A stretch of 64,000 nt of DNA, from contig NKIW01000004.1 in the NCBI GenBank assembly GCA_002256205.1, positions 139,802 through 203,801 on the forward strand, given 5' to 3'. Position 1 is the first letter of the stretch. Each line of letters begins with the position of its first letter. The DNA is from Rhizobiales bacterium PAR1. Its GTDB lineage: Bacteria > Pseudomonadota > Alphaproteobacteria > Rhizobiales > Beijerinckiaceae. The position numbers were made by a program, and so were the translations under genes. Below are positions 1-64,000 of the stretch, in pieces. The notes beneath the pieces were generated by a model. It did not search any database, was not told the DNA's origin, and saw only the letters and a list, made by a program, of their open reading frames with translations.

Positions 1-997
1 TGCCGCGGGCGATGCTCTCAAGCTGCTGTGCCTCGCGCTTGTCAACATGCACAACATCGACATAGCTGGCCTTCAGCTTCTTGCCGGAATCATTGCGCTG
101 CAGATCATAAAGCTGAATCTCCGCACTGTTGAGGGCGGTTGACAGGCGGTTATGATCCTTCCAGTCGATACGGCCATCTGCGCCATATTCGGCTTCGAGC
201 TTGTTGGCGTCATCAAGATAGCCCCGGACGACCTTGGCTTCGTCTTCGGTCAACGTGCCGGACTTGATGCCAGCCTCAAGCTGCTTCTCAAGCGCAGCCT
301 GGCGCGCATCAATGCTGTCCGCATAGGTCTTGTAAGTGAGGTTCACACCAACATTGTTGTGGCGCAGGCTGTTCACCCGGTCGGCTTCCTTGCGGAGCTG
401 GTCGAGCACCTGCTTCTGCTCCCCGGCTGTCAGCTTGCCATCGCTCTCGCGCAGGCTCGCTTCCAGCTTGTTCAGCTCGTCCTGGCGCTTGAGAAGGCCT
501 TCGGCTTCTTCCTTGGTCAGGGTGCCGTCCTTCACGCCCGCATTGATGCGGTCCATCAAGTTCTGCTGGACAACATCCAGCTCGCGACCATCAATCGCAG
601 CATTGCTGTCGAGATCTGCGCCCTTGTTGTTGGTCGTCATGTTCTGGATTTTGACTTCAGCCTTGTCGAGCTTCTTGTCGAGCTTCTGCAACTCGGCAGC
701 GGTCAACTTGCCGTCGCTCTCCGCCTTCTTGGCGTAGGCGGCAATGCCCTTCTGCGTTGTCAGCGCGGAAATGCCTTCCGACAGTGTGAAGGAACGATCG
801 TATAGCGCAGCACCGATCTGCTGGCGTTCAAGAAACGCCTGCGCATTGATCGAGGCGACCGTCGGGACGGCCTTGGCGGTGACAGTGGTTTCCGGTTTGG
901 CTGCATTGCTGGCCGCGGGCGCCGGAACGGCGACATTGGCGGCAGGCTTCGAATTCGCCGCATTCAGGATGGCGGCGTTGGACACGTTCTGGATCAT
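1..997 (-). CDS. Repeat protein with EF-hand-like loops (3' end outside window)
   Basis: The frame is open from an ATG at 997 to the window edge (332 residues visible, C-terminus missing). There is no signal peptide; the first 50 residues are Ala/Pro/Asn-rich. From about residue 70 the protein is a tandem repeat of about 89 residues: DGKLT-type loops at 95, 186 and 274 (the last DGRID), GTLT..EA segments at 158 and 247, and N(N/D)xGxxL segments at 123, 214 and 302. Loops such as ESDGKLTAAE and EYGADGRID resemble calcium-binding EF-hand loops, but the flanking spacing is not a textbook EF-hand, so calcium binding is inference. I do not recognise the family. The next gene (DUF937) also carries a DxDGDGxxD loop. 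Function unknown. Confidence 0.8.
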   Translation of the reverse strand, partial: MIQNVSNAAILNAANSKPAANVAVPAPAASNAAKPETTVTAKAVPTVASINAQAFLERQQIGAALYDRSFTLSEGISALTTQKGIAAYAKKAESDGKLTAAELQKLDKKLDKAEVKIQNMTTNNKGADLDSNAAIDGRELDVVQQNLMDRINAGVKDGTLTKEEAEGLLKRQDELNKLEASLRESDGKLTAGEQKQVLDQLRKEADRVNSLRHNNVGVNLTYKTYADSIDARQAALEKQLEAGIKSGTLTEDEAKVVRGYLDDANKLEAEYGADGRIDWKDHNRLSTALNSAEIQLYDLQRNDSGKKLKASYVDVVHVDKREAQQLESIARG

Positions 998-1194
998 AGT
1001 GCTCCCCTACCCAAGCGTTCTGCTGGTGCGGGAAGCTGTTTAGAAGGACGGTCCCTGAAGATAGCAAAACGCAAAGGATTGCATTTTAGCGATTCGCGAA
1101 ATGCGTGAAATTTAGGCAGACCTGCCCTGAACTGCAGTGTTCGAGATATGACCGAAATCACTCAAATGCGAGCGATTCCGGTCTTGCTTGATCT

Positions 1195-2040
1195 TCAGCG
1201 CTTGGTGAACTGGCTGAAAATCTGCTGGAGCGCGTCCATCTGGGTGGAGTGCACGTCCTTGCCAGTCTCAAACATGCCCTTGAGCATATCGAGGCCTGCC
1301 GCTGTCGGGTTCGCGGGCGGCGGCGGGGCCGCTTGCTGGCCCGCGCCCATCATCTGTCCCAAGATATTGCCAAACATACCACCAAGACCACCGGCGGGCT
1401 GTTGCGGGGCAGGCTGCTGCGCACCGCCCATCATCTGCCCCAGAATATTGCCGAACATGCCCCCCATTCCGCCAGTATTCTGCTGCGGGGCCGCGCCCTG
1501 CCCGAACATGCCGCCGAGGATGTTGCCAAGGCCGCCCATACCGCCCGCCATGCCGCCGGCCATGCCGCCGGCCTGACCGCCCTGCATCATCTGCCCGAGA
1601 AGCCCGCCAAGACCATTGCCCATCGCGCCCTTGAAGAGCCCGCCAAGCACCATCGAGGCAATCATCGGCAGCATCTGCTGCATCATCGATGCGGGGATGC
1701 CCGCGAACTGTGCCGCATGTGCGGCCACCGCGTCGGAAGCGGCCTGACCGCCGAACATCGCGCCGAGGGCGTTCTGGCCCTGCTGCTGGAGGTTGTCGGG
1801 GATACCGTCACCATCCGCATCGAACAACTCGGCGCTGCCTTGTGCCTGACTCAACGAGGACAGAATGTTTTGCCAGCCGTCCATGGTCTGCGCCTGCTGC
1901 TGGAGGCCCATGGAAATCGCCGGAAGCACGGCATGGACCGCCTGCTCGGCCTGCTCGGGACCAATCCCGAACTGCTGCGCGAGATTGTTATAGGCGTTGC
2001 CGCCCTGCGCTGCCTGCATGATTTCAAAGAGATTAACCAC
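1195..2040 (-). CDS. DUF937 family protein, Gly/Met/Gln-rich
   Basis: A 281-residue protein beginning VVNLFEIMQAAQGG, the usual opening of DUF937 proteins. I chose GTG at 2040 because GGAGGG lies just upstream; an in-frame TTG at 2061 would place that ribosome binding site inside the gene. The N-terminal 100 residues form the DUF937 part and include FDADGDGIPD, a calcium-loop-like Asp cluster. The C-terminal half is low complexity, rich in Gly, Met and Gln, with two near-identical copies of a GGLGGMFGNILGQMMG unit visible also in the DNA. The role of DUF937 proteins is unknown to me; the repetitive half suggests a self-associating or disordered region, which is inference. Confidence 0.85.
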   Translation of the reverse strand: MVNLFEIMQAAQGGNAYNNLAQQFGIGPEQAEQAVHAVLPAISMGLQQQAQTMDGWQNILSSLSQAQGSAELFDADGDGIPDNLQQQGQNALGAMFGGQAASDAVAAHAAQFAGIPASMMQQMLPMIASMVLGGLFKGAMGNGLGGLLGQMMQGGQAGGMAGGMAGGMGGLGNILGGMFGQGAAPQQNTGGMGGMFGNILGQMMGGAQQPAPQQPAGGLGGMFGNILGQMMGAGQQAAPPPPANPTAAGLDMLKGMFETGKDVHSTQMDALQQIFSQFTKR

Positions 2041-2139
2041 GAAACTTCCCTCCAGCGACAACGAGTGCCGGCTAAAAGCGTAGCTGCTGGCGCGTTTGGC
2101 TGCAACGTCTTGTTAAGACAATCCGGTTGGCCAATAGGC

Positions 2140-3510
2140 TCATGCCGTTTTGGCTGCCGTGTCCACCTGCGCCTCAAGCCCGCCGATCGCACGGAAGACC
2201 ACGATCACCGCCGCCACGCCGAAGAGGAAACTCCCGACGATGAGGCCGATCATCGCGCCTTCGTAGCCATACATCGAAGCGCCGAGCATCGTGAGCGGCA
2301 CGGTGCCGAGCGTTGCCCGCCCCCAGTTGAAGGCGGTCGAGTAAAGCGGAAAGCCGAGGTTGTTGAAGGCCGCATTGGCGACCAGCACAAAGCCGATGAA
2401 GATCCACGCTAACGCGCCGATATCGCAGAAAAATACGACATAATAGGCGGTTGCGCCCTCGACCGAGAACACAGAAGGGATCTGGTTGCGGGCGAGGAAC
2501 AGTAAAAACCACGCCACCAGCGAATAGCCTGTGGCGAAGATGAAGGCATCACGCATCGCCTGCCGAAGGCGCGTAAAGAGCCGCGCGCCAAGGTTCTGAC
2601 CTAGGATCGGGCCAATGGCGCCGGAGAGCGCAAAGAGCGCCCCGAATGCCAGCGGAACCAGCCGGTCAAGGATCGCATTCGCCGCAATGGCTTCCGTGCC
2701 GAAGGGGGCGAGCACGCGCATGTAAAGAAAACCGCCGACCGGGGTCGCGACATTGGTAAGGATTGCCGGCACGGCAATGCCGAAAAACCCGCGCGCATCG
2801 CCGAGGATATCCGCGATCTTAGGCATCTGAAGCAGCTTATGCACCTTGATGATGCCATGAAGGCCCACAGCGGTGAACACGAGCCTCGAAATCACGGTGG
2901 CAATCGCCGCGCCATCGGTGCCGAGCCCGAAACCGAAGATCAACAGCGGGTCCATGCCCGCCGTAACCAGGCCGCCAAAGAGCGTTACCTGCATCGCACG
3001 ACGCGCATCGCCGACCGCGCGAAGAAGGCCGGACAGCATCATGCCCGAAGCCATCAGGAAGTTCGCCGGTAGGGTTATGGAGAGAAACCGCGAAGCCACG
3101 AGTTTCGGCGTCCCGGTCGCGCCAAGCATATCGAGCACTTGTGGCTGAAACAGCATCAGCAGTACCGAAACCGCGAGCGCCAGGAGGCTTGCGATACTCA
3201 TCACACTCGCCGCCATGCGCCGCGCGATATCGCGATTGCCCGCGCCGATCTGGCGCGAGACCATCGCGGTGCCCGCGATCATCGAACCGATGTTGAAGGA
3301 AATCGCCAGAAACAGCACGGTCGTCGCATAACCGACACCAGCGGTGAGTTCGGTATTGCCGAGGCGCGAGACATAGAACAGCGACAGGAAATCGACGACG
3401 AAAATCGCCATCAGGCCAATCGCGCCGGTCACCGTCATGGTGATGACGTGGCCCATCGTTGAGCCTTGTGTGAAGCGTGCGGGCGGGGCCGCGCGCGATG
3501 GATCGGTCAT
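2140..3510 (-). CDS. MATE family efflux transporter
   Basis: A 456-residue inner-membrane protein with about twelve hydrophobic segments in two halves, the length and layout of MATE (NorM/DinF type) cation-coupled drug and toxin exporters. Recognisable stretches are MTVTGAIGLMAIFVVDFLS and YVSRLGNTELTAGVGYA in the first helices and the VSRQIGAGN loop. Substrate cannot be told from sequence. Its ATG at 3510 overlaps the stop of the KefB/C-like gene by four bases (ATGA), so the two are probably translationally coupled in one operon, antiporter first. Confidence 0.9.
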   Translation of the reverse strand: MTDPSRAAPPARFTQGSTMGHVITMTVTGAIGLMAIFVVDFLSLFYVSRLGNTELTAGVGYATTVLFLAISFNIGSMIAGTAMVSRQIGAGNRDIARRMAASVMSIASLLALAVSVLLMLFQPQVLDMLGATGTPKLVASRFLSITLPANFLMASGMMLSGLLRAVGDARRAMQVTLFGGLVTAGMDPLLIFGFGLGTDGAAIATVISRLVFTAVGLHGIIKVHKLLQMPKIADILGDARGFFGIAVPAILTNVATPVGGFLYMRVLAPFGTEAIAANAILDRLVPLAFGALFALSGAIGPILGQNLGARLFTRLRQAMRDAFIFATGYSLVAWFLLFLARNQIPSVFSVEGATAYYVVFFCDIGALAWIFIGFVLVANAAFNNLGFPLYSTAFNWGRATLGTVPLTMLGASMYGYEGAMIGLIVGSFLFGVAAVIVVFRAIGGLEAQVDTAAKTA

Positions 3511-5381
3511 GAGGAAGCTCCGGTCACGCCTTCAAGATCGGCGGAGCCCCTCGAATCAGGCCGGGGCGAGGCTGAGATATCGCGCCCTTTGCGCTTGGGT
3601 TCAACCAGCGGCTCCGGCGTGACTGTCACGCCGTGGAGAAGATCACTGCCGCCGAGGAGACCCTCGTCCCGTTGACGCATCAGGCGTTGGATATCGCGCT
3701 TCTTGACATCAAGACGCACCTCTTCCGCCTCATCCTCGGGTACGCCAAGGCCGATCAGCGCCTCACGACCAAAACTCAGGGCGGAATCGAAGGTCTCGCG
3801 GAAGGGCGCCCGCACGCCGCGCTCCATGAGATCGAGCGCATGCACCCGGTCATAGGCGCGCACGAAAAGCTTCGCCTGCGGAAAAGCGCGCACCGCCATC
3901 TCGACAATCGTAGAAGCGGCCTCGCGATCATCAACGCAAATCGCGATCACGGCGGCATTCTCGGCGCCCGCCGCACGCAGCACATCGAGGCGGCGGCCAT
4001 CGCCGTAATAGACCTTGAAACCGAATTTGCCGGCGGCGCGGATGCGATCAATGTTGCGATCAATCACGGTGACGTTCTTCTCTGCCGCAAGGAACATCTG
4101 GTTGACCACCTGCCCATAGCGCCCGAAGCCGATCACCAGCACCTCGCCTTCGGCATCGGAGAAATCCTCCTCGATGGTCTCGGTTTTGGCACGGCGCTTT
4201 TCGAGCCAGACGAGGAAGGGTTCCAGCGCCTTGATCAGCACCGGACCAAAGAACATCGTCAATGCGGCAACGGCTGTCAGGAGCGAACCGTTCTGCTCGG
4301 AAATCATGCCATAGGTCTCCGCAAGCGGCACGATAACAAAAGCAAACTCGCCGACCGTCGCGAGCAGAACGGCGGCGCGCGCGGCATCCGAGATGCAGAG
4401 CTTGCCGACCCGCAACAGAAGATAGTTCAGCACGACCTTGAGGCCGAGAATGGCAAAGGTGCCCCCGAGAACCAGCGCGAGATTGGCTTTGACGATCGCG
4501 ATATCGATCCCCATCCCCACGCTCATGAAGAAAAGGCCGAGCAGCAGCCCCCGGAAGGGTTCGATATCCGCCTCGAGCTGATGGCGGAAATTGCTCTCCG
4601 CCAGCATCAGCCCGGCGATAAAGGCACCGAGCGCGGCAGAAAGCCCGACATGGTGCATCAACTCGGCCGAGCCGAGCACCACGAGCAGCGCGGCGGCGGT
4701 CATCACCTCGCGCGCATCGGTCCGCGCCAACAGGCGGAAGAACGGATTGAGGAGGTAGCGTCCGGCGAGCACCAGCGCGACGAGCGCGCCAATCGCCATG
4801 GCGATTTCCGGCAGGTGCTTGACCATCGCCTTGCCTCCGCCACCGGGTTCGATGGGGCCTGCGAGCAGCGGCATCAGCGCGATGAAGGGCACGATGGCCA
4901 TGTCCTGAAACAGCAGGATCGCGAAGCTCTTCTGGCCGTAGATCGTGGACATCGCTCCGCGTTCGCCGAGCACCTGCAAGGCAATCGCCGTGGCGGAAAG
5001 CGCAAAGGCAAAGGCAACCGAGAACAGGCCCGCGCCCGCAAGCCCACCCATTTTCAGGAGCACCAGCAGTGGCGCCATCGCGATCACAACCTGCGCAAGC
5101 CCAAGGCCGATGATATCGCGCTTCATCGAGAGAAGCTTCGATGGCTTCAATTCGAGCCCGATGACGAAGAGGAACATCACGATGCCGAGTTCCGCAATCG
5201 ACCGCAACACCTCCGGTTCGCGGAAAATCCCGAGGACCGAGGGGCCAATCACCACCCCCGCAAGCAGATAGCCGAGGACCGCCGAGAGGCCGAGAAAGCG
5301 CAGCAACGGAACGGCTGCGACGGCGGCACCGAGAAAGACAAGCGTGGATGCGGTCGCGCCAAGGGCTGTGGGTTCGGCCAT
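3507..5381 (-). CDS. CPA2 cation:proton antiporter, KefB/KefC type
   Basis: A 624-residue inner-membrane protein. Residues 1-395 form the Na+/H+ exchanger-type membrane domain with about twelve helices and the LLFQDMAIVP signature (Asp160). A cytoplasmic TrkA-N/RCK domain follows from about residue 412 with a nucleotide-binding GFGRYG motif (418-423). This layout is that of KefB/KefC potassium efflux systems that respond to electrophiles through glutathione adducts; no KefF/KefG ancillary gene is adjacent, so glutathione gating is unproven. The last 60 residues are a charged, Pro/Arg-rich tail. It is first in an operon with the MATE gene (4-base overlap) and divergent from the MAPEG gene. Confidence 0.88.
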   Translation of the reverse strand: MAEPTALGATASTLVFLGAAVAAVPLLRFLGLSAVLGYLLAGVVIGPSVLGIFREPEVLRSIAELGIVMFLFVIGLELKPSKLLSMKRDIIGLGLAQVVIAMAPLLVLLKMGGLAGAGLFSVAFAFALSATAIALQVLGERGAMSTIYGQKSFAILLFQDMAIVPFIALMPLLAGPIEPGGGGKAMVKHLPEIAMAIGALVALVLAGRYLLNPFFRLLARTDAREVMTAAALLVVLGSAELMHHVGLSAALGAFIAGLMLAESNFRHQLEADIEPFRGLLLGLFFMSVGMGIDIAIVKANLALVLGGTFAILGLKVVLNYLLLRVGKLCISDAARAAVLLATVGEFAFVIVPLAETYGMISEQNGSLLTAVAALTMFFGPVLIKALEPFLVWLEKRRAKTETIEEDFSDAEGEVLVIGFGRYGQVVNQMFLAAEKNVTVIDRNIDRIRAAGKFGFKVYYGDGRRLDVLRAAGAENAAVIAICVDDREAASTIVEMAVRAFPQAKLFVRAYDRVHALDLMERGVRAPFRETFDSALSFGREALIGLGVPEDEAEEVRLDVKKRDIQRLMRQRDEGLLGGSDLLHGVTVTPEPLVEPKRKGRDISASPRPDSRGSADLEGVTGASS

Positions 5382-5569
5382 GAAGTTCCTGAAAATTTGG
5401 GCGGGCTAATGAGGCAGATGAAAGGGGCAAGACGGTGAAACGCCGCGGCCCTTGTCTATGTAAGCGATGGATCGGGAATTGCGATATGGCCGTGAAGCGC
5501 TTAAGCGTTTTTTGATCGTGCTGCATTGCAACGATTGACCGCGCAGCGCGCGCCAGAGAGAGAACCTAT

Positions 5570-5989
5570 ATGGAAAAGCTCGTCCAGATGGCTGCCAGCC
5601 CTGCACTCGGTTTTGCCGTAAGCTACATCGCCGTGCTGGTCCTTCTCGGCGTTGTGCTGGCTTGGCGCGTGATCGAAATCCGGCGCAGCCAGAAGATCGG
5701 CCTCGGCGATGGCGAGGACAAGATTCTGCGCCGCCGCATCCGCGCACATGGCAATTTCAGCGAATATGCCCCGCTGCTAATCGGGCTTCTGCTGGCACTA
5801 TCCATGGTCGGCGCGAGGGAATGGGCGATCCACCTTGTCGGACTCACGGGCTTGGTGGGCCGCGTTCTCCATGCCATCGGCCTTTCACAGACCGGCGGCG
5901 CGAGTTTCCCGCGCGTCGGCGGCATGATCCTGACGCTCAGTGCCCTGGTGTTCGGCGCGATCCTGACGCTCGTTTTCGCCTGGTCCTGA
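5570..5989 (+). CDS. MAPEG family membrane protein
   Basis: A 139-residue protein with four predicted transmembrane helices and the MAPEG-type sequence RRIRAHGNFSEYAPL at about residues 55-70, where the Arg, Asn and Glu of this family interact with glutathione-like ligands. Bacterial members such as YecN-type proteins are mostly uncharacterised membrane proteins. Its TGA overlaps the ATG of the next gene (ATGA at 5986-5991 region), which starts the six-gene envelope operon running to lpxK. An AGAGAGAGA stretch precedes the ATG. A role in lipid or thioether metabolism is inference from the family. Confidence 0.88.
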   Translation: MEKLVQMAASPALGFAVSYIAVLVLLGVVLAWRVIEIRRSQKIGLGDGEDKILRRRIRAHGNFSEYAPLLIGLLLALSMVGAREWAIHLVGLTGLVGRVLHAIGLSQTGGASFPRVGGMILTLSALVFGAILTLVFAWS

Positions 5990-6804
5990 TGCAACGCTTT
6001 GGCACCACGTTCCCGGCGCTTGAGGCGCTCCATGCGGGGCTGATCCGGATCGCTGAAGAGGCCGGACGCGTGGCGCTGCGCGATTTCCGGGCAGAACGGC
6101 GCACCACGGCTGAGGTACAATGGAAAGAGGGCGGCTCGCCCGTCACCTCTGCCGATCATGCGGTCGATGCCTTTCTCGCCGAGACCCTGCCGACCCTTGC
6201 GGCCATCGGTTTTCACTCCGAGGAACGCCCGGAGAGCTGGACTGGAGAGCGCGGCCAGCCCGCCTTTGTCGTTGATCCGATCGACGGCACGCGCAATTTT
6301 ATCGAAGGCGGGGATGCTTGGTGCATCGTCGTCGGCGTGATTGCGGAAGGCATGCCCGTCGCAGGCGCGGTGCATCTTCCAGCGCGCAACGAGACCTATT
6401 CTGGCTTTCGCGGCGGCGGGGCGTTTCTCAATGGCGAACGCCTCACTTTTCTGGCCGCCGGGCAGGCCCCCTACAGGACCACCGGGCCGCGCCCGATTGC
6501 CGAGAGGCTGGGTCGGGCGCTCAGGCTGGAACTGGCCCATGCGAGCCCTGTGCCGGCGCTGGCGCATCGCGTGCTCGTCCCGTTGCGTGGCGGGGCAGAC
6601 CTTGCGGTTGCAAATCCCGGTGGACATGACTGGGATATCGTCGCCTCGGATTGCATTCTCCGGGAGGCTGGCGGAAACTTGCTGACACTGGAGGGCACGC
6701 ACCCGGTTTATGGCCTCACGGGCGCACCGCATCCGCCATTGGTCGCGGGTTCACAAGACTTGCTGACGAAAATCGGGGTTTCACTCTTGACGAATCCGGC
6801 CTGA
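5989..6804 (+). CDS. Inositol monophosphatase / CysQ-type phosphatase family
   Basis: A 271-residue member of the FIG superfamily of Mg2+/Li+-sensitive phosphatases. The metal-binding motif VDPIDGTRNF sits at residues 95-104 (Asp96, Asp99), preceded by the SEE acidic pair at 78-80, and the second motif GGHDWDIVASD lies in the C-terminal third. These features fit either 3'(2'),5'-bisphosphate nucleotidase (CysQ, removing PAP) or inositol-1-monophosphatase; the sequence does not decide. The ATG at 5989 overlaps the MAPEG stop and there is no better start, although the frame is open further upstream. Second gene of the operon ending in lpxK. Confidence 0.85.
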   Translation: MQRFGTTFPALEALHAGLIRIAEEAGRVALRDFRAERRTTAEVQWKEGGSPVTSADHAVDAFLAETLPTLAAIGFHSEERPESWTGERGQPAFVVDPIDGTRNFIEGGDAWCIVVGVIAEGMPVAGAVHLPARNETYSGFRGGGAFLNGERLTFLAAGQAPYRTTGPRPIAERLGRALRLELAHASPVPALAHRVLVPLRGGADLAVANPGGHDWDIVASDCILREAGGNLLTLEGTHPVYGLTGAPHPPLVAGSQDLLTKIGVSLLTNPA

Positions 6805-6905
6805 TTGAGGATCGAAGCCGCAAGGCTCTTCCGGTTTGTTTGCCGGAAACGCCGCCTCGGGGCGGCAATGACACGACCGCTGAACTGCGCAGGGGAACTC
6901 CGACC

Positions 6906-7145
6906 ATGACAAAAGATACTGAGAACAAGCAGCTTCTTCATCTCGTTTTCGGCGGCGAACTCGAAGACATCGACAGCACAACCTTCCGCGATCTCTCGAA
7001 GCTCGACATTGTCGGCATCTATCCGGATTACAAATCCGCCCATGCCGCCTGGAAGGGCAAGGCGCAGGCGACGGTCGATAACGCGCAGATGCGCTATTTC
7101 GTCGTGCATATGCATCGCCTGCTCGATCCCGATTCCGCGCATTAA
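6906..7145 (+). CDS. DUF4170 domain-containing protein
   Basis: A 79-residue cytosolic protein containing LHLVFGGELEDIDSTTFRDL and GIYPDYKSAHAAWKGKAQ, the conserved core of DUF4170. ATG at 6906 is preceded by AGGGGA at a suitable distance. In alphaproteobacteria this small protein is repeatedly found just before the DUF374 acyltransferase and waaA, as here, which points to a link with lipid A/Kdo synthesis; its biochemical role is not known to me. There are 101 bases between the phosphatase gene and this one and 15 bases to the next, so it probably belongs to the same transcript. Confidence 0.88.
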   Translation: MTKDTENKQLLHLVFGGELEDIDSTTFRDLSKLDIVGIYPDYKSAHAAWKGKAQATVDNAQMRYFVVHMHRLLDPDSAH

Positions 7146-7160
7146 GCGCGCTCGCAGCTG

Positions 7161-7934
7161 ATGTTTCGCAAGATCGGAAGGTCCCGCTTTGTCCAGCACC
7201 TCCTTGGTGCCCTTCTCGCGGGCTACCTCTGGTTTGTGAAGAAGACGAACCGCATCATCTTCATCCCGGACGATGTTTATGGCCCGGTGGATGACAATGC
7301 GCCGGTGATTATCACGTTCTGGCATGGCCAGCACCTGATGCAGACCTTCTATCGCAGGCCGAAAGACCGCTGCTACGTGATGATCTCGCGCCATGGTGAC
7401 GGCGAGATCAACGCCTATGCGGCGGAGCTCCTCGGCATGTCGGTCATCCGTGGCTCAGGCGCACAGCGTTCCGATCAGGTACGGAAGCGAGGCGGTATTC
7501 AGGCACTCCGGCAGTTGCTCCAGCTTCTCGAAGCGGGCGAGCATGTCTCCATGACCGCCGACGTGCCGAAGATCAGCCGCGTCGCGGGGGATGGTATCGT
7601 CGCGCTGGCGCAGCTTTCGGGCCGCCCGATCCTCCCCATGGCGGTGGTCTGCTCGCGGCGCTGGGATTTCCCGAGCTGGGATGCCGCGAGCCTTGGTCTG
7701 CCATTTGGACGTACGGCGATTCTCGTCGGCAAGCCGATTCCGGTTGCGCGCGACGCCGATGCCGCCGCGAAGGAGCAGGTGCGCCGGACGGTCGAGGCGG
7801 AACTTGATCGCATTTACGCCGCAGGCTACGCCGCGCTCGGCTCATCCTACCCCGGTGCGGATCGCGCTTCGATGTTCGCGGCACGTGCCAAGCGACAGGC
7901 GGAGGTTGATGCCGCCCTCGCCGCCCGCGGTTAA
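7161..7934 (+). CDS. DUF374 lysophospholipid acyltransferase-like protein
   Basis: A 257-residue protein with one hydrophobic N-terminal segment and the DUF374 hallmarks: FWHGQ near residue 54, ISRHGDGE near residue 75 and a TADVP segment near 133. The His-plus-acidic pattern recalls LPLAT acyltransferases, but the acyl acceptor and donor are unproven. Location directly before waaA and lpxK suggests acylation or trimming of lipid A or another envelope lipid at the cytoplasmic face of the inner membrane. It is nine bases from waaA and clearly co-transcribed. Confidence 0.88.
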   Translation: MFRKIGRSRFVQHLLGALLAGYLWFVKKTNRIIFIPDDVYGPVDDNAPVIITFWHGQHLMQTFYRRPKDRCYVMISRHGDGEINAYAAELLGMSVIRGSGAQRSDQVRKRGGIQALRQLLQLLEAGEHVSMTADVPKISRVAGDGIVALAQLSGRPILPMAVVCSRRWDFPSWDAASLGLPFGRTAILVGKPIPVARDADAAAKEQVRRTVEAELDRIYAAGYAALGSSYPGADRASMFAARAKRQAEVDAALAARG

Positions 7935-7943
7935 GGCGCGATC

Positions 7944-9233
7944 ATGGCGCGCCCTCTCGCCCTGCCCATCAGCCTGCACCTTTATCGTGCAGTCGGACGC
8001 GTGGCGCCCCCGTTCCTGTGGGCCTTTCTGCGTCGCCGGCTGAAAAAGGGGAAAGAGGACGCCAAACGCCTGCCCGAGCGCTGGGGCCGCGCAAGCCTGC
8101 CGCGCCCTGCGGGTACGCTCGTGTGGCTGCATGCAGCGAGCGTTGGCGAAACCATGTCGATCCTGCCGCTGGTGGGCCGGCTCGTCGAAGCGGGCCGCAA
8201 GGTGCTGCTGACCTCCGGCACCGTTACCTCTGCCGCGCTGGCGGCTTCACGACTGCCCGAAGGAGCCGTCCATCAATTCGTACCGCTCGATCTTCCGGGA
8301 GCCGCAAAGCGGTTTCTCTCCCATTGGCAGCCTGATCTTGCTGTTTTCTGCGAGAGTGAACTCTGGCCGACGCTGATGATCGAGACACAGCGGCAAGGCA
8401 TTCCGCTGGGGATCATCAACGGGCGGATGTCCGAGCGCTCGGCGAAAGGTTGGGCGCGCGCTCCGAAAATTGCCAAGACCCTGCTCGGCGGGCTCGCATT
8501 CTGCCTTGCCCAGAGCCGGATCGATTCCGCGCGCTACAGCCAGCTCGGGGCACCCTCGCAGTTCACCGGAAACCTCAAGTTCGATGCGCCGCCGCTCCCG
8601 GTCGAGATGGCCGAGCTCGATGCCCTTGATCGCCTGATTGGCCAACGTCCGGTCTTTCTGGCAGCCAGCACGCATCCGGGCGAGGAAGCGCTGGTGCTCG
8701 ACGCCGCTGCAGCCTTGCGCGATGTCGAACCGGAGCTCCTGACCGTGATCGTGCCGCGCCACCCGGCGCGCAGCGCCGAGATCGTCGACCTCTGCCGCAA
8801 GGGCGGCATGATGCCTGCGGTCCGCAGCGCCGGCGAGGAACCGGATGACCGGCAGATGCTCTATATCGCCGACACCCTCGGCGAGCTGGGCCTGTTTTAT
8901 TCCGTCGCCACTGTAGCGTTTATTGGTGGCTCGCTGGTCCCCATCGGCGGGCATAACCCGATCGAACCGGCGCGCCTTGCCGCGCCCATCGTGCATGGGC
9001 CGGAGACGCATAACTTTGCCGATATTTTCGCTGAGCTCGATGCGGCCAGCGCCGCCGTCCGGATCGCCAATGCTGCGGAACTTGCACCCGCCGTTGCTGT
9101 GTTACTGAAGAACCAGCAGATCCGGGACACCCTCATCGCCCATGCGAAGAGGATCGTCAGCGCCAATGAGGGCGCGCTTGCCACCACGCTCGCGACCATC
9201 GAGGGCGTGCTGTCGGCGGGTCAAAGCGCATGA
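7944..9233 (+). CDS. waaA: 3-deoxy-D-manno-octulosonic acid transferase
   Basis: A 429-residue GT30 glycosyltransferase that moves Kdo from CMP-Kdo to the lipid A precursor at the inner membrane. An N-terminal membrane-associated helix is followed by VWLHAASVGE with the catalytic Glu69, a central FCESELWPTL segment and the C-terminal nucleotide-binding part with FIGGSLVPIGGHNPIEPA. Length is normal for the family. Its stop overlaps the lpxK start by four bases, so Kdo transfer and 4'-phosphorylation genes are translationally coupled. Confidence 0.96.
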   Translation: MARPLALPISLHLYRAVGRVAPPFLWAFLRRRLKKGKEDAKRLPERWGRASLPRPAGTLVWLHAASVGETMSILPLVGRLVEAGRKVLLTSGTVTSAALAASRLPEGAVHQFVPLDLPGAAKRFLSHWQPDLAVFCESELWPTLMIETQRQGIPLGIINGRMSERSAKGWARAPKIAKTLLGGLAFCLAQSRIDSARYSQLGAPSQFTGNLKFDAPPLPVEMAELDALDRLIGQRPVFLAASTHPGEEALVLDAAAALRDVEPELLTVIVPRHPARSAEIVDLCRKGGMMPAVRSAGEEPDDRQMLYIADTLGELGLFYSVATVAFIGGSLVPIGGHNPIEPARLAAPIVHGPETHNFADIFAELDAASAAVRIANAAELAPAVAVLLKNQQIRDTLIAHAKRIVSANEGALATTLATIEGVLSAGQSA

Positions 9234-10219
9234 AAGCGCCGGGCTTCTGGCAGCAGGGCGAAAGCCGTCTCCTTGCCTCGCTGCTGGCACCGCTCGGTTG
9301 GATATATGGCAAAATCACCCTCAACCGCATGGCCAAACCAGGCTGGCGCGCGCCGGTACCAGTGATTTCCATCGGAAATTTCACCGCTGGCGGCGCGGGA
9401 AAAACCCCGACTGCGATGGCCGTGGTGACAGCGCTTCAAGCGCGCGGCGAGACGCCTTTTGTTCTAACACGCGGGTATGGCGGTCACGAAAGCGGGCCGT
9501 TGCGAGTCGATACCGCCCGCCATACCGCCGCCGACGTCGGTGATGAACCGCTGCTGCTCGCACGCCATGCGGCGACCATCGTCGCGCGAGACAGGGCGGC
9601 GGGCGCTCACCTCGCGGTTAGTCAAGGCGCAACCTGTCTCGTGCTCGACGATGCCTTGCAGAACCCGGCGCTGGCGAAGGATTTTTCCCTTGCCGTGATC
9701 GACGGCGGCTTTGGGTTCGGAAATGGCTTTTGCGTGCCGGCAGGACCACTGCGCGCACCGGTTTCCGGGCAACTCGAACATGTTGATGCGGTGCTGGTGA
9801 TCGGGGAGGACGAGACAGGCGCGGCACAGGCCTTGGCGGGCAAGCCGCTCCATGTCTCTCACCTCATGCCGGATGCCGGCATCGCTTCACGCCTGCACGG
9901 CACCGAGATCAACGCCTTCTGCGGCATCGGGCGGCCTGAGAAATTCCGCGCGACGCTGGAAGCGCTGGGCGCCGATGTGTCAGGCTTTCATGCCTTCGGT
10001 GATCATCACACCTATTCGGATACCGAGGCTCAAACCCTGCTGGGCATCGCGGGTCATCTTCCGTTGGTGACGACGGAGAAAGACCTGGTTCGCCTGAAAG
10101 GTTCTCCGGCACTCGACGCTTTGGCCAAGCGCGCCACCGCCCTGCCGGTCACGATTTCGCTGCCCGAACCGCTGCTCGACACGATTTATCGCGCGATAGA
10201 TTCAGTCCGCAAGCGCTGA
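9230..10219 (+). CDS. lpxK: Tetraacyldisaccharide 4'-kinase
   Basis: A 329-residue kinase that phosphorylates the 4' position of the lipid A disaccharide. A short N-terminal membrane-anchoring helix precedes VISIGNFTAGGAGKTP with the Walker A lysine K58, and LVTTEKDLVRLKG near the C-terminus is typical of LpxK. Last gene of the MAPEG-to-lpxK operon. The final 34 bases overlap, tail to tail, with the 3' end of the DUF2093 gene on the other strand, so the two reading frames share DNA at 10186-10219. Confidence 0.96.
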   Translation: MKAPGFWQQGESRLLASLLAPLGWIYGKITLNRMAKPGWRAPVPVISIGNFTAGGAGKTPTAMAVVTALQARGETPFVLTRGYGGHESGPLRVDTARHTAADVGDEPLLLARHAATIVARDRAAGAHLAVSQGATCLVLDDALQNPALAKDFSLAVIDGGFGFGNGFCVPAGPLRAPVSGQLEHVDAVLVIGEDETGAAQALAGKPLHVSHLMPDAGIASRLHGTEINAFCGIGRPEKFRATLEALGADVSGFHAFGDHHTYSDTEAQTLLGIAGHLPLVTTEKDLVRLKGSPALDALAKRATALPVTISLPEPLLDTIYRAIDSVRKR

Positions 10220-10419
10220 AGAATCGCCTCAGGACCGGCGTAGGCCTCCTGCCGCTCGGCACTCCAGTACTTCAGATCCTGCAACGGAATCGTCTGCCCG
10301 GTGACGCTGCAGCGCACGAAAGTCCCTTGCCGGAGAATGCGATAATCGCTGTCGGAATATTCCAGAACGGCCTCGTTTCCGAGACCGGGCATCCCAAGGC
10401 CGGCGGGCATCTTGATCAT
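10186..10419 (-). CDS. DUF2093 domain-containing protein
   Basis: A 77-residue protein with EAVLEYSDSDYRILRQGTFV and RCSVTGQTIPL, the DUF2093 core. I prefer the ATG at 10419 (MIKMPAG), which has GAGGT eight to nine bases upstream, over the ATG at 10434, which lacks a ribosome binding site. It lies between lpxK (convergent, 34-base overlap) and xseA (same strand, upstream), the usual alphaproteobacterial neighbourhood. Function unknown. Confidence 0.85.
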   Translation of the reverse strand: MIKMPAGLGMPGLGNEAVLEYSDSDYRILRQGTFVRCSVTGQTIPLQDLKYWSAERQEAYAGPEAILQRLRTESIAR

Positions 10420-10511
10420 CGGAAGTGACCTCATGTCATTGTGAATTGGCTGGTTTTCTCTAGGGCGCGATCACGAAGCCTGCAAGTCCAATGCCCACAG
10501 GGTGGACCACT

Positions 10512-12098
10512 TCAGAACAGGCTCCCCTGATCGATCGCTGGGCCCTTGGGTTTCGACGGACGCGGCTGGGGAAGCGCGGTGGTGGGTGCTTTCTCGCCGC
10601 CCGCGACGGCGTTGATTCGGCCATCGCTGAACTCAATCGAAAGCCCCTGCCCGGAGGACACCGCTGCGGCAGCGCGCATCACCGCGTTGTTCTCGTCGCG
10701 CACCACGGCATAGCCGCGCGCAAGAACGCTGCGATAGCCGAGAGAATTGAGGAGCTTCGCGCGGGCGACAAAGGTCTGCTTCTCGCGGCCAAGGCGGTTG
10801 GATATTTCCTGAGAGAGCCGCTTTCCAATCTGTGAGAGATCACTCTTCCGACGCTCGGTGTCGCGTTTTTCGAGCGTCACCCGCGCCTGAATCGCACGCA
10901 TCAGGCGCTGTGAAATCTGCTGAAGCTCCTGCTGACCGGCTTTCAGGCGGCGTTCCTTGAGACCCGGCAAACGTGCCGCAAGGCCCGCGAGTTTGGCTTT
11001 CACCCCAGCGAGTTGCGCCGCCGGGGTCTGCGCGCCGAGGCGATGGGCGAGCCTGCCAAGCGCGAGGGTTCGCCGATCCAGCAGCGCCCGCATGGCGGCT
11101 TCCTGCCGGATTGAGGCGCGATCCAGCCGCTGGCGCGGGCCCTCCAGCGCCCGCTCCGCTGAAGGCAACGCGCGGACGAGGTTGGAAAAATCGCGCCTGC
11201 GACGCTCCTGCCCGCGCATCACAGCGCCTGTGAGGCGTGCGGCGTGGCTGCGTATCTCGGCGATCAGGTCCGCCCGTACCGGTACGATCATCTCGGCAGC
11301 GGCGGTGGGTGTTGGCGCACGCAGGTCCGCGACAAGATCAAGTAAGGTCCAGTCGGTCTCGTGACCAATGGCCGAGACGAGCGGAATTGCGCTCTCCGCC
11401 GCCGCGCGCACGACGATTTCCTCGTTGAAACCCCAGAGGTCTTCGAGCGAACCGCCGCCACGTGCGACAACGATCACATCGGGACGCGGGAGATTGTCAT
11501 CATCAACTGCAATCGCGTTGAAACCGCGAATCGCTGCGGCGACTTCCGCCGCGCTGCCCTCACCCTGCACCCGGACCGGCCAGACCAGCACCTCACGCGG
11601 GAAGCGATCCGAAAGGCGGTGGATCATGTCGCGGATCACCGCGCCGGTCGGCGAGGTCACGATGCCGATTACCTCCGGCAAATACGGCAGCGGCCGCTTG
11701 CGGGCGGCATCAAAAACGCCCTCGGTCTGGAGTTTGCGGCGACGTTCTTCCAGAAGCGCCATAAGCGCGCCGACGCCGGCCGGCTCCATCTGCTCGATGA
11801 TGATCTGGTAGCTAGACTTGCCGGGAAAGGTGCTGATTCGCCCCGTCGCGATCACTTCCAACCCATCTTCAGGCCGAAACTTGATGCGGGAGAAAACACC
11901 TTTCCAGATCACGGCGTCGATACGCGCATTCTGATCCTTCAGCGAGAAATAGACATGGCCGGAGCCATGCGGGCCGCGATAGCCGGAAATCTCGCCCCGG
12001 ATACGCACATTCCCAAAGGCATCCTCCACCGTGCGCTTGAGCGCGCCGGCGAGTTCGGAGACCGAGAGTTCGGGTGTGTTGGAAACCGCGTCGTTCAT
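10512..12098 (-). CDS. xseA: Exodeoxyribonuclease VII large subunit
   Basis: A 528-residue protein. Residues 10-115 form the OB-fold DNA-binding domain ([21 protein letters not shown]-like segment), residues 130-330 the nuclease domain with [15 protein letters not shown] and [16 protein letters not shown], and the rest is a long coiled coil rich in Arg, Leu and Gln that forms the rod of the complex. With XseB (not in this window) it degrades single-stranded DNA from both ends. The C-terminal 40 residues are a Pro/Lys-rich tail. Divergent from purD. Confidence 0.96.
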
Positions 12099-12177
12099 TT
12101 CTATCAGTTCTAGAGATGCGCCGCCGGAGATGCTACAGCGCGCGGCAAGGATTGCAGCGTTTTAGACAGGTGCCTTG

Positions 12178-13452
12178 ATGAATGTTCTGTTGATCGGCAA
12201 TGGTGGCCGCGAAAACGCCCTCGCCTGGGCGATCTCCCGAAGCCCTGCCTTGACCAAGCTCTTCATCGCGCCCGGCAACCCCGGCACGGCGAGCCTTGGC
12301 ACCAACGTCATGCTTTCGATCGGCGAGCACAAGGCGGTGATCGATTTCTGCCGCACCAACGGCATCGCGCTGGTGGTCGTCGGGCCGGAAGCGCCACTCG
12401 TCGATGGCATCGCCGACGCGCTGACCGGTGCGGGCATCCGCGTTTTCGGCCCCTCGAAAGCCGCTGCGCAGCTGGAGGGCTCCAAGGATTTCACCAAGTC
12501 GATCTGCGATGCGGCCCATGTGCCCACCGCCGCCTACCAGACCTTCACCGAGGCAGCCGCTGCACTCGCCTACGTGCGGGAAAAGGGCGCGCCCATCGTC
12601 GTAAAATACGATGGCCTGATGGCCGGCAAGGGCGTCACGGTCGCGGAAACGCTTGCCGAGGCGGAAGAGGCGCTCAAAGCGCTCTACGCCAGCGAGGATA
12701 ACGCCAAGATCGTCATCGAGGAGATGCTCGTCGGCGAGGAAGCGAGCTTCTTCTGTTTTGTTGATGGGGAAACCGTGCTGCCGCTCGGTTCGGCGCAGGA
12801 TCACAAGCGGGTTTTCGATGGCGATCAGGGGCCGAATACCGGCGGCATGGGTGCCTATTCGCCCGCGCCGGTGATGGACGACGAGGTCGAGCGCCGCACG
12901 CTCGCCGAGATCGTCATCCCCTCCGCGAAGGAAATGGTCCGGCGCGGCACGCCCTACCGCGGCATCCTCTTCGTCGGGCTGATGATCGGGCCGCAGGGAC
13001 CAAAGCTCATCGAATACAATTGCCGCTTCGGCGATCCCGAATGTCAGGTGCTGATGCTTCGCCTTGAAAGTGACCTTCTCGGGCTGCTCGATGGCGTCGC
13101 GCGCGGGGAACTCGCCAAGCTCTCGGTGACGCTGAAGCCGGTTTCGGCGGTCGGCGTGGTGATGGCGTCGCAGGGTTATCCCGGCGCGTTCGAGAAGGGC
13201 AGCGCGATCCGGGGGCTGGACGCCGCCGCTGCAATGCCCAGCGCGAGGATTTTCCATGCCGGGACACGCTCGGATGGGTCCATGATCCGCGCCAATGGCG
13301 GGCGGGTGCTCACGGTCTGCGCAACCGGGGCTGATCTGCCTGAAGCGCGTAACAGGGCCTACGCCGCTGTCGGCAAGATCGACTGGCCCGAAGGGTTCTG
13401 CCGTTCGGACATCGGCGCAAAAGGGTTGGCGCGCCTTTCAAAAGGAAGCTGA
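12178..13452 (+). CDS. purD: Phosphoribosylamine--glycine ligase
   Basis: A 424-residue GAR synthetase, the second step of de novo purine synthesis. MNVLLIGNGGRENALAWA opens the N-terminal Rossmann-like domain; the ATP-grasp domain follows with VKYDGLMAGKGV and GPNTGGMGAYSP, then the C-terminal domain with FHAGT. I chose the ATG at 12178 rather than the TTG one codon earlier. It is divergent from xseA and followed one base later by the dehalogenase-like gene, so the pair probably shares a transcript although no functional link is evident. Confidence 0.96.
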   Translation: MNVLLIGNGGRENALAWAISRSPALTKLFIAPGNPGTASLGTNVMLSIGEHKAVIDFCRTNGIALVVVGPEAPLVDGIADALTGAGIRVFGPSKAAAQLEGSKDFTKSICDAAHVPTAAYQTFTEAAAALAYVREKGAPIVVKYDGLMAGKGVTVAETLAEAEEALKALYASEDNAKIVIEEMLVGEEASFFCFVDGETVLPLGSAQDHKRVFDGDQGPNTGGMGAYSPAPVMDDEVERRTLAEIVIPSAKEMVRRGTPYRGILFVGLMIGPQGPKLIEYNCRFGDPECQVLMLRLESDLLGLLDGVARGELAKLSVTLKPVSAVGVVMASQGYPGAFEKGSAIRGLDAAAAMPSARIFHAGTRSDGSMIRANGGRVLTVCATGADLPEARNRAYAAVGKIDWPEGFCRSDIGAKGLARLSKGS

Positions 13453-13453
13453 C

Positions 13454-14353
13454 ATGAGCGATCTCGCGGATCTCTTCCCCGGCTTTGAAGCGAAATACAT
13501 CCCCACCGATGAGGGGCAGATTTTCGCCCGCATCGGCGGCAAGGGCACACCGCTCGTGCTGCTCCACGGCTTCCCGCAGACGCATGTGATGTGGCATCGC
13601 ATCGCGCCGGATCTCGCGAAGACGCATCAGGTCATCGCGATGGATTTGCGCGGCTATGGCTGGTCCAGCGCGCCACGCTCGGATGAGGCGCACCAGACCT
13701 ATTCCAAGCGCGAGATGGCAAAAGATGTGCTCCGCGTCATCGACGAACTCGGCCATACCCGCTTTGCCCTCGCCGGGCATGATCGTGGCGGGCGCGTCGC
13801 CTATCGCCTCGCACTCGATCATCCGGGGCGGGTGACGAAACTCGCCCTGCTCGACATCATCCCCACCATCGATATGTGGGAGCGCATGGACGCGAAGCGC
13901 GCGATGCAGGTCTATCACTGGAGCTTCCTCGCCCAGCCGCAGCCGATGCCCGAGACCATGATCGGCAAGGCGCCGACCGAATGGCTCGAGCACACCCTCG
14001 CCAGCTGGACAGCGACGAAAGATCTCTCAGGGTTTGATCGCCGCGCGCTGGCGCATTATCGCGCGTTTTTCAATGATCCCTCCCACATCCACGCAACCTG
14101 CGAGGATTATCGCGCCGGGGCAACGCGCGACGCGGAAGCCGACGAGGCGAGTCGTGCCAAGGGCGAGACGATCGATTGCCCGGTGCATGTGCTGTGGGGC
14201 GAGGCAGGCATTCCGGCCTCCGGTTCGTCGCCGCTTGATGCGTGGAAGACCTTCGCGCCTCAGGCTACCGGTGAAGCCATTGAAAGCGGGCATTTTCTCA
14301 CTGAGGAAAACCCGGTGGAGACGCTCTGCGTGCTGAAAGCGTTCTTCGGATGA
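13454..14353 (+). CDS. Fluoroacetate dehalogenase-like alpha/beta hydrolase
   Basis: A 299-residue alpha/beta hydrolase. By residue count it has Asp110 in GHDRGGR (nucleophile), Asp134 and His280 (charge relay), Arg111 and Arg114 (carboxylate clamp), and His155, Trp156 and Tyr219 (halide pocket). These are the same residues at the same numbers as in the characterised fluoroacetate dehalogenase of Rhodopseudomonas palustris (RPA1163), as I remember it. The likely reaction is hydrolytic removal of halide from a 2-haloacetate to give glycolate; activity on fluoride versus chloride cannot be read from sequence. ATG at 13454 follows the purD stop; its own TGA overlaps the patatin ATG. Cytosolic, no signal peptide. 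Confidence 0.85.
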   Translation: MSDLADLFPGFEAKYIPTDEGQIFARIGGKGTPLVLLHGFPQTHVMWHRIAPDLAKTHQVIAMDLRGYGWSSAPRSDEAHQTYSKREMAKDVLRVIDELGHTRFALAGHDRGGRVAYRLALDHPGRVTKLALLDIIPTIDMWERMDAKRAMQVYHWSFLAQPQPMPETMIGKAPTEWLEHTLASWTATKDLSGFDRRALAHYRAFFNDPSHIHATCEDYRAGATRDAEADEASRAKGETIDCPVHVLWGEAGIPASGSSPLDAWKTFAPQATGEAIESGHFLTEENPVETLCVLKAFFG

Positions 14354-15174
14354 GTCCTCGCGTCGGGCTGGTGCTCGGTTCGGGCGGTGCGCGTGGCCTC
14401 GCGCATATCGTTGTGCTGGAAACGCTTGACCGGCTCGGTATTCGCCCGGTCCAGATCACGGGTACCTCCATCGGCGCCATTCTCGGCGCGGCCTATGCCT
14501 CAGGCGTTTCCGGCGCGGAGTTGCGCGCCCATGTTCTGCGCGATTTCCGCGACAGAACCGATGTGATGACCCGCCTGTTTCAGGCCCGGATCGGGCGCAT
14601 CACCGACCTGTGGAAGGGCGGACTTGGCAACCCCGTTCTGGTGGATGCGGAAGGGATTCTCGAACGCTTCCTGCCAAAGCCGCTCCCCCATCGATTTGAA
14701 GATCTCACCATTCCCTTGTCCGTCGTTGCGGCGGATTTCCACCGCCTCGACCGCGTCGTGTTCACCTCCGGCGCGCTGGCTCCGGCCGTGGCCGCCTCGA
14801 TGGCGATCCCTGGCCTTGTCAAACCTGTGGTGTTCGACAACCACGTGATGGTCGATGGCGGCGCGGTTGATCCGCTGCCCGTGCGGGCAATCACGGCAGA
14901 GGTTGATCTCATCCTCGCGATTGACGTGTCACGTGCCGCAGCGCGGGAGGAAAGCGCGAAAATTCCCACCGCGATCGAGACGGGATTTCGTGTCTATGAT
15001 CTGATGCAGGCGGCGCTTGCCGATGCGCAGGCTGCCGCAAACGCCCTGCCGATCCGCCGATTGAAAGCGCCGGTGGAAGGCTTCAACGCACTCGATTTCT
15101 TCGCGGCGAAGAAAATTCTCGCGGCTTCAGAAGGGCTGGCCGGCGCTGTGGAATCGATTCTGGCGCAGGGCTAG
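14350..15174 (+). CDS. Patatin-like phospholipase
   Basis: A 274-residue patatin-domain protein of the RssA/NTE type. It has the oxyanion loop GSGGARG (residues 10-16), the nucleophile elbow GTSIG with Ser40, and the catalytic Asp169 in a VDGG motif, so the Ser-Asp dyad is intact. There is no signal peptide or membrane helix; it probably acts in the cytosol on lysophospholipids or other acyl esters. ATG overlaps the hydrolase stop (ATGA). A strong inverted repeat follows the stop at 15174. Confidence 0.92.
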   Translation: MSPRVGLVLGSGGARGLAHIVVLETLDRLGIRPVQITGTSIGAILGAAYASGVSGAELRAHVLRDFRDRTDVMTRLFQARIGRITDLWKGGLGNPVLVDAEGILERFLPKPLPHRFEDLTIPLSVVAADFHRLDRVVFTSGALAPAVAASMAIPGLVKPVVFDNHVMVDGGAVDPLPVRAITAEVDLILAIDVSRAAAREESAKIPTAIETGFRVYDLMQAALADAQAAANALPIRRLKAPVEGFNALDFFAAKKILAASEGLAGAVESILAQG

Positions 15175-15209
15175 AGCGAGTTTCGATCAACCTCGATCAA
15201 AACTCGCTC
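15174..15209. repeat. Inverted repeat after the patatin gene, terminator-like
   Basis: Arms of ten bases (GAGCGAGTTT at 15174-15183, AAACTCGCTC at 15200-15209) pair perfectly around a 16-base loop, followed on the plus strand by the T-rich run ATTTTCTTGTTTT. It lies between the convergent patatin and tadA genes and can end plus-strand transcription. This sequence is also the first half of a composite intergenic repeat often met in Hyphomicrobiales; the second half is the palindrome at 15227. Confidence 0.65.
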
Positions 15210-15226
15210 CATTTTCTTGTTTTGAC

Positions 15227-15272
15227 GCCTTTTTTCTTCACGCGAACCGGTTTCCACTTCTCTTGAAAATGC
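15227..15272. repeat. Palindromic intergenic repeat, copy 1
   Basis: The core CGCGAACCGGTTTCCACTTC followed by TTGAAAATGC matches the copy at 18623-18666 with few changes. In this copy the left arm is degenerate. It sits just beyond the 3' end of tadA, as copy 2 sits just beyond the 3' end of mutL. I recognise the element from other Hyphomicrobiales genomes as a dispersed short palindrome; no function is established here. Confidence 0.8.
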
Positions 15273-15280
15273 TCCAAGGC

Positions 15281-15754
15281 TCAGCGTCGTTCCCGAAAGA
15301 ATGCGCGCAGCATCTCTGCCGCCTCGCCCTCGCGAATGCCGCCATAGACTTCCGGCGCGTGATGGCAGGTGGGCTGATGATAGAGCCTCGGACCATGCTC
15401 GACACCGCCGCCTTTCGGGTCTGGTGCTGCGTAATATAGCCGCCGGATGCGCGCGAACGAGATCGCCGTCCCGCACATCGGGCAGGGTTCGAGCGTGACA
15501 TAGAGGTCCGCGCCGCCGATGCGCTCGGAGCCTTGGGATGCGCAGGCTGCGCGAATGGCGAGCATTTCCGCATGCGCCGTGGGATCATTGAGCTCGCGCG
15601 TCCGGTTACCAGCGCGCCCGATCACCTGCCCGTCCAGCAGGATCGCCGCACCGATCGGCACCTCACCACGCGCGCCAGCGGCTTCAGCCTCGGCGAAGGC
15701 GATATCAAACCCCGAGACCGGAACCGGCGTATCCCCCGCCATCGACATTCCCAT
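15281..15754 (-). CDS. tadA: tRNA-adenosine deaminase (nucleoside deaminase)
   Basis: A 157-residue CDA-fold zinc deaminase with HAE (His61, catalytic Glu63) and PCPMCG (Cys91, Cys94) zinc ligands. TadA converts adenosine 34 of tRNA-Arg(ACG) to inosine. The frame is open 48 bases further upstream, but the extension has no homologous look; ATGs at 15754, 15748 and 15742 are all possible and none has a decisive ribosome binding site. Divergent from the pseudouridine synthase gene, a common alphaproteobacterial arrangement. Confidence 0.9.
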   Translation of the reverse strand: MGMSMAGDTPVPVSGFDIAFAEAEAAGARGEVPIGAAILLDGQVIGRAGNRTRELNDPTAHAEMLAIRAACASQGSERIGGADLYVTLEPCPMCGTAISFARIRRLYYAAPDPKGGGVEHGPRLYHQPTCHHAPEVYGGIREGEAAEMLRAFFRERR

Positions 15755-15831
15755 TGTGAAGATTTGCCTTTTCGCGAAATATTCTTGATCCGGACCTCGC
15801 AAGCGCGCCCCCTTCCTGTTAGAAGCGCGCC

Positions 15832-18009
15832 ATGACGAACAGCGATAACGACAATCGTCGCGGTGACAAGCCCCGCGACTCCCGCCCGCGTGCCCCCGGC
15901 GCGCGCCCGCCTCGCGCTGGTGCGCCCGGCGACAAGAAGAGCTTTGGCGCTCCCAAAGGCGAAGGCCGTTCTTTCAAAGAGAGAACCGAAGGCCGATCCT
16001 TCAAGGACAAGGGCGAAGGTCGTCCTAATGCCGGGAAATCGGAGGGGCGTTCTTTCGGGGGCAAGCCCGAGGGCCGTCCCTTCAACAAGGACCGCAATGC
16101 GCCGACAGGCGAAGCGCGCCCGAAGCGCAGCTGGGGCGAGCGTGGCGATAGCGTCCCCGAAGGTGAGCGTCCGCAGCGTCCTGCCGGGGATCGCCCGTTC
16201 AAGCCGCGTCCGCCGCGGGATGGCGATGCCGGTGGTGAGCGCGCCTTCAAGCCACGCTTCAACCGCGATGGAGATCGCCCGCCGCGTGCCGATGGCGAGA
16301 AGCCGTTCCGTCCGCGTCGCGAGGAAGGCGCCGAGCGCAGCTTCGGCAACCGGGGCGGCGATCGCCCGGATCGCAAGTCTGGATTTGACAAACCGAGATT
16401 CGATAAGCCGGGTTTCGACAAGCCGCGCTTTGATCGTGATACTGATGACGCCCCGCGCGCCCCGGCCGCGCCGGGTGCCGGTTTCGCCCCTGAAGGCGAG
16501 CGTATCGCCCGTGTGATGGCGCGCGCGGGCCTCTGCTCGCGCCGCGATGCCGAGGAATGGATCGCCGAGGGTCGCGTGTCGGTCAACGGCAAGGTGATCA
16601 CCAGCCCGGCCCTTGATGTGAAGGGCTCGGACAAGATCCTCGTTGATGGCAAGCCGCTCCCGGAGCGCGAGCGCACCCGCCTCTGGCTTTATCACAAGCC
16701 GCGCGGTCTCGTGACGACCGAGAGCGACCCCGAGGGCCGCCCGACGGTGTTCGACAATCTGCCGCCCGAAATGCCACGCGTGGTCTCTGTCGGCCGGCTC
16801 GACATCAACACCGAAGGCATGATGCTGCTGACCAATGACGGAGGTCTTGCGCGCGTGCTGGCGCATCCGGAAACCGCCTGGCTGCGGCGCTACCGCGTGC
16901 GCGTGCACGGCGGCGTCAGCCAGCCGGCGCTCGACACGCTACGCGAGGGCATCACGCTCGACGGGATCGACTACGGTCCGATTGTCGCGACACTCGAACG
17001 CGAGATCGGTGACAATGCCTGGCTCGTGATGGACCTGCGCGAAGGCAAGAACCGCGAGATCAAGCGCGTGCTGGAGCATCTCAATTTGCAGGTGAACCGG
17101 CTCATTCGCGTCTCCTTCGGGCCGTTTCAGCTCGAAGACCTCGGCGAAGGTGCCATCGACGAAGTGCGCACCAAGACGCTGAAGGATCAGCTCGGCCCGC
17201 GCCTCATTGAAGAGGCCGGCGCTTATTTTGAAGGCCCACGCCGGGAAAGCGCCGCGAGCCGTGCCGCTGCGATGGTGCAGGATGAGCCGGTTCGCAAACG
17301 CTTTGACCGCCGCAAGCCGACCGAAAAGCGTGATCTCGCGCTTTCCGGCGAAGCCAAAGACCTCAAGGTTCAGCGTGAACGCGTCGCAGACCGCAAGGGC
17401 CGCTCGGTCAAGGTCGAGCGGGTCGTGAAGGTCGATCTGCCGCCGGAGGAGCCACCGCGCATCATCCGCGAGGAGCGTGGCCGCCCCGAGGGTCGCCCGG
17501 CCTTCCGCAAGGATGGTGATCGCCCGTTTCGGGATCGCACGCCACGCCGCGAAGGAGAAGGTGGCGAACGTCCGTTCCGCCCGCGTCCGCCGCGTGAAGA
17601 TGCCGGTGGCGGCGAGCGTAACTTCAAGCCGCGGGGGCCGCGCTCGGAGGGTGCAGGCGGCGAACGTCCGTTCCGCGCACGCCCGCCGCGTGATGATGCC
17701 GGCGGTGGCGAGCGTAGCTTCAAGCCGCGCACCCCGCGCCCAGAGGGTGCAGGCGGCGAACGTCCGTTCCGCGCACGCCCGCCGCGTGATGATGCCGGCG
17801 GTGGCGAGCGTAGCTTCAAGCCGCGCACCCCGCGCCCTGAAGGCGATCGTCCGCGCGGAGACCGTCCGTTTGGTGGAAAACCCGGTGGAAACCGTCCGCC
17901 GGGAGGCAAGCCGTTTGGTGGCAAGCCGGGTGGCGGTCGTCCCGCTGGTGGGCGTCCGCCTGGCGGCAGACCTGATGGCGGCAAACGTCCGCCGCGCGAC
18001 CGGAGCTAG
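15832..18009 (+). CDS. rluB: RluB/RsuA-type rRNA pseudouridine synthase with long Arg/Gly-rich tails
   Basis: A 725-residue protein in which only the middle is enzyme. The S4 RNA-binding domain starts near residue 224 ([18 protein letters not shown]) and the synthase domain carries GRLDINTEG with catalytic Asp324; it should form pseudouridine in 23S rRNA helix 89-type sites. Residues 1-220 and about 465-725 are disordered, rich in Arg, Gly, Pro, Asp and Lys, with units such as [17 protein letters not shown]. In the C-terminal tail a 96-base (32-residue) unit is repeated in tandem almost exactly from about 17,555 to 17,840. Such tails are a known alphaproteobacterial trait and probably bind RNA; that is inference. 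Four bases separate it from rsmD. Confidence 0.9.
17555..17840 (+). repeat. Tandem 96-base coding repeat in rluB
   Basis: The string GTGCAGGCGGCGAACGTCCG begins at 17651 and again at 17747, 96 bases later, and the sequence between is nearly identical from unit to unit; a more diverged unit precedes them. Each unit encodes 32 residues of the Arg/Gly/Pro-rich tail. Being in frame and nearly identical, the units probably arose by recent slippage or unequal exchange. Confidence 0.85.
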
Positions 18010-18012
18010 CCT

Positions 18013-18570
18013 ATGCGGGTTGTCGGCGGACGCCTTGGCGGGCGGGCGCTGAAGGCCCCGCATACAAATGGCATCCGGCCCACGACGGACCGGATGCGCG
18101 AGAGCCTGTTCAATATCCTCACGCATCGCGAAGAATTTGAGATCGAAGGCGCGCGCGTGCTCGATCTTTTCGCCGGCACCGGCGCGTTTTCGGTTGAAGC
18201 CCTCTCGCGCGGCGCGGATTTCGCGGTCATGGTGGATATCGGCGCCGAGGCGCGTGGCCTTCAGCGCGAGAATGTCGAGACACTGGGGCTTGGCGGCGCC
18301 ACGCGCATCCTCAGGCGCGATGCGACGAAGCTCGGCGAGGTTTCGCCCTTTACACCCTTCACGCTGGTTTTCTGCGATCCACCTTACGACAAGGGCCTCG
18401 GCGAGGCCGCACTCGTCTCTGCCTTGCGCGGTGGCTGGCTGGCACCCGGTGCCATCGTGATCCTTGAGGAACGTTCCAGCGCCGAGGTGACGCTGCCGGC
18501 ACCGCTGGAGGAAATCGAGCGTCGAAAGGCTGGTGAAACGCAGCTTATTTTCGCGAAAATGCCGGATTAG
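18013..18570 (+). CDS. rsmD: 16S rRNA (guanine966-N2)-methyltransferase
   Basis: A 185-residue class I SAM-dependent methyltransferase. It opens MRVVGGRLGGRALKAP and has RPTTDRMRESLFNIL, the SAM-binding VLDLFAGTGAFSVEALSRGA and the catalytic DPPYDKG motif, all diagnostic of RsmD. It modifies G966 of 16S rRNA on the 30S subunit. It directly follows the pseudouridine synthase gene, so two rRNA-modifying enzymes share a transcript. Confidence 0.96.
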   Translation: MRVVGGRLGGRALKAPHTNGIRPTTDRMRESLFNILTHREEFEIEGARVLDLFAGTGAFSVEALSRGADFAVMVDIGAEARGLQRENVETLGLGGATRILRRDATKLGEVSPFTPFTLVFCDPPYDKGLGEAALVSALRGGWLAPGAIVILEERSSAEVTLPAPLEEIERRKAGETQLIFAKMPD

Positions 18571-18622
18571 GCGCAGCGCTTCTGCAGCCGCGCTCATAGG
18601 CCCCATCTTCTCTCGATTTATC

Positions 18623-18666
18623 GCATTTTCTTTACGCGAACCGGTGTCCACTTCGCTTGAAAATGC
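18623..18666. repeat. Palindromic intergenic repeat, copy 2
   Basis: Perfect outer arms GCATTTTC (18623-18630) and GAAAATGC (18659-18666) enclose inner arms CGCGAA and TTCGC around CCGGTGTCCAC, giving an extended hairpin. It lies between the convergent rsmD and mutL genes, three bases from the mutL stop. See copy 1 at 15227. Confidence 0.85.
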
Positions 18667-18668
18667 TT

Positions 18669-20591
18669 TTATGCTCGCCCGAAAAGCCGTTCGAGGTCCT
18701 TGAGGCCGAGGGCGATATAGGTTGGGCGACCGTGGTTGCATTGGCCGGAGCCCGGCGTTGCTTCCATCTCCCGCAGGAGTGCATCCATCTCTTCGAGCTT
18801 CATCCGCCGCCCGGCGCGGATCGAATGGTGGCACGCGAAGGTCTTCAGCACGTAGTCATAGCGCGCCTCAAGGCTCTCCGAGCCGCCCCAATCATCGAGG
18901 CTTTCCGCCAGGTCTCGCACCAGCGCGACAATATCGCCGCCCGCCAGCGCAGCGGGCACCTCCTGCACGGCAATCGCACCGGGGCCAAAGGGTTCCACCA
19001 CGAGCCCAGCCTCCGCCAGAGGTTCAGCCAGATCGAGCAACCGGGCGATGATGCTCTCATCGAGATCGACAATCGCGGGGATGAGCAGTGGCTGGCGCGG
19101 CACAGAGCCGTGCGCGCGCGACTTCTTCAAGCGTTCATAGACAAGCCGCTCGTGCGCCGCGTGCTGATCGACGATGATCACACCGGCCTCGGTCTGCGCA
19201 AGAATATAGGTCTCGTGGAATTGCGCGCGGGCATAACCGAGGGGCGGAAAGGCTGCCTCCGCCGCCACGGGCTCGGGCGGCGCAACAGCCGGGCCTGACG
19301 CTTCCTGAAAGCCTTGGCTCGATTGGTAGGGCTGTGCGGCCGCACTCCGCTCCAGGGCAAGCGGCGCAGGTGCAGGATAGCCCGTCGGGAAGGCAAAGGA
19401 GAGCGGTCGCTCGGGAATATGCGTAATGCCATGCGCCTGAAGCCGCGAGAGCATTGCCGCGCCGCCGCGCGTCGAGGCATGATGGCCGGCGGAGGCCAGA
19501 GCATCGCGGATAGCCCCGATAATCAGGCCGCGCACAGCCTCGTTTTCACGAAAGCGCACCTCCAGCTTGGCGGGATGGACGTTCACATCCACCATCGCCG
19601 GATCGAGATCGAGAAACAGCGCAACCACCGGGTAGCGACCCGCCGTTATCGCATCGGCATAGGCCGCGCGGAGAGCGCCGATGAGCAACTTGTCGCGAAC
19701 GGGACGGCCGTTGACGAAGAGATACTGATCAAGTGCGCTGGCGCGATGGAAGGTCGGCACGGAAACGAGACCTGAAAGCCGCATCGGCCCGCGCTGGCCC
19801 GAAACTTCCGCTGCGTTCTCGCGGAAATCCGCCCCGAGAATACGGGCGATTCGGCGCGCGGCCCCCTCCTGATCCGCGGTTTCTGCAGGCAGATCGAGCC
19901 CCGAGAGATGATCGCCGGAAAGCATGAAGGCAATCCCCGGATTGGCCATCGCGAGGCGCTTGATGACCACCGCAGCGGCCTGCGCCTCGGCGCGGTCGCC
20001 CTTCAGGAACTTGAGGCGTGCGGGCGTCGCGTGGAACAGATCCTCGACCTCGATGCGCGTGCCGAAACCGAAAGCCGCCGGACGGATTGGTTCAACGCGA
20101 CCAGCATCGACGCGGATGAGATGGGCAGAGTTGTTGTTTTCGTACCCGCTCGCTCCGGACAATGCTCGTCCGCTCGCGGGGTCCTGCCCGGTCTCCTCCG
20201 GATGATCCCGGAGGGATTGCGCTAAGCGTACGTCCGGGGATCGGGAAGGGCGTGCGCGACTGGTGATCGTGAGCCGGGCCACCGCGCCGATGGAGGGCAG
20301 CGCCTCGCCGCGAAACCCCAGCGTCGAGACGTGTTCGAGATCACCGGTCGGAAGCTTGGAGGTCGCATGGCGTTCGATGGCGAGCGCGAGATCCTCCGGC
20401 CCCATGCCGATGCCGTCATCGGTGATGCGGATCAGCCGCCGTCCGCCCTGTTCGAGACGCACATCGATCTTGCGACTCCCCGCGTCAATGGCGTTTTCGA
20501 CGAGTTCCTTTACCGCCGCAGCGGGACGCTCGATCACCTCGCCGGCAGCGATCTGGTCAATCAGGACAGGGTCGAGGCGGCGAATGATCAT
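18669..20591 (-). CDS. mutL: DNA mismatch repair endonuclease MutL
   Basis: A 640-residue protein. The GHKL ATPase half has ENAIDAGS (32-39), DDGIGM (58-63) and LGFRGEALPSIG (91-102). A Pro/Ala-rich linker leads to the C-terminal dimerisation domain with DQHAAHERLVYE, which matches the DQHA(x)2E(x)4E metal-binding endonuclease motif, so this MutL nicks DNA itself and needs no MutH. Residues about 113-155, between the strand ending LTITSRA and HLIRVDAGR, are an in-frame insertion absent from the MutL proteins I can recall; its DNA is rich in palindromes. The rest of the domain is intact, so the gene is probably functional. Confidence 0.95.
   Translation of the reverse strand: MIIRRLDPVLIDQIAAGEVIERPAAAVKELVENAIDAGSRKIDVRLEQGGRRLIRITDDGIGMGPEDLALAIERHATSKLPTGDLEHVSTLGFRGEALPSIGAVARLTITSRARPSRSPDVRLAQSLRDHPEETGQDPASGRALSGASGYENNNSAHLIRVDAGRVEPIRPAAFGFGTRIEVEDLFHATPARLKFLKGDRAEAQAAAVVIKRLAMANPGIAFMLSGDHLSGLDLPAETADQEGAARRIARILGADFRENAAEVSGQRGPMRLSGLVSVPTFHRASALDQYLFVNGRPVRDKLLIGALRAAYADAITAGRYPVVALFLDLDPAMVDVNVHPAKLEVRFRENEAVRGLIIGAIRDALASAGHHASTRGGAAMLSRLQAHGITHIPERPLSFAFPTGYPAPAPLALERSAAAQPYQSSQGFQEASGPAVAPPEPVAAEAAFPPLGYARAQFHETYILAQTEAGVIIVDQHAAHERLVYERLKKSRAHGSVPRQPLLIPAIVDLDESIIARLLDLAEPLAEAGLVVEPFGPGAIAVQEVPAALAGGDIVALVRDLAESLDDWGGSESLEARYDYVLKTFACHHSIRAGRRMKLEEMDALLREMEATPGSGQCNHGRPTYIALGLKDLERLFGRA
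20127..20252 (-). repeat. Palindrome-rich in-frame insertion inside mutL
   Basis: This stretch encodes roughly residues 114-155 of MutL. It holds one hairpin with arms CCCGC (20145-20149) and GCGGG (20176-20180) plus an inner CGGAC/GTCCG pair (20156-20160, 20168-20172), and a second with perfect seven-base arms CCTCCGG (20195-20201) and CCGGAGG (20208-20214). The combination of in-frame insertion and strong palindromes recalls the Rickettsia palindromic elements. The exact borders are uncertain by several codons. Confidence 0.55.
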
Positions 20592-20636
20592 GCGTTGTTA
20601 TGGCGCGATTCGATGGCCACCGCAGCCCGAAAGCGC

Positions 20637-21179
20637 TCAGCCCGACTGCTTCTCACAGATCGCCTTGAGGCTTGCGAGCCCCGCCTCGAAATCCTTACCG
20701 ACCATCGCATCCATGTTCATGAACAGACACATCACGCGCGCCGGCAGCGGCTGCGGGCCGAACATTGCCCAAACGACTTCCGTGCCGGTACTGGTCGGCC
20801 GGAGCGTGAATTCGGCGGTATTCGTAGCCTTGAACGGCTTTTCGAAATCGAGCCGGAACACCACGCGGCTCGCCGGCGTTTCCTCGATGATCGTCATGGA
20901 ACCGGTGCCGACCTCACGATTGCCCTCCCAGCGGAAGCTGGCGCCCCGGCCGGCTGTCACTGCGCTGAACGTCGTTCTGGCGTTGGGGTCCTTCTTGGCC
21001 CAGGGCGACCACGCCTGCCAGACGACGAGATCGTTGATTTGCGCGAACACCAGATCCATCGGCGCGGCAATCACGTCCTTGCGCTCGATCCGGAAGCTGT
21101 TGGGCTTCTGCCACGCAATCAGAATGATGACGGCGAGCACAGCTAGAATGACAAACAGAATGATCGTTCCCGCACCCAT
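20637..21179 (-). CDS. SRPBCC family protein with N-terminal membrane anchor
   Basis: A 180-residue protein. I chose ATG at 21179, with GGAGG eight bases upstream; the frame is open to 21374 but that part lies inside typA. Residues 4-22 are a strongly hydrophobic helix (TIILFVILAVLAVIILIAW), then a START/Bet v 1-like ligand-binding domain (IERKDVIAAPMDLVFAQIND, WQAWSPWAKKDP). Polyketide cyclase-like SRPBCC proteins bind hydrophobic ligands; the ligand here is unknown. It lies behind the typA terminator and ahead of mutL on the same strand. Confidence 0.85.
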   Translation of the reverse strand: MGAGTIILFVILAVLAVIILIAWQKPNSFRIERKDVIAAPMDLVFAQINDLVVWQAWSPWAKKDPNARTTFSAVTAGRGASFRWEGNREVGTGSMTIIEETPASRVVFRLDFEKPFKATNTAEFTLRPTSTGTEVVWAMFGPQPLPARVMCLFMNMDAMVGKDFEAGLASLKAICEKQSG

Positions 21180-21197
21180 GACATGCCTCCGAAATGC

Positions 21198-21224
21198 AAA
21201 ACCCCGCGCTTTGGGGGCGCGGGG
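21198..21224 (-). terminator. Rho-independent terminator of typA
   Basis: On the minus strand CCCCGCGC and GCGCGGGG pair (21217-21224 with 21202-21209) around a seven-base loop and are followed by TTTT (21201-21198). It lies 30 bases after the typA stop. Confidence 0.8.
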
Positions 21225-21253
21225 TGAATTCGTAGCATAAAATGCGAGGGATA

Positions 21254-23080
21254 TCAGCCGGTAAGGGCTTCCTTGGATTTTTCCCAACGCTTGCGCTCGT
21301 TCGGATCGAGGTAGCGCTTGCGGAGGCGGATCGACTTCGGCGTCACCTCGACGAGTTCGTCGTCCTGAATCCACGCGAGCGCACGCTCGAGCGTCATCCG
21401 GATCGGCGGGGTGAGGCGCACGGCCTCATCCTTCGAGGTGGTGCGGATGTTGGTGAGCTTCTTGCCCTTGAGCACGTTCACTTCAAGGTCGTTGTCACGG
21501 GTATGGATGCCGATGATCATGCCCTGATAGACCTTAACGCCCGCGTCGATGATCATTGAGCCGCGATCTTCGAGGTTCCACATGGCATAGGCCACGCTCT
21601 CGCCGATGTCGTTCGAGATCAGAACGCCGTTATGGCGGCCGCCGATATCGCCTTTGTACGGCTCATAGGCCTTGAAGAGGCGGTTCATGATCGCGGTGCC
21701 GCGCGTATCGGTCAGGAGTTCGGACTGATAGCCGATGAGGCCACGCGTCGGCGCGTGGAAGACGAGGCGCAAGCGGTTGCCGCCCGACGGCTTCATCTCG
21801 ATCATCTCGGCCTTGCGCTCGGACATCTTCTGGACGACCGTGCCCGAGTATTCCTCATCCACGTCGATGACGACTTCCTCGACCGGCTCAAGCGTCTCGC
21901 CATCCTCGTTCGTCTCCATGACGACGCGCGGACGTGAAACGGCGATCTCGAAGCCTTCGCGGCGCATGGTTTCGATCAGGATCGCGAGCTGAAGTTCACC
22001 GCGGCCCGAGACGAAGAACGAATCCTTGTCCGCCGATTCCTCGATCTTGAGGGTCACGTTGCCCTCGCCTTCCTTGAAGAGGCGGTCGCGGATCATGCGC
22101 GAGGTGACCTTGTCGCCTTCCGTGCCTGCATAGGGGCTATCGTTGACGATGAAGGTCATGGTGACGGTCGGCGGGTCGATCGGCTGGGCCTGGATCGGCT
22201 CGGTGACCGACGGATCGCAGAACGTATCCGCCACGGTACCCTTCACGAGACCGGCGATCGAGACGATATCGCCCGCCACGCCTTCCTCGATCGGCTGACG
22301 CTCGATGCCGCGGAACGCGAGGATCTTCGAGACGCGACCGGTTTCGACAAGGTTACCCTTGCGGTCGAGCACCTTGATCTGCTGGTTCGGCTTCACCGAA
22401 CCCGAAGAAATCTTGCCGGTGATGATACGACCAAGGAACGGGTTGGCTTCGAGCAGCGTGCCGAGCATGCGGAACCCGCCCTCTTCGGTCGAGGCTTCCG
22501 GCACATGCTGGAGAACGAGGTCGAACAGCGGCGCGAGGCCTTCTTCCTGCGTCCCATCCGGCTTCAGGCTCATCCAGCCATTACGGCCCGACCCGTAGAG
22601 AATCGGGAAATCGAGCTGCTCGTCGGTCGCATCGAGCGCGGCGAAGAGGTCGAAAACTTCGTTGACGACTTCGGTGACGCGCGCATCCGGGCGGTCGACC
22701 TTGTTGATCGCGACGATCGGCTTGAGGCCGATCTTCAGCGCCTTGCCGACGACGAACTTGGTCTGCGGCATCGGTCCTTCAGCCGCGTCGACGAGAACGA
22801 TGGCCGAATCCACCATCGAGAGAATACGCTCGACCTCACCGCCGAAGTCGGCGTGGCCAGGCGTATCGACGATGTTGATACGAGTGTCCTTCCAGACAAC
22901 CGAGGTGGCCTTGGCAAGAATGGTAATACCGCGCTCTTTTTCGAGATCGTTCGAATCCATCACGCGTTCGATGATGCGCTGGTTATCACGGAAGGCGCCC
23001 GACTGGGCGAGGAGCTTGTCCACGAGGGTGGTTTTGCCGTGATCGACGTGCGCGATGATGGCGATATTGCGAAGGGCCAT
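21254..23080 (-). CDS. typA: Ribosome-associated translational GTPase TypA/BipA
   Basis: A 608-residue translational GTPase. MALRNIAIIAHVDHGKTTLVDKL holds the P-loop (residues 10-17), VDTPGHADFGGEVER the switch II region and NKVDRPDAR the guanine-specifying motif, followed by beta-barrel, EF-G-like and the TypA-specific C-terminal domains. It acts on ribosomes under stress and in 50S assembly. The frame is open 26 codons further upstream, but family members begin at the ATG at 23080. A good terminator follows. Confidence 0.96.
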   Translation of the reverse strand: MALRNIAIIAHVDHGKTTLVDKLLAQSGAFRDNQRIIERVMDSNDLEKERGITILAKATSVVWKDTRINIVDTPGHADFGGEVERILSMVDSAIVLVDAAEGPMPQTKFVVGKALKIGLKPIVAINKVDRPDARVTEVVNEVFDLFAALDATDEQLDFPILYGSGRNGWMSLKPDGTQEEGLAPLFDLVLQHVPEASTEEGGFRMLGTLLEANPFLGRIITGKISSGSVKPNQQIKVLDRKGNLVETGRVSKILAFRGIERQPIEEGVAGDIVSIAGLVKGTVADTFCDPSVTEPIQAQPIDPPTVTMTFIVNDSPYAGTEGDKVTSRMIRDRLFKEGEGNVTLKIEESADKDSFFVSGRGELQLAILIETMRREGFEIAVSRPRVVMETNEDGETLEPVEEVVIDVDEEYSGTVVQKMSERKAEMIEMKPSGGNRLRLVFHAPTRGLIGYQSELLTDTRGTAIMNRLFKAYEPYKGDIGGRHNGVLISNDIGESVAYAMWNLEDRGSMIIDAGVKVYQGMIIGIHTRDNDLEVNVLKGKKLTNIRTTSKDEAVRLTPPIRMTLERALAWIQDDELVEVTPKSIRLRKRYLDPNERKRWEKSKEALTG

Positions 23081-23300
23081 GAGAAACTGTCCGAGAAGCG
23101 AGGGCGCGAATAAGGCAACGGCACGTATCAAGCCGCTGCCAAGCCGTCTTGAAGCCAAGCCGTCTTGATGAAGCGAATTCTTTGGTGTTGCAGCGCAGTA
23201 AACGTTTTAGGCGTCCGGGGCAAGGGCAGAGCGCACCCCAAATTGCGGGACTTGCACTGAAATGCTGAAAAACACCCGGGAATTTCCTCCCAAATGGTGC

Positions 23301-24587
23301 CTAGCCAAAGCTCATGCGCCGCTCGGTTTGCATCTGCTTGAACTCGTCGAGCAGGAAACGGATGGTGGCGATCCGGTCTGCGTCCGGCTCGTTGATCACC
23401 ATAGCCTGTACGAGGTCGGAATGCACGGCATCCGCCCGGCGGCAGATCTCGTCGAACTCCGCGCGGGTCTGTGCCGAGCGGGTCGCCTGAATGAGATCAA
23501 CAAGATCGCGAAGCTCCTTGTCAACATCGATCGGTGGGCGACCACCATTGCTCACCCGCGCCCAGATCGCGGCCCAGATCGAGCCGACAATCGAAGCGCC
23601 CATGATGCCAAGATAGATCCAGTCGCCATAGCGCTCGAAGAAGGTTTTCGTCTCCCCCTCGACATAAGCAATGGTGCCGGGGTGGATCGGCAATTTGGCG
23701 CCGCGATCCTCGGCTGAAGGCAATTCGATATCGTTCGCCGCCGGGGTTTCCGCCGCAAGGCTCAGGCGCAGCGTGAACAGGAGTCGGGTCAATTCGCTGA
23801 TGGTTCCCTCGTCGAGTGTGCGCTGGGCGACCAGGCGATAGACGACGCCAAGCGTTGTGATTTCCTCGTCGGGACGAGGGGGGTCGCCGCCGAAAGCGCC
23901 GCGGACAATCTCCACGGTATCGAAGGCTGGATATTGCTCAATGATCGCATCGGCCTCGGCGATAGGCAGAATGCCGACCTCCTTGCCCTCGACCTTCGGG
24001 AAGCCCTGAAAGGCGGCGCGCGCCATGCGGTCGGAGGCCGGCGCGACGACAAACACTGCGTCAAGCTTGCCATCATGCACCGCCTGCGAAATTTCGGAGA
24101 GGCTGCCGCGCATGACATCGAGTTCCGACGCGCGGACGTTATAATGGCTCAGAATACGATCAAGAACGATGTCATTGGCGGGGCGCATCGAAAGCGCACC
24201 GACGATCTTGCCCCTGAGATCGCTGATCTTGTCGATCTTCGAGCCGGGCCGCGTGATGAAATAGACCCAATCGCGACGCATGAAGGCGACGGTCGCCGCC
24301 TGTTCCGGAAGGGCGATATCGGTCCGGACGATGGCAAGATCGGCCTTCTTGCTCTCGAACATCTTCGCGCTGGCGGCTGTTCCCTCTGTCGGGATCAGCC
24401 GGAGCCGGATATTCGCATTTTCACGCTTCAGCGCTTGCAGGAGGGCAACCGTGACGCGGAGTTCAGGGCCGCCAATCGGTCCCACCGCTATCGTCAAGAT
24501 CTTCGGCATAAACAGGAAATACGCGAGAAACGCCGCGACAGCGAGCCCGACCAACCCTGCCGCGATGATCTTGAGCGTCTTGTGCAT
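23301..24587 (-). CDS. TAXI family TRAP-type solute-binding protein, membrane-tethered, orphan
   Basis: A 428-residue protein. Residues 8-28 are a hydrophobic helix that may be an uncleaved anchor, followed by a TAXI-type binding domain (TIAVGPIGGPELRVTVALLQAL, DLRGKIVGAL, IHPGTIAYVEG). A second hydrophobic helix near residue 325 (IYLGIMGASIVGSIWAAIWA) is followed by about 85 charged, helical residues that would lie in the cytoplasm. TAXI proteins usually feed a TRAP permease, but no DctQ/DctM-like gene is adjacent. This two-helix form with a cytoplasmic tail looks more like a sensor or a regulator than a normal periplasmic binding protein; that is inference. Confidence 0.85.
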   Translation of the reverse strand: MHKTLKIIAAGLVGLAVAAFLAYFLFMPKILTIAVGPIGGPELRVTVALLQALKRENANIRLRLIPTEGTAASAKMFESKKADLAIVRTDIALPEQAATVAFMRRDWVYFITRPGSKIDKISDLRGKIVGALSMRPANDIVLDRILSHYNVRASELDVMRGSLSEISQAVHDGKLDAVFVVAPASDRMARAAFQGFPKVEGKEVGILPIAEADAIIEQYPAFDTVEIVRGAFGGDPPRPDEEITTLGVVYRLVAQRTLDEGTISELTRLLFTLRLSLAAETPAANDIELPSAEDRGAKLPIHPGTIAYVEGETKTFFERYGDWIYLGIMGASIVGSIWAAIWARVSNGGRPPIDVDKELRDLVDLIQATRSAQTRAEFDEICRRADAVHSDLVQAMVINEPDADRIATIRFLLDEFKQMQTERRMSFG

Positions 24588-24760
24588 CCCGGTTCGCCTT
24601 CCTTGCCGCGCATGGGGCGCATTATGGCACCTTCATGCGCGGGATTGCGGCGGCTTCGTGACCTCTTGTACCAGAAACCCTCACAAAAGTGCGGGCGCCC
24701 TCCGGTCTTTCATCGGCCTCGGGGTCGACCTGTCGATCAATCCCGAGGCCGATGATTTTA

Positions 24761-25990
24761 TCAGGTAGCGCGCGCCTTGCGCATGGCAAGGGTGCGCAGC
24801 CGCAGGGCGTTCAGCTTGATGAAGCCTTGCGCATCGCGATGATCATAGGCCACCGCACCTTCCTCGAAGGTCACGAGTTCCTGATCGTAGAGCGAATAGG
24901 GGCTCTCGCGACCTATGATCGTCACGTTGCCCTTGTAGAGCTTCACCCGGACGCGGCCCGTGACCATCTCCTGGCTCTTGTCGCAGAGCGCCTGGATCAT
25001 CTCGCGCTCCGGCGTGAACCAGAACCCGTAATAGACGAGTTCGGCATAGCGCGGCATCAGCGATTCCTTGAGGTGCATCGCCTCGCGATCCATCGTGATG
25101 GACTCAATACCGCGATGCGCCTGAATGAGGATGGTGCCGCCCGGTGTCTCGTAAACGCCGCGCGACTTCATGCCGACGAAGCGGTTTTCGACAAGATCGA
25201 GGCGGCCAATGCCATTCGCCTTGCCGAGTTCGTTGAGCTTGGTCAGCAGCGTCGCTGGCGACATTTTCACGCCGTCGATGGCAACGGCATCCCCCTTTTC
25301 AAAATCGATGGAGATGACGGTCGCCTTGTCGGGCGCAGCCTCGGGCGCAATCGTGCGCATATAGACCATTTCCGGTGCTTCGACTGCCGGATCTTCCAGC
25401 ACCTTGCCTTCAGACGACGAGTGCAGGAGGTTCGCATCGACCGAGAACGGCGCTTCGCCGTACTTGTCCTTGGCGATCGGGATCTGGTGCTGCTCCGCGA
25501 AGGCGATCAGCTTGGTGCGGGAGGAAAGGTCCCACTCACGCCAAGGGGCGATGATCTTGATGTTGGGTTCGAGCGCGTAATAGGTCAGCTCGAAGCGGAC
25601 CTGATCGTTGCCCTTGCCGGTCGCGCCATGACACACAGTGTCCGCGCCCATCTGGCGGGCGATCTCGATCTGGCGCTTGGCGATCAGCGGGCGCGCGATC
25701 GAAGTGCCGAGGAGATACTGGCCCTCATAGAGCGCGTTCATGCGGAACATCGGGAAGACGAAATCGCGGGTGAATTCCTCGCGCAGGTCGTCCATGAAAA
25801 TGTTTTCCGGCTTGATGCCGAGCAGTTCGGCCTTCTTGCGCGCCGGTTCCAGCTCCTCGCCCTGCCCGAGGTCGGCGGTGAAGGTGATGACCTCGCAATT
25901 ATAGGTCGTCTGGAGCCATTTCAGGATGACAGAGGTATCAAGACCGCCCGAATAGGCGAGGACGACTTTTCTGGTTTCGCTTTTTGCCAT
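24761..25990 (-). CDS. argG: Argininosuccinate synthase
   Basis: A 409-residue enzyme that joins citrulline and aspartate using ATP in arginine synthesis. [19 protein letters not shown] holds the PP-motif for ATP (residues 8-26), and [30 protein letters not shown] are family segments. ATG at 25990 is the family start; the frame runs 12 codons further upstream. Divergent from the ThiF-like gene; no other arginine gene is in the window. Confidence 0.97.
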
Positions 25991-26139
25991 GTCACTTGCT
26001 TCCGATGAGAGCGATGCCGGTCGCATCGCCTTGTCAGGTTTGAAATGGGCAACGCCTACCGCATTGCCTTGCCGAGGTTCTGGGAGGTTCTATAAGGGGA
26101 AAAGAGGGCGGCGCAAGCCGACGAAATCAAAGATCAGCC

Positions 26140-26883
26140 ATGCTCACCCCGGATGAACTCTCCCGCTTCGCGCGCCATATCGTGCTCCGGCATATCGGCG
26201 GGCCAGGACAGCAGCGTTTGCGCGCGGCTAAAGTGCTGGTGGTGGGCGCTGGCGGGCTGGGTTCGCCCCTCCTGCTATACCTCGCTGCGGCAGGCGTCGG
26301 CACGCTTGGCATTGTCGATGACGATACGGTTGCGCTCTCGAATTTACAGCGGCAGGTGATCCACGGCGTAACCGATATCGGACGCTCCAAGGTGGACAGT
26401 GCCAGTGATGCCATCCATCGGCTTGATCCCGGGATCAAGGTCGTCGTGCATCCTCTGCGTCTTGATGCCGGGAATGCCGCTATGCTTGTTGCCAACTATG
26501 ATGTTCTCGCCGATGGCTCGGATAACTTCGATACCCGCTATCTTCTCGCCGAGGTGTGCGAAGCAGCGCAGAAGCCGCTGGTGCATGCCGCCGTGAATGA
26601 GTTTCATGGCGCGGTGACGGTGCTCTGCCCGTGGAAGGCTGCGCCTGATGGCAGGCTCAACCCGCGCTACGCCGATCTTTACCCCGAAAAGCCACCGGCG
26701 GATGCCATTCCCACCTGCGCGCAGGCTGGCGTGCTCGGTGCGTTGGTCGGGCTTGTTGGCTCGCTGCAAGCCATCGAGGTGATCCGGCAGATCACGCCCT
26801 TCGGCACATCGCTCGTCGGCAAGCTGCTGATGATTGATGCGCTCGACATGCGCTTCGAAACCATCGAATACGGCAGGGATTAG
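26140..26883 (+). CDS. HesA/MoeB/ThiF family E1-like adenylyltransferase
   Basis: A 247-residue E1-like enzyme. Residues 31-60 form the ATP-binding fold (VLVVGAGGLGSP, then IVDDD), Arg71 and Lys84 lie in the NLQRQVIH and GRSKVDSA segments, and Cys192 in PTCAQAGVLG is the candidate catalytic cysteine. Unlike typical MoeB, the two CxxC zinc pairs are missing: the first is replaced around residues 172-180 by LNPRYADLY and there is no second pair. It should adenylate the C-terminal glycine of a ubiquitin-like sulfur carrier (MoaD or ThiS), but no such carrier is adjacent, so its partner is unknown. Confidence 0.88.
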   Translation: MLTPDELSRFARHIVLRHIGGPGQQRLRAAKVLVVGAGGLGSPLLLYLAAAGVGTLGIVDDDTVALSNLQRQVIHGVTDIGRSKVDSASDAIHRLDPGIKVVVHPLRLDAGNAAMLVANYDVLADGSDNFDTRYLLAEVCEAAQKPLVHAAVNEFHGAVTVLCPWKAAPDGRLNPRYADLYPEKPPADAIPTCAQAGVLGALVGLVGSLQAIEVIRQITPFGTSLVGKLLMIDALDMRFETIEYGRD

Positions 26884-26901
26884 CGCATCCGCTTTTCCTG
26901 A

Positions 26902-27324
26902 TTAACGCCGCCGCTTCCGACGGCCGCCAGCCGTGTTCGAAGCGCTGTAACCGCTCTTTACCGCCGCCCAAGGGTCGATCACCGCACTGGTGCGATGCTC
27001 GCCACGCCGCGTGATCGAAATGCCCTGCCCGCCATCCGGATCAGGCGCAGAAGGCGAAAAACGGCTCCGCCGCGAATAGCTCCCTGCCCCACGGCCACGC
27101 CCCCGCACGGTTGCTTCCGGATCTCCCCCCTTGGCACCGGGCGCATGTACCTTCTTCTGCGGGCCTTGCTTGGCGAGGCACTCGTTATAGGCAAAAGCGT
27201 TGGTAATGCTCTCGCAATTGGCGCTGGCGGCTTGCGTTCCCGCCAGCAGAGCGGCGCTGATCAGCGCGCACCCCATCATCAACCCCCGAAGTGTCGATAA
27301 GCCAGACATCTGTCGCATCTTCAC
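26902..27324 (-). CDS. Small secreted basic protein, unknown function
   Basis: A 140-residue protein with an N-terminal signal peptide (GLMMGCALISAALLAGTQAASA, probable cleavage after ASA near residue 35). The mature part opens NCESITNAFAYNECLAKQGP with two cysteines that may pair, then is strongly basic and low complexity (GRGRGAGSYSRRSR) and ends GGRRKRRR. Similar short periplasmic proteins with a NxFAYNxCLAKQGP segment occur in Hyphomicrobiales; I know no function. It lies between the ThiF-like gene (convergent) and pheT (same strand, upstream). Confidence 0.75.
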   Translation of the reverse strand: MKMRQMSGLSTLRGLMMGCALISAALLAGTQAASANCESITNAFAYNECLAKQGPQKKVHAPGAKGGDPEATVRGRGRGAGSYSRRSRFSPSAPDPDGGQGISITRRGEHRTSAVIDPWAAVKSGYSASNTAGGRRKRRR

Positions 27325-27347
27325 GTCGATCCATTCTCTACGCGGGA

Positions 27348-29768
27348 TTAGCCACGCAAGACCGCGCCGGTCTTCGCCGTGACTTCACTGACGAGTTTGC
27401 CCGAGAAAGCTTCAATTTCCGTATCGGTCAGGGTCTTTTCTCGCGGCTGCAACGTCACAGCCAACCCGATCGAGACCTTGCCCGGCTCCACACCCTTGCC
27501 AGCATAGACGTCGAAGATCGTCACATCTTGAACGAGCGTCTTGTCGATGCCGCGCGCGAGGCGCAGGAGCGTTTCGGCCTCGACCTTCTGATCGACAACA
27601 AAGGCAAAATCGCGGCTGACCGGCTGCAATTCAGCCAGATCGAGTTTGGCTTTCGCCTTGGTCGCCTTCTTTTTCGGCGAGGGCAGGCCATCGAGCACCA
27701 CCTCAAAGGCGACGATCCGCCCTTCCGCACCAAGCGCGTCGACCGCGCGCGGATGGAGTTCACCGAACCAGCCGATGATATCCTTCGGGCCGAAGCGGAG
27801 GATCGCAGAGCGGCCGGGGTGCAGGAATTCTGGCAGGTTGGTCGAAACAATCTGCATGCCACCCGTCGGCACACTCATCGACGCCAGTGTCGCGAGCACA
27901 TCGGCTTTGACGTCATAGACATCGGCTTCGCTGGAGCCTGTCCAATGGCGGCCAGTACCTTCTGACGCCGCGAGGCCACGCCGCAAACCTGCCGCAGCAA
28001 TACGCTGATCGCGCTCGCCATCGCCCTTGAAGACCTGCCCGACCTCGAACAGCGCGACATCCGCGTAACCCCGATCCGCGTTGCGTTGCGAAGCCATTAC
28101 GAGGCCCGGCATCAGGCTCGGGCGCATGTCCGAGAGCTCGGAGGCAATCGGGTTGGCGAGCGCCAGCTCCGGTTTGCCACCCCCAAACAGGACGGCGGCC
28201 TTCTTCGAGACGAACGACCATGTCACCGCCTCAACGAGCCCGCGCGAGGCGAGGGCACGGCGCGCGATGCGGGTGCGCTGCTGAAGCGCGGTCAGCACGG
28301 GCTTATGCACCTCATCAACACGCTGGATCGGCACCAGTGGCACGGAATCCACGCCGACGATGCGGACGATTTCTTCCACGAGATCGGCCTTGCCCTCGAT
28401 ATCCGGACGCCAGGACGGCACCGCGACCTTGAGCATCGGGCCATTGCCCGAAACCCAGAAGCCGAGGGCGTTGAGGATCGCCTTCATCTCGACCTGCGCG
28501 ACCTCAAGGCCGGTGAGGCGCTTGACCTCGGAGATCGGGAAATCGACGATCTTCTCGACCTCCGGCACCGAGCCTTCGAGCGTGACCTGGCTCGGCGTAC
28601 CGCCGCAGAGATCGGTCACGAGCTTGGTTGCCAGCTCAATGCCCGGCAGCGTGAACGCCGGATCGATGCCGCGCTCGAAGCGGTAGCGCGCATCGGTGGA
28701 GATGCCGAGCTTGCGGCCGGTCTGCGCGATATTCAGCGGCGACCAGAGCGCGGATTCGATCAGCACATCGACGGTGTTCTCATCGCAGCCGGACACCTCG
28801 CCGCCCATGATACCGGCGATGGATTCGGGGCCGTTGTTATCGGCGATCACGACCATGGCGGTATCGAGGGCGTAGGTCTTGCCATCGAGCGCGAGCAGGC
28901 TCTCGCCTTCCTTGGCGCGGCGCACAACCAACGGGCCATGAACCTTCGCTGCATCGAAAACGTGCAGCGGGCGGCCACGGTCATAGGTCACGTAGTTGGT
29001 GATATCGACGAGCGCATTGATCGGGCGGAGGCCGATCGCGCGGAGGCGCTTCTGCATCCACTCCGGTGACGGGCCGTTTTTCACGCCGCGCACGAGGCGG
29101 AGCGCGAAGGCCGGGCAGAGCGCGCGGTCATCGCCGGTGAAATCGAGTTTCACCGGCACAGTGCAGGCCGAATCGCCTTTCACCGCGGGAATACCGGCGT
29201 CTTTCAGCTTGCCGAGACCGGCAGCAGCCAGATCGCGCGCGATCCCGAAAACGCCGGTCGCATCCGGGCGGTTCGGGGTCAGGTTAATCTCGATGACGGG
29301 ATCGGAAAGCTTCGCCCATTCGGCGTAAATCGCGCCCACCGGCGCATCCGCCGGCAGATCGAGAATGCCGTCGTGATCCTCGGAAATCTCAAGCTCGCGC
29401 CCCGAGCAGAGCATGCCGGAGGATTCGACACCGCGAATCACGCCCTTGCCGATGGTGATGTCCTTGCCCGGAATATAGGTGCCGGGCGGGGAGAAGACCG
29501 ACTTCATGCCGGTGCGGGCGTTCGGCGCGCCGCAGACGACCTGCACAGGCGCGCCCGCGCCGGTTTCCACCATGCAGACGCGCAGGCGGTCGGCATTCGG
29601 GTGCTGCTCGGCGGAGATCACATAGGCAATCGTGAAGCCCGCGAGCTTCTTGCCGGGATCATCGACGCTTTCGACCTCAAGGCCGATTCGGGTCAGCGTT
29701 TCGACGATCACATCCAGCGATGCGTCGGTTTCGAGATGCTCTTTGAGCCAGGAGAGGGTGAATTTCAT
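27348..29768 (-). CDS. pheT: Phenylalanine--tRNA ligase beta subunit
   Basis: An 806-residue subunit of the alpha2-beta2 Phe[14 protein letters not shown] opens the B1 domain, the tRNA-binding OB-fold follows ([15 protein letters not shown], residues 57-71), then the B3/B4 editing domain, B5 and the C-terminal anticodon-binding ferredoxin-like domain. Length is normal. GAGG lies eight bases before the ATG, inside the end of the SH3-like gene. In most alphaproteobacteria pheT follows pheS closely; here 1.03 kb with two extra genes and a scar separate them. Confidence 0.97.
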
Positions 29769-29778
29769 GTCTTGAACC

Positions 29779-30231
29779 TCAATCCGCCAGCACTTTGACG
29801 AAGCGCTTATGGACCCAGCCGGATTTGCAGGGGCCGGTGTAAACTTTTTTGGCCGTCACGGTGGGCGGCGGGGGATTTTCGATCCCGCATGCCGCCTCAA
29901 GGCCGCCTTCCGGGCCTTCCTTCCTGTCGGCATAGATCACGCCGATGAAGGTGGCCTTCTTCCAGTCATCCAGCGGGTTGGCCGCCAGCACATAGTGCCC
30001 CAGCGTCAACCGGTCACGCTCGTTTCCTTTGGGGGAAGGCGCGCCACGCACACTGACATAGCCATCGCCGCCCTTTTTCAGCCCGACGATCTGGGCGACG
30101 GATGCAGCAGGCGCAATGGCCTTGCCGCCATCGACGAGCGGCACCAGCATCACCGGCTGATCCGGCACGGTTTGCGCGGAGGCCACCGAGGCCATGCCAA
30201 CAGCCAAAAGCGCAGAAAGGAGAAGCCTCAT
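29779..30231 (-). CDS. Secreted SH3-like protein inserted between pheS and pheT
   Basis: A 150-residue protein with a clear signal peptide ([17 protein letters not shown], cleavage about residue 19). The mature part has [45 protein letters not shown] and a C-terminal [16 protein letters not shown]; this order (VRxxPS, turn, W, GWVHxRFV) resembles a bacterial SH3 domain. Two cysteines may form a disulfide. Its ATG overlaps the TGA of the pheT'-pheS'' scar (ATGA), and it ends ten bases before pheT. It has nothing to do with tRNA charging as far as can be seen; it is a passenger in the pheST transcript. Confidence 0.8.
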
Positions 30232-30317
30232 ACGCTGAGCCCACCCGCCAGTGTCCGGAATTCAAGCGACGCGTCGGTTTCGAGATGCTCTTTGAGCCAG
30301 AAGAGGGTGAATTTCAT
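30228..30317 (-). pseudogene. In-frame scar: first 19 codons of pheT fused to last 8-10 codons of pheS
   Basis: A 29-codon reading frame starts [19 protein letters not shown], which repeats the first 18-19 residues of PheT (one Ser-to-Phe change; 53 of 57 bases identical to true pheT), and continues in frame with [10 protein letters not shown] and a stop, which repeats the PheS C-terminus TLAGGLSV. The pheS-like part differs from the resident pheS only at third codon positions across those eight residues. There is no ribosome binding site before the ATG, and the stop overlaps the start of the SH3-like gene. It marks a tandem junction of two pheS-spacer-pheT arrangements. Confidence 0.85.
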
Positions 30318-30330
30318 GGTTAGGTTCGTT

Positions 30331-30786
30331 TCACTTTTCTGAGTGATAAATGAAGCCGATCCTTATTGGCTTCTCGTGTCTCTTCTTTAGCGCGCATAAA
30401 AGAACGCTAATTTGCGACACGTGTTGGATCAAAGATACTTTTTCGCCATCTTGATTGATGCCTAGGAATTCCACGAATTGCCCACCAGCCGCGCCAATGC
30501 TTTCAGCGTGGAAAGTTAACCCAGTCCCGGCTGTAACCAACCGGAACCCCAATTCATGTTCGTTATCTAAACCATTTTCAAATTTCGAAATTTGCCGAGA
30601 GAGTGCCAAGCAAGCCAGCTCACTCTGCGAAGGCAGAGGCGTCAATTTGGGAACGCTGAAGGAGACAAGATCATTTCGAGATGGCATCCCTAGACCCGCG
30701 AATTTGGAAAGATCTGGCCCTTTCATTTTTTCCATCAACTTGGACAGGTCGGGCATCTTCGGCATTTTTGGAACATCATTCGACAT
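30331..30786 (-). CDS. AT-rich passenger gene between pheS and pheT, DUF6173-like
   Basis: A 151-residue cytosolic protein. The first 60 residues are Lys/Met/Pro-rich (KMPKMPDLSKLMEKMKGPDL); the rest is compact, with EHELGFRLVTAGTGLTFHAE, QFVEFLGINQDGEKVSLIQH and VSQISVLLCALKK. The H-V-S-Q-I-S core recalls the uncharacterised DUF6173 family, from memory and with moderate certainty. By hand count 30361-30780 is about 48% G+C, well below its neighbours, which suggests recent transfer. It starts 13 bases after the pheS stop and ends 13 bases before the pheT'-pheS'' scar. Confidence 0.75.
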   Translation of the reverse strand: MSNDVPKMPKMPDLSKLMEKMKGPDLSKFAGLGMPSRNDLVSFSVPKLTPLPSQSELACLALSRQISKFENGLDNEHELGFRLVTAGTGLTFHAESIGAAGGQFVEFLGINQDGEKVSLIQHVSQISVLLCALKKRHEKPIRIGFIYHSEK

Positions 30787-30799
30787 ATTGGCTTCCCGC

Positions 30800-31882
30800 T
30801 TAAACGCTCAGCCCACCCGCGAGCGTCGGCAGATCCAGCGGGCGGAAGCCGTAGTGCTTCAGCCAGCGGACATCGGCCTCAAAGAACGGGCGCAGGTCCG
30901 GCATGCCGTATTTCAGCATGGCGATACGGTCGATGCCCATGCCCCAGGCGTAGCCCTGCACGGCATCGGGATCGAGGCCGCAGTTGCGCAGCACATTGGC
31001 GTGCACCATGCCGCAGCCGAGGATTTCCAGCCAATCTTCCCCCTCGCCGAAGCGGATTTCCCCGCCCTTGCGCGAGCACTGGATATCGACCTCCATCGAA
31101 GGTTCCGTGAACGGAAAGAAGCTCGGGCGGAAGCGCATCTTGACCGAAGGCACCTCGAAGAACGCCTTGCAGAACTCCTCCAGCACCCATTTGAGTTGGC
31201 CGAGGTTGGCGGTCTTGTCGATCACCAGCCCCTCGACCTGATGAAACATCGGGGTGTGGGTCTGATCCGAATCGCAGCGATAGGTCCGGCCCGGACAGAT
31301 CACGCGGATCGGCGGCTTCTGCGCCAGCATCGTGCGGACCTGCACCGGTGAGGTATGCGTGCGCAGGAGCTTCCTCTCGCCGGCCTCGTTGGGCGCGAAG
31401 AAGAAGGTGTCGTGCATTTCGCGCGCCGGATGATGCGGCGGGAAATTCAGCTTGGTGAAGTTGAGATCGTCGCTCTCGACATCCGGCCCCTCAGCAATGG
31501 CAAAGCCGAGATCGGCGAAGATCGCGGTCAATTCGTCCATCACCTGAGAAATCGGGTGGATGCGCCCGGCCTCAATGCCGCTCTCACGCGTGGGGAGCGT
31601 GATATCGAGCCGCTCGGCGGCCAGGCGCTGATCGAGCGCGGCCTCCTTCAGCACGCCCTTGCGGGCGCCGAGAGCTTCGCTGACGCGATCCTTGAGCGCG
31701 TTGATGGCGGCGCCGGCGGCCTTGCGCTCGTCCGGCGCCATCGCGCCGAGAGTCGAAAGCAACGCGGAAACCGAGCCCTTCTTGCCAAGGGCACTCACCC
31801 GCACGGCCTCAATCGCGTCCTCACTGGAGGCCGCGGCGATTTCAGCCAGAAGGGTGGATTCGAGTGTGGACAAATCAGACAT
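30800..31882 (-). CDS. pheS: Phenylalanine--tRNA ligase alpha subunit
   Basis: A 360-residue catalytic subunit of PheRS. An N-terminal coiled coil (residues 1-90) is followed by the class II synthetase core: motif 2 region [10 protein letters not shown] and [12 protein letters not shown], then [11 protein letters not shown]-like [26 protein letters not shown] and motif 3 [10 protein letters not shown] near the C-terminus. It ends [10 protein letters not shown]. First gene of the pheS-X-scar-SH3-pheT transcript. A leader with two competing stems lies just upstream. Confidence 0.97.
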
Positions 31883-31900
31883 GCAAATCCCGTCTCTCGG

Positions 31901-31933
31901 GCGAGCCCCAATTTCGGAGGCTCGCTATTGGGG
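31901..31933 (-). promoter_or_regulatory. Leader with two interleaved stems upstream of pheS
   Basis: On the minus strand CCCCAAT (31933-31927) can pair with ATTGGGG (31912-31906), and GCGAGCC (31925-31919) can pair with GGCTCGC (31907-31901). The arms interleave and share two G residues, so the stems are either mutually exclusive or form a pseudoknot. They end 19 bases before the pheS ATG. No leader peptide rich in Phe codons is seen. Confidence 0.4.
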
Positions 31934-32002
31934 TTCCCGCTCTTCGGGTTCTCGCTTGTCACTAAGGGGCGAAGCGCGTCAAGCGTCGCGCACGCCAGAA
32001 TG

Positions 32003-32029
32003 AAAAAAACCCGCCTGTTACGGCGGGTT
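32003..32029 (-). terminator. Rho-independent terminator of the outer-membrane protein gene
   Basis: On the minus strand AACCCGCC and GGCGGGTT pair around TGTTAC-complement and are followed by seven T residues (32009-32003). It lies 45 bases beyond the stop at 32075 and insulates pheS from read-through. Confidence 0.88.
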
Positions 32030-32074
32030 CTTCAGTCGACCGCTCCCGAAGGGCGGCTCGAGCATTCGGTTCGA

Positions 32075-32998
32075 TCAGAAGGAGTAGCCCAGCTTCAGGC
32101 GCGCCATGTTGAGCGGCAGGATCGTGGTGCCGAGCTTGCGGCCCGGACCCGACTTGTCCGTCCCTGCAACCTGGTAGGCCCAGGTGCCGTTGACGGTCCA
32201 CTTGTCGTTGACAGCCCACAGGAAGGTCGGGCCGACATAGGCGGCGGCGGCGCGGAAGTTACCGTTCGCCCACATGCCCGTCCTCTGCACCTGATAGCTC
32301 GCCTCGGCACCGATGAAGAGCGCGTCGGTTGCAGCGTAGGAGAGCGCAGCGCGAACGTTGAACTGTGAGGTGTTCGGCTGCGCACCGAGGATCGGGCCGT
32401 TGTTGTTGGCGAAAGCCGACTGGAACAGCTCGAGGTTCACGGCACCGTAGAGCTTGCCCTTGATCAGCTCAGCATCGGCCAGCAGGCGGAAGGAGTTGCC
32501 AAACGCAGACGAGCTGCCGTTGAAGTAGTTACGCCCGCTGTAGCCACCAAAATTCGGGCTGACGTCGAAGGTCAGGCCGATGCCGTTGGTTGCACGGCCG
32601 AGCAGCTTGTACTTGAATTCGACACCGCCGCCCACAACGTTACCGGAGGCGTTCACGCCGTTGTACGGCTTGTAAGCGCCGCCGCTCACGAAGAGGTAAG
32701 GGCCGAATTCCACGCAAGGAATAAACGAGCCTGAGACCTGGAAGGTGCTGGAGTAGCCGTAGCCACGGCCACCGCGGAAGCCTGCCGAATAGGTATTGTC
32801 GATGCCAGCGCCCCATGCGCCCAGATCAGCCACATCCGAACCGGTGGCAAAACCGAAAGCATCGGCCGGGAGGGCCTTGGTTTCCTTGCAGGCTGCCGAA
32901 ACAACCGGGGCCGGCGCGGGCTTCTTGACGCCGAGATCGGCTGCGAAGGCCGAAACGGAGATCAGTGCCGCAGAGGCAACAACGAAAGAACGAAACAT
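32075..32998 (-). CDS. Outer-membrane beta-barrel protein
   Basis: A 307-residue protein with a signal peptide (MFRSFVVASAALISVSAFA, cleavage near residue 20) followed by a short Lys/Pro linker and a region of alternating aromatic and polar residues rich in Gly, Tyr, Phe and Asn. It ends LKLGYSF, the C-terminal aromatic residue expected of a barrel inserted by the Bam complex. No porin family is recognised; a channel or transporter role is inference. ATG at 32998 is preceded by GAGGTG; the frame extends upstream without homologous look. It has its own promoter and terminator. Confidence 0.82.
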   Translation of the reverse strand: MFRSFVVASAALISVSAFAADLGVKKPAPAPVVSAACKETKALPADAFGFATGSDVADLGAWGAGIDNTYSAGFRGGRGYGYSSTFQVSGSFIPCVEFGPYLFVSGGAYKPYNGVNASGNVVGGGVEFKYKLLGRATNGIGLTFDVSPNFGGYSGRNYFNGSSSAFGNSFRLLADAELIKGKLYGAVNLELFQSAFANNNGPILGAQPNTSQFNVRAALSYAATDALFIGAEASYQVQRTGMWANGNFRAAAAYVGPTFLWAVNDKWTVNGTWAYQVAGTDKSGPGRKLGTTILPLNMARLKLGYSF

Positions 32999-33035
32999 GG
33001 GGCACCTCGGCGTTTGAAATTCAATTTCCGCCTCT

Positions 33036-33064
33036 GATGTTCTTCGCAATGCACAAAGTGTCAA
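33036..33064 (-). promoter_or_regulatory. Promoter of the outer-membrane protein gene
   Basis: On the minus strand TTGACA (33064-33059) is followed after 17 bases by AACATC (33041-33036). The -35 box is perfect, the -10 weak. Transcription would begin about 30 bases before the ATG at 32998. Confidence 0.5.
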
Positions 33065-33304
33065 AGGAAGAATTCAATTTTCTGTTTCTGCGCCTTCTAG
33101 CGTCACAAAATAGCAACACATCACGTGTTTGCTGTGACTGTTTTTTGAGCAATCCGTTTATTTCGCAATCTTTTTGCGCTGCAAAATGGCATTATGACTG
33201 TGAATACATAGAAATACAGAGAATAACAGAATCAAACGAGCGTATTGATCTGCTTTTTGATGAAGGAAGCTTGCAAGAAGCGCTATTGCGTCAAGAAAAA
33301 TTCG

Positions 33305-33320
33305 TTAATTCTGAATTAAC
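33305..33320. promoter_or_regulatory. Candidate CtrA-type site TTAA-N7-TTAAC
   Basis: TTAATTCTGAATTAAC fits the CtrA consensus TTAA-N7-TTAAC exactly and lies within a perfect seven-base inverted repeat (GTTAATT, three bases, AATTAAC). It is about 300 bases upstream of the barrel gene and just beyond the rplT terminator, so its target is unclear. Confidence 0.4.
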
Positions 33321-33322
33321 CA

Positions 33323-33361
33323 TAAAAAGAGGCGGCGCCATCGCTGGCACCGCCTTCTATT
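33323..33361 (-). terminator. Rho-independent terminator of rpmI-rplT
   Basis: On the minus strand GGCGGTGCC and GGCGCCGCC pair with one G-T wobble around a six-base loop and are followed by CTTTTTA. It begins about 25 bases after the rplT stop. Confidence 0.85.
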
Positions 33362-33383
33362 TTTACGCAACCGAAGGTTGGAT

Positions 33384-33749
33384 TCAGGCCGCAGCCGGAA
33401 GGGCCGCCTTGGCCTGATCGACGATGGCCTTGAAAGCATCAGGCTCACGGATCGCGAGATCGGAGAGAACCTTGCGGTCAATCACGATGTTCGCACGGGC
33501 GAGACCATCGATGAAGCGCGAATAGGTCAGGCCGAACTCACGGACCGCGGCGTTGATACGCTGGATCCAAAGCGCACGGAACGTGCGCTTCTTGGCGCGA
33601 CGGTCACGTGTCGCGTATTGCATCGCGCGATCAACGGCGGCCTTCGCGGTGCGGATGGTGTTCTTGCGGCGGCCATAGAAGCCCTTGGCGGCCTTGAAGA
33701 CTTTCTTGTGCTTGGCGTGAGACGTCACGCCCCTCTTCACACGAGACAT
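33384..33749 (-). CDS. rplT: 50S ribosomal protein L20
   Basis: A 121-residue basic protein opening [22 protein letters not shown], typical of L20, needed for early 50S assembly. It follows rpmI by 48 bases. In many bacteria L20 represses the rpmI-rplT pair through the leader RNA; the 172-base spacer upstream of rpmI could hold such a site but I see no clear structure. A strong terminator follows. Confidence 0.98.
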
Positions 33750-33797
33750 ATTTTAAACTCCTGAATTGCTGATCGTTCTGAGATTTCCCGGGGGCGA

Positions 33798-33998
33798 TCA
33801 GCCGTTCGGGAGGAAATACTTCTTGATGTTGTCGCCGTCGGTCTTGAACAGCACGGCCATGCCGCGATGGTCACGGATCTGCGCGTTGGTGCGCTTGATC
33901 ATGCCGTGGCGCTTGCCCGACTGGGCGTACTTCACCTTGCCGGTGCCGGTGATCTTGAAGCGCTTCTTGGCGCCCGATTTGGTCTTCAGCTTGGGCAT
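33798..33998 (-). CDS. rpmI: 50S ribosomal protein L35
   Basis: A 66-residue basic protein, [20 protein letters not shown] followed by [13 protein letters not shown], typical of L35. AGGAGAGGT precedes the ATG. The usual infC-rpmI-rplT order is kept, but a racemase-family gene sits between infC and rpmI. Confidence 0.98.
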
Positions 33999-34170
33999 TT
34001 ACCTCTCCTTAGAAGGAATGCGGCCCTTTTTCGGGGTCGCGGGCGCTCCCGATTTCCAAAAAGCCTTCCGGATTTTCAAAAATCATCGACGCGAAAGAAC
34101 CGCCACGGCAGCCCTTATCAGCCGGGCGGTTCGAACGAAGGGGCGCGTATACGCGTTAGGGGCGGGAAGA

Positions 34171-34851
34171 TCAAGTGCCTTTGGCGCCTGTCGCAAGATC
34201 GACAAGGCTGGCGACATGCACATCAAGGGCGTCAATCACCCGATAACCTGGATTCTGACCGTCGAATGCAAGATTGAGATCGGTGCCGGCCAACACGATG
34301 GCCTCGGCGCCCTGCGCGATCATCCGCCACCCCGCATCGAGGAACCGCGCGCGTTGCTCGAGCGTGCAAATGCCCGCAACGGCGACATCCTGATAGGTCT
34401 GGCCGATATTCTCGATCTCATCGTCGAGCGCGACTGCCTCGGTATGTTTGAGCCGTCCGTAAAGCCGGGTGCGCATCACAACCCGTGTGCCGAGAAGCCC
34501 GATTCGTCGAATGCCTTCCTTAGCGAAATAGGCATCGAGCGGCGCCACACCGGAAATCAACGGCAAGGGCGAGCGGGCGGCCAGTTCATCGAAACAGAAG
34601 TGCGCGCCCAGCGATGTCAACGCGGCGCAATCGCAGCCGGCACGCTGGAGCCGTTCAACTAGCGGCAGAAAGGCTTCCACCTGCTCTTCGCGGCGATCCG
34701 CAAGATTGTTGCGGATCAGTTCGTGAATATCGCCATGAACGATGGTCAGATCCAGTCGCCCGGCTCCCCGCGCGGCTGCGGCAGCGGTCAGGCGCTGGTA
34801 ATAGACAACGGTGGCAGCGACGCCGATGCCACCGATCAGACCCACATGCAT
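34171..34851 (-). CDS. Aspartate/glutamate racemase family protein
   Basis: A 226-residue Asp/Glu racemase-superfamily protein. MHVGLIGGIGVAATVVYYQRL opens the first alpha/beta domain; the two candidate catalytic cysteines lie in GCDCAALTSLGAHF (about residues 82-95) and VAGICTLEQRA (about 167-177), though the second motif departs from the usual TxGCTE-like form. It probably racemises an acidic amino acid or a related acid in the cytosol. ATG at 34851 has AAGGAG nine bases upstream. It starts 13 bases after the infC stop, so it is an extra gene within the infC-rpmI-rplT transcript. Confidence 0.82.
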   Translation of the reverse strand: MHVGLIGGIGVAATVVYYQRLTAAAAARGAGRLDLTIVHGDIHELIRNNLADRREEQVEAFLPLVERLQRAGCDCAALTSLGAHFCFDELAARSPLPLISGVAPLDAYFAKEGIRRIGLLGTRVVMRTRLYGRLKHTEAVALDDEIENIGQTYQDVAVAGICTLEQRARFLDAGWRMIAQGAEAIVLAGTDLNLAFDGQNPGYRVIDALDVHVASLVDLATGAKGT

Positions 34852-34864
34852 GCGGATCCGCTCC

Positions 34865-35404
34865 TTACTTCGGCGCGAGCACCATGACGACCTGACGGCC
34901 CTCGAAGCTCGGCTCGTTCTCGACCTTGGCGATTTCAAGGGTATCGGCCTTCACCCGGTCCAGCACCTTCATGCCGATATCCTGATGTGCCATTTCGCGG
35001 CCGCGGAAGCGCAGGGTGATCTTCACCTTGTTGCCTTCCTCGAAGAAGGCCTTCATCGCACGCATTTTCACACCATAATCATGGTCATCAATCGCAGGAC
35101 GCAGCTTGATTTCCTTGATTTCGATGGTCTTCTGCTTCTTGCGGGCCTCGGCGGCCTTCTTCTGCTCGGCGAAGCGGAAACGGCCGTAGTCCATGATCTT
35201 GCAGACCGGCGGTGTGGCGTTCGGCGAGACTTCGACCAGATCGAGCCCCTGATCTTCCGCGAGCTTGATCGCATCAAATACAGCCAGCACTCCCTTGTTG
35301 GAGCCGTCGGCATCGATAACCTGCACCTCGCGGATGCGGATATCGCGGTTGACACGCGGACCCCCCTTTTCCGGAAGAGGGATGTTTCTCATGGGCCTGC
35401 GAAT
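34865..35404 (-). CDS. infC: Translation initiation factor IF-3, ATT start
   Basis: A 179-residue IF-3 with N-domain ([20 protein letters not shown]), linker helix ([20 protein letters not shown]) and C-domain ([37 protein letters not shown]). The true start is an ATT at 35404: it lies seven bases after AAAGGAG, and its first codons read RRP, the usual start of alphaproteobacterial IF-3. The in-frame ATG at 35392 has no ribosome binding site. AUU starts let IF-3 repress its own translation, a well-known control in infC. Confidence 0.96.
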
Positions 35405-35527
35405 GGTCTTTCTCCTTTGATTATTGAACGCCGCGAGGGGGAACCGAAGAGGTCAATCACCCCGAAATTGCAGCGCGCAGAAAATCTGCGCATTCACACC
35501 TAAAGTCAACGGAAACCAACGTCCAAT

Positions 35528-36748
35528 TCAGGTAATTTGGCCTTCCAGAAGCGCGATATAGCAATCGAGTGTGTCGCCCACCATGCGGTCGAGCGAGAAT
35601 TGCGCTTCCACATGGCGTCGCGCCCGGTTGGCGAGCGCTTCACGCGCGCTCGGCTTGAGGTCAAGCGCATGGGCAATAGCCTCCGACAATCCGCGCGCAT
35701 CGCCCGGTTCGACGCGCCAGCCGGTGCGCTGCTCGGGTTTCACCTGCGGCGGCGCCAGCACAGTTTCCGGCACGGCCCCGAGGTTCGAGACCACGACCGG
35801 CACCCCCATCGCCTGCGCTTCCACAGCAACGCGGCCAAAGGCTTCCGGTTCCGTTGAGGGCACCGTAACAATCGCCGAAGCGGCGAGCGCCGCGGGCATA
35901 TCCGTAACATGCCCGACACGGCGGACGATGGAGCCGAGATTCTTCTCCGCGATCATCCGGTCGAGATCGGCGACATAGGCATCACGCCCCTGCGGATCGC
36001 CCGCGAGAATGAACACGACATCGGTGTAACCCTTGTCGCGCAGGAGGCCCGCAGCCTCGATCAGCACCTTCTGCCCTTTCCATTGGGTGAGGCGCCCGGC
36101 GAGCAGCACGATACGATCATCCGGCGAGGTGAGCCACGAGCGGCGCATCCGCTCGACGCGATCCGGCCCGATGCGGTCGGGCGAGAACATCTCGAAATTG
36201 GTGCCGCGCGGCACCACCCGGAGACGCGAAGGCTCGATGCGATGGGTCTTCTGGATCAGTTCGGCGGTGAACAGCGAATTCGCGATCACCACGTCGCCGC
36301 GTGCCATCACGGAATTATAGAGGATTTTTGGCGCGGACTTGCCGTTGTAGGCGCCGTGATAGGTGGTGATAAACCCCTTGCCTGTCGCCTTTGCCGCCGC
36401 CAGTGCCACCCAGGCCGGCGCGCGCGAGCGGGCATGAACGAGATCCACCCTCTCCTCGCGAATGATCTTCACCAGCTTGGAGATGTTCATCGCCATCGAG
36501 AACGGATTCTTGGTCGCCGCCGGAAACGGCACCCAGATTCCGCCTTTCGCCTGCAATTCGCCGATCAACCGCCCGCCATCGGTTGCAACCAGCGCACGGG
36601 CACCGGCATGGGTCAGCGCTTCGGCGATATCCACCGTCGTCCGTTCAGCACCGCCGGCGTTGAGATCCGGGATGATCTGGAGGATCGTCCGCCCTAGAAG
36701 CGGCCGGGGGGCCGAGGCGGGCGTGGTGGGGGAGGTTGAAAAGACCAT
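35528..36748 (-). CDS. Glycosyltransferase family 4 protein
   Basis: A 406-residue GT-B fold glycosyltransferase. The N-terminal acceptor domain has IIPDLNAGGAERTTVDIA (residues 25-42); the C-terminal donor domain begins with VLLAGRLTQWKGQKVLIEA and has the retaining E(x)7E motif in EPEAFGRVAVEAQ. No signal peptide or membrane helix; it would act at the cytoplasmic face on a lipid-linked or surface glycan. Sugar specificity unknown. No other polysaccharide gene is adjacent. Divergent from the alpha/beta hydrolase gene. Confidence 0.9.
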   Translation of the reverse strand: MVFSTSPTTPASAPRPLLGRTILQIIPDLNAGGAERTTVDIAEALTHAGARALVATDGGRLIGELQAKGGIWVPFPAATKNPFSMAMNISKLVKIIREERVDLVHARSRAPAWVALAAAKATGKGFITTYHGAYNGKSAPKILYNSVMARGDVVIANSLFTAELIQKTHRIEPSRLRVVPRGTNFEMFSPDRIGPDRVERMRRSWLTSPDDRIVLLAGRLTQWKGQKVLIEAAGLLRDKGYTDVVFILAGDPQGRDAYVADLDRMIAEKNLGSIVRRVGHVTDMPAALAASAIVTVPSTEPEAFGRVAVEAQAMGVPVVVSNLGAVPETVLAPPQVKPEQRTGWRVEPGDARGLSEAIAHALDLKPSAREALANRARRHVEAQFSLDRMVGDTLDCYIALLEGQIT

Positions 36749-36828
36749 CGCGAGGCTTCAAACGGCTTTCGGTTATATGTGGAACAGGACGATTCGACCG
36801 GAAGGTCGCCTGAGGGAGACATAGAGAC

Positions 36829-37626
36829 ATGATGGACGCGGTGCAATTCCTTGCTGCTCCTCCCGATGCGGAACACGGCTTTCCCGCCCGGCGACTCGCG
36901 TTCGTCAAGGAAGCCGGCAAAGGGCCTGCAATTGTCTGGATGGGCGGATTTCGCTCGGACATGACCTCGACAAAGGCCGCGAAGCTTGCCGAAGCGGCTT
37001 CCGCCGAAGGGCGCGCCTCGTTGCGGTTCGATTATTCGGCCCATGGCGCAAGCGATGGCGATTTTTCTACCGCCACGCTCTCGCAATGGCTCGAAGATGC
37101 GCTCCTGATGATCCGCACCCATGCCGGTGAGAAGCCGATTATCGTCGGCTCGTCGATGGGCGGCTGGCTGGCGTTGCGCGCGACACAAATCCTCCGCGCG
37201 GAAGGCAAAGCGCCCGGCGGCCTCATCCTGATCGCCCCGGCGGTGGATTTCACAGAGGCGCTGATGTGGCCACAGTTTCCCGAGGCGATCCGGAAGCAGA
37301 TCATGGAGCAAGGCGTCTGGTATCGCCCGTCGGAGTATTCGCCCGAACCGTACCCGATCACGCGCGCGCTGATCGAGGATGGCCGCAAGCATTGCCTTCT
37401 CGGCCAGCACATCCGCTTTGGCGTGCCGATCCATATCCTGCAAGGCGGGCAAGACCCGGATGTGCCGCTGGCCCATGTCGAGAAATTCGTGTCCGGGCTT
37501 TCGGAGGATGATGTGCGGATGACCATCATTCCCGACGGCAATCACCGGCTCTCGCGGGATGAGGATATCGCCACACTCCAGCGCATCACGCTGGCGTTGG
37601 CGCAAGAGGTCGAGGCAGGTGAATAA
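36829..37626 (+). CDS. Alpha/beta hydrolase, serine aminopeptidase-like
   Basis: A 265-residue cytosolic alpha/beta hydrolase. The nucleophile elbow is GSSMGGW near residue 106, with FDYSAHGASDG (oxyanion region) before it, a likely catalytic Asp in GGQDPDVP and His in PDGNHRLSRDED. This pattern is that of esterase/thioesterase-like members related to carboxylesterase and serine aminopeptidase S33 groups; substrate unknown. GGGAG lies ten bases before the first of two adjacent ATG codons. Divergent from the glycosyltransferase. Confidence 0.87.
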   Translation: MMDAVQFLAAPPDAEHGFPARRLAFVKEAGKGPAIVWMGGFRSDMTSTKAAKLAEAASAEGRASLRFDYSAHGASDGDFSTATLSQWLEDALLMIRTHAGEKPIIVGSSMGGWLALRATQILRAEGKAPGGLILIAPAVDFTEALMWPQFPEAIRKQIMEQGVWYRPSEYSPEPYPITRALIEDGRKHCLLGQHIRFGVPIHILQGGQDPDVPLAHVEKFVSGLSEDDVRMTIIPDGNHRLSRDEDIATLQRITLALAQEVEAGE

Positions 37627-37668
37627 AGGCAATTCCCGGCGGCAAAAGACGCAGCCGGGAGCCTGAGA

Positions 37669-38001
37669 TCAGTGCAACGTCGCCATGGCGAGGTCGTTAC
37701 TCCACGCACCGGAGATGACCGCATCGCGAGTGTCGGCCAGCATCAGCGGCGTGCCATCCGCCGCGAACAGCCCGAAAAGCTGGACAGCGGGGTGCAATTC
37801 GGCGCTTTGCGGGAAGATGTGGCGCAACTCGGCAGCGCGGAACGCCCTGACATAGGCAAGTTCACCGCCGCCCATGGCGGCCAGCGCCTCGATCGTGGCT
37901 TTCGCCGCTTCCACCTTGTTCGCGTGCGGCTTGGTGACGAGCGGGGGATGGCCCGCCGTGGCAGCCTTTTTGGATGAGGTCGTCCTCTTCATTTCGGCCA
38001 T
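37669..38001 (-). CDS. DUF1150 family protein
   Basis: A 110-residue cytosolic protein with GGGELAYVRAFRAAELRHIF and LFGLFAADGTPLMLADTRDA, then AWSNDLAMATLH, the DUF1150 core. Residues 1-35 form a basic tail. Members lie next to small heat-shock genes in alphaproteobacteria, as here (206 bases after hsp20, same strand), so it is probably part of the heat-shock unit. Function unknown. Confidence 0.88.
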   Translation of the reverse strand: MAEMKRTTSSKKAATAGHPPLVTKPHANKVEAAKATIEALAAMGGGELAYVRAFRAAELRHIFPQSAELHPAVQLFGLFAADGTPLMLADTRDAVISGAWSNDLAMATLH

Positions 38002-38206
38002 GGTAGCCTCCGGTTTCCTTCATGAAACGCCCCAAGGCGTTGACGAAGTCTTGCGATTGCTGGGCACCCTCGAATTTGACTCAAATCGTTCGAGGATGGT
38101 GAATTTCGTTTTACGGCCCGACTTTCGGGAAGCAGGTTGCGGGCCAAAGTCGAGGCGTGCGACAGGGTTTCGCCAAGACGCGATTCCTTTGCCGGAGGGG
38201 GAAAGT

Positions 38207-38635
38207 TCAATCCTTGGCGAGGATATCGATCTTGCGGATGATCCGTGCCGGTTCGGGCCGGGCGAGATCCACAGAAAGCAGCCCGTGCATCAACTCGGCG
38301 CCGAGCACTTCCATGCCATCCGCGAGGAGGAAGGCGCGCTGGAACTGCCGAGCCGCAATGCCGCGATGGAGGTACTGTCGGCTCTTGTCATCGGTCTGGC
38401 GACCCCGGATGACGAGTTGGCTTTCCTCGAGCGTAATTTCCAGCTCTTCACGGGTGAAGCCCGCAACGGCCAGCGTGATGCGCAGCCGGTCGGGCAGCGT
38501 TTCATCGCGCGAGACGCGCTCGATATTGTACGGGGGGTAGCCGTCAGACGCGGCCTTCGCAACACGATCGAGCGCACGCTCGATATCGTCGAAGCCCAAC
38601 AAAAACGGCGAAGATAAACTCGGTACGCGTGACAT
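38207..38635 (-). CDS. Small heat-shock protein, Hsp20 family
   Basis: A 142-residue IbpA-type chaperone. The N-terminal arm FLLGFDDIERALDRVAKAA and YPPYNIER lead into the alpha-crystallin domain (LRITLAVAGFTREELEITLE, QLVIRGRQ, YLHRGIAARQFQRAFLLAD), and the C-terminus has a RIIRKIDI tail resembling the IxI anchor. It holds unfolding proteins until DnaK/ClpB act. A sigma-32-type promoter at 38701-38729 and a short leader that can fold over the ribosome binding site suggest heat control at both levels. Confidence 0.93.
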   Translation of the reverse strand: MSRVPSLSSPFLLGFDDIERALDRVAKAASDGYPPYNIERVSRDETLPDRLRITLAVAGFTREELEITLEESQLVIRGRQTDDKSRQYLHRGIAARQFQRAFLLADGMEVLGAELMHGLLSVDLARPEPARIIRKIDILAKD

Positions 38636-38639
38636 TTCT

Positions 38640-38693
38640 CAAAAGCCCTCCCTTGGAAGCGGCCTCACCTTTGTCACCCGGAAGCGGCGTGAC
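38640..38693 (-). promoter_or_regulatory. Possible RNA thermometer in the hsp20 leader
   Basis: The predicted leader (about 58 bases) has a first hairpin with arms GTCAC (38693-38689) and GTGAC (38677-38673), and a second in which GCTTCC (38660-38655) faces GGGAGG (38652-38647), the only good ribosome binding site before the hsp20 ATG. The weak, mismatched second stem is what a ROSE-like thermometer of rhizobial hsp genes looks like, but the ROSE consensus is not fully present. Confidence 0.35.
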
Positions 38694-38700
38694 GATGCAA

Positions 38701-38729
38701 ATATGGGCGGACCATCCGGCTAGCACAAG
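38701..38729 (-). promoter_or_regulatory. RpoH (sigma-32)-type heat-shock promoter
   Basis: On the minus strand CTTGTG (38729-38724) is followed after exactly 17 bases by CCATAT (38706-38701). This matches the alphaproteobacterial RpoH pattern (CTTG at -35, C-rich -10 of the CCATNT type). It drives hsp20 and probably DUF1150. Confidence 0.65.
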
Positions 38730-38809
38730 GGGGAGGCTTCGGGGCGCGTCCAATTTTGCGCGAAACGGTGAAGACAGCTAAAGTGGGCTTCCGAAAAGGT
38801 GCCCCGACC

Positions 38810-39364
38810 ATGGATATCCCTCATCTCAAGGCCGAGATGCGCAAACGCGCGATGGCTGCGCGGGATGCGCTCCCCCCGGCTGCGCGTGCCGCTGCGGCCG
38901 AAGCGCTGCTCCGCTGGATGGAGGCTGCGGATTTCCGTGAGTTACTTCCAGCGCCGGGCAGCACGATCGCGGGGTATCTCGCGATCCGTTCCGAAATCGA
39001 CCCGATACCACTGATGCAGCACTTCCAGCGCCAGGGTTACCGCCTCGCATTGCCCCGGATCACACCAGACGGGCTCGCCTTTCATCTCTGGCAGCAGGAA
39101 GGCGCGCTCGCGCCCGGCCCCTTCAACACGCTGGAGCCGCCGTCACATTGGCCCATGGCGCATCCCGATCTGTTTCTGGTGCCGCTGCTGGCTTTTGATA
39201 CCGAGGGGCATCGCCTCGGCTATGGTCGCGCCTATTATGACCGGGCGTTTGCCGCTTTTCCCGCAGCAAAACGTATCGGGCTGGCCTTTGCGCTTCAGGA
39301 AGTACCCAAGGTCCCGATCGAGCCGCATGATGCACGGCTCGACCTTGTTCTGACGGAAACCTAA
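38810..39364 (+). CDS. 5-formyltetrahydrofolate cyclo-ligase
   Basis: A 184-residue enzyme that converts 5-formyl-THF to 5,10-methenyl-THF with ATP. KAEMRKRAMAARDAL is the N-terminal substrate/ATP region, IAGYLAIRSEIDP a core strand, and VPLLAFDTEGHRLGYGRAYYDR the family signature. ATG at 38810 has AAAGGT upstream; the frame is open 18 codons earlier inside the divergent hsp20 promoter. Its stop overlaps tail to tail with coxG by four bases. I looked for a 6S RNA upstream, its frequent neighbour, and saw no room for one. Confidence 0.93.
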   Translation: MDIPHLKAEMRKRAMAARDALPPAARAAAAEALLRWMEAADFRELLPAPGSTIAGYLAIRSEIDPIPLMQHFQRQGYRLALPRITPDGLAFHLWQQEGALAPGPFNTLEPPSHWPMAHPDLFLVPLLAFDTEGHRLGYGRAYYDRAFAAFPAAKRIGLAFALQEVPKVPIEPHDARLDLVLTET

Positions 39365-39864
39365 GCTTTTCCGAGCTTCCACCATTTGCCCTTCGGCTTT
39401 TCCTCACCCTCGACCGGCTCAGGCTGCGGGCCGACCACGGCAGCGAATTTCTCGAAGAATTCGCTCGCGAGTTTTTTGGCGGTCGAATCAATCAGCCGCG
39501 AACCCAGCTGGGCGATCTTGCCGCCGACTTCAGCCTTCACCGTGTAATGCAGGATCGTCGCGTCACCGTCGGCTTCAAGGCGCACATCAGCCCCGCCACG
39601 GGCGTGACCGGCGACGCCGCCCTGCCCTTCGCCAGAAATTGTATAGCCGTTCGGCGGATCGATATTCGAGAGCGTCACCTTGCCCGAAAACGAGGCTTTG
39701 ACTGGTCCGATCTTGAGCACGACCTTGGCTTCCATCTCGGTCTCGGAGGTCTTGATGACCTCTTCGCAACCGGGGATGCAGGCTTTGAGAACCTCGGTAT
39801 CGTTCAGCGCGGCGAAGACCACCTCGCGTGAAGCCTCGATCCGCTGGCTGTCATTCATGTCCAT
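39361..39864 (-). CDS. CoxG family SRPBCC protein
   Basis: A 167-residue protein of the CO dehydrogenase subunit G family: EASREVVFAALNDTEVLKAC, IPGCEEVIK, GPVKASFSGKVTLSNIDPP and GGKIAQLGSRLIDSTAKKLA. CoxG proteins help assemble or anchor molybdenum hydroxylases (CO dehydrogenase, xanthine dehydrogenase) at the membrane; no coxLMS or xdh gene is in the window, but the purine genes puuD and allC follow on the other side, which fits a xanthine dehydrogenase partner. That link is inference. The tail (residues 145-167) is Pro/Lys-rich. Confidence 0.88.
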   Translation of the reverse strand: MDMNDSQRIEASREVVFAALNDTEVLKACIPGCEEVIKTSETEMEAKVVLKIGPVKASFSGKVTLSNIDPPNGYTISGEGQGGVAGHARGGADVRLEADGDATILHYTVKAEVGGKIAQLGSRLIDSTAKKLASEFFEKFAAVVGPQPEPVEGEEKPKGKWWKLGKA

Positions 39865-40033
39865 TGGGTAAATCCATTCTTGCGTATCTCAGGTGGTTTC
39901 CTCGGACGCCATCAAAGGCACTGGAACAGGAGGCGTCAAGGCTCGCCATGGGGGCAACGTAAAATGCAGGCTTGCGATTTGACGCCCGAGGCGCAACCCT
40001 AGGCGGGACGACAGGGTTTCCGGGGGGAACGGC

Positions 40034-41251
40034 ATGCTTGAATTTGCCTTGCACGAATGGGGCGGTGCGTTTTTGCGCTGGTTCCATGTCATCGCCGGGA
40101 TGGCGTGGATCGGCTCGTCGTTTTTCTTCATGCACCTTGATGCCAGCTTGCGAGCGCATCCCGAGATTGCCGCCGGCAAGGGCGGAGCTGCCTGGCAAGT
40201 GCACGGCGGCGGCTTTTACGAGATGAAAAAGTATCTCGTCGCGCCAGATCATCTTCCTGCGGAACTCACCTGGCACAAGTGGCAGAGCTATACGACCTGG
40301 CTGTCCGGGTTTTTCCTGCTCGGCTGGGTCTATTATGCCCAGAGCGCGCTGTTCCTGATCGATCCCGCCGTGCGCCCGCTGACCCCGATGGCGGCAGCGA
40401 CGATCGGCATTGGCTCGCTGGTTCTGGGCTGGTTTGTCTATGATCTCCTGTGCAAATCCCCGCTCGGCCAAAACGAAAACCTGTTGGCGGTTCTCGGCTT
40501 TGCGTTCGTTATCGGCATGAGCTTTTTCTATTCGAAAATGTTCTCGGGTCGCGGCGCGTTGATCCATACCGGCGCGCTGATGGCGACCTTCATGAGCGGC
40601 AATGTGTTCCGCATCATCATCCCCAACCAGAAGAAAGTGATCGCCGCGCTTCTGGCAGGGCAAGCCCCCGATCCGAAATACGGCAAGCAGGCCAAGCAGC
40701 GTTCGATCCACAACAACTACCTGACCCTGCCGGTCGTTTTCCTGATGATCTCGAACCACTATCCGCTGACGCAGACGAGCGCGATCATTCCGGTGCTGGT
40801 GGCGCTGATCACTTTTGCCGGGGCGATCATCCGGCATTTCTTCAACCACTGGCACGCCGATCACACCAAAGCGCCGTGGTGGTACTGGGGCGCGGCAATC
40901 CTCGCGCTGGCCGTCGCGATCTGGCTTTCGTGGCAAGCTGCGCCGGGACGCGTGAGCCTTCTTGAAGCGGAAACGAAAGTTGCCGCGAAGGCGCCGCCTG
41001 CCGCTTCTGCGGCGGCGGAAATCCTGCAAACCCGCTGCTCTATGTGCCATGCATCGCAGCCGGTTTACGAGGGTCTTCTGAGCGCGCCCAAGGCCGTTCA
41101 GCTGGAGACGTCGGAAGACTATGCCCGTCATCTCAAGGCGATTGCGCTTCAGGCGGTGGTCACGCACGCCATGCCGCCCAATAATCTCACCGAGATCACA
41201 TTCGAGGAGCGGCAGGTACTGGCGCTCTGGATCGCCCAAAACAACCGATAA
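40034..41251 (+). CDS. puuD: Urate hydroxylase PuuD with C-terminal cytochrome c domain
   Basis: A 405-residue inner-membrane urate oxidase of the PuuD type. Residues 1-310 contain about eight helices and family segments such as WFHVIAGMAWIGSSFFF and NHYPLTQTS; after a linker the cytochrome c domain carries CSMCH at 335-339 (heme-binding Cys335, Cys338, His339). It turns urate into 5-hydroxyisourate and passes electrons to cytochrome c rather than to oxygen directly. GGGGGGAA precedes the ATG. Next to the allantoate amidohydrolase gene, 27 bases downstream. Confidence 0.93.
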   Translation: MLEFALHEWGGAFLRWFHVIAGMAWIGSSFFFMHLDASLRAHPEIAAGKGGAAWQVHGGGFYEMKKYLVAPDHLPAELTWHKWQSYTTWLSGFFLLGWVYYAQSALFLIDPAVRPLTPMAAATIGIGSLVLGWFVYDLLCKSPLGQNENLLAVLGFAFVIGMSFFYSKMFSGRGALIHTGALMATFMSGNVFRIIIPNQKKVIAALLAGQAPDPKYGKQAKQRSIHNNYLTLPVVFLMISNHYPLTQTSAIIPVLVALITFAGAIIRHFFNHWHADHTKAPWWYWGAAILALAVAIWLSWQAAPGRVSLLEAETKVAAKAPPAASAAAEILQTRCSMCHASQPVYEGLLSAPKAVQLETSEDYARHLKAIALQAVVTHAMPPNNLTEITFEERQVLALWIAQNNR

Positions 41252-41278
41252 GGTCTCGACAAACAGTAAGGTCTTGCC

Positions 41279-42547
41279 ATGAGTCCCCCTGCCATGACGT
41301 CGATTTCAAACCTCCCCGCGACGGCCCGGATGATGGAGCGGCTTGAAAAGCTTGCACTCGACACCGACGAGCCAGGCAAGCTGACACGGCTTTATCTTTC
41401 CACCGCGCACCGCAAAGCGGTTGATACGGTGATGGGCTGGTTCAGCGAAGCGGGCCTGACGCCCTCACTTGATGCGGTCGGCAATATTTCGGCGCGCTTT
41501 GAAGGCAAAACGCCGGGCCTGCCGGCGCTGATTATTGCCTCGCATATCGATACCGTGCGCGATGCCGGCAAATACGACGGCAATCTCGGTGTTCTCGCGG
41601 GCCTCGCCGTGGTGGAAGAGCTTCGCCGCCTTGGCGAAACGCTCCCCTTCGCCATCGAAGTCATTGCCTTTGGCGATGAAGAGGGCGTGCGCTTCCCGAT
41701 CACCATGTCTGGCTCGCGTGCCGTTGCCGGGCGCTTTAACATGGCAGCACTCGATGGCGCGGATGCGCAAGGTATCACCATGCGCGCGGCCATGGAGACT
41801 TTCGGCCTCGATACGGCGGCTATTGGCGCGATTGCACGTGATCCCAAACACGTGCTGGCCTACATTGAACTCCATATCGAGCAAGGGCCGGTACTCGAAG
41901 CGGCGAACCAGCCGCTCGGCGTTGTCACGGCCATCGCTTCGATCCAGCGCTTTGCCGCCACGATCAAAGGCGAAGCGGGCCATGCCGGCACGGTGCCGAT
42001 GCCCTATCGCCATGATGCGCTTGCCGCCGCTGCCGAGATGATCCTCGCGGTCGAACGCATCGCCAACGGCCGCAAGGGCATGGTCGGGACCGTCGGTATT
42101 ATCGGCGCGCAACCGGGCGCGGTGAATGTCATTCCCGGCGATGTGAACTTCAGCCTCGACCTCCGGGCACCGAACGACGAGGACCGGAATGCCGGCGTCG
42201 CAGAGGTGCTGGCCGCACTGGAAGCGATCGCGAAAAAGCGCGGCGTGACGCTTACGCTCTCCTCCGGCTACGAGGACAAGGCGGCGCTATGCCATCCGGC
42301 AATCCAGCAGGGGCTCGCCGAGGCGATCACCGGACTTGGGTTTGAGCCCATCGCGCTACCCTCCGGCGCAGGTCATGATGCCATGAGCTTTGAAGGCTTC
42401 TGTCCGATGGGCATGCTGTTTCTGCGCTGCAAGGGCGGCATCAGCCACAACCCGGCGGAATCGATCACGCCTGAGGATGCGGATATCGCGCTTGCGGCGA
42501 TGCTCGCCTTCGTCCGGAAGCTCGATCCGGCGAAATTGAGGGGCTGA
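41279..42547 (+). CDS. Allantoate amidohydrolase / M20 carbamoylase family
   Basis: A 422-residue metal-dependent amidase of the hydantoinase/carbamoylase (M20) family. Metal ligands can be seen in ASHIDTV (His), DGNLGVLAG (Asp), GDEEGVRFP (Glu pair), ELHIEQGP (His) and GAGHDAMSF (His). The dimerisation lid domain lies between. Following puuD, the most likely substrate is allantoate (AllC role: release of ammonia and ureidoglycine); N-carbamoyl amino acids or ureidoglycolate are possible alternatives. An ATG at 41294 could also serve as start. Confidence 0.87.
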   Translation: MSPPAMTSISNLPATARMMERLEKLALDTDEPGKLTRLYLSTAHRKAVDTVMGWFSEAGLTPSLDAVGNISARFEGKTPGLPALIIASHIDTVRDAGKYDGNLGVLAGLAVVEELRRLGETLPFAIEVIAFGDEEGVRFPITMSGSRAVAGRFNMAALDGADAQGITMRAAMETFGLDTAAIGAIARDPKHVLAYIELHIEQGPVLEAANQPLGVVTAIASIQRFAATIKGEAGHAGTVPMPYRHDALAAAAEMILAVERIANGRKGMVGTVGIIGAQPGAVNVIPGDVNFSLDLRAPNDEDRNAGVAEVLAALEAIAKKRGVTLTLSSGYEDKAALCHPAIQQGLAEAITGLGFEPIALPSGAGHDAMSFEGFCPMGMLFLRCKGGISHNPAESITPEDADIALAAMLAFVRKLDPAKLRG

Positions 42548-42591
42548 TTCCTTTCACACCGGCATCGGCCCTTTGATGGGACCTTCGGCAT

Positions 42592-42619
42592 AAAAAAGGC
42601 GCGGATTGCTCCGCGCCTT
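42592..42619 (-). terminator. Terminator of the cytochrome c gene
   Basis: On the minus strand AAGGCGCGG and CCGCGCCTT pair perfectly around a six-base loop and are followed by a run of T (42597-42592). The hairpin lies between convergent genes and may also slow plus-strand transcription from the amidohydrolase gene. Confidence 0.85.
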
Positions 42620-42642
42620 CTGAAATAAAGCCGAACCTGCGT

Positions 42643-42673
42643 GCTTACTTGGCCGGCTAGCTTACTTGGCCGG
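42643..42673. repeat. 14-base direct repeat at the cytochrome c stop codon
   Basis: GCTTACTTGGCCGG occurs at 42643-42656 and again at 42660-42673, three bases apart. The right-hand copy holds the last codons (Pro-Ala-Lys) and TAA of the cytochrome gene; the left copy repeats them after the stop. It looks like a small duplication scar. Confidence 0.8.
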
Positions 42674-43033
42674 GAAGGTCTTGAGATAGGCGATGAGATC
42701 ATCGACCTTCTTCTCGTCCTTCAGGCCGACATAGGCCATCTTGGTGCCGGGGATCGCAGCCTTCGGATCCTTGATGTAATCCTTGAAGGTCGCCTCGTCC
42801 CAGGTCTTGCCCGAGCCCTTGTTGGCTTCCGAATAGGCGTAGCCTTCAACGGTGCCGGACTTGCGGCCGATCAGGCCATTGAGGTGCGGGCCGACAAGGT
42901 TTTTCGCGCCTTCACCAACCTGATGGCAAGCGCGGCATTGGTTGAACACGGTTTTGCCAGCTTCAGCGTCCTGCGCATGCGCAGCGCCAACGACAAGAAG
43001 CGAGAAAGCGGCGAGTGCCGAACGACGAAGCAT
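42662..43033 (-). CDS. Periplasmic class I c-type cytochrome
   Basis: A 123-residue protein with a 20-residue signal peptide ending AHA. The heme motif CRACH (Cys33, Cys36, His37) and the axial Met99 in PGTKMAYVG are those of cytochrome c2/c550-type electron carriers. It could take electrons from PuuD or from other periplasm-facing dehydrogenases; the closeness to puuD is suggestive only. ATG at 43033 is the natural start; the longer frame has no signal peptide. Confidence 0.93.
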   Translation of the reverse strand: MLRRSALAAFSLLVVGAAHAQDAEAGKTVFNQCRACHQVGEGAKNLVGPHLNGLIGRKSGTVEGYAYSEANKGSGKTWDEATFKDYIKDPKAAIPGTKMAYVGLKDEKKVDDLIAYLKTFPAK

Positions 43034-43105
43034 TGTATTCCCTTTCGCGAATATGACGGTGCCCGGATTATGCCAAAGCACCGATAACTGCAAGATGAAC
43101 ATTGG

Positions 43106-44020
43106 TCAGGGTGGTGGCAGAACAAGCCCCTGATCCCAACTTGGCACCGAGCCGTAGAGTTCCAGCAGGAAGTCGATAAACACGCGGGTTCTCTGCGGCA
43201 AATGGCGCCTTGACGGATACACCGCGTAGATTCCCACCCGATGGCTTGCCCTATAGCGCGGCAGTACAATGGTGAGCTTGTTCGAGCGCAACTCCGGCCC
43301 GACATCCCATGTCGAACGCAGCGCGATACCGAGCCCGGCGATCACCGCCTCGCGGATCACTTCGCTGGAATTGGTCGCAATCGCGCTCGCTACCGGCACG
43401 GTGACGACCCCTTCTGGCCCCTCAAGGCGCCAGTGGTCGGCGTTATGAACGAGCAAGCGGTGGCTTACGAGATCGGCGAGGGTTGCCGGCGCGCCATGCT
43501 TTTCAAGGTAATCCGGCGTGGCGCAGAGCACCCGATGGTTCGGTGCCAGGCGACGCGCAACAAGGCTGGTGTCAGCGAGATCGGCGATGCGGATCGCGAC
43601 ATCAAAGCCATCCCCCACAACATCGACGAAGCTGTCGGAAAGCGACAGATCGAGTGAAATTTCCGGATACCGCTCCATGAAACGAACGAGGTGCGGTGCG
43701 ACATGAAGTCGCCCGAAGGTGGTCGGCGCCGAGATGCGTAGAGGCCCGCGTGCCAGCATGGCACGCTGGGCAACCCAGTTTTCGGCTTCTTCCACCGAGG
43801 CCAAAATGGCGAGCACACGCTCGTGAAAACCGCGCCCGGCATCGGTGAGCGCGATTTGCCGCGTCGTGCGCTGCAAAAGCCGCGTGCCGAGCCGTTCTTC
43901 GAGCCGTTTGATGCGTTTGGAGATCACCGGGGGTGACATGCCAAGATCACGCGCTGCCTGGCTCATCGAGCCGGTCGTCGCCACGCGGGAGAAAATATCG
44001 AGGTCGCCCAATCTATCCAT
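43106..44020 (-). CDS. LysR family transcriptional regulator
   Basis: A 304-residue regulator. Residues 1-60 form the winged helix-turn-helix (DIFSRVATTGSMSQAARDL, SPPVISKRIKRLEERLG), followed by a periplasmic-binding-like effector domain from about residue 90. It is divergent from glcD over a 170-base gap, the classical LysR arrangement, so it probably controls glcDEF with a 2-hydroxyacid such as glycolate as effector (inference). A T-N11-A candidate site lies at 44042-44054 in the gap. Confidence 0.92.
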   Translation of the reverse strand: MDRLGDLDIFSRVATTGSMSQAARDLGMSPPVISKRIKRLEERLGTRLLQRTTRQIALTDAGRGFHERVLAILASVEEAENWVAQRAMLARGPLRISAPTTFGRLHVAPHLVRFMERYPEISLDLSLSDSFVDVVGDGFDVAIRIADLADTSLVARRLAPNHRVLCATPDYLEKHGAPATLADLVSHRLLVHNADHWRLEGPEGVVTVPVASAIATNSSEVIREAVIAGLGIALRSTWDVGPELRSNKLTIVLPRYRASHRVGIYAVYPSRRHLPQRTRVFIDFLLELYGSVPSWDQGLVLPPP

Positions 44021-44190
44021 GGCAACAAACTAACGCATCCATTCGTTTTTGGAACAGATGCCATGCTATTCTTGGGGTGCTGCCAGCAGATTGTTCCTCG
44101 GCTAGTGTTAGCGCCGACGATGCGGCTCTGCTAAGGATCGCATCGATACGACCCGGAGCGGTCGAAGTAACCAAGGGCGGGAGACACCTC

Positions 44191-45657
44191 ATGAGTGCCA
44201 TCGCATTTCCGATCCCCGATGCCGGTATTCTGGCACGGCGCGACCTTATCATCGAAGGGCTCGCACGGTTGCTGCCGCCGGAGTGCCTCGTGACCTCCGA
44301 GGATGAACGCCGGGCCTTCGAGACCGATGCGTTCACCGCCTATCGCCGCATGCCGATGGCGGTCTGTCTGCCGCGCAATACGGCAGAGGTTTCTGCGGTG
44401 CTTTCCTTCTGCCATGACCACGGCGTACCGGTCATCCCGCGCGGCGCGGGCACGAGCCTTTGCGGCGGCGCGATCCCCCAGGAAGATGCTGTGGTCATCG
44501 GCGTCTCGAAGATGAACCGCATTCTCGAGATCGATTATCCCAACCGCCTTGCCCGCGTTGAGCCGGGCGTCACCAATCTCGCGATCACCAATGCAGTCAC
44601 GGCAGACGGTTTCTTTTATGCACCCGACCCTTCGAGCCAGCTCGCCTGCACCATCGGCGGCAATATCGGCATGAATTCGGGTGGCGCGCATTGCCTGAAA
44701 TATGGCGTGACGACCAACAATATCCTCGGCGTGACGCTGGTGCTGATGGATGGCACCGTGGTCGAGATCGGCGGCGAGGCGATGGATGCGCCGGGTTATG
44801 ATCTCCTCGGCCTCGTCTGCGGTTCGGAGGGACAGCTCGGTATCATGACGGAAGCGACCGTTCGGATCCTCCGCGCGGCGGAGGGCGCCCGCCCGGTGCT
44901 CTTCGGATTTGAAACCAGCAAACAGGCTGGCGAAGCCGTCGCCGCCATCATCGGCGCGGGCATCGTACCGGTCGCGATGGAATTCATGGACAAGCCCGCG
45001 ATCGATATCTGCGAGGCCTTCGCCCACGCGGGTTACCCGATGGATGTCGATGCGCTCTTGATCATCGAGGTGGAGGGTTCGGACGCCGAGATGGACGCGA
45101 TGCTGGGGCGCATCGTCGAGATCGCGAAGATGCATGGCGTCAAAACCGTCAAGGAGAGCAAATCCGCGATTGAGACCGCCGCGATCTGGAAAGGCCGTAA
45201 ATCGGCCTTCGGCGCGACAGGCCGAATCGCCGATTACATCTGTATGGATGGCACAATTCCCACGGGGCAGCTCCCCTTCGTGCTCAAACGGATCGACGAG
45301 ATCGTGAAGGGCTACGGCTTGCGCGTCGCAAATGTGTTCCACGCGGGTGACGGCAATTTGCACCCGCTGATCCTTTATAACTGCAACGATCCGGTCGAGG
45401 CGCAGAAAGCTGAGGATGCGGGTAACGACATCCTCAAGCTCTGCGTCGAGGTCGGCGGATGCCTGACTGGCGAGCACGGTGTCGGCATCGAGAAACGCGA
45501 TCTGATGACCCACCAGTTCAACGAAGTGGACCTGCACCAGCAGATGAAAATCCGCGCCGCGTTTGATCCCGGTTGGCTGATGAACCCGGCTAAGGTCTTC
45601 CCGCTTGAGGGGCGGTTGCCGGTTGAAGACGGCGCCCTGAACGGAAAGGCTGCGTGA
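44191..45657 (+). CDS. glcD: Glycolate oxidase subunit GlcD (FAD-linked)
   Basis: A 488-residue flavoprotein of the VAO/PCMH fold. The FAD-binding part has VIPRGAGTSLCGGAIP (about residues 88-103) and GGNIGMNSGGAHCLKYG; the C-terminal cap has NVFHAGDGNLHPLI and CLTGEHGVGIEKRD. It oxidises glycolate (or D-lactate) to glyoxylate, passing electrons through GlcE and GlcF to the quinone pool. ATG at 44191 follows GGGCGGGAGA; the frame is open far upstream but overlaps the LysR promoter. One-base overlap with glcE. Confidence 0.93.
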   Translation: MSAIAFPIPDAGILARRDLIIEGLARLLPPECLVTSEDERRAFETDAFTAYRRMPMAVCLPRNTAEVSAVLSFCHDHGVPVIPRGAGTSLCGGAIPQEDAVVIGVSKMNRILEIDYPNRLARVEPGVTNLAITNAVTADGFFYAPDPSSQLACTIGGNIGMNSGGAHCLKYGVTTNNILGVTLVLMDGTVVEIGGEAMDAPGYDLLGLVCGSEGQLGIMTEATVRILRAAEGARPVLFGFETSKQAGEAVAAIIGAGIVPVAMEFMDKPAIDICEAFAHAGYPMDVDALLIIEVEGSDAEMDAMLGRIVEIAKMHGVKTVKESKSAIETAAIWKGRKSAFGATGRIADYICMDGTIPTGQLPFVLKRIDEIVKGYGLRVANVFHAGDGNLHPLILYNCNDPVEAQKAEDAGNDILKLCVEVGGCLTGEHGVGIEKRDLMTHQFNEVDLHQQMKIRAAFDPGWLMNPAKVFPLEGRLPVEDGALNGKAA

Positions 45658-46853
45658 TGACACTCACCGGTATGCATCAGCCCACCGATGAAACGGCAGC
45701 CGCCGAGCTTGTGCGTCAGGCCAAGGCCGAGGGCATACCGATCCGCGTGGCGGGTGGCGGCACGCGCGGTGGCGTCGGGCGCCCGGCTCAGGCCGGTGTG
45801 ACGGTCTCGACCGCGAAACTCCGGGGCATCACCCTCTATGAACCCTCCGAAATGGTGATCGGCGCATGGGCCGGCACGCCTTTGGCCGAAATTGAGGCCA
45901 CGCTCGACGCCAAGGGCCAGATGCTCGCCTTCGAGCCAGCCGATTTCCGCCTGCTGTACGGAACGAACGGTTCGCCAACAATTGGCGCTGTAGCGGCCGG
46001 CAATATCGCAGGGCCGCGCCGCATCTGGGCAGGTGGATGCCGCGACAGCCTGATCGGTGTGCGTTTCGTCAACGGCAGCGGCGAGCTCGTCAAATCCGGC
46101 GGGCGGGTGATGAAGAACGTCACCGGGCTCGATCTCGTGAAGCTTCAAGCGGGCGCGTGGGGCACGCTGGGACTACTCACCGAGGTGATCTTCAAGGTGG
46201 TGCCGAAGCCGGATACGGTAGCAACGCTGGTGCTTGCCGGGCTGGACGACCCGCGCGCGATCAGAGCCATGGCCGATGCCATCACCTCACCGTTCGAGAT
46301 CACAGGCGCAGCCCACCTCCCCGATGGCGTGGGTGGCGAAGGCGCACGAACCTATCTCCGCATCGAGGGTTTTCCGGATTCCATCGCCTATCGTACTGAC
46401 GCGCTCGGCAAGCTTCTTGCCCAATATGGCGCGCTCTCGCGGCTCGGTGACGCGGTTGGTGCCTCGGTCTGGTCAGCGATCCGTGATGCGGCACCACTCG
46501 CGGAACCGCGCGATCAGGTGATCTGGCGGCTTTCGGTGAAGCCGAGTGAGGCGCCCGCTGCGATCGCGGCGATCACTGCATGCCGCGCGGCGCGAGCGTT
46601 TTACGATTGGGGCGGTGGGCTGATCTGGCTCGCCACCGCCGCTGATGGCGATGCCGGCGCAAGCATGATCCGCAAGGCGGCCAAGGCCGCGCGCGGTTAT
46701 GCGACGCTGCTGCGGGCGCCGGATACCCTTCGCGCTGTCGTGCCGGTCTTCGAGCCGGAAGCACCGGCTGTCGCGGCACTGACGAAGCGGATCAAGGCAT
46801 CGGTCGATCCCGCCGGGCTGTTTAACCCCGGCCTGATGCACGCGGGCGTTTGA
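45657..46853 (+). CDS. glcE: Glycolate oxidase subunit GlcE (FAD-binding)
   Basis: A 398-residue FAD-binding subunit. IRVAGGGTRGGVGRP near residue 30 and TIGAVAAGNIAGPRR near residue 110 are the flavin-binding segments; the catalytic cap of GlcD is shortened, as usual for GlcE. ATG at 45657 overlaps the glcD stop (TGATG). Ten bases to glcF. Complex with GlcD and GlcF at the inner membrane. Confidence 0.92.
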   Translation: MTLTGMHQPTDETAAAELVRQAKAEGIPIRVAGGGTRGGVGRPAQAGVTVSTAKLRGITLYEPSEMVIGAWAGTPLAEIEATLDAKGQMLAFEPADFRLLYGTNGSPTIGAVAAGNIAGPRRIWAGGCRDSLIGVRFVNGSGELVKSGGRVMKNVTGLDLVKLQAGAWGTLGLLTEVIFKVVPKPDTVATLVLAGLDDPRAIRAMADAITSPFEITGAAHLPDGVGGEGARTYLRIEGFPDSIAYRTDALGKLLAQYGALSRLGDAVGASVWSAIRDAAPLAEPRDQVIWRLSVKPSEAPAAIAAITACRAARAFYDWGGGLIWLATAADGDAGASMIRKAAKAARGYATLLRAPDTLRAVVPVFEPEAPAVAALTKRIKASVDPAGLFNPGLMHAGV

Positions 46854-46862
46854 GGTTCTGAC

Positions 46863-48194
46863 ATGCAAACCAACTTCTCCCTCGCGGCCCTGGCCGATCC
46901 CGCCATGCAGGCTTCCGAGAAGATCCTGCGCACCTGCGTCCATTGTGGGTTCTGCACCGCCACTTGCCCGACCTATCTCGAACTTGGCGATGAACTCGAT
47001 AGCCCGCGTGGACGCATCTACCTCATCAAGAAGATGTTCGAGAGCGGCGAGGCAGCGACGAAAGAGGTCGTGACCCATGTGGATCGTTGCCTTTCCTGCC
47101 TCTCCTGCATGACGACCTGCCCCTCGGGCGTGCATTACATGCACCTCGTCGATCATGCCCGTGCACACATCGAGGCGACCTACAAGCGCCCTTTCCACCA
47201 GAAACTGATGCGCGGGTTGCTCGCCAATCTCCTGCCCTACCCAAAGCGCTTCCGCGCCGCGATTTTCGCTTCTGTGCTGGCGCGGCCTCTGAAGCCGTTG
47301 GTCGAGAAACTGCCGGTCCTCGGCAAGCAGCTCGGCGCGATGCTTGCGCTGGCGCCGAAAGCTGTGCCGAACCGCTCTTCGATGGAAGGCCCAGCGAACT
47401 TTCCTGCAAAGGGAGCGAAGAAAGGTCGTGTCGCACTGCTCTCCGGTTGTGCCCAGCCGGTGCTCGCGCCGGAAATCAATGAGGCAACGATCCGGGTGCT
47501 GACCCGCCTCGGCGTCGAAGTCGTGCTGCCGAAAAACGAGGGGTGCTGCGGGGCGCTCGTGCATCACATGGGCCATGAGAAAGCCAGCCACGCGCAGGCG
47601 GCCAAGCTGATCGACGCCTGGACGGTGGAGATCGAGCAAGGGCTCGATGCGATCATTATCACCGCCTCAGGCTGCGGGACGACGATCAAGGACTATGGCT
47701 TCATGTTCCGCGACGATCCGGCCTATGCAGCCAAAGCGGCAAAGGTTTCGAGCCTTGCCAAAGACATCACCGAGTATCTCGCGACGCTGGACCTGACCCC
47801 GACCCTCCAGACCGGCATGACTGTCGCCTATCATTCCGCCTGCTCGATGCAGCATGGGCAGAAGATCACGGATGCGCCGAAGACAGTGCTCAAGGCGCTC
47901 GGCTTCAAGGTGAAGGACGTGCCGGAAGGGCATATCTGTTGCGGTTCGGCCGGCACCTACAACATGCTTCAGCCGGAGATTTCCGGTCGCCTCCGCGCGC
48001 GCAAGACGAAAAACATCGCGCGCCTGTCGCCCGATGTTGTCGCGACCGGCAATCTCGGCTGCATCAGCCAGATCGGACTTGGCTTCGAGGAGCGGCAGCT
48101 ATCCCTGAAGAGCCAGCAGTCCGTGCCGGTGGTTCATACCATCCAGCTCGTCGATTGGGCTTTGGGTGGCGAGAAGCCGGCGAAGCTGGGATAA
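46863..48194 (+). CDS. glcF: Glycolate oxidase iron-sulfur subunit GlcF
   Basis: A 443-residue iron-sulfur protein. Two ferredoxin-type 4Fe-4S motifs are at Cys25-28-31-35 and Cys76-79-82-86, and two CCG-type domains follow (NEGCCGALVHHMG and HICCGSAGTYN), as in GlcF, LldE and HdrB. It carries electrons from the flavin subunits to the membrane. Last gene of glcDEF; an intergenic repeat follows. Confidence 0.95.
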   Translation: MQTNFSLAALADPAMQASEKILRTCVHCGFCTATCPTYLELGDELDSPRGRIYLIKKMFESGEAATKEVVTHVDRCLSCLSCMTTCPSGVHYMHLVDHARAHIEATYKRPFHQKLMRGLLANLLPYPKRFRAAIFASVLARPLKPLVEKLPVLGKQLGAMLALAPKAVPNRSSMEGPANFPAKGAKKGRVALLSGCAQPVLAPEINEATIRVLTRLGVEVVLPKNEGCCGALVHHMGHEKASHAQAAKLIDAWTVEIEQGLDAIIITASGCGTTIKDYGFMFRDDPAYAAKAAKVSSLAKDITEYLATLDLTPTLQTGMTVAYHSACSMQHGQKITDAPKTVLKALGFKVKDVPEGHICCGSAGTYNMLQPEISGRLRARKTKNIARLSPDVVATGNLGCISQIGLGFEERQLSLKSQQSVPVVHTIQLVDWALGGEKPAKLG

Positions 48195-48204
48195 AGCCTT
48201 GAAC

Positions 48205-48287
48205 GTCATTGCGCGCAGGAGCTTTAGCCTCAGCGTGGCAATCCGGAAAAACCAGAGCTGGATTGCTTCGCATTCGCTCGCAATGAC
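48205..48287. repeat. Dispersed inverted-repeat element after glcF
   Basis: Outer arms GTCATTGCG (48205-48213) and CGCAATGAC (48279-48287) and inner arms GGCAATCC (48237-48244) and GGATTGC (48260-48266) form a long imperfect hairpin with a CCAGAGCTGG-type centre. This 'attgcgagcgnagcgaagcaatcc' type of element is scattered in intergenic regions of many Proteobacteria, typically between convergent genes as here. Confidence 0.8.
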
Positions 48288-48296
48288 CCATGAGCC

Positions 48297-49634
48297 TCAG
48301 AAATACCGCCACCACACATAGACGTGGCTGATCGCCACCGAGACGAGCATCATCGGGAAGGCGTAGAGCGTGTAGGTCACGAAGCTGAACGGCACGCCCT
48401 CGCGATCGCCGATGCCAGCGACTGTGAGGTTCGCAGAGGCGCCGATCAGCGTGCCGTTGCCGCCGAGGCAAGCTCCGAGCGAAAGGCACCACCACAGCGC
48501 CTCGATCTTGTCAGGACCGCCGAAGGATGGAGCCATCGATTTGATCAACGGGATCATCGTCGCGACAAACGGAATGTTGTCGACGATGGCCGAGAGTACA
48601 GCGGATGACCAGAGGATGACATAACCGGTTTTGGCGAGATCGCCGCCGGTCAGCGCGACGGTCTTTTCCGCGAGCATCTTCAAGAGGCCGCCGGTTTCGA
48701 CGCCATAGACGACGACGAACAGGCCGACGAAGAAGAAAATCGTGATCCATTCGACATCCTGAAAGGTCTCGTGGACCTTCTTGGATTCAGCCTCGCCGTG
48801 ATGCGACCAGTTGTCGAGCATCATCAGGACAGCGGCGCCGCCCATCGCCACCGTGGCGGGTTCGAGGTGAAGCTGGCGCGCGAAAATGAAGCCGAGGATC
48901 ACCGCGGCGATCACGACCACTGACTGCTTGAGCAGCAGCCAATCCGCGATGGTGGAATGGGCGGAAAGCTCCATCACGCGGGCCTTGTCCTCGGCCGTCG
49001 CGGTCATCGACTTGCCCCAGACGAGGTGGATCATGACGAGTTGAACCGCCATCACGACAATGATCACCGGGGTCAAATGTACAACGAACTGGTTAAAGGT
49101 CAGGCCAACCTGAGAGCCGATCAGGATATTCGGCGGATCGCCAATCAGGGTGGCCGTACCGCCGATGTTCGAGGCGAAAATCTCGGCAAACAGGAACGGA
49201 TAGGCCGGCGCTTTCAACTGGCGGCAGATCGCGATCGTTACCGGCACAACCAGCAACACTGTTGTGACGTTATCGAGGAGCGCCGAGAGCACCGCGGTGC
49301 AGATTTGCAGCAGGATCAGAATACCCACCGGGCTGGCATTGGCCTTCTGCGCCGACCACACTGCCAGATACTGGAAAATGCCGGAGCGACGCGAGATCGA
49401 GACCAGAATCATCATGCCGACAAGGAGGCCGATGGTGTTGAAATCGATGCCCTTGATCGCCTTTTCCTGATCGAGCACCCCGACAAGGATCATCGCGCCG
49501 GCGCCCAGAAGCGCAATCGTCGAGCGATTGATTTTCTCGGTGATGATCACCGCATAGGTCACCAGCAGAACGATGGTGGAAACCCACATCGGGTTCATGC
49601 CGAAGAGGATCTGGCCCGCGCCACTCGAATGCAT
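48297..49634 (-). CDS. ArsB/NhaD-type ion transporter superfamily permease
   Basis: A 445-residue inner-membrane protein with about eleven helices in two repeats. SALLDNVTTVLLVVPVTIA and GGTATLIGDPPNILIG in the first half and SAIVDNIPFVATMIPLI and GGNGTLIGASANLTVAG in the second are the paired re-entrant signatures of the ion transporter superfamily (ArsB, NhaD, SLC13/P). The ion carried cannot be fixed; Na+/H+ exchange or a dicarboxylate/anion are both possible. It lies 142 bases downstream of the second permease gene on the same strand. Confidence 0.87.
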   Translation of the reverse strand: MHSSGAGQILFGMNPMWVSTIVLLVTYAVIITEKINRSTIALLGAGAMILVGVLDQEKAIKGIDFNTIGLLVGMMILVSISRRSGIFQYLAVWSAQKANASPVGILILLQICTAVLSALLDNVTTVLLVVPVTIAICRQLKAPAYPFLFAEIFASNIGGTATLIGDPPNILIGSQVGLTFNQFVVHLTPVIIVVMAVQLVMIHLVWGKSMTATAEDKARVMELSAHSTIADWLLLKQSVVVIAAVILGFIFARQLHLEPATVAMGGAAVLMMLDNWSHHGEAESKKVHETFQDVEWITIFFFVGLFVVVYGVETGGLLKMLAEKTVALTGGDLAKTGYVILWSSAVLSAIVDNIPFVATMIPLIKSMAPSFGGPDKIEALWWCLSLGACLGGNGTLIGASANLTVAGIGDREGVPFSFVTYTLYAFPMMLVSVAISHVYVWWRYF

Positions 49635-49776
49635 TGTCGCCCCCGCAACTTATTATTCTTTCGGGAGAGAACAAACGAACACAGGCGCGCCACGTCAAGC
49701 GAAAAGGGCCTGACGGACCGACATCTCTCATGCTCCCGCCACAGGGCTGCCTGCGGGATCCGCAAGGCGGTGCAAT

Positions 49777-51186
49777 TCACATCGTGAACTTGAACCACCA
49801 GACCAGCACCAACAGCGGGCCAAGGATGCCAAAAGACCAGCCGATGTAACCGAAAAAGCCTGGCATTTTGACGCCCATATCGCGCGCGATCACCGCGACC
49901 ATGAGGTTCGGTGCATTCCCGATGTAGGTCAGCGCGCCCATAAAGACGGCCGCGGCGGAAATCGCGTTCAGCGTGAGACCAAGCGGCCCCATGAGCTGCG
50001 CGGGATCGCCACCTGCGAGCTGAAAGAACACGAGATAGGTCGGCGCGTTATCGAGGAAGGCCGAGAGGAGGCCTGTGAGCCAGAAATACGCCGTATTGTT
50101 CGGGCTGCCGTCGGCGTTCGAGACCATAGCGACCAACGGGCCCAGTGCGCCCTGCTTTCCGGCAGCAAGGATCGCCAGAACCGGGATCATGCAGAGGAAG
50201 ATCGCCGCGAAGAGCTTGGCGACCTCGGCGATCGGCCCCCAGTTAAAATCATTCCCGGCCCGGACGGGTTTCGGGGTGATGGCAAGCGAGATCAGCGCAA
50301 TCACCAACAGAACGACATCACGCGCGACATTCTGCAGGTCGAGGTGACCACCGGGGAAGTGGATCGAGACACCGGGCTTCCATGCTGCGGCGGCAAGAAT
50401 CGCCACGATGATTGCGCCCATCAGCGCGACATTCGGCAAACCATAGAGCTGGATGGCGCGGTCCGGCGTCTTGTCCTTCGGGTGCGGGCGTCCCGCTTCC
50501 TTGCGCATCAGAATGCCGTCCCAGACGTAGAAAATCATGAGCAGACCGGCGCTGACCAGCATGGTCTCCGGCAGCAGGGTTTTCGTCGTCCAGAAAAAAT
50601 CGACACCGCGCAGGAAGCCAATGAACAGCGGCGGGTCTCCCAGAGGGGTCAGCGAGCCACCAATGTTCGAGACGAGAAAGATGAAGAAAACCACGAGATG
50701 CACCGTATGCGTGCGATCATCGTTGGCGCGGATCAGCGGGCGGATCAGGATCATCGAGGCACCGGTGGTGCCGACAAGGCTCGCGAGCACGGTGCCAATC
50801 GCGAGAATGCCGGTGTTGACCGCAGGCGTGCCACGCAGGTTCCCGGCAACGAGAATGCCGCCCGCCACGGTATAGAGAGCGAAGAGCAGCACGATGAAGC
50901 TCACGTATTCGAGCAGCATGGTGTGCAGCACCGCTTCCATGGCGATGCCGGCTCCTTTAGAAAACGCGAGTGGCAACACCGTCAGCAACGCCCAGCCGGC
51001 GGCGATCTTGCCGTAATGATCATGCCAGAGGCGATGGAACAGCATCGGACCTGTCGCGATGGTCAGTAGGAGGCCGACGAACGGCAGCGCCCAGAAGAGG
51101 GAAAGCCCCTTGCCATCAAGTCCTTCGGCCGCAAAAGCAGGCGTGGCGGCAACAAGCGCGAGGAGCGCAACGGCAATTTTCTGCAT
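49777..51186 (-). CDS. NhaD/CitMHS-like sodium:proton antiporter or anion permease with signal sequence
   Basis: A 469-residue protein with a cleavable-looking signal (MQKIAVALLALVAATPAFA) followed by eleven to thirteen helices. SLVGTTGASMILIRPLI, GGSLTPLGDPPLFIGFLRG and FLDNAPTYLVFFQLAGG are the superfamily motifs. ATG at 51186 follows GGGGGATAGA; the longer frame starts before the signal peptide and is unlikely. It is a distant relative of the permease just downstream, so two members of one superfamily lie side by side behind glcDEF. Divergent from the glutamine amidotransferase gene. Confidence 0.85.
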   Translation of the reverse strand: MQKIAVALLALVAATPAFAAEGLDGKGLSLFWALPFVGLLLTIATGPMLFHRLWHDHYGKIAAGWALLTVLPLAFSKGAGIAMEAVLHTMLLEYVSFIVLLFALYTVAGGILVAGNLRGTPAVNTGILAIGTVLASLVGTTGASMILIRPLIRANDDRTHTVHLVVFFIFLVSNIGGSLTPLGDPPLFIGFLRGVDFFWTTKTLLPETMLVSAGLLMIFYVWDGILMRKEAGRPHPKDKTPDRAIQLYGLPNVALMGAIIVAILAAAAWKPGVSIHFPGGHLDLQNVARDVVLLVIALISLAITPKPVRAGNDFNWGPIAEVAKLFAAIFLCMIPVLAILAAGKQGALGPLVAMVSNADGSPNNTAYFWLTGLLSAFLDNAPTYLVFFQLAGGDPAQLMGPLGLTLNAISAAAVFMGALTYIGNAPNLMVAVIARDMGVKMPGFFGYIGWSFGILGPLLVLVWWFKFTM

Positions 51187-51306
51187 TCTATCCCCCGCGA
51201 GGCCGGCGTTTTTGTTCGCTTCCGTATCTAAGGCAAAAGCGCCGCGAGGCAACCTCATGCGCTTTGAGGTGCATAAGCTCTTCATAGACGGTTCATTTTT
51301 CTGATT

Positions 51307-51325
51307 GATAATGATAGTTAGAAAT
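51307..51325. promoter_or_regulatory. Fur-box-like sequence
   Basis: GATAATGATA at 51307-51316 equals the first half of the classical Fur box; the following nine bases agree less well (about 13 of 19 overall). It lies in the 179-base divergent gap between the permease and glutamine amidotransferase genes, in an AT-rich patch. Binding is unproven. Confidence 0.25.
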
Positions 51326-51365
51326 TTCTTTCTGACTTATTCGCGATAAACAGAGAAATTCTCCG

Positions 51366-52145
51366 ATGTGCCGGTTTCTTGCCTATCAGGGTCAACCCGT
51401 CTTGCTGGAGAGCGTGGTCTCCAAGCCCTGTCATTCGCTGATTCACCAGTCGATCCATGCGACGGAGGCGAAAACCGCCACCAATGGCGATGGCTTCGGC
51501 CTCGGCTGGTATGGCGAACGGCCCGAGCCCGGCATCTACCGCGATCTCAGGCCTGCATGGTCGGATGACAACCTGCTTTCGATCTGCCAGCAGGTGCGCT
51601 CCCCGTTGTTTTTCGCACATGTCCGCGCGGCGACCGGCACCGCGACCGCGCGAGCGAATTGCCACCCCTTCACGCATGGCACCAACCTGTTCATGCACAA
51701 TGGCCAGATCGGTGGTTACACGCACGTTCGCCGCCAGATCGAAAACCTGATCCCCGATACGCTCTATGTGCATCGCCATGGCACGACCGATTCGGAAGCG
51801 ATTTTCCTAGCGGCGCTGGCACGCGGTGCTGCGACGGACGCCGTCAAGGCCTTCACCTCCGTGCTGAGCACCGTCCGCAGTATCACGCGCAGCGCGGATA
51901 TCTCGGAAGCGCTGCGTTTTGCTGCGGCCTTCACCAACGGCGATACGCTTTATGCCTTCCGTTGGGCCTGCGATGACAAGGCGCCCACGCTTTACTGGCG
52001 CCACGATGCCAATGGCCTTCACGTCGTCTCCGAGCCCTGGGACGAGCGCAAGGGCGTGTGGAACGCCTTGCCGCAAGGCTCGGTGCTGGTCGCGGATCGG
52101 CATAGCCTGCCGAAGGTGATGGATTTCGCACCGGTCTGCGGGTGA
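51366..52145 (+). CDS. Class II glutamine amidotransferase (YafJ/EgtC-like)
   Basis: A 259-residue Ntn-type amidotransferase. Cys2 (MCRFLAYQG) becomes the N-terminal nucleophile after Met removal. ATNGDGFGLGWYG, FAHVRAATGTATARANCHPF and FMHNGQIGGY form the glutamine site, and GTTDSEAIF follows. There is no synthetase domain, so the acceptor of the ammonia is unknown; related proteins include YafJ and the ergothioneine enzyme EgtC, but no egt genes are nearby. Confidence 0.9.
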   Translation: MCRFLAYQGQPVLLESVVSKPCHSLIHQSIHATEAKTATNGDGFGLGWYGERPEPGIYRDLRPAWSDDNLLSICQQVRSPLFFAHVRAATGTATARANCHPFTHGTNLFMHNGQIGGYTHVRRQIENLIPDTLYVHRHGTTDSEAIFLAALARGAATDAVKAFTSVLSTVRSITRSADISEALRFAAAFTNGDTLYAFRWACDDKAPTLYWRHDANGLHVVSEPWDERKGVWNALPQGSVLVADRHSLPKVMDFAPVCG

Positions 52146-52247
52146 AACTGTGCTACGCAGGATGCGGGCACTTCGCTGTGTGCGTGACGACGACGCCAAA
52201 CCCCTTCGAGGTTGAGCCCGGCTAAGCCAGAACAAGTCTGGAAATCC

Positions 52248-53054
52248 GTGAAACTGCGCGCCGGTTACGAGCTGCACTACGACTTTCCCCAACCCACCCC
52301 GCTGATGCTGATGCTCAACGTGCATTTCAGCCGGGTCTCTGATCTGGCGGTGCCGGATCACATCGTCGTCAATCCTTCCGTACCACTCTCGGGCTATCGT
52401 GACAGCTTCGGCAACTGGTGCACGCGCCTTGTTGCGCCGGCGGGAGCGTTCATGATCTCCTCGGACTTCGAGGTGCGCGACAGCGGCCTGCCCGATCCCG
52501 CTGTGACCAAGGGCTGGCAGGTCGGCGTCGAGCATTTGCCGGACGATGCGCTGGTGTTCCTGCTCGCGAGCCGCTTCTGTGATTGCGACCGGCTGCTCGA
52601 TCTGGCGTGGACGCTGTTTGGCACCGCCGAGCCCGGTCTCGGTCGGGTGCGGGCCGTGTGCGACTTCGTGCACAACCACATCGCCTTCGGTTACGAACAC
52701 GCCTCGGTGGGCCGCTCGGCCTCGCAGGCCTATGAGGACCGGCGCGGGGTCTGCCGCGATTATGCACATCTCGCGGTCGCCTTCTGCCGCGCGCTCAACA
52801 TTCCGGCGCGCTATTGCACCGGCTATCTCAGCGATATCGGCACGCCCCTGCCGCATGCAGCAGGAGATTTTGCGGCGTGGTTCGAAGCCTATATCGGCGG
52901 CGAATGGCAGATGTTCGACCCGCGCAACAACACCCCGCGCATGGGCCGGGTGCTGATCGCCCGCGGGCGCGACGCCGCAGATGTCGCGATCACCACAACC
53001 TTCGGCGTCAACACCTTGAAGAGTTTCAAGGTCTGGACGGATGAGGTGGTGTGA
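52248..53054 (+). CDS. Transglutaminase-like protein lacking the catalytic histidine
   Basis: A 268-residue protein with an N-terminal beta domain (KLRAGYELHYDFPQPTPLML) and a transglutaminase-like core. Cys169 in RRGVCRDYAHL and Asp224 in MFDPRNN match two members of the Cys-His-Asp triad, but the third motif reads DFAAWFEAY, with Ala209 where HAW proteins have His. The same substitution (S or A) is known to me from a subfamily of alphaproteobacterial proteins, so it is not a random mutation. GTG at 52248 is chosen because homologues begin there and GGAA lies upstream; a TTG at 52212 is the longer option. Confidence 0.83.
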   Translation: MKLRAGYELHYDFPQPTPLMLMLNVHFSRVSDLAVPDHIVVNPSVPLSGYRDSFGNWCTRLVAPAGAFMISSDFEVRDSGLPDPAVTKGWQVGVEHLPDDALVFLLASRFCDCDRLLDLAWTLFGTAEPGLGRVRAVCDFVHNHIAFGYEHASVGRSASQAYEDRRGVCRDYAHLAVAFCRALNIPARYCTGYLSDIGTPLPHAAGDFAAWFEAYIGGEWQMFDPRNNTPRMGRVLIARGRDAADVAITTTFGVNTLKSFKVWTDEVV

Positions 53055-53087
53055 CGGGGATAACGCACAAGAGTGCTGTGAAAGCCC

Positions 53088-56087
53088 TCAATGCGCCTCG
53101 TCCCAGTTCTTTGCGGCGCGAGAATCGACCTTGAGCGGCACGCGGAGCTGCATCAAGGGATGCGGGGCTTCTTCCATCACCTTGGCGATCACCGGGATCG
53201 CCTTCTCGGCCTCGGCCTCCGGCGTCTCGAACACCAGTTCATCATGCACCTGAAGCAGCATCAGGGTTGAGCTTAGCCCCTTCGCGGCAAGCGCATCGTC
53301 CATCCTGAGCATCGCCCGGCGGATGATATCCGCCGCCGAGCCCTGAATCGGTGCGTTGATCGCCGCGCGTTCGACAAAGGCGCGCTCGGACGGGTTTTTC
53401 GAGGTGATGCCGGGGAAATGGCACTTCCGCCCGAAGATGGTCTCGACGTAGCCATCCGCCCGAACCTTGGCCTTCATCGCTTCCATGTAGTCCTTGATGC
53501 CGGGGAAGCGCTCGAAATACTTCTTGATGTAGGCGCCCGCTTCCTCGCGCGGAATCGAGAGCTGGTTCGCGAGGCCAAAGGCCGAAATGCCGTAGATGAT
53601 ACCGAAGTTGATTGCCTTGGCGCGACGGCGGATTTCGCCCGTCATTTCGGAAAGCGGTACGTTGAACATCTCAGAAGCCGTCATCGCGTGGATATCAATG
53701 CCCTCGGCGAAGGCCTTCCGAAGCTGCGGAATTTCCGCGACATGCGCGAGGATGCGCAATTCGATCTGGCTGTAATCGGCCGAGATCAGCAACCGGCCCG
53801 GCTCGGCGACGAAGGCCGTGCGGATCTTCCGCCCCATCTCGTTGCGCACCGGAATGTTCTGGATATTCGGCTCCGAGGAGGCGAGCCGCCCCGTTGTCGT
53901 CGAGGCAAGCGAGAATGAGGTGTGCACGCGCCCGGTTTTCGGGTTCACATAGGTCGGCAGCGCATCGGTATAGGTCGATTTCAGCTTCTGCATCTGCCGC
54001 CATTCGAGAAGGCGGGCGGGGAAATCATGGCCTTGCGCTGCAAGTTCTTCGAGCACATCCGCCCCGGTGGCCCAGGCGCCGGTGGGGGTCTTCTTGCCGC
54101 CGGGCAGCGCCATCTTGCCGAAGAGGATATCGCCGAGCTGCTTGGGGGACCCGAGGTTGAAGCTCTCGCCCGCAAGCGCATGGATCTCGCTTTCGAGCCT
54201 AGCCATACCTTGCGCGAATTCGCCTGAAAGGCGGGAGAGGATTTGCCGGTCAATCGCAATGCCGCGCGCTTCCATTTTCGCGAGGCAATCGGGCATGCCG
54301 CGCTCGAGGCTCTCATACACGCTGGTCATGCCTTCAGCGGGAAGGCGGGGCTTCAGCGCCAGCCAGAGCCGCAGCGTGATATCGGCATCTTCCGCCGCGT
54401 AAGCGCTCGCCTTGTCGATCGGCACCTGATCGAAGGTCACCATCGCCTTGCCCTTGCCCGCGACTTCCGAAAACGGGATCGGCTTGTGGTGAAGATGGAG
54501 CGTCGAAAGCTCATCCATGCCGTGATTGTGCCGTCCAGCATCGAGCACATAGGACATCAGCATGGTGTCATCGACCGGCGTGATGTTGACGCCATGCTGG
54601 CGCATCACATTGAGATCGAATTTGATGTTCTGGCCAATCTTGAGGACAGCATCGTCCTCCAAAAGCGGCTTGATGGCCGCAAGCGCGTCACGCAGCGGGA
54701 TTTGCCCCGCCGTGATGCCGCTATCGAAAAGCCCCTCACCCGAGCGATGCTGGAGCGGCACATAGGCGCCGCTGCCCGGTTCGGTGCTCAGCGACAAACC
54801 GACAAGATCGGCCTGCTGGCTATCGAGCGAATTGGTTTCGGTATCGAAGGCGACAACGCCTTTTTCGCGCGCGGCGGCGATCCAGCGTTCAAGGTCCTTG
54901 AGCGTCCCGACTGTCTCATAGTTCTCGAATTTTACCGGCATGGCGCGGAGCGCGGCAAGACGTGTCGCGGCCAGCGCTGCTGGACCAGTCGCCACACCGC
55001 CTTCCGCGACAATGATCGCCTCGGCCTGAGAGCCTTCACCAACCTGTTTGATCGTGGCTTGGGCGGGCGGTTCCGCGCCCGAAGCGCCCTTGGCATAGGC
55101 GGGATCAGCGGCGATTTTCTCGACATCAACGCCGTAAAGGTCACCAACGCGTTTTGTCAGTGTCGTGAACTCCATCGCCTTGAGGAAGGCCACGGCCTCG
55201 GCGCCCTTCGGCTCATGCGCGACCAGCGTTTCAAGAGCGTGCTCCACCGGCACATCGCGCACCAGCGTCACGAGCTGCTTCGAGATCAGGATTTTCTCGA
55301 CATTCTCCGGGTTGGTGAGGGTTTCGCGGCGCTTGGGCTGCTTGATCTCACCCGCGCGGGCGAGCAGCGTTTCCAGATCACCGTATTCCTCAATGAGTTG
55401 CGCCGCCGTCTTGACGCCGATTCCCGGCGCGCCGGGCACATTATCGGTCGAATCGCCTGCGAGCGATTGCACATCGACCACTCGCTCCGGCCCGACGCCA
55501 AAGTAATCGCGCACCTCGGCTTCGCCGATCAGGCGTTCCTCGCGCTCGCCCGAGGCCGGGTCGTACATGACAACGCCGGGCTCGATGAGCTGCATCAGAT
55601 CCTTGTCAGCCGAGACGATGGTGACTTCCGCGCCTGCACGCACGGCCTGGCCGGCGTAGGTCGCGATGAGATCATCGGCCTCGTATTTCGCCATTTCCAC
55701 CGGCTCATAGCCGAAAGCGCGCACCACGGCGCGCATCAAAGGAAACTGCGGAATGAGGTCATCGGGCGGATCAGAGCGGTTCGCCTTGTAGAGGGGATAA
55801 AGCGCCTTGCGGAAGCTGTCTTCGCTCTTGTCGAAGATCATCGCGAGATGCGTCGCCTTCTTGCCACGCGCTCCCTCGCGGATGAACTGGATCAGCTTGG
55901 TGGCAAAAATGCGCACGGCTCCTGTAGGCAACCGATCGGAACGATAATTGTAACGCTGGTCCTGCCGGATCGACTGGAAATAGGCCCGAAAGACAAAGGA
56001 CGAGCCATCGACAAGGATGACATGGTCTCCCGGTCCGGGCTGGCGGACGCGGGGCGCGGCGGATTCGGCTGAAGGGTTCTCGCTCAT
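53088..56087 (-). CDS. polA: DNA polymerase I
   Basis: A 999-residue three-domain polymerase. Residues 20-310 are the 5'-3' FEN-like exonuclease (VILVDGSSFVFRAYF, YEADDLIATYA); residues 400-590 the 3'-5' exonuclease with intact acidic residues in VVAFDTETNSLDSQ, IGQNIKFDLNVM and YAAEDADITLRLW; the rest is the family A polymerase with ADYSQIELRILAHV (motif A), RRRAKAINFGIIYG (motif B) and LMLLQVHDELVFE (motif C). It fills gaps and removes RNA primers. Proofreading should be active, unlike in some relatives. Confidence 0.98.
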   Translation of the reverse strand: MSENPSAESAAPRVRQPGPGDHVILVDGSSFVFRAYFQSIRQDQRYNYRSDRLPTGAVRIFATKLIQFIREGARGKKATHLAMIFDKSEDSFRKALYPLYKANRSDPPDDLIPQFPLMRAVVRAFGYEPVEMAKYEADDLIATYAGQAVRAGAEVTIVSADKDLMQLIEPGVVMYDPASGEREERLIGEAEVRDYFGVGPERVVDVQSLAGDSTDNVPGAPGIGVKTAAQLIEEYGDLETLLARAGEIKQPKRRETLTNPENVEKILISKQLVTLVRDVPVEHALETLVAHEPKGAEAVAFLKAMEFTTLTKRVGDLYGVDVEKIAADPAYAKGASGAEPPAQATIKQVGEGSQAEAIIVAEGGVATGPAALAATRLAALRAMPVKFENYETVGTLKDLERWIAAAREKGVVAFDTETNSLDSQQADLVGLSLSTEPGSGAYVPLQHRSGEGLFDSGITAGQIPLRDALAAIKPLLEDDAVLKIGQNIKFDLNVMRQHGVNITPVDDTMLMSYVLDAGRHNHGMDELSTLHLHHKPIPFSEVAGKGKAMVTFDQVPIDKASAYAAEDADITLRLWLALKPRLPAEGMTSVYESLERGMPDCLAKMEARGIAIDRQILSRLSGEFAQGMARLESEIHALAGESFNLGSPKQLGDILFGKMALPGGKKTPTGAWATGADVLEELAAQGHDFPARLLEWRQMQKLKSTYTDALPTYVNPKTGRVHTSFSLASTTTGRLASSEPNIQNIPVRNEMGRKIRTAFVAEPGRLLISADYSQIELRILAHVAEIPQLRKAFAEGIDIHAMTASEMFNVPLSEMTGEIRRRAKAINFGIIYGISAFGLANQLSIPREEAGAYIKKYFERFPGIKDYMEAMKAKVRADGYVETIFGRKCHFPGITSKNPSERAFVERAAINAPIQGSAADIIRRAMLRMDDALAAKGLSSTLMLLQVHDELVFETPEAEAEKAIPVIAKVMEEAPHPLMQLRVPLKVDSRAAKNWDEAH

Positions 56088-56174
56088 GCCCCGTTTATAG
56101 GGTGCAAGTTGGCCAACGTCAGCCCGAATGCAGCGCTGGTCACAGAATATGGCGGACGACTGATAGCAACCGGC

Positions 56175-57152
56175 TCACCGCTTCTGCCAGACCTCCGGGT
56201 TGATCATCGCGATGGGGGCGCCTGCCGCGTAGGCCGCGACCTGCGCAAAGGCATCGGCGAATTGCTCCTCAAGGTCATCTTCCGTGATAAAGCCGATATG
56301 CGGTGTCGCGATGACGGCCGGGTGGTTGATGAAGGCATCTGCTGCATCGGCCAGCGGCTCGGTTTCGAAAACATCGACCGCCGCCATCCCCGGTCGCCCG
56401 GCATCCAGTGCGGCAAGCATAGCTCCGGGCGCAACAAGACCCGCGCGGGAGGTGTTCACGAAGACCGAACCGGGCTTCATCGCGGCAAAATCCGTCGCGT
56501 CGATCATACCGCGCGTGGCCGGCGTCAACCGGACGTGGAGGCTCACCACATCCGCTTCGCTAAAGAACGCCGCGCGCGATTCCGGGATAGAGAGGCCCGC
56601 CGCACGCGCCCGTTCGCGCCCTTCTTCCGAGCCCCAGCAGATGACTTTCATGCCGAAAGCATGGGCATAAGTGGCAACGGCGCCGGCGATCTTGCCATAG
56701 CCAAAGAGGCCAAGGGTGCGCCCGCGCAGCGTCTTGCCAACGCCCATTTGCCATTTCCCGGCCTTGAGCGACGCCATCTGTTGCGGCAACTGGCGCATCG
56801 CGGCCAGAATCAGCGCCCAGGTGAGTTCGGCTGTCGCGTAGGAGGGCGAGCCGGCCTGCGTGTTCGAGCAGAACAGCACGCCCTGCGCCGTACAGGCCGC
56901 GACATCGACATGCGGATACACCCCGCGCTGGGAAATCAGCCTGAGCTTCGGGAGCCTGGCGAGAAGCGCGGCGGTGATCGGCGTCCGTTCACGGAACAGC
57001 ACCAGCACCTCGGCGTCCTTCAGCCGTTCGGCGAGCACCGTGATATCCTCGACGTGATCGTTCCACACCGTGACCTCGTGCCCCTCAAGACGCGCGAAAC
57101 ACGGCAGGTGGCGAAGCGTATCGAACCAGTCATCGAGAATATGAACGCGCAT
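56175..57152 (-). CDS. D-2-hydroxyacid dehydrogenase family protein
   Basis: A 325-residue NAD(P)-dependent dehydrogenase. The nucleotide-binding motif is LGLFGYGKIAGAVATYAHAFG (about residues 148-168); the catalytic Arg lies in VNTSRAGLV, the Glu in DVFETEPL and the His in IATPHIGFIT. The residue after the second strand (CWGSEEGRER) is Trp/Gly/Ser rather than Asp, which may favour NADP, an inference. Substrate unknown: glyoxylate, hydroxypyruvate or another 2-oxoacid would fit. Between polA and rpsA on the same strand. Confidence 0.9.
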   Translation of the reverse strand: MRVHILDDWFDTLRHLPCFARLEGHEVTVWNDHVEDITVLAERLKDAEVLVLFRERTPITAALLARLPKLRLISQRGVYPHVDVAACTAQGVLFCSNTQAGSPSYATAELTWALILAAMRQLPQQMASLKAGKWQMGVGKTLRGRTLGLFGYGKIAGAVATYAHAFGMKVICWGSEEGRERARAAGLSIPESRAAFFSEADVVSLHVRLTPATRGMIDATDFAAMKPGSVFVNTSRAGLVAPGAMLAALDAGRPGMAAVDVFETEPLADAADAFINHPAVIATPHIGFITEDDLEEQFADAFAQVAAYAAGAPIAMINPEVWQKR

Positions 57153-57246
57153 CGGAGAAGCCCTTTTTCCAGTCTGCGCCTGTTATCGCATTCCGATGCT
57201 CCCGGAAGAATGGGCTTTTGCGCATCGCGCCGCGTAACCCCACAAG

Positions 57247-57274
57247 AAAAAGGGCGACCCGAAGGCCGCCCTTT
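57247..57274 (-). terminator. Rho-independent terminator of rpsA
   Basis: On the minus strand AAAGGGCG and CGCCCTTT pair around a GC-rich loop with an inner CC/GG pair and are followed by TTTTTCTT. It lies 46 bases after the rpsA stop. Confidence 0.85.
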
Positions 57275-57319
57275 CCAAATTTCCGGCAGTGCCAGAAAGC
57301 CATATTCGGCCGTGAAGGC

Positions 57320-59011
57320 TTACTTGGCCTTCTTGAGCGCCGCGCCGAGGATGTCGCCGAGGGTCGCGCCAGAGTCGGCCGAACCGTACTGCTGCATCGC
57401 TTCCTTCTCTTCGGCCATTTCGAGCGCCTTGATCGACACCTGGACCTTGCGGGCCTTCTTGTCGAACAGGATCACGCGGGCATCGAACTTCTCGCCGGTG
57501 GCGAAACGGTCCGGACGCTGATCCATACGGTCACGCGCGAGTTCAGCACGCTTCACGAAGGTCGTGAGATCCGAGCCGACGATCTTGGCTTCGAGGCCGC
57601 CATCCTTCACTTCGATGACTTCGCAGGTCACAACACCGCCACGGCGGATGGTGTCGCCAGCGTCCGCGAACGGATCGCCCTGAACCTGCTTCACACCGAG
57701 GCTGATGCGCTCCTTGTCGACATCGACGTCGAGCACGATGGCCTTGACCATGTCGCCCTTCTTGAACTCGTCGATGACCTGCTCGCCCGGACGGTTCCAG
57801 TCGAGATCCGACAGGTGAACCATGCCGTCGACATCGCCTTCGAGGCCCACGAAGAGACCGAACTCGGTCTTGTTCTTGACTTCGCCTTCGACAAGCGTGC
57901 CGATCGGATGACGATCAACGAAGCTCTCCCACGGGTTCTGAAGCGTCTGCTTCAGGCCGAGCGAGATGCGGCGCTTGGTCGGATCGACCTCGAGAACCTG
58001 AACTTCGACTTCCTGCGAGGTCGAGAGGATCTTGCCCGGATGGACGTTCTTCTTGGTCCAGCTCATTTCCGAGACGTGGATCAGGCCTTCGATGCCCGGT
58101 TCCAGCTCAACGAATGCACCGTAATCGGTGATATTCGTGACACGGCCGGTGAACTTGCCCTCGACCGGGTACTTCGCCTCGATGCCTTCCCAAGGATTGC
58201 CCTGCAGCTGCTTCATGCCGAGGCTGATGCGATGGGTTTCCTGGTTGATCTTGACGATCTTGACCTTCACGGTCTGGCCCACCGTCAGCACCTCGGTCGG
58301 GTGGTTGACGCGGCGCCAGGCGATGTCGGTGACATGGAGCAGGCCATCGATGCCGCCGAGATCAACGAACGCACCGTAATCGGTGATGTTCTTGACCACG
58401 CCGTCGATGATCTGGCCTTCCTCGAGGTTCGAAACCAGTTCCTGACGCTGGCCAGCGCGGGTCTCTTCGAGAACCGTACGGCGCGAGACGACGATGTTGC
58501 CGCGGCGGCGGTCCATCTTCAGGATTTCGAACGGCTGCAGGACGCCCATGAGCGGGCCCACATCGCGGATCGGACGGATGTCGACCTGGGAGCGCGGCAG
58601 GAACGCCACGGCGCCATCGAGATCGACGGTGTAGCCACCCTTGACCTGGTTGAAGATGGTGCCCGAAACCTTTTCCTTGGCTTCGTAGGCCTTCTCCAGG
58701 CGAACCCAGCTCTCTTCACGGCGGGCCTTGTCGCGGCTGATGACCGCTTCGCCCATCGCGTTCTCGACGCGCTCGAGATAAACTTCGACCTTGTCGCCGA
58801 CCTTCAGAACCTGATCCTTGTTCGGACCCGCGAATTCCTTGAGTGCGACGCGGCCTTCCGTCTTCAGGCCGATATCAATGACGGCGACGTCCTTTTCGAT
58901 GGCGACGACCGTACCGGTGATCACCGAACCCTCGGCCGTATCGGCAGAGAGGAAGGACTGTTCGAGGAGCGCCGCGAAATCCTCGCGGCTGGGGTTATGG
59001 TTAGAGGCCAT
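57320..59011 (-). CDS. rpsA: 30S ribosomal protein S1
   Basis: A 563-residue protein with six S1-type OB-fold repeats. Clear copies begin GSVITGTVVAIEKDVAVIDI, GQIIDGVVKNITDYGAFVDL, EGKFTGRVTNITDYGAFVEL and GTLVEGEVKNKTEFGLFVGL. It brings mRNAs to the 30S subunit. In alphaproteobacteria rpsA usually follows cmk directly; here about 2.3 kb with four other genes separate them, and rpsA has its own leader and terminator. Confidence 0.98.
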   Translation of the reverse strand: MASNHNPSREDFAALLEQSFLSADTAEGSVITGTVVAIEKDVAVIDIGLKTEGRVALKEFAGPNKDQVLKVGDKVEVYLERVENAMGEAVISRDKARREESWVRLEKAYEAKEKVSGTIFNQVKGGYTVDLDGAVAFLPRSQVDIRPIRDVGPLMGVLQPFEILKMDRRRGNIVVSRRTVLEETRAGQRQELVSNLEEGQIIDGVVKNITDYGAFVDLGGIDGLLHVTDIAWRRVNHPTEVLTVGQTVKVKIVKINQETHRISLGMKQLQGNPWEGIEAKYPVEGKFTGRVTNITDYGAFVELEPGIEGLIHVSEMSWTKKNVHPGKILSTSQEVEVQVLEVDPTKRRISLGLKQTLQNPWESFVDRHPIGTLVEGEVKNKTEFGLFVGLEGDVDGMVHLSDLDWNRPGEQVIDEFKKGDMVKAIVLDVDVDKERISLGVKQVQGDPFADAGDTIRRGGVVTCEVIEVKDGGLEAKIVGSDLTTFVKRAELARDRMDQRPDRFATGEKFDARVILFDKKARKVQVSIKALEMAEEKEAMQQYGSADSGATLGDILGAALKKAK

Positions 59012-59270
59012 TAAAACTCCGAAAGCGCCCTGTTGGCAGGGCTGTCACACCGGCATATTGGGTTGGGTTCCGCCTTGGCCCACCAGCCATTCCGTTTTGC
59101 GGGAATGTCACCCCGTAAGGGGCTGCCGGCGCGAAAACCGGCGGGTCGAGACGTCAATCTGCTTCTTCACTGGCCCTGCAAGCAGGGGTAAGCGAATGAA
59201 GCGTGCTGGCGGTTACCAAAAAACACGCCCTACAGCAAGCAAAACTACCGGAAAACACGGAATTCGCGCA
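59012..59270 (-). other. Long rpsA leader region, no gene seen
   Basis: This 259-base gap lies between rpsA and the lipoprotein gene. On the minus strand it holds several GC hairpins (GCCGG..CCGGC around 59130, CCCTG..CAGGG around 59058) but no reading frame of note. Because rpsA is split from cmk it must carry its own promoter, which I cannot place with confidence. S1 represses its own mRNA in enterobacteria, so leader structures are expected. Confidence 0.4.
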
Positions 59271-59852
59271 TCAGCATTTCGGCATGACGCGGATTTTCTC
59301 GGCAAATTCAGGCTGGCTGAAGCCGTCAAGATCCTGAAGGACCGCCACATAGCTCCGGGTTTCGGAGGTACGAAGGTAGGTGGAGAAGACAAGACTGCCC
59401 TTCGGCGGCTCCGCAACATAACAAAAATCCGGCTCGAGCTTGATAGTCAGCGAGCCCTTGCGCTTCTCCTCCTTGGCCTTGCGGGCCTCGGTCCGCATCT
59501 CCTCGAACTTCGCGACCATGGGGTCCGGGAGCTTGTAAACAACCAGCTCCGTCCCCGCCCGCTTCTCGGATCCGATCAGCGAGAGTTCGCTTGCACTGGT
59601 CACGCGCTCAAGTGCGAATTCGGAGCGATGCGGCGGTTTCCCCTCTTGGGTAATCTCGACGATCATGCGGTTTTCACGGGCCTGATAAGCCGTGGGGATT
59701 CGCAAGGCCGCGCGCATCGCCGCAATATCGGTCGTCTCGAAATTGATGCGGGACATTGCCAGCAGAGAGGTCACAGGCACATGGCCGCAACCGGAAAGGA
59801 CGATCGATGCCGAAAAAGCACAAAGGCGCGGAAGGCTGAATCTACGGGGCAT
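59271..59852 (-). CDS. Putative lipoprotein, unknown function
   Basis: A 193-residue protein with a signal peptide and lipobox IVLSGC (Cys22 as the lipidated residue). The mature part has no family I recognise: a mixed alpha/beta region, a Lys/Glu/Arg-rich helix (KFEEMRTEARKAKEEKRKG) near residues 114-132, and a C-terminal strand-rich part ending KIRVMPKC. It probably sits in the outer or inner membrane facing the periplasm. It lies between rpsA and the divergent DUF2975 gene. Confidence 0.72.
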   Translation of the reverse strand: MPRRFSLPRLCAFSASIVLSGCGHVPVTSLLAMSRINFETTDIAAMRAALRIPTAYQARENRMIVEITQEGKPPHRSEFALERVTSASELSLIGSEKRAGTELVVYKLPDPMVAKFEEMRTEARKAKEEKRKGSLTIKLEPDFCYVAEPPKGSLVFSTYLRTSETRSYVAVLQDLDGFSQPEFAEKIRVMPKC

Positions 59853-59865
59853 GACTCACTCACTC

Positions 59866-59894
59866 TTGACGTAATATTTTTTATGTATTACATT
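59866..59894 (+). promoter_or_regulatory. Promoter with overlapping operator-like palindrome for DUF2975-HTH
   Basis: TTGACG (59866-59871) and TACATT (59889-59894) are 17 bases apart. A perfect inverted repeat, GTAATA (59871-59876) and TATTAC (59886-59891), fills the space between them, where a repressor would block RNA polymerase. The HTH protein two genes downstream is an obvious candidate. Confidence 0.5.
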
Positions 59895-59926
59895 AAATTT
59901 AATTCGAATAGCAATAAGGAAAGATC

Positions 59927-60502
59927 ATGACGAGCCAGATTTTTCGCGAGTACCCCGCCAGCGCACTTGCCCCCATCCACGCCTCCCTGCGACGAATTGC
60001 CGGTGCTGTGTCCTGGACCGTGGCGTTTGGCGTGCTGCTGGCGATTGGCGGTTCGATCTATTCGGTGATGATGCCGCGGACGATCAGTTCCTTTATCGGC
60101 CTGGGCGATGCCTGCACGCCGCAGAACATCGCGATGAATGGCGTTCGCCTCCGGCTTTTCTTCGCCTTCCTGCCGGGACTAGTGCTCTTTGGCGTGATCG
60201 CGGTGCAGGTCAGGGCACTGTTCCGGCGGTTCTCGCTCGGCGTGATTCTTGATCAGGGTAATGCGCGGCGGCTCTCTACCATCGGCTGGCTGATCATCGC
60301 GGGCGGTGCGATCTCAATGCTGGAGCGCACGCTGCTCGCGCTGGCGCTCACTTTTGGTAATCCGGAAGGGCAGCGTCAGCTTCTGATTTCGCTCTCCACA
60401 ACGGATGTGATCATCGTGCTCTTCGGCCTCTTCGTGCTGGCCTTCGCGCATGTCATTGGCGAAGGCGCACGGATCGCGGATGAGAATCGCGGGTTTGTCT
60501 GA
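59927..60502 (+). CDS. DUF2975 family membrane protein
   Basis: A 191-residue protein with four predicted transmembrane helices (about residues 28-48, 73-93, 120-140, 155-175), with the RRFSLGVILDQGNARRLSTIGW loop between helices two and three that is typical of DUF2975. AAGGAAAG precedes the ATG. DUF2975 genes are regularly paired with a small YozG-like HTH gene, as here 11 bases downstream, suggesting a membrane protein and its regulator. Function unknown. Confidence 0.87.
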   Translation: MTSQIFREYPASALAPIHASLRRIAGAVSWTVAFGVLLAIGGSIYSVMMPRTISSFIGLGDACTPQNIAMNGVRLRLFFAFLPGLVLFGVIAVQVRALFRRFSLGVILDQGNARRLSTIGWLIIAGGAISMLERTLLALALTFGNPEGQRQLLISLSTTDVIIVLFGLFVLAFAHVIGEGARIADENRGFV

Positions 60503-60513
60503 AGGAGAGCCGG

Positions 60514-60765
60514 ATGGCGATCATTGTCCTGCTTGATGTCATGCTGGCCCGCCGCAAGATGAAATCCCGCGAACTTGCCGAGAGAATCGGCATCAGCGAG
60601 GTCAATCTCTCGCTTCTCAAATCCGGTAAGGTGAAGGGCATCCGCTTCGAAACGCTCTCAAAGATCTGCGCGGCACTCAACTGCCAGCCCGGCGATATCC
60701 TGAGTTATGAGCCGGATGCCGAGGGTGCCGCTCCGGAAAACCCCTCAAGCCCGGCGGAGCTTTGA
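60514..60765 (+). CDS. YozG-like Cro/C1-type HTH regulator
   Basis: An 83-residue DNA-binding protein. LDVMLARRKMKSRELAERIG and ISEVNLSLLKSGKVKGIRFE form the helix-turn-helix, followed by TLSKICAALNCQPGDILSYE, the standard end of this family, and an acidic tail. It pairs with DUF2975 and probably binds the palindrome in front of that gene. The last 21 bases overlap tail to tail with the rhomboid gene. Confidence 0.92.
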   Translation: MAIIVLLDVMLARRKMKSRELAERIGISEVNLSLLKSGKVKGIRFETLSKICAALNCQPGDILSYEPDAEGAAPENPSSPAEL

Positions 60766-61326
60766 GGCGACGATCATCAGCCCCACCAGCACCATGCCGC
60801 CGAGAAACCCGGCCAGGTGGGCTTGCCAATCAATGCCCGGCGTAAAGAGCGCCACAGCAATGTTGAGGCCGATGTTGATCGCGAAGAACGATCCCGGCAT
60901 CGCGATTTTCCGTAGCACATAAAGCAGGAACAGCGCGCCAAGGAGACCCGAGACACCGCCCGAGGCCCCGGCGCTGACAAACGGCCCTGTCCGCATCAGG
61001 ATCGAGCCGGCGCCAGCGATAATGACCGAGCCTAGATAGAGAAAGGCCAGCCGTGCCGAGCCCATCATCCGCTCCAACGGCACGCCCCAGGCGAGCAGGC
61101 AGATCGCGTTGACGGTAATATGCATCAGCGAAAAATGCAGGAAACCATAGCTCAGAAGGCGCCAATATTGCCCGTCGAGCCATTGCAGCGGCACCAGACC
61201 ACCGAATTCGACGATCAGACGCGGCGACATGTCCGGCCCGCCTTGCGCCGCAAAAAGCGCAATGAACGCCAGAATATTGGCACCGAGAAACAGACCCGTC
61301 GCAGGCGGCATTCCTGTTTTACCCAT
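60745..61326 (-). CDS. Rhomboid family intramembrane serine protease
   Basis: A 193-residue membrane protein with six hydrophobic helices. The nucleophile is Ser122 in GASGGVSG, the catalytic His lies in DWQAHLAGFLGG in the last helix, and YWRLLSYGFLHFSLMHITVN gives the WR and HxxxN motifs. All hallmarks of an active rhomboid are present. Start at ATG 61326 (GTG at 61335 is possible); it overlaps the cmk stop by eight bases, so it is coupled to cmk. Confidence 0.92.
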   Translation of the reverse strand: MGKTGMPPATGLFLGANILAFIALFAAQGGPDMSPRLIVEFGGLVPLQWLDGQYWRLLSYGFLHFSLMHITVNAICLLAWGVPLERMMGSARLAFLYLGSVIIAGAGSILMRTGPFVSAGASGGVSGLLGALFLLYVLRKIAMPGSFFAINIGLNIAVALFTPGIDWQAHLAGFLGGMVLVGLMIVASKLRRA

Positions 61327-61969
61327 GCTGTGCACCGCTCGCTTTCAGCACAGCAGCTAGCGCCGCAGCGAAAGCCTCCTCGATCCCGAGGTGACTGGTG
61401 TCGATCCGCGTTGCGTCATCCGCGATGACCATGTTGGGTGCATCACGCGCATCACGCGCCACAAGGTCCGCGAGAATATCAGCCTCAGTGACCGCCTCGC
61501 CCCGGCTGGTGAGTTCGCGGAAGCGGCGGCCCGCGCGCACGGCGACATCGGCGTCGATCCAGAGCTTGGCATCAGCATCCGGTGCAATCACGGTGCCGAT
61601 ATCGCGACCGTCAAGCACCGCGCCGCCGGGCTGATGGGCAAAGCTCTGTTGGAAATCCCGCAAGGCTTCGCGCACCGGATTCACCTTGGCCACGCGGCTT
61701 GCGGCCTCCCCAGCGAGACGTTCACGCAACCGCTCATCCGCCAGCCAAGCGGCCTCGAACCGCCGCGCGATGGCCGTCGCGGCTGTGGCGTCATCGAGAT
61801 CATGGCCTTCGTCGCGCATTTTCTGGCCGACTGCGCGATAGAGAAGGCCGGTATCGAGCGCGGGCAGCGCGAAATGCGTCGCGAGACGCTTGGCCAGCGT
61901 CCCCTTGCCGGAGGCGGCAGGGCCATCCACTGCGATGATCAGACTTCTCCCGATCAGACCCGCACTCAC
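61319..61969 (-). CDS. cmk: Cytidylate kinase
   Basis: A 216-residue CMP/dCMP kinase. The P-loop is [11 protein letters not shown] (residues 16-26), [10 protein letters not shown] is the substrate-binding segment (TGxLYR), and [19 protein letters not shown] is the family signature. The GTG start at 61969 follows GGAGGG by seven bases and overlaps the aroA stop by four (GTGA), so aroA-cmk-rhomboid form one operon. Confidence 0.96.
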
Positions 61970-63321
61970 GAGAGAGACCCTCCGAGCCTCGTCATCAGCG
62001 GCACGAAATCCGGGAAGCTCGTCGCAATGAAGCTCGTATCATCGACCTGCACGGGCTTTTCCGACGCGAGCCCCATCACAAGAAAGCTCATGGCGATGCG
62101 GTGATCCATGTGCGTCGCGACCAGCCCGCCGCCTTTCGCGGGCTTGCCGCGTCCGGAAACGACGAGATCATCGCCGACGATCTCATGCGCAACGCCATTC
62201 GCGGCCAGACCATCGGCCACGGCTGCGAGGCGATCGCTTTCTTTCACGCGCAGTTCCTTGAGGCCGTTCATACGGGTCTCGCCGGTCGCAAAGGCCGCCG
62301 CAACAGCGAGAACCGGGTATTCGTCGATCATTGAGGGCGCGCGCTCGGCGGGGACATGCACGCCCTTGAGGGCCGAGTGCCGTACGCGCAAATCCGCGAC
62401 CTCTTCGCCGCCTTCGATGCGGCGTTCGAGTTCGGTGATATCCGCGCCCATTTCCTTGAGCGTGGTGATGAGGCCAATGCGCAAGGGGTTCATCATCACC
62501 GAACGGACCACAACCTCCGATCCCGGCACGATCAGCGCTGCCACCATCGGGAACGCCGCCGAGGACGGGTCCGCCGGCACCACAATCGGGCGCGGGGTGA
62601 GTTCGGGCCGGCCCTTCAGCGTGACGCGGCGGCCGTGCGGACCATGCGGCACACTGGTGATCTCGGCACCGAAATAGGCGAGCATCTTTTCGGTATGATC
62701 GCGGCTGGCTTCCGCCTCGATCACGGTTGTCTCGCCCGGCGCGTTGAGGCCGCAAAACAGCACGGCGGATTTGATCTGCGCCGAGGCAACCGGCGTCTGG
62801 TATTCGATCGGGATGCAGTCTTTCGCGCCGCGAATCGTCAGCGGGCAGCGATTGCCCTCTGCGGCGGCGATCACCTCGACGCCCATTTTCTTCAGGGGAT
62901 CGAGGATGCGGCCCATCGGGCGCTTTCTGAGCGAGGCATCACCGTCGATGGTCGCCGTGATCGGGTGACCGCCGATAACCCCCATCATCAGGCGCGAACC
63001 GGTGCCGGCATTGCCGAAATCGAGCGCGCCTTTCGGCTCCAGCAGCGTGCCTATGCCCATGCCGAGAACGCGCCACGAACCGGGGCCAAGATGATCAACC
63101 GTAGCACCCAAAGCGCGGGCAGCATCCGCCGTGCGCATCACATCCTCGCCTTCGAGCAGGCCAGAAACCGTGGTCTCGCCGACGCTCAGGAGGCCGAGAA
63201 TCAGCGCGCGATGCGAGATCGATTTGTCGCCAGGAACGGTGCAGGCACCCTTGAGCGCGCCGGAGCGCTCCGCCCGCATGGGGCGCACCCCGGAACCATG
63301 AGCATGGGAACCGCTGGCCAT
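61966..63321 (-). CDS. aroA: 3-phosphoshikimate 1-carboxyvinyltransferase (EPSP synthase)
   Basis: A 451-residue enzyme that joins PEP and shikimate-3-phosphate in aromatic amino acid synthesis. [15 protein letters not shown] (29-43) and [17 protein letters not shown] are binding segments; [15 protein letters not shown] and [17 protein letters not shown] lie in the second domain. Overall it resembles the class II (CP4-like) enzymes of Rhizobiaceae, but the PEP-site loop reads GNAGTGSR with Gly106 where CP4 has Ala100, so strong glyphosate tolerance is not predicted. ATG at 63321 has AAAGGTG upstream; a GTG three codons earlier is less likely. Confidence 0.96.
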
Positions 63322-63541
63322 GAAGGGCACCTTTCGTCGATATTTCCGTCAGACCAGCCGCGCATCGAGGGCAAGCGGGCAAAAATTTGCTTCTGCCCTC
63401 AAAACGTTTCAACTAGCATTTGACACGAGAGAGCGCGCCCACTAACGGGCTTCATCCCGTCTTTGCAAGTTGTCTTTCTTTGCGAGCGGAAGTTTTTGCC
63501 CCCGGCCCGCTCCCCGGGCATTACCTGACAGGAACGCGACA

Positions 63542-63919
63542 TTGCCCAAGGCTGAACTCGGCACCAAGCGCACTTGCCCCGTCACGGGCAAGAAATTCTA
63601 CGATCTCGACCGCGACCCGGTGGTTTCGCCCTATACCGGGCAGAGCTATCCGCGCAGCTTCTTCGACCCGCAGCCCAAGATCGCCAAGGTCGCAGCGACC
63701 GATGATGATGATGAGCTGGAGGTGGATGTCGCTGCCGTGCCGGATCTCGTCCCGCTCGAGGAAGCCGATGTTGCCGACGACGCCAAAGTGGTGCCGGACG
63801 ACGATATCGATATCGAGGCCGATGATGACGACACCTTCCTCGCGCCGGAAGAAGACGAGGACGACAGTGATGTCGCCGACCTCATCGATGGCGACATTGA
63901 GGAAGACGAGGAAAGCTGA
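63542..63919 (+). CDS. TIGR02300 family protein
   Basis: A 125-residue protein. The conserved N-terminal 45 residues, PKAELGTKRTCPVTGKKFYD followed by LDRDPVVSPYTGQSYP, are those of TIGR02300, with a single Cys and a Tyr/Pro-rich pattern; the rest is an acidic, disordered tail of Asp and Glu. I start it at the TTG at 63542, which follows AGGAA by about eight bases and gives the family's usual N-terminus; no ATG is available. Function unknown. Divergent from aroA. Confidence 0.88.
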   Translation: MPKAELGTKRTCPVTGKKFYDLDRDPVVSPYTGQSYPRSFFDPQPKIAKVAATDDDDELEVDVAAVPDLVPLEEADVADDAKVVPDDDIDIEADDDDTFLAPEEDEDDSDVADLIDGDIEEDEES

Positions 63920-63940
63920 GGCTTTTTCGAGGAAGATTGC

Positions 63941-63960
63941 CCCCGGCTCACGGGCCGGGG
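63941..63960. terminator. GC hairpin after the TIGR02300 gene
   Basis: CCCCGGC (63941-63947) pairs with GCCGGGG (63954-63960). There is no T run after it, so it is at best a weak terminator. Nothing else is seen from here to the end of the window. Confidence 0.4.
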
Positions 63961-64000
63961 TGTGGGTTGATCACAGGGCTCCTGCCTTACGAAATTCGGG

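Follow-up and report, generated by a model that had tools for sequence, protein, structure and literature searches.

How two unrelated small genes came to lie between pheS and pheT in Rhizobiales bacterium PAR1, while both essential synthetase genes remained whole, is the question raised by this locus. We analysed it within a window of 64,000 nt from contig NKIW01000004.1. The first-pass annotation had described, in this order, pheS, a DUF6173-like gene (cargo X), a 29-codon frame, an SH3-like gene (cargo Y) and pheT; all five are present on the reverse strand (Table 1). The locus is single copy and internal to a contig of 499 kb.

Table 1. Features of the pheS-pheT locus, in window coordinates
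Feature	Position	Strand	Remarks
pheS (PheRS alpha)	31882-30800	-	Pfam tRNA-synt_2d, 2e-97
Resident counterpart of the scar 3' part (last 41 nt of pheS)	30840-30800	-	
Cargo X, DUF6173 protein, 151 aa	30786-30331	-	PF19670, 4.8e-12
Mini-ORF (scar), 29 codons, 90 nt, in frame	30317-30228	-	
Scar 5' part, matching pheT nt 1-57	30317-30261	-	53/57 identical
Scar 3' part, matching the 41-nt end of a pheS with its stop codon	30268-30228	-	31/41 against resident pheS
Crossover word common to both scar parts	30268-30261	-	Longest word shared by both gene ends
Cargo Y, SH3-like protein, 150 aa	30231-29779	-	34% identity to the L083 protein
pheT (PheRS beta), intact	29768-27348	-	Five PheT domains
pheT copy of the 8-bp word	29719-29712	-	

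Anatomy of the seam between the two cargo genes

The short frame between the cargos is a fusion of the two flanking genes. Its beginning, previously read as a copy of the pheT start, was confirmed as such over the full length listed in Table 1. Its end, said to encode the PheS C-terminus TLAGGLSV with third-position differences only, matches resident pheS at 20 of 24 nt, with all four differences indeed at third positions, and the pheS-like stretch proved to be 41 nt, longer than the 24 nt first described. Upstream of TLAGGLSV the scar encodes L-E-F-R, against L-D-L-P in resident pheS. A repeat search independently recovered both parts, as a 95% repeat of 57 nt, displaced by one base, and a 76% repeat of 42 nt that overlaps it where the halves meet. 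Compared with the genes of relatives, this genome being excluded, the scar scored 92 against pheT starts and 42 against pheS ends, relative to maxima of 25 and 30 in 200 shuffles; the resemblance is therefore not due to chance.

The two copies join without insertion or deletion in the one register (diagonal) of 239 that holds the longest word common to both gene ends. This 8-bp word reads CGCTGGAT in both resident pheS and resident pheT, and the scar differs from it at two bases. Such a join, in register on the longest shared word, is what a non-allelic crossover of pheS-X-pheT with pheS-Y-pheT chromosomes would leave as its signature. Sharing a word of 8 bp is by itself not rare, being reached by about a quarter of codon-shuffled ends. 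Since the fusion kept the frame, translation of the stub probably begins at the former pheT start. Its stop codon overlaps the Y start codon in an ATGA (30231-30228), through which the stub would probably pass ribosomes on to Y.

The two halves differ in affinity. The nearest match of the pheT half is resident pheT. The pheS half reads LEF where all 16 genus pheS genes examined read LDL, and the closest variant is LDF, found in 16 of 93 rows, all from outside the genus. As one half is nearest to the resident gene and the other is unlike the genus, Y is likelier to be the newcomer. The diverged homologue proposed earlier as the source of the pheS piece is suggested, at the strength that 41 nt can give. 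A sliding comparison of this genome's pheS and pheT with the genus revealed no donor tract, and windows of its pheT compared with nine relatives contained no foreign tract, so that no trace is visible of the exchange on its homologous side.

The spacer as a variable cargo site

Among 79 syntenic loci, the pheS-pheT spacer is shorter than 150 bp in 35 and carries cargo in 44, the latter representing at least 12 families (13 probes), all co-directional. A quick PheS tree implies 32 changes of cargo state. The same core flanks enclose different, unrelated cargo both within the genus and across Hyphomicrobiales, which upholds the view of the spacer as an exchange site. Relatives might instead have shared one arrangement with uniform cargo; X and Y were found in none of the 16 other genus genomes searched, two of which are only 78% and 83% complete.

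Both single-cargo types postulated by the first-pass annotation, pheS-X-pheT and pheS*-Y-pheT, occur elsewhere: a homologue of X is the sole occupant of the spacer in L164/G028, from another family, and a homologue of Y is the sole occupant in L083 (Rhizobiales bacterium 65-9). With the seam on the longest shared word, these parent types support the claimed haplotype junction as the best reading. At least two probed units lie in six loci (this genome, G000, together with G003, G007, L078, L079 and L084), and each of their units is found at the pheS-pheT site without its partner elsewhere. Not every multi-gene spacer decomposes in this way, as neither of the two genes in the L098 spacer, one of them GFA-like, was seen singly at the site.

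A search for further scars returned only the present one (score 97, shuffle maximum 21). None of the other five composite junctions passed the 95% shuffle level, which the highest of them, L079 against pheT starts, equalled. No clear scar was seen in other spacers of at least 60 bp (the best 20 rows) or in 25 control spacers from other operon joints. Several scores in these two sets lay 1 to 5 points above the highest of 20 shuffles (for example, as score/maximum, L084 30/27, G003 29/24, L102 28/24, L126 25/20 and L175 25/21); beside 97/21 these were set aside as short chance matches. G014 offers a second case of a cargo-like gene bearing a pheT start, 590 kb from its pheT. This remnant and the scar have a codon-6 change in common (both MKFTLFWLK), carried by none of 81 pheT starts; we judged this too weak to connect the two.

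Of the cargo proteins, Y itself has no Pfam hit, although the L083 protein matches SH3_3; the Y N-terminus resembles a signal peptide on visual inspection. In 19 further Y loci that we read, neither PheS nor PheT was found alongside. PADLOC returned no hit for X or Y, and Rfam nothing above gathering scores at 27-36 kb. Structure models were too poor for use, with mean pLDDT of 37 for Y (two-row alignment) and 42 for X (single sequence). In the literature collection searched, no paper mentioned DUF6173 and, with the phrases tried, none dealt with a pheS-pheT insertion site.

Possible origins of the seam

We consider it quite probable that the seam is a junction of pheS-X-pheT and pheS*-Y-pheT haplotypes, and that the pheS-pheT joint of Hyphomicrobiales is a docking site for small genes. 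The event and its order, as we infer them, would have begun with a pheS-X-pheT chromosome with which pheS*-Y-pheT DNA from a relative recombined in a shifted register. The 8-bp word close to the end of the pheS* that came in would have been joined to its counterpart in pheT, at codons 17-19, the other side being resolved inside or near pheT. Such an exchange would leave X and Y stacked, both synthetase genes whole and a 90-nt fused stub between the cargos. The most likely routes are homology-facilitated illegitimate recombination (HFIR) and the collapse of a transient duplication, which the seam does not tell apart. Several observations weigh against this account: no donor was found, no second scar was seen, the L098 spacer does not decompose, the 19 further Y loci lie away from PheS and PheT, 8-bp shared words are not unusual, and flank identity did not decay with distance from shared cargo in the 17 Bradyrhizobium pairs compared.

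The same scar could result within one lineage, if pheS-X-pheT were duplicated in tandem and a deletion from the first pheT copy to the second pheS copy left the stub, Y arriving separately before or after. The 8-bp word suits such a deletion too, and the pheT half is indeed near resident pheT. However, this course of events explains neither the foreign-looking pheS half, with its LEF and four synonymous changes in eight codons, nor why L083 has Y by itself at this site, and we regard it as unlikely. That the seam is an assembly artefact is highly improbable: the genome is a draft of 25 contigs, but the locus gives a single match inside a long contig, estimated contamination is 1.49%, and the scar departs from each resident gene at several bases, unlike anything a chimera of resident reads would yield.

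A mobile element or integrase that brought in Y (or X), with the stub as its border, would accord with the distant X homologues, which occur on nine plasmid records and next to a phage integrase. Against it, Pfam gives neither an integrase nor a transposase hit for X, Y or the stub, the stub consists solely of pheS and pheT sequence, and the repeat search found, apart from the two halves of the scar, one 12-bp palindrome and otherwise only short, imperfect repeats. Terminal or attC-like inverted repeats combined with an integrase or transposase, the mark of an integron or transposon cassette, were thus not found by the repeat and Pfam searches. This origin is largely refuted and is the least probable of those considered.

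Relation to known systems and to other operon joints

New genes are reportedly inserted into operons (Price, Arkin and Alm 2006, The Life-Cycle of Operons). Here, too, young small genes enter a conserved operon; unlike in that account, cargos return to a single junction in different families, and one of the stackings can still be read from its seam. In HFIR, as described for Streptococcus pneumoniae, Acinetobacter baylyi and Pseudomonas stutzeri, incoming DNA is anchored by homology on one side and joined through 3-10 bp of microhomology at the other, with gene gain and generally a deletion of similar size (PMC3240628). The 8-bp word lies within that range and genes were likewise gained, whereas no homologous anchor is visible and the locus kept both essential genes and X instead of suffering the usual deletion. 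Vibrio cholerae T6SS immunity-gene arrays, for which the authors propose an HFIR-like mechanism, also stack small genes by successive additions at a fixed locus (PMC5361080). In those arrays immunity genes accumulate as an effector is displaced, whereas unrelated small genes lie here between two essential synthetase genes.

More tentatively, and with somewhat less than even confidence, the pheS-pheT joint may be a communal allelic dock of Hyphomicrobiales, where small genes specific to this site form a pool that passes between species, needing no integrase, by recombination through the two essential flanks. Cargo would plug in by start/stop overlaps, the pheS stop and G-rich last codons (AGGLS) would provide a built-in ribosome handover, and stacking would proceed by microhomology crossovers like the present one. 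If the dock model is true, essential-operon joints are where exchanged, uncharacterized small genes (DUF559, DUF4160/DUF2442, DUF6173) should be sought, and Bradyrhizobium, Bosea or Methylobacterium, which can be cultured, would serve for testing the exchange. Gene entry into tightly packed essential operons without breakage usually has to be inferred; this one seam displays the point of crossover, the frame and the two parent types.

Across 25 spacers that belong to other operon joints in the genus, the 13 cargo probes had no hit. Those joints carry inserts of their own, at glyQ-glyS in 15 of 16, sucC-sucD in 7 of 17 and trpB-trpA in 3 of 17; pheS-pheT is not unique among joints in taking in small genes.

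Composition of the fused frame and position of its seam

The first-pass annotation had described, in the pheS-pheT spacer of Rhizobiales bacterium PAR1 (G000), a DUF6173-like gene (X) and an SH3-like gene (Y) separated by a 29-codon frame, here called the scar, in which the pheT start is fused in frame to the pheS end. Gene order (rpmI, rplT, a porin-like gene, pheS, X, scar, Y, pheT) confirms this description, as do the matches of the scar's first 57 nt to the pheT start (53/57 identical) and of its last 41 nt to those of resident pheS (gapless, 31/41); the scar contains pheT and pheS sequence and nothing else. The remark that its pheS-like codons differ at third positions only holds for the last eight codons, where all four differences are of that kind. 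A repeat finder recovers both repeats, overlapping at the junction. With G000 excluded, the scar scores 92 against relatives' pheT starts and 42 against their pheS ends (shuffle maxima 25 and 30, 200 shuffles). The locus is single-copy and lies inside a 499-kb contig.

Features of the pheS-pheT locus in the window
Feature	Position	Strand	Remark
porin-like gene		-	between rplT and pheS; named by eye
pheS	31882-30800	-	
X	30786-30331	-	DUF6173, E 4.8e-12
scar (29-codon frame)	30317-30228	-	
Y	30231-29779	-	
pheT	29768-27348	-	

When the terminal 120 nt of pheS are compared with the initial 120 nt of pheT in G000, the longest word they share is CGCTGGAT, at pheS -41 and pheT +49 (counted from 0). 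Because parts of 57 and 41 nt fit a 90-nt frame, they overlap by exactly the 8 nt of this word. Of 239 possible registers, a single one contains a shared 8-nt word, and it is the one that the scar uses. A shared 8-nt word is not rare, being reached by about a quarter of codon-shuffled ends; the telling point is that the seam falls on the word, not that the word exists. At that point the two genes share a reading frame, which kept the fusion open; the scar's stop codon overlaps the start codon of Y (ATGA).

Cargo at the pheS-pheT site in relatives

The comparison covered 17 genus genomes and 80 named loci (97 rows), 16 of which were excluded where the stretch ended too early or held no pheT; the remaining 81 carry both genes on one stretch, and 79 loci were kept after removal of two duplicates (L059 = G016, L060 = G014). 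Spacers are shorter than 150 bp in 35 loci, 11 of them overlapping by 4 bp, and span 278-1631 bp in the other 44. Thirteen cargo-protein probes classed 43 of these 44, with composites counted in each class: DUF559 (11 loci), ASCH (9), GT21/HpnI-like (8), a protein we take to be HEPN-like (7; the one tested had no Pfam match), a second glycosyltransferase-like gene (4; by eye, no Pfam match), and, in one or two loci each, DUF4160+DUF2442, two membrane-protein-like families (by eye), a weakly PycTM-like protein, GFA, SH3 and DUF6173. All probe matches lie on the pheS-pheT strand.

On a quick PheS tree the cargo label requires at least 32 changes and the short/cargo state 21 (raw counts; 32 of 76 inner branches are weak), and Bradyrhizobium species with 92-98% identity across their pheS and pheT windows carry different cargo (L116, L118). 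With cargo differing among relatives and long spacers in 44 of 79 loci, the earlier proposal that the spacer acts as an exchange site for small genes is borne out. By raw count, open frames of at least 45 codons begin in the pheS stop in 20 of the 44 cargo loci and end in the pheT start in 30, both kinds occurring in 14; G000 has neither.

A small protein of ~100 aa recurs with the ~160-aa HEPN-like protein in seven Methylobacterium and Lichenibacterium loci (L093, L101, L102, L122, L128, L131, L134; the L101 pair has no Pfam match), and the pair may be toxin-antitoxin-like. In five genus genomes (G002, G005, G008, G010, G011; L030, L033-L036, L138-L142) pheS and pheT are separated, by ~46 kb in G005 and ~319 kb in G010 and on different contigs in the remaining three; in G008 and G010 a frame resembling the glycosyltransferase-like cargo (by eye) still overlaps the pheS stop.

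Single-cargo, composite and displaced arrangements

An arrangement shared by all relatives had been named as evidence against exchange; a search of the other 16 genus genomes (two of these 78% and 83% complete) found X and Y in none. A search of 397 genomes of the order matched X in three besides G000. The top match, in G028 (L164) of another family, is the only gene in its pheS-pheT spacer, and its stop codon overlaps the start of pheT; the flanks read at the other two hold neither PheS nor PheT. Y is matched in 28 further genomes, and PheS or PheT adjoins none of the 19 loci read. In Rhizobiales bacterium 65-9 (L083), however, the sole gene between pheS and pheT encodes a Y homologue that is 34% identical (E 9e-20, one comparison) and matches SH3_3 in Pfam. 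Both single-cargo haplotypes predicted by the scar therefore exist, neither close enough to be the donor. The suggested junction between pheS-X-pheT and pheS*-Y-pheT (pheS* being the incoming pheS) is supported, strengthened by the crossover word, both parent types and composite loci, and limited by an unsampled donor and by other operon joints. In Pseudoalteromonas phage C5a (L225:377-784) a DUF6173-like gene adjoins a phage integrase, and its relatives also occur on nine plasmid records.

Two or more probed units are stacked in six loci: X+Y in G000, the DUF4160/DUF2442 pair with a membrane protein in G003, ASCH with the glycosyltransferase-like gene in G007, and GT21+ASCH in L078, L079 and L084 (two of the three from Bosea). 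In other loci every unit of these four types is found at the site without its partner: L164 (X), L083 (Y), L065 (DUF pair), L071 (membrane protein), L105 and others (ASCH), L069 and others (GT21), and G012, G014 and L087 (glycosyltransferase-like gene). Junctions between single-cargo haplotypes would yield just such composites. HEPN-like loci, which contain a small partner gene, were counted as one unit; L098 holds a second, unprobed gene beside GFA, neither being seen singly at the site. A scar search of the other composite junctions found none, leaving that of G000 as the only seam found.

G014 (L137:3434-4331, C15, about 967 kb) holds another trace of cargo that moved together with its flank: a weakly PycTM-matching gene, related to the L077 cargo (32% over 118 aa), and, 53 bp beyond it, a degraded copy of pheT codons 1-95, with the working pheT 590 kb away. 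This remnant and the scar both read MKFTLFWLK, as do none of 81 pheT starts. A PheT 1-70 probe matched 237 of 248 family genomes, four of them twice, and only G000 and G014 among these four hold such remnants: in G601 one copy adjoins pheS at a contig edge and the other belongs to a second, long frame resembling pheT, and the extra match in G604 covers residues 12-64 at 44%.

Order of events, mechanism and other operon joints

Resident pheT is the closest match to the scar's pheT half (47/49 non-overlapping bases; 46 for G004 and G007). The pheS half reads LEF, whereas the 16 genus pheS genes compared, a set that includes G000 and lacks G006, all read LDL; LDF is seen in 16 of 93 typed rows, none of them from the genus (L057 duplicates G002 in this count). 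LEF hints at the diverged-homologue origin earlier proposed for the pheS piece, but over the full 41 nt the best outside matches (32/41) are just one base ahead of the resident (31/41). On balance these comparisons tilt towards a pheS-X-pheT chromosome that later received Y with a foreign pheS tail. Comparison of G000 pheT with nine relatives revealed no foreign tract; any donor tract is therefore short or from a close relative.

In homology-facilitated illegitimate recombination (HFIR), as PMC3240628 describes it, one end of incoming DNA is joined by homology and the other mostly by 3-10 bp microhomology, and PMC5361080 proposes a mechanism akin to it for stacked immunity genes of Vibrio cholerae. 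HFIR would account for the seam by a single event; an identical seam would result if a transient duplication collapsed, which is also a possible route. The event is of a known kind, with unusually legible evidence here, and our literature searches found no paper on pheS-pheT as an insertion site. A pattern scan of the coding strand (29600-31000) detected no promoter-like or terminator-like site, which makes expression of pheT through the cargo genes plausible; the stub would be translated from the former pheT start, coupling it to Y.

Within the genus the spacer measures 246 bp or more at glyQ-glyS (15/16), sucC-sucD (7/17) and trpB-trpA (3/17), and at pheS-pheT in 6 of 10 syntenic genomes. 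Gene entry is therefore not peculiar to pheS-pheT and is a habit of these genomes at operon joints. In rpmI-rplT, also a tight pair, the spacer is at most 151 bp (73 loci); the rplT-pheS spacer, at what is probably a transcription-unit border, is longer than 300 bp in 29 of 79 loci. The 13 pheS-pheT probes matched none of 25 control spacers from one genus (E up to 1e-4), a hint that separate gene pools supply the different joints. Small genes, several with start/stop overlaps, lie within these other two-subunit operons of the genus (glyQ-glyS, L167-L182; sucC-sucD, L186-L196; trpB-trpA, L210, L211, L214), including a 116-aa gene between sucC and sucD of G000 (L196).
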